Source of the DNA: Bacteroidales bacterium
GTDB taxonomy: Bacteria > Bacteroidota > Bacteroidia > Bacteroidales > JAAUTT01
Direction of reading: 5' to 3'
DNA length: 35,392 bases
Assembly (NCBI GenBank): GCA_025361285.1
Contig: JANYAP010000161.1
Coordinates: 1 to 35,392, forward strand
This document shows positions 1 through 35,392 of the stretch, in pieces; positions within the stretch are counted from its first letter, which is position 1; the number at the start of each line of letters is the position of its first letter. Position numbers and translations under genes: made by a program. The notes below the pieces were generated by a model, which saw only the letters and a program-made list of their open reading frames with translations, was not told the origin of the DNA and ran no database searches.

Positions 1-97
1 AATGAGGAAATGTGAGAATGAGGAAATGTGAGAATGAGGAAATGTGAGAATGAGGAAATGTGAGAATGAGGAAATGTGAGAATGAGGATGTGGAAAT
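1..97. repeat. 16-bp tandem repeat array (AATGAGGAAATGTGAG)
   Basis: Five perfect head-to-tail copies of AATGAGGAAATGTGAG fill positions 1-80, and a degenerate sixth unit follows to about 97. The array begins at the window edge, so its full size is unknown. There are no spacers, so it is not a CRISPR array. Positions 110-160 are T/C-rich with units such as CATATTTCCCC, roughly complementary to the array, so the transcript could fold into a long imperfect hairpin downstream of larB. A similar GATGAGGAAATGAGG stretch recurs near 10115-10138. Confidence 0.9.
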
Positions 98-161
98 GCG
101 TTAGTTAATTTTTACATTTTCATATTTTCATATTTCCCCATTTCCCCATTTTCATATTTTT

Positions 162-911
162 TCAAATCCTATTAATCATCCCAGCCAAATAACCAGCTCC
201 AAAGCCGTTATCGATATTTACTACGCTAATGCCAGCCGAGCACGAATTAAGCATGGTGAGCAAAGCCGAAAGTCCTTGAAAATTAGCACCATAGCCTACG
301 CTTGTTGGAACTGCAATAATTGGCACATTAACTAATCCGCCTAAAACACTAGGCAACGCACCTTCCATGCCAGCAACGGCAATAATAACCTTTCCGCCAC
401 GTATAATATCGAGTTTACTAAAGAGCCTGTGAATACCAGCAACACCCACATCGAAAATGCGTTCCACCTTATTACCAAACATTTCGGCGGTAACAGCAGC
501 CTCCTCGGCAACTGGAATATCGGCGGTGCCAGCAGTAATAATTGATATATAACTATTTACAACCGTATCGATTGGTTTGCGTTGAAATACAATGGTTTTT
601 GCCGCTTCGTTATAAATAGCATCGGGAAAATTCGTTGCTACTTGCTGATAAATATCATCATTTGCTCTGGTAGCCAATATGTTGCTACTTTTAGCGGTCA
701 TCATCTCCATAATTTTAATAATTTGTGGAGTAGTTTTTCCTGCACAGAATATTACTTCGGGATAACCGGTACGAATTTCGCGGTGATGATCGATTTTGGC
801 AAAGCCAACGTCTTCGAACGGTAAATCGCGAAGTTTTTCGAAAGCACTATCAACCGACGACGATCCATGTTTTACATCTTCTAATATTTTTTTTATTTCG
901 CTTGGAGACAT
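162..911 (-). CDS. larB: LarB, pyridinium-3,5-biscarboxylic acid mononucleotide synthase
   Basis: LarB carboxylates and hydrolyses nicotinic acid adenine dinucleotide to the biscarboxylated pyridinium mononucleotide, the first step in making the nickel-pincer nucleotide cofactor. The 249-residue length is normal. The C-terminal half, about residues 120-249, is an AIR-carboxylase (PurE-like) domain with the typical AGTADIPVAEEAA and VGYGANFQG segments. The N-terminal part carries the LarB-type GYPEVIFCAGKT stretch. It starts at ATG 911, 38 bp after the PIN toxin gene, on the same strand as larC and the toxin-antitoxin pair, so all may share a transcript. No larA (lactate racemase) or larE (sulfur insertion) is in the window, so the final client enzyme is unknown. 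Confidence 0.93.
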   Translation of the reverse strand: MSPSEIKKILEDVKHGSSSVDSAFEKLRDLPFEDVGFAKIDHHREIRTGYPEVIFCAGKTTPQIIKIMEMMTAKSSNILATRANDDIYQQVATNFPDAIYNEAAKTIVFQRKPIDTVVNSYISIITAGTADIPVAEEAAVTAEMFGNKVERIFDVGVAGIHRLFSKLDIIRGGKVIIAVAGMEGALPSVLGGLVNVPIIAVPTSVGYGANFQGLSALLTMLNSCSAGISVVNIDNGFGAGYLAGMINRI

Positions 912-949
912 TGTGAATTTTTGACTTTATATTTTTGATTGGTGCTTTA

Positions 950-1363
950 TTATCTATATATTTCCCAATAATCCTTTGGTAAAACTATCTTGGTATTTTT
1001 GTAATAATCCATCACAAAATCCTTTGTGTTTCCTGTAATCAAAAAATCCGCATTTGTTTCAACAGCCAGTTCGAGCAATCTATTGTCTGGATTATCTGAA
1101 ATTACGGTAACCTGTTGAGTTGGATAATATTTCTTAGCGATTGAATCTATCTGAGACAGAGCTAATTCTACATTATTTAGAAAATCTGGGAAGCGAGAAA
1201 ATTTTGGTCTATGTAAAACTTCGCAATACTCTTTAAATAAATCAGCGGAAATACACAAATCAACCTGATTATCAAGTACACAATTATTTAAAATAAAATA
1301 CGGATAGGTTTTTTGAATCAGAGCTGACACCAAAACATTTGTATCAATGATTATTTTTTGCAT
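950..1363 (-). CDS. PIN-domain toxin of a type II toxin-antitoxin pair
   Basis: This is a 137-residue protein of the PIN-family toxin group known as COG1569. PIN toxins are Mg-dependent ribonucleases that cut RNA when not bound by their antitoxin. The acidic residues expected for the active site are visible: D7 in IIIDTNVLVSAL, E45, D93 in DNPDNRLLELA, and an acidic residue in the ADFLITGNTKDF segment. Its start overlaps the end of the upstream small gene by 20 bp, the usual antitoxin-toxin arrangement. It sits between larC and larB on the same strand. The family is clear from motifs; RNA target and toxicity are unknown. Confidence 0.85.
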   Translation of the reverse strand: MQKIIIDTNVLVSALIQKTYPYFILNNCVLDNQVDLCISADLFKEYCEVLHRPKFSRFPDFLNNVELALSQIDSIAKKYYPTQQVTVISDNPDNRLLELAVETNADFLITGNTKDFVMDYYKNTKIVLPKDYWEIYR

Positions 1364-1571
1364 TTCTAACTTCTTTTACTTCATCGGAAATCTCATCTAT
1401 TGTCATTTTTGATAATCCATACTTCTCCGCATGCCGAACACATTTATTGAGTGTTTGCTTAGAAATCTCCTTACTTACGATATCAACAAATTCTGAAAAT
1501 GACAACGTATCATTTTCAATTCCCAATTGATTATACTCTAAGTCAGATATTGAAACACTTATAGTTTTCAT
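1344..1571 (-). CDS. Putative antitoxin partner of the PIN toxin
   Basis: A 75-residue acidic/basic protein directly upstream of the PIN toxin gene and overlapping it by 20 bp. The N-terminus (MKTISVSISDLEYNQLG) resembles a short beta strand followed by helices, as in ribbon-helix-helix-like antitoxins, and the C-terminus is charged (SDEVKEVRNAKNN), suiting a toxin-wrapping tail. I do not recognise a named family, so the antitoxin call rests mostly on gene order and size. Such antitoxins usually repress their own promoter; the 67-bp gap between the larC stop and this start could hold that promoter. Confidence 0.7.
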   Translation of the reverse strand: MKTISVSISDLEYNQLGIENDTLSFSEFVDIVSKEISKQTLNKCVRHAEKYGLSKMTIDEISDEVKEVRNAKNNH

Positions 1572-1638
1572 AATTTATTTATTTAAGCAAATTTAATCAT
1601 TTTTTATATGATTTTCAAGTTGGTAGCCCTTTTCGGCA

Positions 1639-2919
1639 TTACACACAACTGTTTAATATACTTAACACTTCGTTGTAAACATCGGCTAATGATATATTGT
1701 TTTGTTGCGAAATTTTTAGGCAATCGCTGTACTCAGGTTTCGATTTTATGGCTATGCCGTTTAAAAAGCCAACCTTTACGCTAACTGCTCCCCACTTTGT
1801 TTCGATGGTATTAACTTCTCGTTTTAGTATTCGTTTGTTTACTTGGTAGTTACGAACGCCTAAAGTAGTAGTTTCAGTAAGTAAAATTTCCTCTATATTA
1901 GTAACTAATTGTAAATTAGACATCACGCTAATTTTTACTGCGGGGCGAGTCTTTTTCATTATAATTGTCTGAAAATAAACATCATCCGCTCCGGCATCGA
2001 AAAGCTTGTTCATTACGTATTCGTACATTTCGGGATTCATGTCGTCGATGTTACACTCTGTAATACAGGCTAATTGGTGTTCGGCGTCGTCGTACTCTGT
2101 TGCAATACAAACTCTTAGCACATTAGGAACAGCGTTGTCTCTATGTCCAATGCCATAAGCTATTTTTTCGATTGAAAAGTTGGGCTGTTCGGTAAATTCG
2201 GTTGCAAAAGTGGCAATAATGGCAGCACCGGTAGGGGTGGTGGTTTCAACGTCAACGGCTCCAAGCTTAACGGGAATGCCCTTTAATATTTCGAGGGTTG
2301 CTGGAGCCGGAACGGGAAACGTACCATGAGCACAATTTACAAAGCCTCCGCCTAGCTGAACGGGCGACGCAATTACTTTGTTGGGCTTTAAATAATCAAA
2401 GCAAATGGTCGCGGCAACTATATCAATAATTGAATCGACTGCCCCAACTTCGTGAAAATGAACATCGTCAACTTTTTTTCCATGTATATGTGCCTCAGCA
2501 ACTGCTATTTTTCTGAATATTTCTACGCTTAGTTTTTTAACATTATCGTTTAGCGCGCTTTCTTCAATTAATTGTTTTATATTTAAGTAGTTACGTCCAT
2601 GCGAATGGTCGTGCATTTCCGATGTTTTGGCTCTTTTTAGCTGAGTTAAATTTAATTTACCAGCAACAAATGTTTTATTTGAATCGTTAATTAAATGATT
2701 TTGTGTATGTTGAATATCCGTTCCAGTTAATATTACATCGGCTCGCGTACCAAAAATTCCTTTGCGGCTATCGGCGGCAAACCGAAGTTCGTAGCCTTCA
2801 ACGCTCAATTTACTAAGTTCGTCGATAAGGTATTGTTTATCAACGCCTAAATCGATCATTGCCGCCATATTCATGTCGCCGCTTATGCCCGAAAAACAAT
2901 CGTAATAAAGTATCTTCAT
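1639..2919 (-). CDS. larC: LarC, nickel insertion protein for the nickel-pincer cofactor
   Basis: LarC is the CTP-dependent cyclometallase that inserts nickel into pyridinium-3,5-bisthiocarboxylic acid mononucleotide. The 426-residue protein shows the hallmark N-terminus MKILYYDCFSGISGDM, a His-rich middle (MHDHSHG at about residues 102-108, then AEAHIHGKKVDDVHFHEVGAVDSI) likely to bind nickel, and the C-terminal CTP-binding part with TECNIDDMNPEMYEYV. In some lactobacilli larC is read by a programmed frameshift; here it is one continuous frame. The ATG at 2919 follows the stop of the preceding outer-membrane-like gene by 17 bp, so the two are probably co-transcribed. larB follows 0.7 kb downstream beyond the toxin-antitoxin pair. 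Confidence 0.94.
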   Translation of the reverse strand: MKILYYDCFSGISGDMNMAAMIDLGVDKQYLIDELSKLSVEGYELRFAADSRKGIFGTRADVILTGTDIQHTQNHLINDSNKTFVAGKLNLTQLKRAKTSEMHDHSHGRNYLNIKQLIEESALNDNVKKLSVEIFRKIAVAEAHIHGKKVDDVHFHEVGAVDSIIDIVAATICFDYLKPNKVIASPVQLGGGFVNCAHGTFPVPAPATLEILKGIPVKLGAVDVETTTPTGAAIIATFATEFTEQPNFSIEKIAYGIGHRDNAVPNVLRVCIATEYDDAEHQLACITECNIDDMNPEMYEYVMNKLFDAGADDVYFQTIIMKKTRPAVKISVMSNLQLVTNIEEILLTETTTLGVRNYQVNKRILKREVNTIETKWGAVSVKVGFLNGIAIKSKPEYSDCLKISQQNNISLADVYNEVLSILNSCV

Positions 2920-2936
2920 TATTTATATTATGAAGT

Positions 2937-3947
2937 TTAAATGTTATCTCCAAATGTACAACTTAACCCTGCCGAAATGTAAGTTACCCAATTAGTATTC
3001 AAATACTTAGATTGGTTTACTGGCTTATATGCCGAAAAGGTAAAGTTAAACGCAATATTGCCTACATAATAATAAATTGGTAATGTTAATGCTACCGATG
3101 TAATTGTAAATTTATTATTGCTGTCGCTTATTTCTGTTAAACTTGTTAATTGTTCATTTTGAGGTAGTTGTTGTAGTCGTTCCAAATATCGAGGATGATT
3201 TGCTAAAACCAGATTAAAATAGGTTTTTGTCTTCTTGTCGAAATTAGTAAACCCTTTGTCATAATCGTTTAAAAAATCGCCAACAGTAGCATTAGGGTTA
3301 TTGTTAGTGTAAGGTTTTAGGAAGAGGTATTTATCTGAATAATAGATATTAAAGTATTTTTGACTACCTACATTAATGCTTACCGAAGGCTGAAAGGCTA
3401 ATGTGTTATTTTTGCCTAAAAAGTGTTCAATCTCAATATTTGCGCCAGTTTGCGGAAGTATTAATGGTTCATTACTGTCTCCAAATATATATCCTGCTGA
3501 AACGGATGCGAACCACCATTTTAATTCGGTGTAAAAGTCGAGTTGTAGGTAATCGGTAATGCCCGATTTAAAAGAGGTTGAATGTGAGCTATATACGAAA
3601 TGAGTAAACGAAGGCGAAATGCTGAACTGCTCGGAAATATTCCATTGGTAACCCAATTGCAAATCTATTTCCGAAGTAGTTTTAGTGTTTGTTGAATCGG
3701 AGTTTCCAACGAAATTAAAAATGCTTGAGCCAAATAATCCCTTTTTGCCAAAATAACTAACATAGGGCGAGAATATTGGCTGTTTAACGAAGCTATTTAA
3801 ATGCCCAAAGGTAGAGGAGTTGCTGGCATAATCGGCGCCTACTGTAATCGACGATTCGGTATCGGAGCTTATTTTTAATGTATCGGGTAAAGCATAAATG
3901 CCTATTGATATAATAAATAACCCCAAAAATGCCACAAAAAGTCTCAT
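2937..3947 (-). CDS. Putative outer-membrane beta-barrel protein
   Basis: A 336-residue protein with an N-terminal signal peptide (MRLFVAFLGLFIISIGIYA). Alternating hydrophobic/polar strands with many aromatic residues follow, for example LQLGYQWNISEQFSISPSFTH and KWWFASVSAGYIFGD, and the end is strand-like (YISAGLSCTFGDN). This fits an integral outer-membrane barrel. A longer frame is open back to a TTG at 3971, but it would put eight polar residues before the signal peptide, so ATG 3947 is preferred. It lies 17 bp upstream of larC on the same strand. A role in metal or substrate passage is possible from context alone; I do not recognise the family. Confidence 0.7.
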   Translation of the reverse strand: MRLFVAFLGLFIISIGIYALPDTLKISSDTESSITVGADYASNSSTFGHLNSFVKQPIFSPYVSYFGKKGLFGSSIFNFVGNSDSTNTKTTSEIDLQLGYQWNISEQFSISPSFTHFVYSSHSTSFKSGITDYLQLDFYTELKWWFASVSAGYIFGDSNEPLILPQTGANIEIEHFLGKNNTLAFQPSVSINVGSQKYFNIYYSDKYLFLKPYTNNNPNATVGDFLNDYDKGFTNFDKKTKTYFNLVLANHPRYLERLQQLPQNEQLTSLTEISDSNNKFTITSVALTLPIYYYVGNIAFNFTFSAYKPVNQSKYLNTNWVTYISAGLSCTFGDNI

Positions 3948-4079
3948 AATACTGGATGAATAATTCGTCAAAGATGCGAAAAAAAGCAGTAATCGACATA
4001 CCCCTTTAATCAGTTAAAGTGAATTTAAGAGCAATTAAAAAATACCGATTATATTACGATTTTTCTTCCATTAATAGGC

Positions 4080-4087
4080 TATATTTG
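4080..4087 (+). promoter_or_regulatory. Possible Bacteroidetes -7 promoter element (TATATTTG)
   Basis: TATATTTG matches the Bacteroidetes TAnnTTTG consensus and lies 16 bp before the ATG of the two-plug protein gene. No clear -33 TTG was seen at the usual spacing, so this is suggestive only. Confidence 0.4.
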
Positions 4088-4103
4088 GATAAAACCTAAT
4101 GGC

Positions 4104-4643
4104 ATGAAATTTATGATTAAAGCTTGGTATTCAGTAATTTGTAACATGATTTTGATTTTTATGGTTTCAAATAGCCAAAACGTGCTTTCGCAGCAGGAGC
4201 TAAGCGAACGAATTCCTAAAAACACAAAACTTATTTATGTAGTTGATAGTGTGCAAATTGCTAACGATCAAGTATCGAAAATTGTCCCTTCCGATATTGC
4301 CACTGTAATAGTTGTTAAAGGTAAATCGGCTACCGATTTGCTAGGCACCAAAGCCAAAGACGGCATTGTGTATATCGAAACCAAACAATTTGCCAAGAAA
4401 AGGTATTGGCGGTTTTTTGCTGCAAAATTAGCTAATTACTCAAAAATACTTCCTAATCCTGACAACGACTCTCATATACAATACGTTTTGGATGGTCGTA
4501 TTCTTAAAAAGGATTACGAAGGAGAATTATCGACCATTAATGACAATAATATTCGGGCAATGGCAATTATACCAAAGGACACACTGTTAAAGCGATATGG
4601 AATTTATCGCAAACAATTTGGCGTAGAGATATTTACAAAATAA
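4104..4643 (+). CDS. Secreted protein with two TonB-receptor-plug-like units
   Basis: A 179-residue protein with a hydrophobic N-terminal signal segment (about residues 6-30). Residues 44-95 read like the end of a TonB-dependent receptor plug: YVVD, then SDIATVIVVKGKSATDLLG, then KDGIVYIETK. This parallels the SusC-type pattern D-I-x-x-I-x-V-L-K-x-x-S-A-x-x-x-Y-G ... G-V-I-x-I-x-T-K. Residues 126-179 repeat the pattern more loosely (YVLDGR, NNIRAMAII, LLKRYG, FGVEIFTK) and end the protein. No beta-barrel domain follows, so it is not a receptor. Function is unknown; free-standing plug-like domains occur in Bacteroidetes envelope proteins. Confidence 0.7.
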   Translation: MKFMIKAWYSVICNMILIFMVSNSQNVLSQQELSERIPKNTKLIYVVDSVQIANDQVSKIVPSDIATVIVVKGKSATDLLGTKAKDGIVYIETKQFAKKRYWRFFAAKLANYSKILPNPDNDSHIQYVLDGRILKKDYEGELSTINDNNIRAMAIIPKDTLLKRYGIYRKQFGVEIFTK

Positions 4644-4690
4644 GTTAAGTTTCTGGAGGCAAGAAAAAAACCAAGAATCAAGAAAAAATA

Positions 4691-5641
4691 ATGAACCGAA
4701 TTTGCGAATTATTCAATATAGAACATCCTATTGTTCAAGGAGGTATGGTTTGGTGCAGTGGCTGGAAACTTGCGTCGGCAGTAAGCAATTCTGGAGGGCT
4801 TGGGCTTATTGGCGCAGGCTCCATGCATCCCGAAACATTGGTTGAGCATATAAGGAAATGTAAACAAGCAACATCAAAGCCTTTTGGCGTTAACGTTCCG
4901 CTCATGTATCCAGAAATCGAAAAGCTGATGCATATTATTGTGGATGAAGGCGTTAAAATAGTATTCACCTCTGCAGGCAGTCCCGATAAATACACACGTT
5001 TTTTAAAAGACAATGGAATTATTGTAGCTCACGTGGTTGCGAACACCAAATTTGCCATAAAGTGCGAAAATGCTGGGGTTGATGCTATTGTTGCCGAAGG
5101 TTTCGAAGCTGGAGGTCATAATGGCAGAGAGGAAACTACAACCATGGTACTTATACCGCACGTTAGGCAAGTGGTTGTTTTACCGTTAATTGCAGCTGGC
5201 GGCATTGGTTCGGGTAGGGCAATGTTAGCCGCATTCGCTTTAGGGGCCGATGGCGTTCAAATTGGTTCGGCGTTTGCGGCTACCGAGGAATCGTCGGCAC
5301 ACATCGATTTTAAAAATATGATTGTTAACGCAAAAGAGGGCGATACATTGCTTATGCTTAAGAAACTCGCTCCCGCCCGTCTGTTGAAAAATAAGTTTTT
5401 TGATAAAGTGCAAGAAATGGAAAATGGCGGAGCTAACTTTAACGAATTGAGGCAGTTGCTTGGTAAAGGACGCACCAAATTGGGTATGTTCGAAGGCGAT
5501 TTGAACGAGGGCGAATTGGAAATAGGACAGGTTTCGGCCACAATTAACGCAATTAAGCCTGTAACGTTGGTTATGAGCGAAATAGTTTCGGAATTCCACG
5601 AAATAAAACGTAAATTTAACGATGCCGAATCGACATTCTAA
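4691..5641 (+). CDS. NPD/FabK-like FMN-dependent oxidoreductase (nitronate monooxygenase family)
   Basis: A 316-residue TIM-barrel flavoprotein of the 2-nitropropane dioxygenase / enoyl-ACP reductase II superfamily. Motifs seen: PIVQGGMVWCSGWKLASAVSNSGGLGLIG at the N-terminus, the GFEAGGHNG loop around residues 137-145 that carries the conserved His, and the FMN phosphate-binding PLIAAGGIGSGRAMLAAFALGADGVQIGSAF segment. Members either oxidise nitronates or reduce enoyl-ACP in fatty acid synthesis (FabK); sequence reading alone does not separate these. A purine-rich GGAGGC lies about 30 bp before the ATG, too far to be a normal Shine-Dalgarno site. The butyrate kinase gene follows 69 bp downstream. 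Confidence 0.85.
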   Translation: MNRICELFNIEHPIVQGGMVWCSGWKLASAVSNSGGLGLIGAGSMHPETLVEHIRKCKQATSKPFGVNVPLMYPEIEKLMHIIVDEGVKIVFTSAGSPDKYTRFLKDNGIIVAHVVANTKFAIKCENAGVDAIVAEGFEAGGHNGREETTTMVLIPHVRQVVVLPLIAAGGIGSGRAMLAAFALGADGVQIGSAFAATEESSAHIDFKNMIVNAKEGDTLLMLKKLAPARLLKNKFFDKVQEMENGGANFNELRQLLGKGRTKLGMFEGDLNEGELEIGQVSATINAIKPVTLVMSEIVSEFHEIKRKFNDAESTF

Positions 5642-5710
5642 AACGTACTTTTAAGGCATTTTGGCTTAAGGTACATCTGGTTCTAAAAAATACAATTAAT
5701 CTCTCGTTTT

Positions 5711-6790
5711 ATGAACGAACATATTAATATACTTACACTTAAGCCCGAGTTTAGCGTTACTAAAATTGGCGTTTACAATCGTACTTCGTTAATATTTTTA
5801 AAAACCATTTGTCATGCCAGCGATGTTTTAAATTCGTACGAGCTTAATACCGACCAATATAAATACAGGGGCGATGTTATTATCGATGAACTAAAAAAAG
5901 CCGATATTGATATATCGAGCATAAAAATTATTATGGCTCGCGGCGGTTTGTTAAAGCCCATACCATCGGGCATTTACGAGGTTAACGATGCCATGAAACG
6001 CGATTTATTAAACAGCCCTATAGGAGTACATTCCGTAAATATTGGCGGATTAACAGCCAGTTACATAGCCTCGAAAATTAATGATTGCAAAGCATATATT
6101 GCCGACCCTGCTGTGGTGGACGAACTCGACGACTTAGCTCGTTTTACAGGTTTTCCTGACGTTAAACGCAAGTCTATTTTCCATGCTCTTAACCATAAAT
6201 ACGTTGCACGGAAATACGCACGGTCGATTCGCAAAAACTACGAGGATTTAAACCTTATTGTTGCTCATCTGGGCGATGGCATTTCTATTGCTGCTCACAA
6301 GCTTGGGCGTGTTGTAGATGTTAATCAATGTTTCGACGGCGAAGGTCCTTTTTCGCTGGAACGAGCAGGCACAATTCCAATGGTCGATTTAGTGAAAATG
6401 TGTTTTTCGGGACAATATACAGAAAACCAATTACTTAAACTTATAAGAAACGAAGGCGGAATGTTTGCCCATTCAGGCACAAGCAGTTACTACGCTCTTG
6501 GGCAAGCCGAAAAGGATAATAATACCGATATATTGAAGATGTTTGAAGCAATGGCTTATCAAATATCGAAGTACATAGGCTATATGGCACCAGTTTTTAC
6601 CCAACCTATTGATGCTGTAATTATTACAGGCATACTAGCAAACAATAAATGGTTTACGAATATCATTACCGAGCGCGTTAAATTTATTGCGCCAATTCAT
6701 ATTTTCCCTGGCGAAGATGTGCTCGATGCCTTAGCAATGAATGGCTTTCGAATACTTACTGGCGACACCGATGTTATTGATTATGTGTAA
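5711..6790 (+). CDS. buk: Butyrate kinase (ASKHA family acyl kinase)
   Basis: A 359-residue acetokinase-family enzyme that interconverts butyrate plus ATP and butyryl phosphate plus ADP; it can also take branched-chain acids. The size matches Buk (about 355). Visible signatures are NRTSLIFLKT near the N-terminus, ARGGLLKPIPSGIYEVN, the long DPAVVDELDDLARFTGFPD segment, IVAHLGDGISIAAHKLGRVVDVN (phosphate loop) and ITGILANNKWFTNIITERVKFIAPIHIFPGEDVLDALA at the C-terminus. The usual partner, phosphotransbutyrylase (ptb), is not beside it here. The gene ends facing the antiporter gene across 143 bp with no strong terminator. Confidence 0.92.
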   Translation: MNEHINILTLKPEFSVTKIGVYNRTSLIFLKTICHASDVLNSYELNTDQYKYRGDVIIDELKKADIDISSIKIIMARGGLLKPIPSGIYEVNDAMKRDLLNSPIGVHSVNIGGLTASYIASKINDCKAYIADPAVVDELDDLARFTGFPDVKRKSIFHALNHKYVARKYARSIRKNYEDLNLIVAHLGDGISIAAHKLGRVVDVNQCFDGEGPFSLERAGTIPMVDLVKMCFSGQYTENQLLKLIRNEGGMFAHSGTSSYYALGQAEKDNNTDILKMFEAMAYQISKYIGYMAPVFTQPIDAVIITGILANNKWFTNIITERVKFIAPIHIFPGEDVLDALAMNGFRILTGDTDVIDYV

Positions 6791-6933
6791 TTTATTACAT
6801 AATTAGTTCTCTACTGTTCTTTGCTATTTCTTTGCTGATCTCTGCGGGTAAAATACATTATCTCCTTAAAATAAGGTTAATAAGGTTTTAGAAAATGCCG
6901 TTGTGGCCTTCAGCCTAAACATCAATGCTACTC

Positions 6934-8952
6934 CTAGTTATAAGGCACCTCAACCTGTTCGGGATATATAATAATAAAACTACGCTCGTTAGCCAGGTGC
7001 GACATTATTTTAGGGATAATTAAATGCCTTCTACTATACGACAATGTTGACTGGCGAGCCGCAACAGCAATTAATAAATCCTTGCCATTGGCTTCGAATG
7101 GTATATTATCAACATTCGGATAGAACTCATATACCACAAAGCTATCGTCGTTAAAAAACTTGTATTCCCTAAGGCGATTCTTTAATATTTCGGTGGTTCG
7201 TACGCTAGCAAGAAATACAACTTTACCACCAGTATTTTTCGCCAATCCTATTATGGCATTAATCCAGCCCGCGAAGCCAATTTCTCTGTCGGCATTATTT
7301 GGTACAAGTACAAAAATATTGCGCAAACGCGAAATAGACTGGTCAACTTTCACTACCATAACCATTTGCTGCGTGTTTTCGAGCAAATTGTCGATAATGT
7401 TCCCGAAAAAGTAATTAGCCGTCGACGACCGTCCGCTCCAGCCCATTACTATGTTTGTAGCTTGTAACTCCTTAACAGTTCGCGATATACCTGTTGGAAT
7501 ATTAATATCAACCCTCGTTATTGGTGTTACCGAAGTGTCGGTGGAAGCGGCATGCAACGTAAGCTGCTCCATAATTTTTTTATGATTCAGCACCGTTTGC
7601 TGTGCGTCTTCGTCGTCGTTTACAATCGACAATGCATAAATCATCGAATCGGTGTTGGGAAGCTTCGTAAGCATTGCCACATCGATAAGTTTGCGAAAGG
7701 TTTCGGGGTTAGCTACTGGTACTAAAATTTTCTCAGTTCCTAAATTCATGTCATTAGCCGAATCGGTCTCTTCAATAGCCACCTCCCTGCCTGCTTTCTC
7801 GGTTACAAAAGAACTTATCATGCATGTAACCAAAATTAACAGAATCGTTCCATTCAAAACCTTTTCGTCGAGAATACCCAGATTAAAACCAACCAAAATA
7901 ACAGCAATGGTAGCTGCAGCATGAGAACTACTTAACCCAAAAATAAGATTTCGGTCGGCACGTGAATACCTAAATATCAACTGGGTAAGCAATGCTGCCA
8001 AATATTTTCCAACGATAGCAATAACAATTAATATAGCTGCCAGAAAAATGGTGTCGAAGCCCGAAAAAAGTATTTTCAAATCGACCAACATACCTACTCC
8101 TATTAGGAAGAAGGGGATAAATATGGCATTTCCAATAAAAACAGTTCGGTTCATTAAAGGCGAATGGTGCGGTATTACACGGTTAAGTGCCAAACCCGAT
8201 AGAAATGCACCTACAATTGGTTCGATACCTGCAAATTTTCCGAGCATGGCCGATAAAAATAAAGCTACTAGTACAAACACATATTGCTGAGTACTATCGC
8301 TTTGTATTGTATTAAAATACCAACGTGCAACTTTTGGAAGACCCCAAAGCACCAAAACCACGAATATAAATAGTAGCGATATTAATTGCAGCCAAAATAG
8401 ACCGTTAAGTTTTCCTTGAAACTCGGTAGTAATTACAGTAAGTAAAATAAGTACCGCAGTATCGGTAATAATAGTGCCGCCAATAGTAACTACAACCGAT
8501 TCGCGACGAGTAATGTTTAATCTACTGGCAATGGGGTACGACAAAAGGGTGTGTGTTGAAAACATGCTCGCAACAAGCAATGCAGGCAGAAAAGAGAAGT
8601 TTAGAACATACCTTAGAATGCAAAAGCCTATACATAACGGAATTATAAAGGTGGCAGCTCCGAAAAACAAACTTTTGTTTTTGCTTTGCAAAAAGCTACT
8701 CATATTTATTTCCAAACCAGCCAGAAACATTATATACAAAAGGCCTACAGCCGAAAAAATGCTAATTCCCTGTTCGTTAGCTAGTAAGCCAGTACCATTA
8801 GGTCCAATAACTAAACCGGCAAGAATAAGTCCGAATATAGGAGGTACTTTTATTAATCGCGAAACGAATGGTACCACCAATATAATACTTATAATGATAG
8901 TGAAAATATGTATAGGGTTCGTGAGCGGTGTAATAAACAAAACGTTAGGCAT
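6934..8952 (-). CDS. CPA2-family cation/proton antiporter with C-terminal USP-like domain
   Basis: A 672-residue membrane protein. Residues about 10-390 hold roughly twelve hydrophobic segments with the CPA2 pattern VPPIFGLILAGLVIGPNG near the start and GAFLSGLALNRVIP in the middle, as in KefB- and NapA-like Na+(K+)/H+ exchangers. Residues about 400-672 are soluble and contain alternating strand/helix segments (KILVPVANPETFRKLIDVAMLTK; NIVMGWSGR) resembling universal stress protein domains, which probably bind nucleotide and regulate transport. Ion choice cannot be read from sequence. A terminator-like hairpin lies only about 33 bp ahead of the ATG. Confidence 0.88.
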   Translation of the reverse strand: MPNVLFITPLTNPIHIFTIIISIILVVPFVSRLIKVPPIFGLILAGLVIGPNGTGLLANEQGISIFSAVGLLYIMFLAGLEINMSSFLQSKNKSLFFGAATFIIPLCIGFCILRYVLNFSFLPALLVASMFSTHTLLSYPIASRLNITRRESVVVTIGGTIITDTAVLILLTVITTEFQGKLNGLFWLQLISLLFIFVVLVLWGLPKVARWYFNTIQSDSTQQYVFVLVALFLSAMLGKFAGIEPIVGAFLSGLALNRVIPHHSPLMNRTVFIGNAIFIPFFLIGVGMLVDLKILFSGFDTIFLAAILIVIAIVGKYLAALLTQLIFRYSRADRNLIFGLSSSHAAATIAVILVGFNLGILDEKVLNGTILLILVTCMISSFVTEKAGREVAIEETDSANDMNLGTEKILVPVANPETFRKLIDVAMLTKLPNTDSMIYALSIVNDDEDAQQTVLNHKKIMEQLTLHAASTDTSVTPITRVDINIPTGISRTVKELQATNIVMGWSGRSSTANYFFGNIIDNLLENTQQMVMVVKVDQSISRLRNIFVLVPNNADREIGFAGWINAIIGLAKNTGGKVVFLASVRTTEILKNRLREYKFFNDDSFVVYEFYPNVDNIPFEANGKDLLIAVAARQSTLSYSRRHLIIPKIMSHLANERSFIIIYPEQVEVPYN

Positions 8953-8984
8953 AAAGGGTTAAAATACTCGCTAAAAGTAATAAA

Positions 8985-9009
8985 AAAACCCTCATTTACA
9001 GAGGGTTTT
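8985..9009 (-). terminator. Rho-independent terminator (minus strand)
   Basis: Perfect 9-bp stem: AAAACCCTC at 8985-8993, a 7-nt loop, GAGGGTTTT at 9001-9009. Read on the minus strand the hairpin is followed by a run of seven T (stem included). It suits termination of the transcript from the coiled-coil gene at 9193-9747, but it also lies just 33 bp before the antiporter start codon. Confidence 0.8.
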
Positions 9010-9046
9010 ACAATTTATATTTCAATGGCGCTTAGTTAAGTTTGTG

Positions 9047-9166
9047 AAAGCCTGAATGGCTTTAATTTGAATAGCCGCCAGTTTAACTGGCGGTAAATAT
9101 TATAACACGGCATACAACCCTTAAAGGGTTGAACCTTTTAATATTCAATCCTTTAAGGGTTGTATG
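9047..9166. repeat. Cluster of three palindromes (REP-like)
   Basis: Three inverted repeats in a row: AAAGCC/GGCTTT at 9047-9063; CCGCCAGTT-T-AACTGGCGG at 9075-9093, a perfect 9-bp stem with a 1-nt centre; and a 23-bp stem with one mismatch, arms 9111-9133 and 9144-9166 beginning CATACAACCCTTAAAGG. They lie between a minus-strand gene and its terminator, so they would be in the 3' untranslated RNA. The arrangement resembles bacterial REP/BIME-type elements. No REP-associated transposase is in the window. Confidence 0.75.
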
Positions 9167-9192
9167 GTTTAGAAACACCAATAAGCGATGGC

Positions 9193-9747
9193 TTATTCGG
9201 CGGCCTTGGCATTATCGAGTTTTGCCTTAGCAGCATCGAAGGCTGCCTGAGCGGTTTTTAAACCTGCTTCGGCAGTGCCTTTGGCTGTTTTACCCTTTGT
9301 AGCATTGGTTTCGCCGGTTATACCCTTCTTCTGTGCTGCTTTAAGTTTCAAATCTAATTCCTTAAATTTAGCTTTGTACTCAGTATCAACTTTTTTAAAT
9401 TCGGCCTTAGCATCAGCAGCTTCCGTTTTATCTTTCGAACCCATAACTTTCTCAATAGGCTTAATGGCCGATTGTAATTCCTTTTGCAACGTCTTATTTT
9501 CCTTAGCATTTTCCTTTATTTCGGTTTTGCTTTCGGCAATCATTGTTTTACCCGTTTCCATTAACGAATCGGCAATAACCACGGCTTTTTCGGCTTTGTC
9601 GAGCTTTACTTTTGCAGCATTTACGGCGGTTTCAAATTTCTTTATTTCAGCTTCTTTCTTATCGGGCTTGGCTTGGCCATACGATAGTGTTGGGAAAATG
9701 GCTATTAATAAGAAACAAACCAGAATAGCCTTCGAAATTGTTTTCAT
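9193..9747 (-). CDS. Secreted Ala/Lys-rich coiled-coil protein, function unknown
   Basis: A 184-residue protein with a signal peptide (MKTISKAILVCFLLIAIFP, cleavage probably after YGQ near residue 25). The rest is almost entirely Ala, Lys and Glu with heptad-like spacing: long helices from about residues 33 to 135, then a short Gly/Thr break (KKGITGETNATKGKTAKG), then a final helix rich in AA pairs. It has no cysteines in the mature part and no catalytic motif. A periplasmic helical bundle or rod is the natural reading, but no family is recognised. It stands alone, with REP-like palindromes and a terminator downstream. Confidence 0.75.
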   Translation of the reverse strand: MKTISKAILVCFLLIAIFPTLSYGQAKPDKKEAEIKKFETAVNAAKVKLDKAEKAVVIADSLMETGKTMIAESKTEIKENAKENKTLQKELQSAIKPIEKVMGSKDKTEAADAKAEFKKVDTEYKAKFKELDLKLKAAQKKGITGETNATKGKTAKGTAEAGLKTAQAAFDAAKAKLDNAKAAE

Positions 9748-10331
9748 ACTTTTTTTGTTTAAGTTACGTTAATAATGATATTGTTAATAGCTCATTTATA
9801 GTTGATATTGCACGTTTTAACATTATTGCAATTCGATATAGGAAGTTACAAAATGTTTTTAGATTAAACCACGCTCTCTATTAATATTTTTTAAAAATAA
9901 ATTATCAATGTAACAAATAATTTACATGTTATAAATAATTATACATACATTGCACTCACAAACATTACATTATATTAATTTGTATAACAAAAACCTTTAT
10001 TATTATATCAAAAAACAATTTTAAAGCGCAACAAAAGTACTTACTAACCAAGGTTTAGCAAGGAAAGTGGCTGAGAAGGTGAAGGGAGCGTAGAAGGGTA
10101 GATGTGAAAATGTGTAGATGAGGAAATGAGGAAATGACAAATTACAGATTTGTGATTGTTGTTTATGGAGGCGTTGTTGGCAAGCCGCCAAATAATCAAC
10201 TATGAGCATATCAACTTTGTTGTTAAATTGTTATAAATTGACATTGTTATACTTGTAACCAAATGATTTGATACTTGAATTGTTGAATAGTCATTTATAG
10301 CGTCATACCAAATTAATTATAATTAAAATAT
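9748..10331. other. Gene-poor AT-rich stretch
   Basis: About 580 bp with no supported gene. Positions 9775-10020 are extremely AT-rich. Positions 10065-10140 hold G/A-rich repeat-like sequence (GATGAGGAAATGAGGAAATG) related to the array at the window start. A 62-codon minus-strand frame at 10021-10209 is composed of the complement of these repeats and is not a credible gene. Confidence 0.7.
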
Positions 10332-10710
10332 TATGAATTATGTTGTTTTTCTTGGCTCAAAATATGTTTTTCGGGTCAAACGGTGTGCTTAATGTTGAAA
10401 TAAATAGTAAGGTTGTTGAATTTTTCAAAATCCGTGAAATTTATAAAGTTAGATCAGAGGGTTCTTTTCTAGCTGTGGATTGTGATATTAAGGATAGGGA
10501 TAATATCCGTGAGATTAAACTTTTTAAAAGTAAGCCAGTTCAGTGGTTGAAAGTTTCGAAAAACACGTTTTAGCAGGGGAGGAGTATGAATCTTCAATTT
10601 TTCAAACAATTGATAAAACAAAATTAGCTGCTATTGATTTTTCTGACACAAGTTATGTATTATACGATTTACCAGGGAATTTGCCTTGTACACTTTGTCT
10701 ATGTGAGTAG
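10332..10710 (+). pseudogene. Frame-broken gene of unknown function
   Basis: Three consecutive stretches in three frames seem to form one protein. The first starts at ATG 10332 (MNYVVFLGSKYVFR). The second covers about 10378-10550 (LNVEINSKVVEFFKIREIYKV, then FLAVDCDIKDRDNIREIKLF). The third runs from about 10555 to the TAG at 10710 (FEKHVLAGEEYESSIF, then AIDFSDTSYVLYDLPGNLPC). Two single-base indels, one near the T-run at about 10375 and one near the A-run at about 10560, would restore about 125 residues. Both sit at homopolymers, so sequencing error is a real alternative to decay. I do not recognise the family. Confidence 0.6.
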
Positions 10711-10789
10711 CCCTTGGCTCACGATAACGAATTTGAATGCGTTCATAATTAAGGCTTAAGGTTTTTGTTCCTACTAACCAACATAATAA

Positions 10790-11293
10790 ATGAAAATTGT
10801 TATTCTTGTAGCAATAACGTTAGCTTTAAGTGTAATTGTAAAGGCGCAAAACCTGCCAAAGCTTAATATATTTGCAGGTTATGGATTTTACGAAGCATTC
10901 AACTTGGGTACGGAATATACTTTTAAATCTCAACAACAATCAGTTAGTGTGTCAGTTGGTTACGCTAAAATGTATAAAAAACACAACAAAGCATTAACCA
11001 TGTCATATAATTTTGCCGTATTTAAACAATTCAATAACAATGTTGAAGGTTATAAATGGCACATTAATAATAAATTAGTTGCTTGGCAACTCGAAGACGA
11101 CTTTTACTTATGGAAAGCAATATCAATAATTCCTTCTTTGAATAGAAGTATCTTTTTTCAGCGAAGATTACACATTTCGGTAGATATTGGACCTTCCTTT
11201 AACATTATATTATACAGTAAGCGAAAGACATTTAGCGAATTAGGGTGGCCATATCATATATCGCCAAATTTCAGATTTTTATTTATTTATTAA
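10790..11293 (+). CDS. Small secreted beta-rich protein, unknown function
   Basis: A 167-residue protein with a clear signal peptide (MKIVILVAITLALSVIVKAQ). The mature part is rich in aromatic and alternating residues, for example LNIFAGYGFYEAFNLGTEYTF and SVSVSVGYAKMYKK, ending in the strand-like SPNFRFLFIY, which fits a small outer-membrane barrel. The terminal aromatic residue is typical for barrel insertion. No family is recognised. It lies between a broken gene and a dispersed repeat, in an accessory-looking region. Confidence 0.6.
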   Translation: MKIVILVAITLALSVIVKAQNLPKLNIFAGYGFYEAFNLGTEYTFKSQQQSVSVSVGYAKMYKKHNKALTMSYNFAVFKQFNNNVEGYKWHINNKLVAWQLEDDFYLWKAISIIPSLNRSIFFQRRLHISVDIGPSFNIILYSKRKTFSELGWPYHISPNFRFLFIY

Positions 11294-11382
11294 ATGAAAC
11301 ATTCATGTTAAACCTTAACGCACATGAAAATGATTATAATTTGGATGTTCCATCTGGCCTTAAAAAATATATAAACACATGA
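11294..11382 (+). repeat. Dispersed repeat, copy A, with coupled mini-ORF
   Basis: This segment matches the minus-strand segment 29548-29639 at about 80% identity over some 75 bp, including the identical 20-base core TAATTTGGATGTTCCATCTG at 11336-11355. Inside it a 25-codon frame (ATG 11305 to TGA 11382) ends in an ATGA overlap with the start codon of the GDPD gene at 11379. The mini-protein shares MLxLN and NLDVPSxLKK with the other copy. The nine bases ATGAAACAT occur at both ends (11294-11302 and 11379-11387), which could be a target duplication. Confidence 0.75.
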
Positions 11383-12239
11383 AACATAGTTGCATTGCAG
11401 TTGGTTTAATATTAATTATTGCATTATCGTGCAATAAAATTAAGTATTATCCCGACAAGGAATTTAAAGATATGAAAACTAGAATATTAGCACATCGATC
11501 GGGCGGTGGAGAAACTTCACCATTTAAAGAGTATTCAATTGGAGCATCAACTGCAAGTTTTAATATTGTTGACGGCGTTGAGGTTGACTTACAGATTAGC
11601 AAGAACAGAACTATATGGCTGGCTCACAACGTGGAACTGCCTGTGTGTGGAGGAGTAAACTATAAGTGTTTCCCCGAATGTTCCGACAATCAAATAATTA
11701 CCTTGGACACCTGTTATGGCTACTTGGTAAACTATACCAAACTTGAAGATATTTTTGCCGTCATGGCTTCGCATTATCCTAACAAATACATTTCATTAGA
11801 TGTAAAAGCTTGGACACCATGTTCAATAAATAGTGCAGGTATTACAGGAATGATGAATGCGATTGCCGATGCAATTATCAGTTTAACAATACGTTACAAT
11901 CTCCAACATCGTGTATTGGTTGAGTCGGAAACAGCATCATTCTTAACCTATGTTAAAAACCATTCCGATGGAATTGATTGTTACCTAACATCGCTAGGCG
12001 ATTTTGAGCGCGCAATTCAACTGGCAATAAAATCGGGGTACACAGGTGTTTCATTCAAATATAAATTCAAAGAAGAACTAAGCGCTGACCATATTCAATT
12101 ATTACGGCGAAAGGGGCTTAAAATACAGCTTTGGACTGTAAATTCAGTTGAAAATATTCGGCAAGCGCTATCAATTAACCCCGATTTTATTCAAACTGAC
12201 AATTTAGATTTTTTTTCAAATGATAAATATGCAGAGTAA
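11379..12239 (+). CDS. Glycerophosphodiester phosphodiesterase-family lipoprotein
   Basis: A 286-residue predicted lipoprotein: a hydrophobic N-terminus and a lipobox ending at C18 (IALSC) place it on the membrane facing the periplasm. The GDPD-type active-site residues are visible: H39-R40 in ILAHRSGGG, E68 and D70 in GVEVDLQIS, and H83 in WLAHN. The barrel ends with LKIQLWTVNSVENIRQAL and DFIQTDN, as in GDPD enzymes. The family hydrolyses glycerophosphodiesters to glycerol-3-phosphate and an alcohol; the exact substrate is unknown. The extra cysteines in the PVCGGVNYKCFPECSD insert suggest disulfides. The start codon overlaps the stop of a repeat-borne mini-ORF (ATGA). Confidence 0.85.
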   Translation: MKHSCIAVGLILIIALSCNKIKYYPDKEFKDMKTRILAHRSGGGETSPFKEYSIGASTASFNIVDGVEVDLQISKNRTIWLAHNVELPVCGGVNYKCFPECSDNQIITLDTCYGYLVNYTKLEDIFAVMASHYPNKYISLDVKAWTPCSINSAGITGMMNAIADAIISLTIRYNLQHRVLVESETASFLTYVKNHSDGIDCYLTSLGDFERAIQLAIKSGYTGVSFKYKFKEELSADHIQLLRRKGLKIQLWTVNSVENIRQALSINPDFIQTDNLDFFSNDKYAE

Positions 12240-12280
12240 TGATATATTCATCAATAACAATAATGAAGGGATAATGTCGT

Positions 12281-12435
12281 TTAACTAGTGTCTATCCATA
12301 AAGTGTAAAATCCTGACAGGTTTTGTATTTATTAAATCCTAGGTAATTTATAATTATCAGAGGATTTGCTTATTACCGAAAACCTGTCAGGATTAATTAC
12401 GCAAATTATCGACTTTACGGATAGACACTAATTAA
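12281..12435. mobile_element. MITE-like element, 155 bp
   Basis: The ends are 24-bp inverted repeats with two mismatches: 12281-12304 and 12412-12435, sharing TAGTGTCTATCC. Inside, a second, perfect 16-bp inverted repeat (AATCCTGACAGGTTTT at 12309-12324, complement at 12379-12394) encloses 54 bp. There is no coding capacity, as expected for a non-autonomous miniature inverted-repeat element. Both outer ends are TTAA-like, perhaps reflecting the target. It lies 72 bp before porX and may affect its promoter. I cannot name the parent insertion sequence. Confidence 0.75.
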
Positions 12436-12507
12436 ATAACTTACATATATTTTTTTACATAAGTTTATTATAACCCTCTTACAACTTGTTACTTACCACT
12501 TTTATTA

Positions 12508-14061
12508 ATGAAAACCATTTCCATCCTTTGGGTTGACGACGAAATAGATCTTCTGAAACCTCACGTTTTGTTTCTGAACAGCCGGGGTTACGAGGTTGCC
12601 ACATGCACCAATGGTACCGATGCTTTAACATTGTTTCAAACATCCGATTTCGACCTTATATTTCTCGACGAACACATGCCCGGATTAAACGGACTTGAAG
12701 TTCTAACTAAAATGAAAGAGTTGAAACCTTCCGTGCCTATTGTGATGATTACCAAAAGCGAAGAAGAAAACCTGATGGAAGATGCTATTGGCTCGAAAAT
12801 ATCCGACTATCTGATAAAGCCCGTAAACCCAAAGCAAATACTTTTAACAATAAAAAAAATTACCGAACAGAAAAAGCTAGTTTCCGAGAAAACAACTTCA
12901 AATTATCAGGCCGAGTTTATGCATATTACTGGTTTGATAAACAATGCCCGCACATATAGCGATTGGGTTGACATATACCAAAAATTAGTTTTTTGGGAAC
13001 TTGAACTCGAAAAGCTTAAGGATTCGGGAATGTTCGACATTCTTCAATCTCAACACGCCGATGCCAACCAAGAATTTGCCCGATTTATCCGTAAAAATTA
13101 CACTAGTTGGATGCAAGATAACGTTGACAAGCCAATTCTATCGCCAAATGTGTTTAAAGAATACGTTGCTCCGTTGCTTAAACAAGGCGAAAATGTGTAT
13201 TTAATTGTAATAGACAATCTTAGGCTCGACCAATGGAAAACTATTTACCCATCGCTCAGCGAATTTCTTAAAATTGAAAAGGAGGAATTATATTGCTCTA
13301 TTCTGCCAACAGTAACGCAATACGCTCGTAATTCATTGTTTGCAGGACTTATGCCGTTGGCAATTCGAAAATTATATCCCAACCTATGGGAAGGCAATGA
13401 CGAGGACGAGATAAACAATCAATTCGAAGCTGAGTTATTACAGCAACAGCTCGCACGCCTTGGCTTAGACACCCGTATGGCATACGAAAAAATTAGCAAC
13501 CAAAAAACTGGGCATCGAGTATTAGACAATATTTCGAATTACTCTAACAACCAACTAGTTGTGCTTGTATATAATTTTGTTGATATTCTTTCGCATGCCC
13601 GCACCGAGGTAGCCACAGTTCGGGAACTGGCCAACGACGAAGCAGCATATCGCACACTCACGCTTTCGTGGTTTCAGCACTCGTATCTGTTCGACCTTTT
13701 AAAGGAGGTTTCGAAAACCAAAAGTAAAATAATTATTACAACCGATCATGGGTCGATACGTGTAAATAAGGCAGTTAAAGTACTTGGCGACCGCGAAACG
13801 AGTGCCAATTTACGCTATAAGCAAGGCAAAAACCTTAAATACAACCCAAAAGATATTTTCGAGGTAAAAGATCCTCAAAAAGTACAACTGCCCAATTTTA
13901 ATTTGAGCACTTCATTTATATTTGCTTCCGGAAACGACTTTATGGCGTACCAGAATAACTTTAACCATTACGCAAATTACTTCAACAATACTTTTCAACA
14001 TGGAGGCATTTCCCTCGAAGAAATGCTAATTCCTTTTGTAATAATGAGTTCGGCAGAGTGA
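12508..14061 (+). CDS. porX: PorX, response regulator with PglZ effector domain
   Basis: A 517-residue two-component response regulator. Residues 1-125 form the receiver domain: acidic pocket D10-D11, phosphoacceptor D54 in DLIFLDEHMPG, then MITKS, and the conserved Lys in DYLIKPVNP. Residues about 200-517 form the PglZ domain of the alkaline-phosphatase superfamily with metal-site motifs VIDNLRLDQW, DILSHAR and TTDHGS. In Porphyromonas and Flavobacterium, PorX works with PorY to control the type IX secretion system, and its PglZ domain has been shown to act as a zinc-dependent phosphodiesterase. The presence of porX predicts a type IX system elsewhere in the genome. A MITE-like element sits immediately upstream. 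Confidence 0.93.
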   Translation: MKTISILWVDDEIDLLKPHVLFLNSRGYEVATCTNGTDALTLFQTSDFDLIFLDEHMPGLNGLEVLTKMKELKPSVPIVMITKSEEENLMEDAIGSKISDYLIKPVNPKQILLTIKKITEQKKLVSEKTTSNYQAEFMHITGLINNARTYSDWVDIYQKLVFWELELEKLKDSGMFDILQSQHADANQEFARFIRKNYTSWMQDNVDKPILSPNVFKEYVAPLLKQGENVYLIVIDNLRLDQWKTIYPSLSEFLKIEKEELYCSILPTVTQYARNSLFAGLMPLAIRKLYPNLWEGNDEDEINNQFEAELLQQQLARLGLDTRMAYEKISNQKTGHRVLDNISNYSNNQLVVLVYNFVDILSHARTEVATVRELANDEAAYRTLTLSWFQHSYLFDLLKEVSKTKSKIIITTDHGSIRVNKAVKVLGDRETSANLRYKQGKNLKYNPKDIFEVKDPQKVQLPNFNLSTSFIFASGNDFMAYQNNFNHYANYFNNTFQHGGISLEEMLIPFVIMSSAE

Positions 14062-14113
14062 AATAGCAAGGTGGATGAATGTGATTTAATTATGGATGGA
14101 CGCTAATCGTTGC

Positions 14114-14395
14114 TCAAAAACCTTTTGGCACAAACTTTTTATCGTTAAGTATTTTAACTAGTCCTTCGTCAGTGCTGCGCAATACGAATAGGCCTAGGCG
14201 GTATGCAAATTTGTCGCTTTGCTCATCGTATTTTAGTGCTGCTACTGCCCCTAACACCTTATAATTTTTATATAGAGGAAAAAACGTTTTAAATTTCGCA
14301 AGTTTTTCAACAAACTCGGTGGCGTACTCGGCTTTAAATGTGGTTTTCACCTCCACAACAACAAGTTCGGTGGAGTTAACACGGAGTTAACATTT
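14114..14395 (-). pseudogene. Remnant of a PD-(D/E)XK-nuclease-like gene (C-terminal part)
   Basis: An 80-residue frame (GTG at 14356) begins MEVKTTFKAEYATEF. Its upstream in-frame sequence adds LRVNSTELVVV before a stop codon near 14390. VVVEVKTTFK is the ExK half of a PD-(D/E)XK active site, and the rest (KFKTFFPLYKNYKVLGAVAAL, then YRLGLFVLRST) matches the end of DUF3782-like nuclease proteins. The N-terminal part with the other catalytic residues is missing, so this is most likely a truncated gene lying antisense between porX and tsaE. Direct repeats GGAGTTAAC at 14373-14392 mark the break. Confidence 0.6.
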
Positions 14396-14533
14396 CTGTG
14401 GTTGCGAATATAAAAAGAATATTTTTAGTATAAAAAAAACTTTCTTCAAGTAAATTGCGGTATTAGTCAAAAAGAAAGAAAGCCACCACAGTTTTCTGCC
14501 TAAAAAACAACTTAACAATAGCAATTAAACCAA

Positions 14534-14541
14534 TATATTTG
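14534..14541 (+). promoter_or_regulatory. Possible Bacteroidetes -7 promoter element (TATATTTG)
   Basis: TATATTTG fits TAnnTTTG and lies 26 bp before the tsaE start codon. A -33 TTG was not evident. It would give tsaE its own promoter separate from porX. Confidence 0.45.
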
Positions 14542-14567
14542 TAATTATTTAATGACGAAAACCTACA

Positions 14568-14984
14568 ATGTTTATGACTTTAACAATAACCTCCACCGCC
14601 AACCTTCCCGCAGTTGCCAGCGAGTTCCTAAAAGCAACATCCGGCAAACGGCAATTTGCCTTTTATGGCAGCATGGGCGTTGGTAAAACAACGTTTATTA
14701 AAGAAATATGCAAACAACTAGGTGTAATTGAAGTGGTTACTAGCCCAACCTTTGCAATTGTTAACGAATATAATACTGCTGATAATCAAATCGTTTATCA
14801 TTTCGATTTTTATCGAATAAATAAAATAGAAGAGCTTTTCGATTTCGGCTACGAGGATTATCTTTTCAGTTCCAATTATTGCTTTATCGAATGGCCCGAA
14901 AAAGCCAACGGCGTACTTCCCGAACATATTCATTCTGTAAAAATTACCGAAATAGCCGATGGCAGCCGTATTGTAGAGTTCTAA
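14568..14984 (+). CDS. tsaE: TsaE, ATPase for tRNA threonylcarbamoyladenosine synthesis
   Basis: A 138-residue P-loop ATPase that works with TsaB and TsaD to add threonylcarbamoyl to A37 of tRNAs decoding ANN codons. The Walker A motif is GSMGVGKT (residues 34-41), followed by the family signature VTSPTFAIVNEY, then VYHFDFYRI and the CFIEWPEKANGVLP segment. Length is normal for the family. Two start codons in frame (14568 and 14574) are possible; the difference is two residues. The neighbourhood porX-tsaE-alanine dehydrogenase is, to my knowledge, recurrent in Bacteroidetes. Confidence 0.93.
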   Translation: MFMTLTITSTANLPAVASEFLKATSGKRQFAFYGSMGVGKTTFIKEICKQLGVIEVVTSPTFAIVNEYNTADNQIVYHFDFYRINKIEELFDFGYEDYLFSSNYCFIEWPEKANGVLPEHIHSVKITEIADGSRIVEF

Positions 14985-15069
14985 AAAAATATGCGCAAGA
15001 GTTGACAAAAACAACGAATTGTATTACTTTAGGACTGCATTTTCAACTCTACATCGAAACTACCTAACT

Positions 15070-16290
15070 ATGTCTCAACCAGATGTTTCACACAAAGCAT
15101 TTAATCTTCAGCAACAAGGCTTATTGCCACAAGAAGAAATACTCGACGTAGCAAAAAAGCAGTATCAACTGGTAATTGGTATTCCCAAAGAAACCGATAT
15201 TTACGAAAACCGAATACCGCTAACACCCGAAGCAGTTGAAGTTTTGGTGCAAAACGGGCATAAAGTGCTTATCGAAACCAATGCTGGCAAAGGCGCCAAC
15301 TATACCGATGCTCACTTTAGCGAACGCGGCGGTTTAATAATTGATGCTGCTCAGGTTTATAAAGCCGATATTATTCTTAAAATTGCGCCGCTTAATATTC
15401 ACGAAATAAGCCTGTTGAAGGAAAATCAGATTGTTTTTTCGTCGCTACATTATCGTAATCATTCCGAGGACTATATTCGCGGGTTAATTCAGAAACGCGT
15501 TACAGCCATAGCCTTCGAAAACATTAAGGACGACCATAATTGCTACCCTATTGTTCGAAGTATGAGCGAGATATCTGGAAATACAGCTATTCTAATTGCT
15601 GCCGAATATCTTAGCAACGTAAATGGCGGCAAAGGGGTTATGCTAGGCGGAATGACTGGCATTACACCTGCCGAAGTAGTTATTTTGGGTTCGGGAACAG
15701 CAGCCGAGTCGGCAGCACGCGCAGCACTAGGTTTGGGCGCTTTCGTGAAAATAATCGATAGTTCTATAAACCAAATGGAACGATTGCAAAATCATTTGGG
15801 CATGCGTTTATATACCTCAGTATTGCATCCACTGGTGCTTAAAAAGGCTTTGATATCGGCCGATGTGGTGATAGGTGCCATACATTTTACCGATACAAAC
15901 GCCAAATTTTATGTTACCGACGAAATGGTATCGAAAATGAAAAAAGGTTCGGTTATTGTCGATATTAGTATCGACCAGGGTGGATGCTTCGAAACTTCGG
16001 AATGCCGCACTCATGGCGATCCGGTATATAAAAAGCACGACGTAATTCATTACTGCGTACCTAATATTCCGTCGCGTGTGTCGCGAACAGCGTCTATTGC
16101 ACTTAGCAATATTATGGGACCAACGTTGCTCGAAATAGCCGAGTCGGGCGGACTTATTCCGCAACTGCGCTACGATATGGGCTTGCGGCAAGGCGTTTAC
16201 ATATACAACGGTATTCTTACCAATCATATAATTGGCAACCAGCTTGGTTTACCATCGCAAGATATAAATTTATTAATGGCTGCTTTTTAG
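15070..16290 (+). CDS. ald: Alanine dehydrogenase
   Basis: A 406-residue NAD-dependent enzyme catalysing reversible oxidative deamination of L-alanine to pyruvate and ammonium. The N-terminal half has [23 protein letters not shown] and SSLHYRNH; the Rossmann fold has [29 protein letters not shown]; the end has [14 protein letters not shown] and [16 protein letters not shown], which is typical for the AlaDH/PNT family. The frame is open back to a TTG at 15019, but ATG 15070 gives the length and N-terminus ([17 protein letters not shown]) seen in relatives and is chosen. It follows tsaE by 85 bp and precedes thyA by 22 bp. Confidence 0.9.
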
Positions 16291-16312
16291 CAGTTTACAT
16301 CTCTTTTTAAGT

Positions 16313-17107
16313 ATGCAACAATACCTTAATTTACTCGACCATGTTTTAACACATGGAACAAAAAAAACCGACAGAACAGGAACAGGCACTATTAGCACGT
16401 TCGGTTATCAAATGCGGTTCGACCTTTCGAAAGGTTTTCCGCTGCTAACAACTAAAAAACTCCATACAAAATCTATTTTGCACGAACTCCTTTGGTTTTT
16501 GAAAGGATCGTGCAATACCAAGTATTTGAAAGACAACGGAGTAACTATTTGGAATGAATGGGCTGATGCCGATGGTAATCTAGGTCCTGTTTATGGGTAT
16601 CAATGGCGGTCGTGGCCAGCTGCCGATGGTAAGCAAATCGACCAAATATCGCAAGTAATTGATTCTATTAAAAATAACCCCGATTCGCGCCGCCATATTG
16701 TTTGCGCTTGGAATGTGGGCGAGATTGACAAAATGGCGCTTCCGCCATGCCATATTTTATTTCAGTTTTATGTTGCCGATGGTCGTCTTTCGTGCCAAAT
16801 GTACCAGCGAAGCGCCGATATTTTTCTTGGTGTGCCGTTTAACATAGCATCGTATTCGTTTCTGCTACACATGTTTGCACAGGTTACAAACCTTCAGGTG
16901 GGCGAGTTTATACATACTTTAGGCGATGCTCATATTTACCTTAACCATATCGATCAGGTTAAGCTCCAATTGAGCCGCGAGCCACGCGCATTACCGCAGT
17001 TAAAGCTGAATCCGTTAATTACATCTATTTTCGACTTTTCGTTCAACGATTTCGCTATTGAAGGTTACAACCCGCATCCTCACATAAAAGGCGAAATTGC
17101 AGTTTAA
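16313..17107 (+). CDS. thyA: Thymidylate synthase
   Basis: A 264-residue classical thymidylate synthase making dTMP from dUMP with methylene-tetrahydrofolate as carbon donor and reductant. Motifs: [12 protein letters not shown], the catalytic C146 in [13 protein letters not shown], the dUMP-contacting [21 protein letters not shown] and the C-terminal [14 protein letters not shown]. Length and motifs are complete. The product dihydrofolate is recycled by DHFR, whose gene follows 200 bp downstream on the same strand, with two palindromic elements in between. Confidence 0.97.
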
Positions 17108-17115
17108 AAATAGGT

Positions 17116-17207
17116 TTTCACGCAAAGGTCGCAAAGAAAAAAGCGCAAAGAATTATAAATAAAGCCTTTGCGTACTTTGCGAAAATCTTTGCGTTCTTTT
17201 CGTGAAA
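17116..17207. repeat. Imperfect palindromic intergenic repeat (CGCAAAG type)
   Basis: The left half (TTTCACGCAAAGGTCGCAAAG) and the complement of the right half (TTTCACGAAAAGAACGCAAAG) are clearly related, with GCAAAG words repeated along both arms. The element lies between thyA and folA. Similar CGCAAAG-rich intergenic sequences are common in Bacteroidetes; no function is established. Confidence 0.65.
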
Positions 17208-17212
17208 TGCTC

Positions 17213-17266
17213 ATTAGTGTTACAAAGAAAACTCGTTAAAAACAGAGTTTTCTTATAGGCACTAAT
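17213..17266. repeat. Inverted-repeat element with MITE-like ends, 54 bp
   Basis: The arms 17213-17234 and 17245-17266 pair over 22 bp with 17 matches, including a perfect 10-bp inner stem (AAGAAAACTC/GAGTTTTCTT). The outer end read inward from the right is TTAATTAGTGCCTAT, close to the end of the 155-bp element at 12281-12435 (TTAATTAGTGTCTAT). It could be a short relative or internal deletion. The hairpin could also act as a weak terminator after thyA. Confidence 0.55.
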
Positions 17267-17306
17267 TAAAATAATAACTTCCAGAATAATTACCTATTTT
17301 TTTACT

Positions 17307-17801
17307 ATGAAACCCATTTCCATAATAGTTGCAATAGCCGAAAATAATGCCATTGGTAAGGATAATATGCTACTTTGGCATTTGCCCAACGATTTGAAAC
17401 GTTTTAAGCTAATAACCGAAGGTTACAAAATTATTATGGGCAAAAACACGTATTATTCACTCCCTAAGCGACCTTTGCCAAAGCGAACAAACGTAATTTT
17501 AACCGATGTTAAAGATGAGCAAATTGACGATTGCCTAATGGTGTATTCAATTGATGATGTTATAGATAAGTGCGACAACGAAAAGGAAAACTTTATTATT
17601 GGTGGCGCTTCGGTGTATCGTCAGTTTCTTACAATTGCTCAAACGCTGCACATAACATGGGTTCATGCCAATTTCGAAGGAGACGTTTTCTTCCCCGAAA
17701 TAGACAGTAAAATTTGGATTGAAACCGATGTTGAGCATCACGTAAAGGACGAGAAACACCCCTACGATTACTCGTTTGTAACTTATAAACGGAAAGAATA
17801 A
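17307..17801 (+). CDS. folA: Dihydrofolate reductase
   Basis: A 164-residue enzyme reducing dihydrofolate to tetrahydrofolate with NADPH. Typical features are the start ISIIVAIAENNAIGKDNMLLWHLPNDLKRFK (substrate and Met20-loop region with the WxLPxDL motif), IIMGKNTYYSLPKRPLPKRTNVILT (NADPH-binding), and FIIGGASVYRQFL. Length is normal. It pairs functionally with thyA just upstream. It ends 7 bp from the stop of kup on the other strand, leaving almost no room for a terminator. Confidence 0.96.
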   Translation: MKPISIIVAIAENNAIGKDNMLLWHLPNDLKRFKLITEGYKIIMGKNTYYSLPKRPLPKRTNVILTDVKDEQIDDCLMVYSIDDVIDKCDNEKENFIIGGASVYRQFLTIAQTLHITWVHANFEGDVFFPEIDSKIWIETDVEHHVKDEKHPYDYSFVTYKRKE

Positions 17802-17808
17802 GAAAGCC

Positions 17809-19752
17809 TTATCCTATTCTAATAAGCTTACTCTTAACTCGTTGATCGGTTGAGAGAGGCACTTTTTCAACTAAAATATTGCTGGTGTCGAGGTTAAGTG
17901 CTTTTTCTTCGGCAATGCCTAAATTTCGCACAATATGGTAGGTGTTCATTATAAACTTCTGACGCATTGTAAGTTTAAGATCGTATGTAGCAATTCTATC
18001 GATAAGTACGAACTGAAAATCGCCATTAACATGATGCTTTCTAAGCGATTCGTAACGTGAGAAAATATCAACCTCGCCCTTTTCAACCATATCGTCTAAC
18101 ACTTGCTTAAAATAGTGATTTATACGTGGTTCCACTTTAAAGCCAAGCCGAAAATCGACTTTAATAACCTTACCAGGAATAAATTGGGTAACTTCGTATT
18201 CGAACGTATTTGGCTCATCTACAACATCAACGTGCAAAAACCAATATACATCGGCACGTTTGGGTTGTTTACTAATGATGGAATAAATAATTTTCGATTC
18301 AATTTCGGCTTTTCTATTGGCCTTGGTAAGATAAACCAAATTGGTGGCGTATTTAGGAACCGATTGGTCCTCGCCAAGCGATTTAAGAATATCAAGATAA
18401 TCGGTAATTCGAACGAACAACATATAAGTGTTTTTAAGCCTGCGTCCATTATACCATGTATACATAATTATACCAAACACACCTGCTAACGCTATTGTAA
18501 CCCAGCCTCCGTGCTTAAATTTATTTAAATTTGCGATAAGAAATGACGATTCGATTATTAAAAACAGCGATGACATAAAAAAAACTACTATAACCGAAAA
18601 TCTATGATACAGATATATGGTTAATAACATTGTAGTCATTAACATAGTTATTGTAATAGAAAGCCCATAAGCAGCTTCCATATTGGTCGATTTTTCAAAG
18701 TACAAAACTACAAGCACGCACGAAATCCATAAAAACCAATTAATTTTAGGAATATACAATTGTCCTTTTAAATCAGTTGGATATGTTATTTTTAGTTTTG
18801 GCCAAAAATTTAACGATATAGCTTCGCTGACAAGTGTAAACGACCCGCTAATTAATGCTTGACTGGCAATAATTGATGCGGAAGTTGCTAATAAAATGCC
18901 AGGAATTAAAAACCAAGGTGGCATTATTGCAAAAAATGGATTTTGCTCTTTAGCATCCAAGTGGTTCAGAAGAATCCAAGCTCCCTGTCCTAAATAATTC
19001 AATATCAATGTAGTCTTTACAAAAATCCATGAGATGCGAATGTTTTTTATTCCGCAATGTCCAATGTCGGAATAAAGAGCTTCGGCTCCAGTGGTTGCCA
19101 AAAAAACAGCACCTAATATTAAAAAGCCTCCGGGATAATCACGTAGTAAATGAATTCCATATTTTGGGTTGAATGCATTAATTATATCGGGGTATTTAAG
19201 TATTTGCACCAATCCTAAAACCCCTAGTGTTGAAAACCAAAAAAACATTATTGGGCCAAACGATTTTCCAAGAAACTTTGTTCCAAATTGCTGAATAACA
19301 AATATTAACGAAAGTATAACTAATACAATGGTAACAACCGGAATTTGGTTATTTATTAATTGAAGCCCTTCGACAGCCGATGTAACTGTAATTGCAGGAG
19401 TTATTATTCCATCTGCTAATAGTGCACTACCGCCAATAATAGCAAAAATATAAGCCCATGCTTTTCTTCTGCGAATTAGGGCAAATAGGGCAAAAATTCC
19501 ACCTTCTCCCTTATTATCGGCTCTAAGGGTAATGATTACATATTTTACAGTAGTTTGAAGGGTTAGAGTCCATATTACACATGATATTGCACCAAGAATT
19601 GTTTCGCGGTTTATTATATGCAAACCACCTAAAATTGCTTGAAACACATATAAAGGCGAAGTCCCAATATCACCGTAAACAATTCCTAACGTGATAATTA
19701 GTCCGGTTACGGTAAGTTTATTAACGCCATTACCAGCATGTTGTGTTCTCAT
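17809..19752 (-). CDS. kup: Kup-type potassium uptake protein
   Basis: A 647-residue K+/H+ symporter of the HAK/KUP/KT family. The N-terminal signature LGIVYGDIGTSPLYVFQ is present, followed by about twelve membrane segments (residues 12-430), GEGGIFALFALIRRRK, and the ATTGAEALYSDIGHCG motif. A C-terminal cytoplasmic domain of about 200 residues follows. Length is close to that of E. coli Kup (622). A possible -7 element (19803-19810) lies about 50 bp upstream. It is monocistronic by layout and converges on folA. Confidence 0.96.
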   Translation of the reverse strand: MRTQHAGNGVNKLTVTGLIITLGIVYGDIGTSPLYVFQAILGGLHIINRETILGAISCVIWTLTLQTTVKYVIITLRADNKGEGGIFALFALIRRRKAWAYIFAIIGGSALLADGIITPAITVTSAVEGLQLINNQIPVVTIVLVILSLIFVIQQFGTKFLGKSFGPIMFFWFSTLGVLGLVQILKYPDIINAFNPKYGIHLLRDYPGGFLILGAVFLATTGAEALYSDIGHCGIKNIRISWIFVKTTLILNYLGQGAWILLNHLDAKEQNPFFAIMPPWFLIPGILLATSASIIASQALISGSFTLVSEAISLNFWPKLKITYPTDLKGQLYIPKINWFLWISCVLVVLYFEKSTNMEAAYGLSITITMLMTTMLLTIYLYHRFSVIVVFFMSSLFLIIESSFLIANLNKFKHGGWVTIALAGVFGIIMYTWYNGRRLKNTYMLFVRITDYLDILKSLGEDQSVPKYATNLVYLTKANRKAEIESKIIYSIISKQPKRADVYWFLHVDVVDEPNTFEYEVTQFIPGKVIKVDFRLGFKVEPRINHYFKQVLDDMVEKGEVDIFSRYESLRKHHVNGDFQFVLIDRIATYDLKLTMRQKFIMNTYHIVRNLGIAEEKALNLDTSNILVEKVPLSTDQRVKSKLIRIG

Positions 19753-19802
19753 TAAGCTGCTTTTCGGTTTTTAAGAAAGAATTGAACTGAAAAAAAGTGT
19801 GG

Positions 19803-19810
19803 CAAAGGTA
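19803..19810 (-). promoter_or_regulatory. Possible -7 promoter element for kup (TACCTTTG)
   Basis: On the minus strand the sequence reads TACCTTTG, a full match to TAnnTTTG, 50 bp before the kup start codon. The -33 part is not clear. Confidence 0.45.
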
Positions 19811-19873
19811 ATCAAGAACTTAATATAAAATATAAATGAATCGTCAATAAATTAACTTTGCCAGTTGCGAGCC

Positions 19874-21097
19874 TTATTCGGCGGATATTTTATTTTGAAG
19901 CATATTGCAACCGAATGTTTTACCAAACTCGACATATTGATCGGCTTTACCGTCGTGTGGGAAAAATTTACTTGCCATGCCTTCTTGTATTAAATTGAAT
20001 TTCAGAGCTTTTAAATTTGCCTCAATAATTTTAATAGCCTCGCCACTCCATCCATACGACCCAAAACACGATGCAAGTTTTAACCTATCGCGCAACGGAT
20101 TAACTACTGAAAACAAGCGGTATATTGGCAGAAGTGTATTTTGGTTTATGGTTGGCGAACCGATAATGAGACCATTAGATCGAGTAAGTTGTTCATCAAT
20201 GTCGCCAAGCAATGTAGCCTCCAAATCAATTACGTTTACATCAAAATCGCCCGAAAGGTGTATTCCTTCTTTAATTTTGTGGGCCATTTCCTTTGTGTAT
20301 CCATAAGCTGAAACATAAGTAATTAGTACTCTGTTTTCCTTATGCCCCACTTTCTCAATAAACTCCTTCGCCCATGTTTCGGTCTGATTAACAATATGTT
20401 TCCAGTTAGTTCTCAAAATAGGACCATGTCCGGTGCATATAGCGTCAATTTCGAGTGGTCGAATTTTTTCGATTGCCTTAAGCATAAATTTGCTAAATGG
20501 CTGAAGAATAACATCAAAGTAGTATTTGAAGGAATCAAAGTAATTACCAACCAAATCGTCGAACATAGCTTCGTGGCAGAAGTGAGCCCCGAATGAATCG
20601 CAAGTAAATAATATCTTATCTTCAACCAGATAGGTGTAAATGGAATCGGGCCAATGAAGGTTGGGAGCTCCAATAAATTTAAGTGTTTTGTTGCCTAAAT
20701 CGAGAGTATCGCCATCCTTAACTTTTAGGGATTTAAATGGAACGCCCACAATATCTTGCAAATAATTTAATGCTTGTCCGCTGCCAACTACTGTAGCGTT
20801 TGGGGCAATATCGAGTAAATATTTTAAGCTGCCGGAATGGTCGGGCTCGGTGTGATCGAGAATTATATATTGAATTTCGTTTGGGTCGGTAACTCGCTTA
20901 ACCTTATTTAGATATACGTCTGTAAACTTGTCTTTCGATGTTTCGATTATTACCTTTTTGTCGGCATTTATAAAATACGAATTGTAGGTTGTTCCGTATT
21001 TAGTTTCCATAACTACATCGAAGGTAACAATGTCATAATCAAGAACTCCAATCCATTTAACATCGAGGGTTACATCTAAAACTTTATCGTCAATCAT
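19874..21097 (-). CDS. FprA-type flavodiiron protein
   Basis: A 407-residue A-type flavoprotein that reduces O2 to water and/or NO to N2O, protecting anaerobes. The N-terminal metallo-beta-lactamase-like domain carries the diiron motif H82-x-E84-x-D86-H87 (DHTEPDHSG) and the CTGHGPI His. The C-terminal flavodoxin domain begins near VLITYVSAYGYTKEMAHKI (FMN loop). No rubredoxin domain is fused, so a separate electron donor is needed. The frame is open to a TTG at 21139, but that codon lies in a terminator hairpin, so ATG 21097 is chosen. The family fits the anaerobic lifestyle suggested by buk. Confidence 0.93.
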   Translation of the reverse strand: MIDDKVLDVTLDVKWIGVLDYDIVTFDVVMETKYGTTYNSYFINADKKVIIETSKDKFTDVYLNKVKRVTDPNEIQYIILDHTEPDHSGSLKYLLDIAPNATVVGSGQALNYLQDIVGVPFKSLKVKDGDTLDLGNKTLKFIGAPNLHWPDSIYTYLVEDKILFTCDSFGAHFCHEAMFDDLVGNYFDSFKYYFDVILQPFSKFMLKAIEKIRPLEIDAICTGHGPILRTNWKHIVNQTETWAKEFIEKVGHKENRVLITYVSAYGYTKEMAHKIKEGIHLSGDFDVNVIDLEATLLGDIDEQLTRSNGLIIGSPTINQNTLLPIYRLFSVVNPLRDRLKLASCFGSYGWSGEAIKIIEANLKALKFNLIQEGMASKFFPHDGKADQYVEFGKTFGCNMLQNKISAE

Positions 21098-21138
21098 AAA
21101 ACTATCTTGGAAATATTGGTTATATATTTTAAAATACA

Positions 21139-21159
21139 AAAGCCCCTATTCGGGGCTTT
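21139..21159 (-). terminator. Rho-independent terminator (minus strand)
   Basis: Perfect 8-bp stem: AAAGCCCC at 21139-21146, a 5-nt loop, GGGGCTTT at 21152-21159. On the minus strand TTTTGTATTTT follows. It ends the transcript of the Cys-rich peptide gene and stands 41 bp upstream of the flavodiiron ATG. Confidence 0.85.
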
Positions 21160-21179
21160 AAAAACACTATAGTTTAAGC

Positions 21180-21410
21180 TTACTTTACCGACTTATCTTT
21201 ACAGCACTTAGCTTTATCGGCTTTAGTGCATTCTCCCTTTTTCTTAGCTTCGGCGCACTTAACCGAATCCTTTGCATGGCAGCATTTTTTAGATTTCAAT
21301 GAATCTGCTTCGCATTTAGCTTTTTCTTTTGGAGGATTATCGCAAAACGCCGGAGCTGAAAAAGCAACTAAAAATAAAGCTAATGTAATGATTGATAATA
21401 CTTTTTTCAT
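21180..21410 (-). CDS. Small secreted Lys- and Cys-rich peptide, unknown function
   Basis: A 76-residue precursor with a signal peptide (MKKVLSIITLALFLVAFSAPAFC). Another in-frame ATG two codons upstream (21416) is possible. The mature part, about 53 residues, is mostly Lys, Ala, Asp/Glu and Cys with KC, KKCC, VKC, GEC and KCC motifs; with the Cys at the signal end there are eight cysteines. This could be a disulfide-linked or metal-binding peptide, but no known family (including metallothioneins) is recognised. A full-match -7 element lies about 30 bp upstream and a strong terminator directly downstream, so it is a one-gene unit. Confidence 0.75.
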   Translation of the reverse strand: MKKVLSIITLALFLVAFSAPAFCDNPPKEKAKCEADSLKSKKCCHAKDSVKCAEAKKKGECTKADKAKCCKDKSVK

Positions 21411-21436
21411 ATACATATTATTTTAAATGTGAGCTA

Positions 21437-21444
21437 CAAATATA
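21437..21444 (-). promoter_or_regulatory. Possible -7 promoter element for the Cys-rich peptide gene (TATATTTG)
   Basis: The minus strand reads TATATTTG, matching TAnnTTTG, about 27 bp before ATG 21410. A -33 element was not evident. Confidence 0.5.
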
Positions 21445-21477
21445 CAAAAAATATGCATAGAAAATTAAATTTAAATA

Positions 21478-22137
21478 TTACTCGAAATATCCTATAATTG
21501 TTTTATTACCAACTACTTTATCGTTCAATTGAACATTAATTTTAGTATTTAGCGGTAAAAACAAATCAACTCTCGACCCAAATTTTATAAACCCAAAGTC
21601 ATCTCCTTGATTTACAATGGAATCGACTTTAGAATAGGCTACAATTCGTCGTGCAACGGCACCAGCAATTTGTCGAACAAGCAATTCTATACCATTAGCC
21701 GTTTTAAGAACCAAAGTGGTACGCTCGTTATGTGTTGACGATTTAGGATGCCAAGCTACCAAATATTCGCCTTTATGGTATTGATAATAAGCAACTTTAC
21801 CGCTTACAGGGTAACGATTTACGTGAACATTTAATGGCGACATAAATATTGAAACTTGCAAGCGATTTTCTTTAAAGTACTCACTTTCAATAGCTTCCTC
21901 AATTACAACTACTTTTCCATCGGCTGGCGCAAAAATAGCATTCTCGTTTTTTACAAGTGTGCGTATTGGATTGCGAAAAAACCACAAAACAAATAGCATT
22001 ATTAAGCCCGATAACACCGCTATAGGAAGAGTGATAATAATTGTACAACAGCAAAAAGCATTCAATAAAACATTGAATACCAACAAAATAATAAAGATAA
22101 CTGATATTATTGTATATCCTTCCTTATGTATAGTCAT
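21478..22137 (-). CDS. psd: Phosphatidylserine decarboxylase (short, PSD-A-like type)
   Basis: A 219-residue proenzyme that makes phosphatidylethanolamine from phosphatidylserine. Two hydrophobic segments (about residues 10-30 and 34-54) anchor it in the membrane. The catalytic part has FAPADGKVVVIEE, SIFMSPLNVHVNRYPVSGKV and the self-cleavage site GS at 187-188 (FIKFGSRVDLFLP), where the Ser becomes the pyruvoyl group. Length fits the short archaeal-like type found in many Bacteroidetes. Its start is 1 bp after the cdsA stop codon, so the two are surely co-transcribed and act in one pathway. Confidence 0.93.
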   Translation of the reverse strand: MTIHKEGYTIISVIFIILLVFNVLLNAFCCCTIIITLPIAVLSGLIMLFVLWFFRNPIRTLVKNENAIFAPADGKVVVIEEAIESEYFKENRLQVSIFMSPLNVHVNRYPVSGKVAYYQYHKGEYLVAWHPKSSTHNERTTLVLKTANGIELLVRQIAGAVARRIVAYSKVDSIVNQGDDFGFIKFGSRVDLFLPLNTKINVQLNDKVVGNKTIIGYFE

Positions 22138-22138
22138 A

Positions 22139-22975
22139 TTAAAAAAGTATTATGGCAGTTTTTAGCTGCAAATATAAGAATACTATTGGAGCGGAGCAAA
22201 TAACGGAGTCGAAACGATCTAAAATTCCTCCATGTCCGGGCAAAATTGTACCTGAATCTTTTACGTTAAGGCTACGTTTTAAAAGCGATTCAACTAAGTC
22301 GCCAAGCACTCCAAAAATGCTAATTATTGTTGCAATAACAACCCAATCTACTACTGTTAATACGGTAAAGTATTTCGAAATAACAACTGCAATTAATTGT
22401 GTAATAACTACGCCACCAACAAAACCCTCCCACGATTTTTTTGGCGAAACACGTTTAAAAAGAGGATGTTTGCCTATTGAAATGCCAACCAAATATGCTC
22501 CAGTATCGCTGGCCCATTGCAAAAAGAAAAAGCCCAAAATTACTGTGGCACTATAGCCAGCAATCGATGCGCTATTAAACCCATTCAATATAAGTAACGA
22601 GAATGGTATTGCAACATAAATAACGCCTAAAAAAGTAAGAGCAATATTCTGAAAAGGGTTGTCGAATTTACGGTATAACTCAACAATAAAAGTTATTGAA
22701 AGAAGGGGAACGACAAGTAAATAAGCTGCAATACTAACATAACCAATTGCATACAAACAAGTTATGCAATAAAACAACAATCCAATTGCGATGCCTAACG
22801 TTTTATTCGCTTTTACGTTGTTTGTTTCGTTAAATAGCCCAAAAAACTCAATCATTCCAAATACCAAAACCAAGCCAAACAAGAAAAATAGCGAAAATGG
22901 GCTAAATAATATGGCTGATACCAGTAAAGCAACTAAAACAACACCAGTAATAGCACGCGTAAATATCTTTTTCAA
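22139..22975 (-). CDS. cdsA: Phosphatidate cytidylyltransferase (CDP-diglyceride synthase)
   Basis: A 278-residue membrane enzyme making CDP-diacylglycerol from phosphatidate and CTP. It has about seven to eight membrane segments and the C-terminal CDS signature: SPKKSWEGFVGG, then GDLVESLLKRSLNVKDSG and LPGHGGILDRFDSVICSAP. The start is a TTG at 22975 (MKKIFTRAITG); no ATG is suitable, as the next Met is at residue 41. It is followed directly by psd. It lies downstream of ftsH, with a palindromic repeat between. Confidence 0.93.
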   Translation of the reverse strand: MKKIFTRAITGVVLVALLVSAILFSPFSLFFLFGLVLVFGMIEFFGLFNETNNVKANKTLGIAIGLLFYCITCLYAIGYVSIAAYLLVVPLLSITFIVELYRKFDNPFQNIALTFLGVIYVAIPFSLLILNGFNSASIAGYSATVILGFFFLQWASDTGAYLVGISIGKHPLFKRVSPKKSWEGFVGGVVITQLIAVVISKYFTVLTVVDWVVIATIISIFGVLGDLVESLLKRSLNVKDSGTILPGHGGILDRFDSVICSAPIVFLYLQLKTAIILF

Positions 22976-23042
22976 TGTTGATTTTGTTTAAAATAATCTA
23001 AAATAAAACAAACAATTGTACAACTACAATAAAAATATTTTT

Positions 23043-23092
23043 GCCACAGATTCACAGATAATTTGATTGTGAGAAATCTGTGAATCTGTGGC
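23043..23092. repeat. Palindromic intergenic repeat (GCCACAGATTCACAGAT)
   Basis: A perfect 17-bp inverted repeat, arms 23043-23059 and 23076-23092, with a 16-nt loop. It lies between the end of ftsH and the start of cdsA. The plus strand is followed by a T-run, the minus strand by a weaker one. Similar CCACAGATT repeats are widespread in Bacteroidetes intergenic DNA; it may serve as a terminator after ftsH. Confidence 0.75.
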
Positions 23093-23163
23093 ATATTTTT
23101 TTTAATCTTTCGGTTTGAATTTTTCAAACACAAAGCGGAAGGATTGGCAAAATTTGCAATCAG

Positions 23164-25290
23164 CTAAATCAATCCCTTTTCTTCATTAGGCTCAGGTTTT
23201 GGAGCTTCTATATCGCTGAAAGATTGTGTACTATCCATAAACTGAATATGATCGTGCGGATTAGGATATTTGCGTTTTCCGAATATTACTTCCAAATCCT
23301 CACTAAAAATTACTTCTTTCTCTAAAAGAATGGTAGCCAAGTTATTAAGTCCGTCGAGGTTTTGGTTTAAAATCAACTTCGAACGTTCGTAGGCTTGTTC
23401 TATTAAGTCGGAAACCTCTTTATCAATGGCTTCCGAAGTTTTTTCGCTAAAAGGTTTTACGAAAGCGTATTCCGATTGACCACTGGAATCGTAAAAGCTC
23501 ATATTTCCAATCACTTTACTCATTCCAAAGTACGAAATCATAGCATAAGCTTGCTTTGTAACACGCTCTAAATCGTTTAACGCACCGGTAGAAATAGCTC
23601 CTAAAATAACCTCCTCGGCAGCACGTCCACCGAGGGTTGCGCACATTTCGTCGAGTAATTGCTCGGTGGTTGTTATCTGGCGCTCTTCTGGCAAATACCA
23701 AGCTGCGCCCAGCGACTTTCCGCGAGGTATAATAGTTACTTTTACCAGTGGGTTGGCGTGTTCGAGCATCCAACTAATTGTTGCATGGCCCGCTTCGTGG
23801 TAAGCAATTGTCTTTTTCTCGTTAGGCGAAATAATTTTATTTTTCTTTTCCAAACCACCAACAATACGGTCTATGGCATCAAGAAAATCCTGTCGTTCAA
23901 CTTGTTTCTTGCCATTACGGGCTGCAATTAAAGCCGATTCGTTACAAACGTTAGCAATATCGGCACCCGAAAACCCAGGCGTTTGGCGCGATAGAAACTC
24001 AACATCAAGATCTTGTTCAATTTTAAGCGGACGTAAGTGAACTTTAAAAATGTCGCGACGTTCATTCAAATCGGGCAGTTCCACATGTATTTGCCTATCG
24101 AAACGACCTGCGCGTAATAGGGCTCTATCGAGAATATCGGCGCGGTTGGTGGCTGCCAAAATAATTACGCCTGTATTGGTGGCAAAGCCATCCATTTCGG
24201 TAAGTAATTGATTAAGTGTATTTTCGCGTTCATCGTTTGATGCAAAATTTGCATTTTTACCGCGAGCTCTGCCTATGGCATCTATTTCGTCGATAAACAC
24301 AATGCAGGGAGCTTTTTCTTTAGCTTGTTTAAATAAATCGCGAACACGCGATGCTCCAACTCCAACAAACATTTCAACAAAATCGGAACCCGAAATAGAA
24401 AAGAACGGAACATTGGCCTCGCCAGCAACTGCTTTAGCAAGAAGCGTTTTCCCAGTACCAGGAGGGCCCACAAGCAGCGCTCCTTTTGGTATTTTACCAC
24501 CTAAATCGGTATATTTTTTTGGGTTTTTCAGAAAGTCGACAATCTCCTTTATTTCAATTTTAGCTTCCTCTAAGCCAGCAACGTCTTTAAAGTCGATTTT
24601 CGTAACAGTAGTATCTTTATCGAAAATTTGAGCGCGCGATTTGCCTACGTTAAAAATATTGCCAGGGCCACTACCTGCGCCGCCATTCATTTTACGGAAA
24701 ATAAATATCCATATTATTGCAAGTATTATAAATGGAAGAAGCCACGAAAATAAATCGCCAAAAACATCCTTTTTTGTAATATATTCGGCAGTAATGCGCT
24801 CATTTACAGGAAAATCCTTCTGGATTAATTCTAATTGTTTTTCGAAAACATCAACAGAACCAATTGTAAATGTAAAATGTGGTCCAGCTTTGGCTACCGA
24901 ACTTAACCCCTTATCGAACAGCTTTTTATATGGCTCAGTGTTAAGTTTATTCTGTTTAATATAAACGTCAACTTTTACTACGTTTACAACGACAATACGC
25001 TCCACATCGCGTGCTTGAAGCATAGTTTCGAATTTACCACGGTTAATTTCCTCAACGTGTCCGCCAAAATTGAAAAAATTAATAGATAAAAAAGCAATTA
25101 TTATCAATCCGTAAACCCAATAAATATTGAACTTAGGCTTTGAATTGCCACCTAACCCATTGCTATCCTTATTGAAAATAGAACTTGTTGTTTTCGAATC
25201 GCTTTTCTGCTTTGTTTCTTCTTTAACTTGCTTATTTTCGTTTTTCTCTATATTCTCCGTATTCTCTTGATTATCTTTTATTTCAGCCAT
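23164..25290 (-). CDS. ftsH: FtsH, ATP-dependent zinc metalloprotease
   Basis: A 708-residue membrane-bound AAA+ protease that degrades damaged and regulatory proteins. After a Lys/Glu-rich cytoplasmic tail (1-55) come membrane segments at about 57-76 and 181-198 flanking a periplasmic domain. The AAA domain has Walker A GPPGTGKT (275-282), Walker B FIDEID (332-337) and the second region of homology at 381-399. The zinc site HEAGH is at 498-502. The C-terminus is rich in Glu and Pro ([15 protein letters not shown]). It may have its own promoter (25326-25333). In many Bacteroidetes rsfS precedes it; here the 252 bp between it and the divergent biotin ligase gene hold no such gene. Confidence 0.97.
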
Positions 25291-25325
25291 TGTATATTAT
25301 TATACTTTAATTAAATACTTGTTTT

Positions 25326-25333
25326 CAAATTTA
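25326..25333 (-). promoter_or_regulatory. Possible -7 promoter element for ftsH (TAAATTTG)
   Basis: The minus strand reads TAAATTTG, fitting TAnnTTTG, 35 bp upstream of the ftsH start codon. No clear -33 element. Confidence 0.45.
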
Positions 25334-25416
25334 CTCAAATTTCCGTTAGCTAAAGACATTCATATTTTTCACAAAGGTAATTAATTCGTTGTCCCTATAA
25401 TTTAAATTATTAGCCG

Positions 25417-25424
25417 TAATTTTG
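25417..25424 (+). promoter_or_regulatory. Possible promoter element for the biotin ligase gene (TAATTTTG)
   Basis: TAATTTTG matches TAnnTTTG. A TTG occurs at 25389-25391, though the 25-bp spacing is longer than the usual 19-21. The distance to the start codon is about 120 bp, implying a leader. Confidence 0.35.
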
Positions 25425-25542
25425 CAGATGTGTATTTGCAATTCAATGCTGTGTATTTATCGAAACAACATTAACATATAATTACAAATATTATACTTTT
25501 TTTTAGCTTGCGACATATTGTCGTGAATAAATAAACGAATTT

Positions 25543-26286
25543 ATGGCCGAACTGTTTAAAAACAAACTGGTTTTCAATATAGCTGAAACAGCTTCAACAA
25601 ATGACTATTTTTCGAAATTGCCGGGCGATACTCCAGAAGGCAGCGTGGTATATACCCTAAATCAAACACAAGGCCGCGGTTTAGGTTTAAATCGGTGGGA
25701 AAGCGAGCCTAATAAAAATCTAACTTTTAGTATATTACTTCGCCCACGGTTTTTAAAGGCTTTCGAACAGTTTTATCTGCTAAAAGTTATAGCCATAGCT
25801 GTTGCCGATTTTATTTCAATTTATACTGACAAAGTGTCAATTAAATGGCCGAACGATATTTACGTGTCTGAAAAAAAAATTGCTGGCATTTTAATCGAAA
25901 ACTCCATTGATCGCGATTTCATTAAGCAATCGGTTGTTGGCATTGGTGTAAACATAAATCAGAAACTTTTTTACAGCGATGCTCCCGATCCCGTTTCGTT
26001 AACCCAAGTTACTCATCAAGAATACGATATAGAGCAATGCCTTCAAACGGTTTTGGATGGCATCGAAAAACAGTATTCGCTATTAGTTGCAAGAGACTTT
26101 AAATCAATTGATAGTAAATATATGAGCTTGTTGTTTCGGTTTAATGTTCTAGCGAAATATTTTGCCAAAGGTAAAATATTTACGGGAACTATTGTTGCCG
26201 TTGAACCCACTGGCGAGTTAATAATAGTTGATAATGAAGGCACTACACGTCATTTTCTTTTTAAAGAAGTGTCATTTATGGTGTAG
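25543..26286 (+). CDS. birA: Biotin--[acetyl-CoA-carboxylase] ligase
   Basis: A 247-residue biotin protein ligase that attaches biotin to carboxylase carrier domains. It has no N-terminal DNA-binding domain, so it is the short form, not a repressor. Motifs: TASTNDYFSKL, the nucleotide/biotin loop TQGRGLGLNRWESEPNKNLTFSILLRP, SIKWPNDIYVSEKKIAGILIEN and VGIGVNINQ. The C-terminal SH3-like part ends LIIVDNEGTTRHFLFKEVSFMV. It is divergent from ftsH and ends 5 bp from the stop of rodA. Confidence 0.94.
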   Translation: MAELFKNKLVFNIAETASTNDYFSKLPGDTPEGSVVYTLNQTQGRGLGLNRWESEPNKNLTFSILLRPRFLKAFEQFYLLKVIAIAVADFISIYTDKVSIKWPNDIYVSEKKIAGILIENSIDRDFIKQSVVGIGVNINQKLFYSDAPDPVSLTQVTHQEYDIEQCLQTVLDGIEKQYSLLVARDFKSIDSKYMSLLFRFNVLAKYFAKGKIFTGTIVAVEPTGELIIVDNEGTTRHFLFKEVSFMV

Positions 26287-26291
26287 CTAGT

Positions 26292-27716
26292 TTACTTAAG
26301 CAATTCCAACCTACTGGCATCGAGCCTAATAAGTATAAAAAGTAGTATTGTGAAAGCCCAAAGCGACGATCCACCGTAGCTAAAAAAAGGCAGCGGAATA
26401 CCTATAACTGGCAGAACGCCAATAGCCATACCTATATTAATAGCGAAATGAAAAAACAATATCGAAGCTACGCTATAGCCATAAACCCTACTGAACGTAG
26501 ATCGCTGTCGTTCCGAAATAAATACAACCCTAAGCAGTAAAAACATAAACAAGCCAATAACTACCAAACTACCCAAAAAGCCCCACTCCTCGCCTACGGT
26601 ACAAAAAATGAAATCGGTGCTTTGTTCTGGAACAAAATTGTATTTTGTTTGCGTGCCCTGCAAAAATCCTTTGCCTGCAAAGCCTCCCGAGCCAATGGCT
26701 ATCATAGATTGGTTAACATTATACCCCATGCCCAACGGATCCTGCTTTAACCCAAGCAAAATGTCCATTCTGTCGCGCTGATGTCCGTGCAACAAATTGG
26801 TGTACATGTAAGTTACCGAATATGAGAATGATATAGAACCAAACAGAAATAGCACAAATATAGCAACGTGCCTTATCTTCCGAAAAAAAGTAATAACAAG
26901 AAAAACTGTGCCCGACAAAAAAAATGAAGCTGCTATAATGTAATAGAAATCAACTTGTTTGAAAGCAATTTTTGCAATTCCCCAAAATATAACGAACAAA
27001 GTTACAGTTAGAGAAAATCCGATAAAAGTCTCTTTATATTTGTGCGTATATAACATAAATACCAGATAACCAATAAGTACTATTGCGGCGATAATATAAA
27101 CCTTCAACACCACCAGAGAGACAAAGAAAAGCACAGCAATTACGAAACCAAATAATAACACTACCCCTGGCAAACCCTCGCGAAACAGCATTATTGAAAA
27201 GGAGAAGAAAACCAGAAGAGAGCCAGCATCGGGTTGCAAAATTATTAGCAACATTGGTAAAAAAATAAGCACCCCTACTGAAAGTAAGGCTCGCAAACTT
27301 GTAACTTTAATATTGTAGGCACTCAAATACTTAGCAATGGCTAATGTTGTGGCAAATTTGGCAAATTCGGCTGGTTGAATAGACAATGAACCGATAAACA
27401 GCCACGCCTTAGCGCCGTTAATTTCGCGACCCATAACTAACACAAGCACAAGCAATAGTAGCGAAAAACCATAAATTGGATATGCAAAAAATGTATAGAA
27501 TTTTAAATCGATAAGTAAAATAACGAAGGCGAGCACAAAAGCTGCCAAAATCAAAATCATTTGCGATCCATAGCGCTGCGATAATTCAAAAATGCTTTTA
27601 TGTTGTTCGTTATATACAGCAGCATAGATATTTACCCAGCCCATAATTACTAAAAGCAGGTAAACGAGAACGATTGTCCAGTCGATATTTCTTACAAAAC
27701 TCGTTCTTCTGTTCAT
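26292..27716 (-). CDS. rodA: RodA, SEDS-family peptidoglycan polymerase for cell elongation
   Basis: A 474-residue multi-pass membrane protein of the SEDS family, a glycosyltransferase that polymerises lipid II in the elongation complex with PBP2. Typical segments: INGAKAWLFIGSLSIQPAEFAKFATTLAIAKYLS, MLLIILQPDAGSLLVFF, HQRDRMDILLGLKQDPLGMGYNVNQSMIAIGSGGFAGKGFLQG and IPLPFFSYGGSSL. It is longer than E. coli RodA (370) because of additional hydrophobic segments in the middle (about residues 180-300), as seen in Bacteroidetes homologues. Its ATG overlaps the mrdA stop by 4 bp, so the pair is translationally coupled. Confidence 0.95.
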   Translation of the reverse strand: MNRRTSFVRNIDWTIVLVYLLLVIMGWVNIYAAVYNEQHKSIFELSQRYGSQMILILAAFVLAFVILLIDLKFYTFFAYPIYGFSLLLLVLVLVMGREINGAKAWLFIGSLSIQPAEFAKFATTLAIAKYLSAYNIKVTSLRALLSVGVLIFLPMLLIILQPDAGSLLVFFSFSIMLFREGLPGVVLLFGFVIAVLFFVSLVVLKVYIIAAIVLIGYLVFMLYTHKYKETFIGFSLTVTLFVIFWGIAKIAFKQVDFYYIIAASFFLSGTVFLVITFFRKIRHVAIFVLFLFGSISFSYSVTYMYTNLLHGHQRDRMDILLGLKQDPLGMGYNVNQSMIAIGSGGFAGKGFLQGTQTKYNFVPEQSTDFIFCTVGEEWGFLGSLVVIGLFMFLLLRVVFISERQRSTFSRVYGYSVASILFFHFAINIGMAIGVLPVIGIPLPFFSYGGSSLWAFTILLFILIRLDASRLELLK

Positions 27717-29551
27717 TTTTTAGGGTATTTAAACGTTAGAACAAAATCCTCCATAGGCTTACGAGTTTGAGTGCCTTTAAGATACTTTTCAACCATAAGA
27801 CTAGCAATACGCCCTGCCCAAGTAGCGCCATATCCGGCGTTTTCAACAAAAACGGCAATGGCAATTTTAGGGTTTTCGCGTGGCGCAAAAGCAATAAATA
27901 CCGAATGATCCATTCCATGAGGGTTTTGTGCTGTACCTGTTTTCGCACACATATCAATACCAAGCGATTGCGTATTTACCCAATATGCAGTTCCACCAGC
28001 CTCATTTACAGCTGAGTACATACCTTGTACAATTACTCCGTAAGCCGCGGTATCAAAAGGTGTAATGTGTTTTTCCAAAAACCTGGCATCGATACCATTC
28101 CTGTTTTTTATTTTTTTTACCAAATGTGGAGTATAGTAATATCCTCTATTTGCAATAGTTGTAGCCATATTAGCCATCTGCAAAGGCGTTATACCAAGTT
28201 CGGCTTGCCCAATAGAAAGCGATATTACGGTACTCGATTTCCAACGGTTTTTGCCAAAAACTCGGTCGTAATAGCCCGATGATGGCACGTTTCCTGATAA
28301 TTCGTTCGAGATATCGGCATTAAACTTTTTTCCAAGCCCAAAGCTCATTACATCGTTACGCCAGAGATTATAACTTTGATTAGTAGATGAATACTTCTTA
28401 TTATCGAGAATATTTTTAAAAACATTGCAGAAATAGACGTTGCACGATTGCGAAACGGCTTGCAGCAAATTTAAGGTACCATGAACGTGTGTACATTTAA
28501 GAAGTTTAGCACCGCCATAATTATATCCTCCACTGCACGAATAACGGCTGTTAGGTAATAAAACACCTTCCTGCAAACCTATAAGCCCGTTTATAATTTT
28601 AAAAGTTGACCCTGGCGGATAGTTAGCCATTGCCGATCGGAAAAAAAGCGGTTTTTGTGGGTCGGTTTGTAACATGCTATAATTAGCTGCTCTGCTACGG
28701 CCAACCAATAAACCAGGGTCGAAAGTTGGAGTTGAAACCATTGCGAGAATTTCGCCCGTTGATGGCTCAATAGCCACGGCGCTTCCACGCATATTTTGCA
28801 TAAGAAATTCGCCGTATTCCTGTAAATTTGCATCGAGGGTTGTGGTTAGGTCGGCGCCAACAACAGCAGCGGTATCGGCACGACCGTTTAAAAACGAACC
28901 CTTAACTCGGTTATGAACATCTACAAGTAGGATATTAGTACCTTTTCGCCCACGCAATTCAATTTCGTAGGTTTTTTCCAGCCCGCTAATACCAATATAA
29001 TCGCCCATCTTATTGTACTCGTCCTTTCGTATTGCCGAGCTATCTACCTCACCAACATAGCCTAACAAATGTGCTGCCGTTTTATTGGCATATTTACGTA
29101 AGGTTCGGGTTTGTACAAAAAAACCAGGATACTTATATAATTTCTCGCCTAGAAGAGCATAATTCTCGGCCGACAACTGACTAACAAATAGCGAAGGTTT
29201 AAAAATATTGTTTGTTTTCGTTTTAACTTTCGATTTTCGTATCTTTAATCGTACAGCCTCTATCGACAAATTAATTAGCGAAGCAAATTCAATAGTATCA
29301 AATGTTTTTACCTCAATGGGGGTAATCATTAAGTCGTAAGCGGCTTCGTTAAAAACAATTAGCTTGCCGTTACGGTCGTAAATGAGGCCGCGTGCGGGGT
29401 ATTGCGTAATAAGTCGTCGGGAATTATTTTCGGCCGATCGCTCAAAGGAACGGTCGATAATTTGAAGGTAAAATAGCCTGAAAACGAATATTAACCCAGT
29501 AAGCACGAATATTGCCCCAACAATATATTTTCGGATTGCATACGGATTCAT
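27713..29551 (-). CDS. mrdA: Penicillin-binding protein 2, elongation transpeptidase
   Basis: A 612-residue class B penicillin-binding protein crosslinking peptidoglycan during elongation. One N-terminal membrane segment (about 8-30) anchors it in the inner membrane. The dimerisation domain begins SRRLITQYPARGLIYDRNG. The transpeptidase domain has S315-TFK (SxxK), S369-CN (SxN) and K537-TG (KTGTAQNP). The start ATG 29551 overlaps the stop of a 26-codon mini-ORF carried by a dispersed repeat. mreD lies 89 bp upstream and rodA overlaps downstream. Confidence 0.96.
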   Translation of the reverse strand: MNPYAIRKYIVGAIFVLTGLIFVFRLFYLQIIDRSFERSAENNSRRLITQYPARGLIYDRNGKLIVFNEAAYDLMITPIEVKTFDTIEFASLINLSIEAVRLKIRKSKVKTKTNNIFKPSLFVSQLSAENYALLGEKLYKYPGFFVQTRTLRKYANKTAAHLLGYVGEVDSSAIRKDEYNKMGDYIGISGLEKTYEIELRGRKGTNILLVDVHNRVKGSFLNGRADTAAVVGADLTTTLDANLQEYGEFLMQNMRGSAVAIEPSTGEILAMVSTPTFDPGLLVGRSRAANYSMLQTDPQKPLFFRSAMANYPPGSTFKIINGLIGLQEGVLLPNSRYSCSGGYNYGGAKLLKCTHVHGTLNLLQAVSQSCNVYFCNVFKNILDNKKYSSTNQSYNLWRNDVMSFGLGKKFNADISNELSGNVPSSGYYDRVFGKNRWKSSTVISLSIGQAELGITPLQMANMATTIANRGYYYTPHLVKKIKNRNGIDARFLEKHITPFDTAAYGVIVQGMYSAVNEAGGTAYWVNTQSLGIDMCAKTGTAQNPHGMDHSVFIAFAPRENPKIAIAVFVENAGYGATWAGRIASLMVEKYLKGTQTRKPMEDFVLTFKYPKK

Positions 29552-29639
29552 CTGCTAATAATTTGTTTTTTAAGGTCAGATGGAACATCCAAATTACTAT
29601 CATTCCATTGAGTGTTAAGTTTTAGCATGGATGGTTCAT
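29548..29639 (-). repeat. Dispersed repeat, copy B, with coupled mini-ORF
   Basis: On the minus strand this matches 11294-11382, including the identical 20-base core TAATTTGGATGTTCCATCTG. A 26-codon frame, ATG 29628 to TGA 29548, ends as ATGA overlapping the mrdA start. Its product (MLKLNTQWND, then NLDVPSDLKK) aligns with the copy A peptide with only a one-codon length difference. It fills the mreD-mrdA gap, which in many relatives is short or absent. Confidence 0.75.
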
Positions 29640-29640
29640 A

Positions 29641-30147
29641 TTACCGTTTTACCATAAAAAGTTGACTTAATAGGATGATAACCAGCGTAAACATCGAACT
29701 TAAAATTACCCTTAGCATTGTAGAAAAAAACTGATGAAATTTGAACGTTTCGATGAAAAATAAAGCAAAATGATGTGTAACAACCATAATAACAGCATAT
29801 TTCATAAACCATTCCAAGCCAAAATACTTAATTCGTGGTTCGGTTCCGCTGTCGTAACCTTCGCGGGGGGCAATTAGTTTGAGTAAATACGGGCGAAAAA
29901 ATGCTACCAGTACACATGCAAACGCATGCATACCAAGTGTATTCGAAAACAAATCGATTGTTATGCCAAGAGAAAATGCCAACGCCAACATTAACCATTT
30001 AGGAGTTTCGAATGGCAGCAGTAAAATAAATAGTAAATAGAAATATGGATTTATGTACCCGCTTAACTCAACGTTGTTAAGGATAAGAACTTGCAAAAGT
30101 ACAAGTCCAACAAAATTGAAAACGTGTTGGTAAACTCCTCTAATCAT
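29641..30147 (-). CDS. mreD: MreD, rod-shape-determining membrane protein
   Basis: A 168-residue integral membrane protein with about five to six hydrophobic segments, the size and composition expected of MreD, which links MreC to the elongation machinery. Sequence similarity in this family is weak, so the call leans on position between mreC and mrdA; segments such as NPYFYLLFILLLPFETPKWLMLALAFSLGITIDLFSNTLGMHAFA are typical of the Bacteroidetes version. It overlaps the end of mreC by 8 bp. Confidence 0.9.
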   Translation of the reverse strand: MIRGVYQHVFNFVGLVLLQVLILNNVELSGYINPYFYLLFILLLPFETPKWLMLALAFSLGITIDLFSNTLGMHAFACVLVAFFRPYLLKLIAPREGYDSGTEPRIKYFGLEWFMKYAVIMVVTHHFALFFIETFKFHQFFSTMLRVILSSMFTLVIILLSQLFMVKR

Positions 30148-30967
30148 GCTCTGCTATTTTCTCATGTTTCAACTGTTCACCTTTCTCCAAATTATCTACT
30201 AATGTAACATAGTTTAGGCTTCGAAAGTCGCTGGACAACTTCACTTTAATAGAATAAAAATTACCGTCTTTTAAATCGAATTCATGTATAATGCCAACTT
30301 TCACACCTTCGGGAAACACACTCGAAAACCCCGATGTTATAATGGTGTCGCCTTTAGAAATTTTTACGTGGTAAGGAATATCGCTTAACTGGCATATTTC
30401 GGAATTCAGTCCATTCCACGAAAGTGTGCCGAAGTAGCTGTTTTTCTTTATTTTAGCGCTTACCTTAAAATTTCGATTTAGTACCGATAATACTGTTGAG
30501 TAATTTTCGGAAACTCCTTCAACAATACCCACTATGCCCGATGGAGAAATTACGGCCATGTCCTGTATAACACCGTCCTTCAAGCCTTTATTAAGCGTAA
30601 TGTAATTATATTGTTTCCCAACGGTATTATTTATTATTCGCGCCGACATAAAGGTGTAACGCTGCTTGTAAATAATATCAACTAAAGAATCCTTGCGTGT
30701 TTTTTCAACCCTTTGTAATGAAGCTAGCTGATTGCGCAAATTTGCATTTTCGTTGGCAAGTACTAAATTAGCTTCTTTTAAGGAAACATAAGCCTTAAAA
30801 TTGGTTATTTTCCCGAAAAGGTTTCCCGAAACACCTTGTGCAAACTGCACAAATTTTGCCCGATGAAATTGGTTGTTTTGAATTATTAAAACCAGCGCAA
30901 AGCCCTCGAGGACAATAAATAAGATAAGAAAATTATACGCGTAAAGCAGCTTTAATAGATTGCGCAT
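30140..30967 (-). CDS. mreC: MreC, rod-shape-determining protein
   Basis: A 275-residue bitopic protein: a short cytoplasmic start, one membrane segment (about 12-30), a coiled coil (about 60-95, LKEANLVLANENANLRNQLASLQ) and a beta-rich periplasmic domain with ISPSGIVGIVEGVSENYSTVLSVLN and GDTIITSGFSSVFPEGVKVGII. MreC scaffolds PBP2 and activates it. It starts 13 bp after the mreB stop and overlaps mreD by 8 bp. Confidence 0.95.
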   Translation of the reverse strand: MRNLLKLLYAYNFLILFIVLEGFALVLIIQNNQFHRAKFVQFAQGVSGNLFGKITNFKAYVSLKEANLVLANENANLRNQLASLQRVEKTRKDSLVDIIYKQRYTFMSARIINNTVGKQYNYITLNKGLKDGVIQDMAVISPSGIVGIVEGVSENYSTVLSVLNRNFKVSAKIKKNSYFGTLSWNGLNSEICQLSDIPYHVKISKGDTIITSGFSSVFPEGVKVGIIHEFDLKDGNFYSIKVKLSSDFRSLNYVTLVDNLEKGEQLKHEKIAEHD

Positions 30968-30980
30968 TTATTTCAATTAA

Positions 30981-32003
30981 TTACCGCATTAAGAATGAAA
31001 AACGATCGACATTTTTGAGAGCTATGCCTGTACCTCTGGCAACGGCGCGCAATGGGTCTTCGGCAACACGGAATGGTATATTAATCTTGTCGGTTAATCG
31101 CTTATCCAACCCTCGAAGAAGGGCACCGCCACCAGCTAAATATATACCTTTTTGAACGATATCGGCATATAATTCGGGAGGCGTTTGTTCTAAAACGCCA
31201 AGTATTGCGGTTTCTATTTTCGAAATCGATTTGTCGAGGCAATGCGAAATTTCCTGATAGGAAACAGGTACCTCTACAGGCAAGGCTGTCATTAAGTTAG
31301 GACCGCGTACAATATAATCGTTGGGCGGATTTTCCAAATCGGGTAATGCCGAACCTACCTGAATTTTAATTTCTTCGGCTGTGCGTTCGCCAACCTTAAT
31401 ATTGTGCTGATGACGCATATACGCTTGTATATCGGCAGTAAAACCATCGCCAGCAATACGTATCGATTTGTTGCAAACAATGCCACCAAGTGCAATTACA
31501 GCAATTTCCGATGTTCCACCGCCAATGTCAACAACCATGCTGCCTTCGGGCGCTTCCACGTCTAAGCCAATACCAATTGCGGCGGCCATAGGTTCGTAAA
31601 TCATATATACATCGCGCCCGCCAGCGTGTTCCGACGAGTCGCGAACGGCACGAACCTCAACCTCGGTGCTCCCCGATGGAATACAAACCACCATTCGTAG
31701 CGATGGAGTTATCCAGCTATTCTTGGTATTAATCATTTTTATCATACCTCGTATCATAAGCTCGGCGGCGTGAAAGTCGGCAATTACTCCGTCGCGAAGC
31801 GGACGAATGGTACGAATGTTTTCGTGTGTTTTTCCGTGCATCTGACGTGCTCTCTCGCCAATGGCAATAAGCTTTCCGGTTGAATGATCGATAGCAACAA
31901 TTGATGGCTCGTCAACAACTACCTTGTCGTTGTAAATAATAACGGTATTTGCCGTTCCTAAATCGATAGCTATTTCCTGTGTTAAAAATGAAAAGAGACC
32001 CAT
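30981..32003 (-). CDS. mreB: MreB, actin-like cell-shape protein
   Basis: A 340-residue actin homologue that directs elongation. Motifs: EIAIDLGTANTVIIYNDKVVVDEPSIVA (phosphate 1), VVDIGGGTSEIAVIALGGIV (phosphate 2), GIYLAGGGALLRGLDKRL (adenosine region), ending AVARGTGIALKNVD. Length is standard. The upstream 112 bp to the purH stop consists of simple repeats, with A-rich sequence directly before the ATG. First gene of the mreBCD-mrdA-rodA block. Confidence 0.97.
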   Translation of the reverse strand: MGLFSFLTQEIAIDLGTANTVIIYNDKVVVDEPSIVAIDHSTGKLIAIGERARQMHGKTHENIRTIRPLRDGVIADFHAAELMIRGMIKMINTKNSWITPSLRMVVCIPSGSTEVEVRAVRDSSEHAGGRDVYMIYEPMAAAIGIGLDVEAPEGSMVVDIGGGTSEIAVIALGGIVCNKSIRIAGDGFTADIQAYMRHQHNIKVGERTAEEIKIQVGSALPDLENPPNDYIVRGPNLMTALPVEVPVSYQEISHCLDKSISKIETAILGVLEQTPPELYADIVQKGIYLAGGGALLRGLDKRLTDKINIPFRVAEDPLRAVARGTGIALKNVDRFSFLMR

Positions 32004-32115
32004 TTTTTAATTTTTAATTTTTAATTTTCTTACGACATACGACTATCGTCTATTTTCTATTGTCTATTATCTTGTGTTCTTGTGTCTTACGACTATCGTC
32101 TTACTACTATTCTCT
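32004..32115. repeat. Simple-sequence spacer between purH and mreB
   Basis: Contains three copies of a TTTTTAA unit (about 32005-32026) followed by degenerate direct repeats of TACGACTATCGTCT (at about 32038-32052 and 32088-32101) separated by CTATT/TTGTGT words. No ORF or obvious hairpin terminator. Such low-complexity spacers are frequent in Bacteroidetes. Confidence 0.6.
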
Positions 32116-33642
32116 CTAATGCCTAAAATGCCTTATACCAGTAAATACCATAGCTATTTTATTAATATTACAGTATTCAATCGAATCGTTGTCGCGAACC
32201 GAGCCACCTGGCTGAACAACTGCGGTAACGCCTGCATTATGAGCTATTTCTACGCAATCGGAAAAAGGAAAGAACGCATCGCTTGCCATTACTGCACCTT
32301 GTAAATCGAAGCCAAACGATTCGGCTTTAGCAATAGCCTGTTTAAGAGCGTCAACCCTTGAAGTTTGTCCTACTCCACTGGCACACAGTTGTTTGTTCTT
32401 AGCAAATACAATTGCGTTCGATTTGGTGTGCTTTACAATTTTGTTGGCAAAAAGCAAATCGGTAACTTCGGTATTTGTTGGTGCCAATTCAGTAACCTTT
32501 TGTAAGTCAGCACTAGTTTCAACTTGTAAATCTTTATCTTGAACCACCGCCCCATTAAGCAACGATCTATATGTTAATGAAGGTAAGCTAACTGGCTTAA
32601 GTATTAATATTGTGCGGTTTTTGCGCGATTTTAATAACTCCAATGCGCTTGCTTCGTAACTAGGAGCGATAATAAGGTCGAAGAAAAGTTGGTTAATTTC
32701 CGTTGCCGTTTCCGCGTTGATGTTGCGGTTAGTAACCAATACACCGCCAAAAGCCGAAACCGGATCGCCAGCCAATGCATCTTTCCATGCGTCGAGCAGG
32801 TTGTCGCGCGAGGCTATTCCACAGGCATTATTGTGTTTTATAATTGCGAATGTAGTTTCGGAGAATTCGTTAATTAAGCCAACGGCAGCATCAATATCGA
32901 GTAAGTTATTGTACGATATCTCTTTACCATGTAATTGTTCGAACATTTCGTCGAATTTACCATAAAAGCTACCTTTCTGATGAGGATTTTCGCCGTAGCG
33001 AAGACTCGACCCTTCAGTTAAACTAAGCTTAAATGCAGGTATGTTAGTGGTTTGGTTGAAATAATTGAAAATAGCCGAATCGTAATGCGATGATATATTA
33101 AAAGCTGCGGCTGCAAACCATTTTCTATCGCTTATGGTGGTGGTTCCGTTTTTATCTTCAAGAAGTTGTAATAGAGGTAAATACTCGCCTTTTGATGGAA
33201 CAATTACCACATCGTTAAAATTTTTTGCGGCTGCACGAATAAGCGAAATTCCGCCTATATCTATTTTTTCGATTACCGAGGCTTCTGCAGCTCCCGACGC
33301 TAAGGTTTCTTCAAACGGGTATAAATCAACAATAACCAAATCGATAGGCGGTATTTGGTATTGCTCGGCTTCCTGTAAGTCGGTTTTATTATCTCTACGA
33401 AACAATATTCCGCCAAATACCTTAGGATGAAGTGTTTTTAAACGTCCCCCAAAAATCGATGGATACGAGGTAATATCTTCAACGGAAGTTACTTTAATTC
33501 CTAAGCCTTCAATAAAATCCTTCGTTCCGCCTGTTGAATACAAGGTAACATTTAATGCATTAAGCTTTCGCACAATTGCTTCCAAATTATCTTTATGATA
33601 AACTGAAATTAATGCGGAAGAAATTTTCTTTAATTCACTCAT
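32116..33642 (-). CDS. purH: PurH, bifunctional AICAR transformylase / IMP cyclohydrolase
   Basis: A 508-residue enzyme for the last two steps of purine synthesis. The N-terminal MGS-like IMP cyclohydrolase domain (about 1-190) has LYSTGGTKDFIEGLGIKVTSVEDITSYPSIFGGRLKTLHPKVFGGIL. The AICAR transformylase domain has LRYGENPHQKGSFYG, IKHNNACGIA, the KHTKSNAIVFAKN motif and MASDAFFPFSD, ending GVTAVVQPGGSVRDNDSIEYCN. Complete and of normal length. A full-match -7 element lies 24 bp upstream. It precedes mreB on the same strand, an order I believe is common in Bacteroidetes. Confidence 0.96.
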   Translation of the reverse strand: MSELKKISSALISVYHKDNLEAIVRKLNALNVTLYSTGGTKDFIEGLGIKVTSVEDITSYPSIFGGRLKTLHPKVFGGILFRRDNKTDLQEAEQYQIPPIDLVIVDLYPFEETLASGAAEASVIEKIDIGGISLIRAAAKNFNDVVIVPSKGEYLPLLQLLEDKNGTTTISDRKWFAAAAFNISSHYDSAIFNYFNQTTNIPAFKLSLTEGSSLRYGENPHQKGSFYGKFDEMFEQLHGKEISYNNLLDIDAAVGLINEFSETTFAIIKHNNACGIASRDNLLDAWKDALAGDPVSAFGGVLVTNRNINAETATEINQLFFDLIIAPSYEASALELLKSRKNRTILILKPVSLPSLTYRSLLNGAVVQDKDLQVETSADLQKVTELAPTNTEVTDLLFANKIVKHTKSNAIVFAKNKQLCASGVGQTSRVDALKQAIAKAESFGFDLQGAVMASDAFFPFSDCVEIAHNAGVTAVVQPGGSVRDNDSIEYCNINKIAMVFTGIRHFRH

Positions 33643-33665
33643 TTACAATATATTGAAATTTTCTG

Positions 33666-33673
33666 CAAAGTTA
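33666..33673 (-). promoter_or_regulatory. Possible -7 promoter element for purH (TAACTTTG)
   Basis: Minus-strand TAACTTTG matches TAnnTTTG and sits 23 bp before the purH start codon, a good distance for a short leader. Confidence 0.5.
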
Positions 33674-33844
33674 TTAAAAAAGTGTTTAAAAATAGCTACT
33701 TTTAGCAGGTAAAAAGTTTTTTAAGCGAATAATATTTACCAATAATTATAGCAGTTTCGTATTTGTTTACGCGACCTTCAAAATTATAAATAAAAGTCGG
33801 TTATACATCCAGTTAACCGAAAATAATTAAAATAAATTTTTAGT

Positions 33845-35089
33845 GTGGTTTTACTCGTACGTCTAATTAAAGAAAGTTTTATTTTTGCATATAGTTCGGT
33901 AATAGTTAACAAGTTACGAACTTTTCTTACATTATTAGGAATTACCATTGGCATATTTGCCATCATTTCGGTATTCACAATTGTCGATTCTTTGGAGGCG
34001 AATGTTCGCCAAAGCATTTCTACATTGGGCAACGATGTGATTTATATTCAGAAATGGCCTTGGGGATTTGAGGCCGAATATCCATGGTGGGAATACATGA
34101 AACGCCCTGAGCCTAAGATAAATGAGTTCAAAGAAGTTAAGCATCGATCGAAGCTTGCCGATGCTGTTTGTTTTTTCGCCCAAACCAATAAAACTGTAAA
34201 GCAGGGTAATAATTATGCCGAAAATACTCCCATTTTGCTGGTAAGCGGCGAATATTATTCCATTAAACCTTTCGAAATTGAAAACGGTCGCTTTTTTACA
34301 ACTTCCGAATCGGAGTTTGGCAAAAATAGTTGCGTAATTGGTTATGAATTAGCGAATAAACTCTTCGACAATCAAAATCCTTTAGGTAAAGAGGTTAAAT
34401 TAATGGGGTTTAGGCTACAAATTGTGGGCATTGCTAAAAAGGCAGGAAAAGGACCATTCGGAGAAGGGAGCATCGATGAACAGATTATTATTCCAATGAA
34501 TTTTGGCAGGCGTATATTCGATTTAAATAATATTAATCCAGCAATATGGGTTAAGGCGCGTAATAACATTAAAGCTAGCGATTTGCAGGACGAGTTAAAA
34601 CTTATTATGCGCTCGGTACGCCGTATTAAACCTTTAGAAAAAGACAACTTCGCACTAAACCAATCGAGTGTTATTACAAAAGTGTTCGACGGCTTTTTTG
34701 CTGCCCTTAATTTTGCAGGTTGGATAATTGGCGGTTTTTCAATTCTGGTAGGTGGTTTTGGTATTGCGAATATTATGTATGTGTCGGTAAAGGAACGAAC
34801 CAATATTATTGGAATTCAGAAGGCCGTTGGTGCCAAAAACTATATAATTCTGGTTCAGTTTCTTTTCGAATCGGTAATTCTCTCGCTTGCAGGAGGCGCT
34901 TTAGGGCTTCTACTTGTGTTTGTAGGAACATTAATCGCATCAAACAACGACTTTACTATATCGCTAACAATGAGCAATATAAGTTTGGGGTTAATAGTGT
35001 CGGGTGCTATAGGCATAATATCGGGCTTCGCTCCAGCATGGTCAGCTTCGAGGCTAAATCCGGTGGAGGCAATAAACACGCATTTTTAG
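33845..35089 (+). CDS. ABC transporter permease, MacB/FtsX family
   Basis: A 414-residue permease with the MacB topology: one N-terminal membrane segment (about residues 24-46, TFLTLLGITIGIFAIISVFTIVDSL), a periplasmic core of about 230 residues, and three C-terminal segments beginning GWIIGGFSILVGGFGIANIMYVSVKERTNIIGIQKAVGAK (FtsX domain). The end, PAWSASRLNPVEAINTHF, is the family signature. Such proteins use ATP hydrolysis in the cytoplasm to drive periplasmic or outer-membrane export. The start is GTG 33845; an in-frame stop lies four codons upstream and no ATG is available. No ATPase gene is adjacent in the window. Confidence 0.92.
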   Translation: MVLLVRLIKESFIFAYSSVIVNKLRTFLTLLGITIGIFAIISVFTIVDSLEANVRQSISTLGNDVIYIQKWPWGFEAEYPWWEYMKRPEPKINEFKEVKHRSKLADAVCFFAQTNKTVKQGNNYAENTPILLVSGEYYSIKPFEIENGRFFTTSESEFGKNSCVIGYELANKLFDNQNPLGKEVKLMGFRLQIVGIAKKAGKGPFGEGSIDEQIIIPMNFGRRIFDLNNINPAIWVKARNNIKASDLQDELKLIMRSVRRIKPLEKDNFALNQSSVITKVFDGFFAALNFAGWIIGGFSILVGGFGIANIMYVSVKERTNIIGIQKAVGAKNYIILVQFLFESVILSLAGGALGLLLVFVGTLIASNNDFTISLTMSNISLGLIVSGAIGIISGFAPAWSASRLNPVEAINTHF

Positions 35090-35145
35090 CAACTGTAAAA
35101 TTTACGGATATTCTGATATTTAAACGCAAAATATAAAAATCAAGG

Positions 35146-35177
35146 ATAAAAGTTATACCAAATGGCACAACTTTTAT
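35146..35177 (+). terminator. Weak stem-loop after the ABC permease gene
   Basis: A 9-bp inverted repeat (ATAAAAGTT at 35146-35154, AACTTTTAT at 35169-35177) with a 14-nt loop, downstream of the permease stop and before the next gene. It is AT-rich, so its strength as a terminator is doubtful. Confidence 0.4.
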
Positions 35178-35205
35178 TTATCTTTACGTAATTAATTGTT
35201 TTTAA

Positions 35206-35392
35206 ATGAGACGATTGCCAAAAATATCAAATGCTGCTTTTTGGGATGTGAAAATTGATAAAACATCAACCACTGAATTCGAGACGTATAGCTCTTACAT
35301 CATTCAAAAAGTTTTCGATTTTGGCACACTCGACGATATAATTCAAATTACCACATACTACGGTATAGAAAGAATTAAAAATGAAATAATTA
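35206..35392 (+). CDS. DUF6922-like protein (partial, runs off the window)
   Basis: The first 62 codons of a gene cut by the window end. The translation starts MRRLPKISNAAFWDVKIDKT and continues YSSYIIQKVFDFGTLDDI and ITTYYGIERIK. The FWD start, the II-x-[RK]-V-F-x-x-G-x-x-D-D segment and the following YYG resemble DUF6922, a small Bacteroidetes family often beside AbiEii-type nucleotidyltransferase toxins and thought to act as their antitoxin. The family call is by eye only; the partner would lie just past the window. Confidence 0.55.
   Translation, partial: MRRLPKISNAAFWDVKIDKTSTTEFETYSSYIIQKVFDFGTLDDIIQITTYYGIERIKNEII

Follow-up and report, generated by a model that had tools for sequence, protein, structure and literature searches.

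A short dispersed repeat, present twice in the window (the whole stretch of 35,392 nucleotides of a Bacteroidales bacterium analysed here), is very probably a small non-autonomous mobile element of the Bacteroidota, similar to REPs and MITEs, that inserts before ATGAAA. Its mobility is supported by empty sites, near-identical copies, tandem units and a patchy distribution. The combination of a start-codon target with a single shared guide is unusual for a non-autonomous structured mobile element.

The two copies in the window are inverted with respect to each other, at 11294-11372 and 29561-29639, where 79 nt are 81% complementary. The initial annotation had described a dispersed pair of about 80% identity, and this is confirmed: the identity is 81% over 79 nt, including an identical 19-nt core (AATTTGGATGTTCCATCTG), and copy B was recovered with E = 2e-15 in a whole-genome search with copy A. 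The 3-nt difference in length and the two mini-ORFs that it had noted are also present in the sequence of the window. The features are assigned as follows.

11294..11378, + strand: copy A, 85 bp, covariance-model match with E 3.5e-11; it lies between a 167-aa ORF, the stop codon of which ends at 11293, and a GDPD-type lipoprotein ORF at 11379-12239.
11294..11305, + strand: 5′ end of copy A, ATGA followed by the arm AACATTCA, the 5′ arm of stem 1 (from the sequence and the family alignment).
11342..11353, + strand: 3′ arm of stem 1 of copy A (TGGATGTT), a conserved C, and the CAT common to stems 1 and 2 (from the sequence and the fold).
11354..11381, + strand: stem-2 region of copy A, comprising CTG, the A-rich linker, CAC and the start codon ATG.
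29552..29639, − strand: copy B, 88 bp, covariance-model match with E 3.9e-11; it lies between a 168-aa ORF ending at 29641 and mrdA (PBP2), the start codon of which is at 29551 on the − strand.
29628..29639, − strand: 5′ end of copy B, ATGA followed by the 5′ arm of stem 1 (ACCATCCA).
29580..29591, − strand: 3′ arm of stem 1 of copy B (TGGATGTT), the conserved C and the shared CAT.
29549..29579, − strand: stem 2 of copy B, comprising CTG, the A-rich linker, and CAG plus ATG, the mrdA start codon.

The element is bounded on both sides by ATGAA(A), and the ATGAAA at the 5′ end of copy A is a repeat of the target sequence. Copy B occupies the mreD-mrdA junction, exactly before the mrdA start codon, and retains a 6-bp stem CATCTG/CAGATG that closes over that codon. 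Copy A is one of the few in which the stem-2 match is lost, its CTG and CAC being non-complementary.

The window contains other repeats. A 16-bp tandem repeat (AATGAGGAAATGTGAG) occupies 1-104 at the contig end, and a related G/A-rich repeat is found at 10093-10148. Imperfect inverted repeats with arms of 31-32 bp lie at 12280-12436 and 23029-23106 (TTTAACTAGTGTCTATCC...; CCACAGATTCACAGAT...), and may represent further small elements of palindromic type.

Copy B is a clean insertion. Comparison of mreD-mrdA junctions, fetched with a PBP2 query, shows that the insert is missing from all four sampled congeners (G001-G004). In G001 the mreD stop is followed immediately by ATGAATCCGTATGC, the exact start of mrdA, so that AAAACGGTAGT is joined directly to ATGAATCC; in the window's genome AAAACGGTAAT is separated from the same ATGAATCC by 88 bp, and the junction is longer by that amount. 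Empty sites exist also in genus g99, where some sites occupied in G102 are empty in the sister species G201 and G285, their limits being less exact than at mrdA because the flanks have diverged. A further site (L260/L306) is occupied in two species. The arm sequences differ at this orthologous site, and the NN pairs match in each (GTG/CAC and ATG/CAT). It is either an old common insertion or the result of two independent hits; a copy common to two species with compensatory changes may be present here, and this could mean host selection on the structure. No target-site duplication varying with the target was seen at the loci with variant boundary letters (L084, L086, L075, L090, L166 and L144), where the variants are unmirrored on the other side. 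There may be an invariant duplication of ATGAA.

How widespread is the element? Within the window's genome the search with copy A gave strong further copies at C173, C180 and C63 and two in tandem at C10, together with a decayed copy at C91; a covariance model added C196 and some weaker copies, and at least eight copies are clear. The first family alignment defined the unit as running from ATGAAAC to a CAC or CAG that immediately precedes another ATGAAA. The length ranges from about 80 to 130 bp and the architecture is fixed. Where copies are in tandem this second ATGAAA opens the following unit, and the junction is shared. Near-identical copies are abundant within a genome, and exact duplicates are found at different genes. 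Of 295 genomes sampled in the order, 117 have at least one match and several have dozens; G188 has at least 140 copies at E ≤ 0.001 when the best 150 candidates were scored. Across the phylum 19 of 395 sampled genomes have matches, including closed genomes with at least 10 copies. A pattern scan of ~85,000 prokaryote species returned at least 119 stretches, and several of the counts given here are of copies selected by pattern. Among the matches listed in that scan the titles are those of Bacteroidota (Bacteroidales, Flavobacteriaceae, Chitinophaga/Niastella, Saprospiraceae and others), with one exception, the unclassified ‘Bacterium BMS3Abin03’. No copies were found in the viral contigs and plasmids searched. 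The window has no match in Rfam 15 at the gathering score, and with E allowed up to 5 no Rfam family overlaps a copy at any of six loci. A search for half elements or longer gene-bearing versions gave five candidates lacking an intact 5′ ATGAA, all of which are chance matches or decayed copies. We found no description of such an element in the open-licence literature.

The element is placed with precision. Its 3′ boundary is ATGAAA, and position 6 is A in 91% of copies, whereas 48% of the gene starts of G188 that read ATGAA have A there. On the upstream side of the insert no motif is conserved, and all that is seen is the A-richness usual ahead of genes. The initial annotation had the element inserted just ahead of genes, and dozens more copies occupy the same position with respect to the start codon. 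Using simple ORF calls, which make the counts approximate, 87 copies are at a gene start, 29 are intergenic and 7 are in coding sequence; the corresponding numbers for 2416 background ATGAAA sites are 316, 374 and 1726 (start versus intergenic, p = 6e-9). The copies are strongly depleted in genes and enriched at starts, from which it follows that selection acts against gene disruption and that there is a preference for start codons in addition. The preference over intergenic ATGAAA exceeds what target choice plus selection against disruption would give, and is not fully explained by them. Of 20 copies in the closed genomes G493 and G398, 16 are followed by an ORF of >100 codons. At L170 and L191 ORFs starting inside the element are continuous, in frame, with the next gene (MRVPSDRFNTNYLQMK...), showing that insertion can also add an N-terminal extension.

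These data bear upon the suggestion of the initial annotation that the repeat could be a control cassette. A host cis-regulatory cassette, whether leader RNA or translational coupler, retained at certain genes by selection, would have a fixed position at the start codon, a hairpin over that codon and an A-rich leader, all of which are seen here, and would also explain a retained orthologous copy with compensatory change, as is possible at L260/L306. However, the genes downstream are unrelated, and include mrdA, an RHH antitoxin, a photolyase-like gene, lipoproteins, an argininosuccinate-synthase-like gene and TonB receptors. In addition the sites are empty in congeners, a quarter of the copies outside coding sequences are away from gene starts, and the frame of the mini-ORF is not kept. 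We consider such a cassette very improbable, and the data fit instead a mobile element with the target ATGAAA, tolerated at start codons. Every copy supplies an A-rich leader as well as a hairpin over the start codon, and could therefore plausibly affect translation.

All copies have two covarying stems, both of which use one central CAT. Stem 1 has the form ATG.AAC(nn)(n)CA / TG(n)(nn)GTT.CAT, in which the CAT pairs with the 5′ ATGAAAC of the element. Positions 7-8 of this stem switch together; in 195 copies they are GA/GA in 88, AT/AT in 42, AG/CT in 4, GC/GC in 4 and AA/TT in 3. The A.C at position 3 was fixed by the search pattern. In stem 2 CATNNG pairs with CNNATG, which includes the downstream start codon. 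With copies chosen blind to the 3′ end, CTG is found with CAG in 65 and GTG with CAC in 28, with no crosses between them; CCG/CGG, ACG/CGT and ATG/CAT pairs also occur. Neither this covariation nor that of positions 7-8 was built into the search pattern. In folds of individual copies there is further pairing within the inner part, around a conserved loop CACACA(A/C)G. The initial annotation had favored a DNA or RNA element over a peptide, and this is upheld by the conserved base pairing together with a reading frame that is broken in several copies.

Which strand is structured? The GA/GA combination is a tandem sheared G.A motif on the gene-sense strand, where the opposite strand would read TC/TC, and the gene-sense strand is therefore the likelier to be structured. 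The argument for the strand rests on these mismatches because both strands fold with energies that beat those of shuffled sequences, about equally. A bias to the sense strand would also be expected of an RNA-level element, in which a sense RNA with an internal guide is excised or reverse-spliced, or copied by a reverse transcriptase. One central sequence that pairs with both junctions is reminiscent of intron guide sequences, and excision would give back the original start of the gene. Yet there is neither a catalytic core nor an Rfam match, and no reverse transcriptase recurs nearby; to our knowledge all self-splicing introns are far longer than 85-130 nt. We think an RNA-level process very improbable.

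Copies A and B contain frames of 25 and 26 codons that overlap the next ATG, as would a coding-sequence remnant or a translated family of small peptides. This reading can be practically discounted. The frame is broken by an in-frame TAG in the copy at C173, the distance from core to start codon is distributed near uniformly modulo 3 (65/60/52), an ATG frame of at least 15 codons is present in 36 of 177 copies, and the pairing is conserved rather than the codons. A conserved small peptide is rejected on these grounds, and the 25- and 26-codon frames are incidental. What would have refuted the initial annotation, copies scattered at random about start codons or a lack of relatives with empty sites, is not what is observed: the place relative to the start codon is constant and empty sites exist. 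The mini-ORF with its ATGA overlap is not a kept feature, being free to change in length and frame and interrupted in several copies. What the architecture yields more often is a potential frame of four codons that starts at the first ATG of the element (MKHP*, MKRP* or MKRA*), and TGA is the fifth codon of that frame in 79 copies. In the linker ahead of the start codon A makes up 60% and G 4%. This is the composition expected where translation begins in the Bacteroidota, a phylum reported not to use Shine-Dalgarno pairing (PMC3155529, PMC9976891). Since the linker conforms to the start regions of the phylum, the filled gene is probably still translated from its new leader.

What moves the element? 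One possibility, which we hold tentatively and on balance find unlikely, is that an HUH-Y1 transposase acts in trans on what would be a REP-like or palindrome-associated element from the world of IS200/IS605 and RAYT. The strand concerned would be that reading TTTCAT followed by CNNG...GTTTCAT, with ATGGAA as the guide. In its favor, the insertion abuts a short fixed target without clear duplication and the end of the element is the target sequence; an internal sequence pairs with both candidate cleavage sites, as do the guides of IS200/IS605 (PMC6006769); in the Bacteroidetes there are Y1 subclasses whose cognate repeats are ‘atypical’ or not known; and most copy-bearing genomes tested have a Y1 gene. 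Against this, copies do not flank the Y1 genes, those inspected having palindromes of other kinds beside them (such as CCTCTACGAGG or CTCGGTCCGAGCT), and three genomes that carry copies (G004, G066 and G481) have no Y1_Tnp match, although loss after spread is possible. On the strand favored by the G.A mismatches the target is 3′ of the insertion, the mirror of IS608, and a GTAG or CGTC tag is absent. As a linked mobiliser the Y1 transposase is rejected, with no linkage in 24 genomes and the three copy-bearing genomes lacking a Y1_Tnp match. Scanning the Y1 loci of element-bearing genomes revealed copies near just two (L060 and L354), apparently incidental, and no longer, gene-carrying version of the element around them. 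Nor is there a recurrent mobility gene among the neighbours of the copies, which are just TonB receptors, sigma factors and other common families. An integron attC site is suggested by the AAC/GTT resemblance and was rejected, since the boundaries appear to lie off any GTT crossover.

Some Y1 genes have other repeats beside them. In G002, two genes of the Y..NQ..HH type (L043 and L051) adjoin repeated palindromes containing CCTCTACGAGG; for its Y1 subclass 1.2, PMC6006769 reports no associated repeats. In G188 a gene of the YIHYNP type (L131) is flanked on each side by one and the same structured repeat (ATGAAACAGGCTCG(G/A)TCCGAGCT...), which is likely to be a REP-like element belonging to that gene.

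We propose that one strand of the mobile element, probably the gene-sense strand, folds into an irregular hairpin during transposition. The internal TTCCAT would act as a guide, pairing with ATGAAA at the left boundary, the right boundary and the target, in a manner resembling the pairing of guide and cleavage site in single-strand transposons; the nearest known parallel is that of IS200/IS605 elements and REPs (PMC6006769). The mobilising enzyme would act in trans, from a gene at another place in the genome. Insertion would exchange the translation-initiation region of the gene and leave the protein intact, since the insert stops right at the start codon and brings a leader of 17-40 nt that is rich in A and poor in G. 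In many copies the old start site would be left as a short upstream reading frame (MKHP* or MKRP*, for example), and the CATNNG/CNNAUG hairpin may cover the start codon and tune expression. That this is a phylum-wide class of element, in which one guide reads ATGAAA at both ends, the mobiliser falls outside the known REP and IS partners, and leaders are rewired without damage to proteins, is a broader proposal that we advance with considerable doubt. If it is true, the Bacteroidota carry a ‘leader-swapping’ element that enters the starts of ordinary and essential genes, such as mrdA for the elongation PBP2, and each insertion is a natural experiment in translation initiation. It raises the question of which enzyme moves a structured element of 85-130 nt that reads ATGAAA by base pairing.

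How does the element compare with known systems? Like the leader RNAs and riboswitches of Rfam it is a structured sense-strand element directly before start codons, but it has no Rfam match, its downstream genes are unrelated and its sites are empty in relatives. It shares with the classical MITEs (those of Cardinium, and BOX and RUP of pneumococcus, PMC3049150) a small size, multiple copies and a lack of autonomy, and differs in having neither IS-type terminal inverted repeats nor a variable target-site duplication, and in its exact placement at ATGAAA. The Cardinium MITE derives from IS982 (PMC9769881), and is different from this element. The ends of IS200/IS605 and the palindrome-associated miniatures similarly have a subterminal hairpin and a short fixed target adjoining, and an element end that is the target. 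The sequences also point to a guide-like pairing of the IS200/IS605 kind, in the covariation of CATNNG/CNNATG and in ATGA-AAC/GTT-CCAT; in IS200/IS605 the pairing described is between the guides and the flanking tetranucleotide (PMC6006769). In contrast to IS200/IS605, a single hairpin and a single guide serve both ends of this element, the target is on the 3′ side of the gene-sense strand, and no autonomous parent is seen. The REP and REPIN sequences (RAYT, TnpA_REP, HUH-Y1) are likewise short, structured, dispersed and mostly extragenic, with tandem clusters and no gene of their own, and for both we assume mobilisation in trans. The GTAG-24 REPs also have GA mismatches inside their stems (PMC3733652). 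Unlike a REPtron, the copies do not flank Y1 (tnpA_REP) genes, and in place of the GTAG or CGTC tag by which REPs are defined (PMC3733652, PMC6006769), absent from the consensus, there is a conserved boundary ATGAAAC...GTTCCATNNG. The present element differs from REP and REPIN further in its length of 80-130 bp, its two stems sharing one guide, and its fixed ATGAAA target at start codons.
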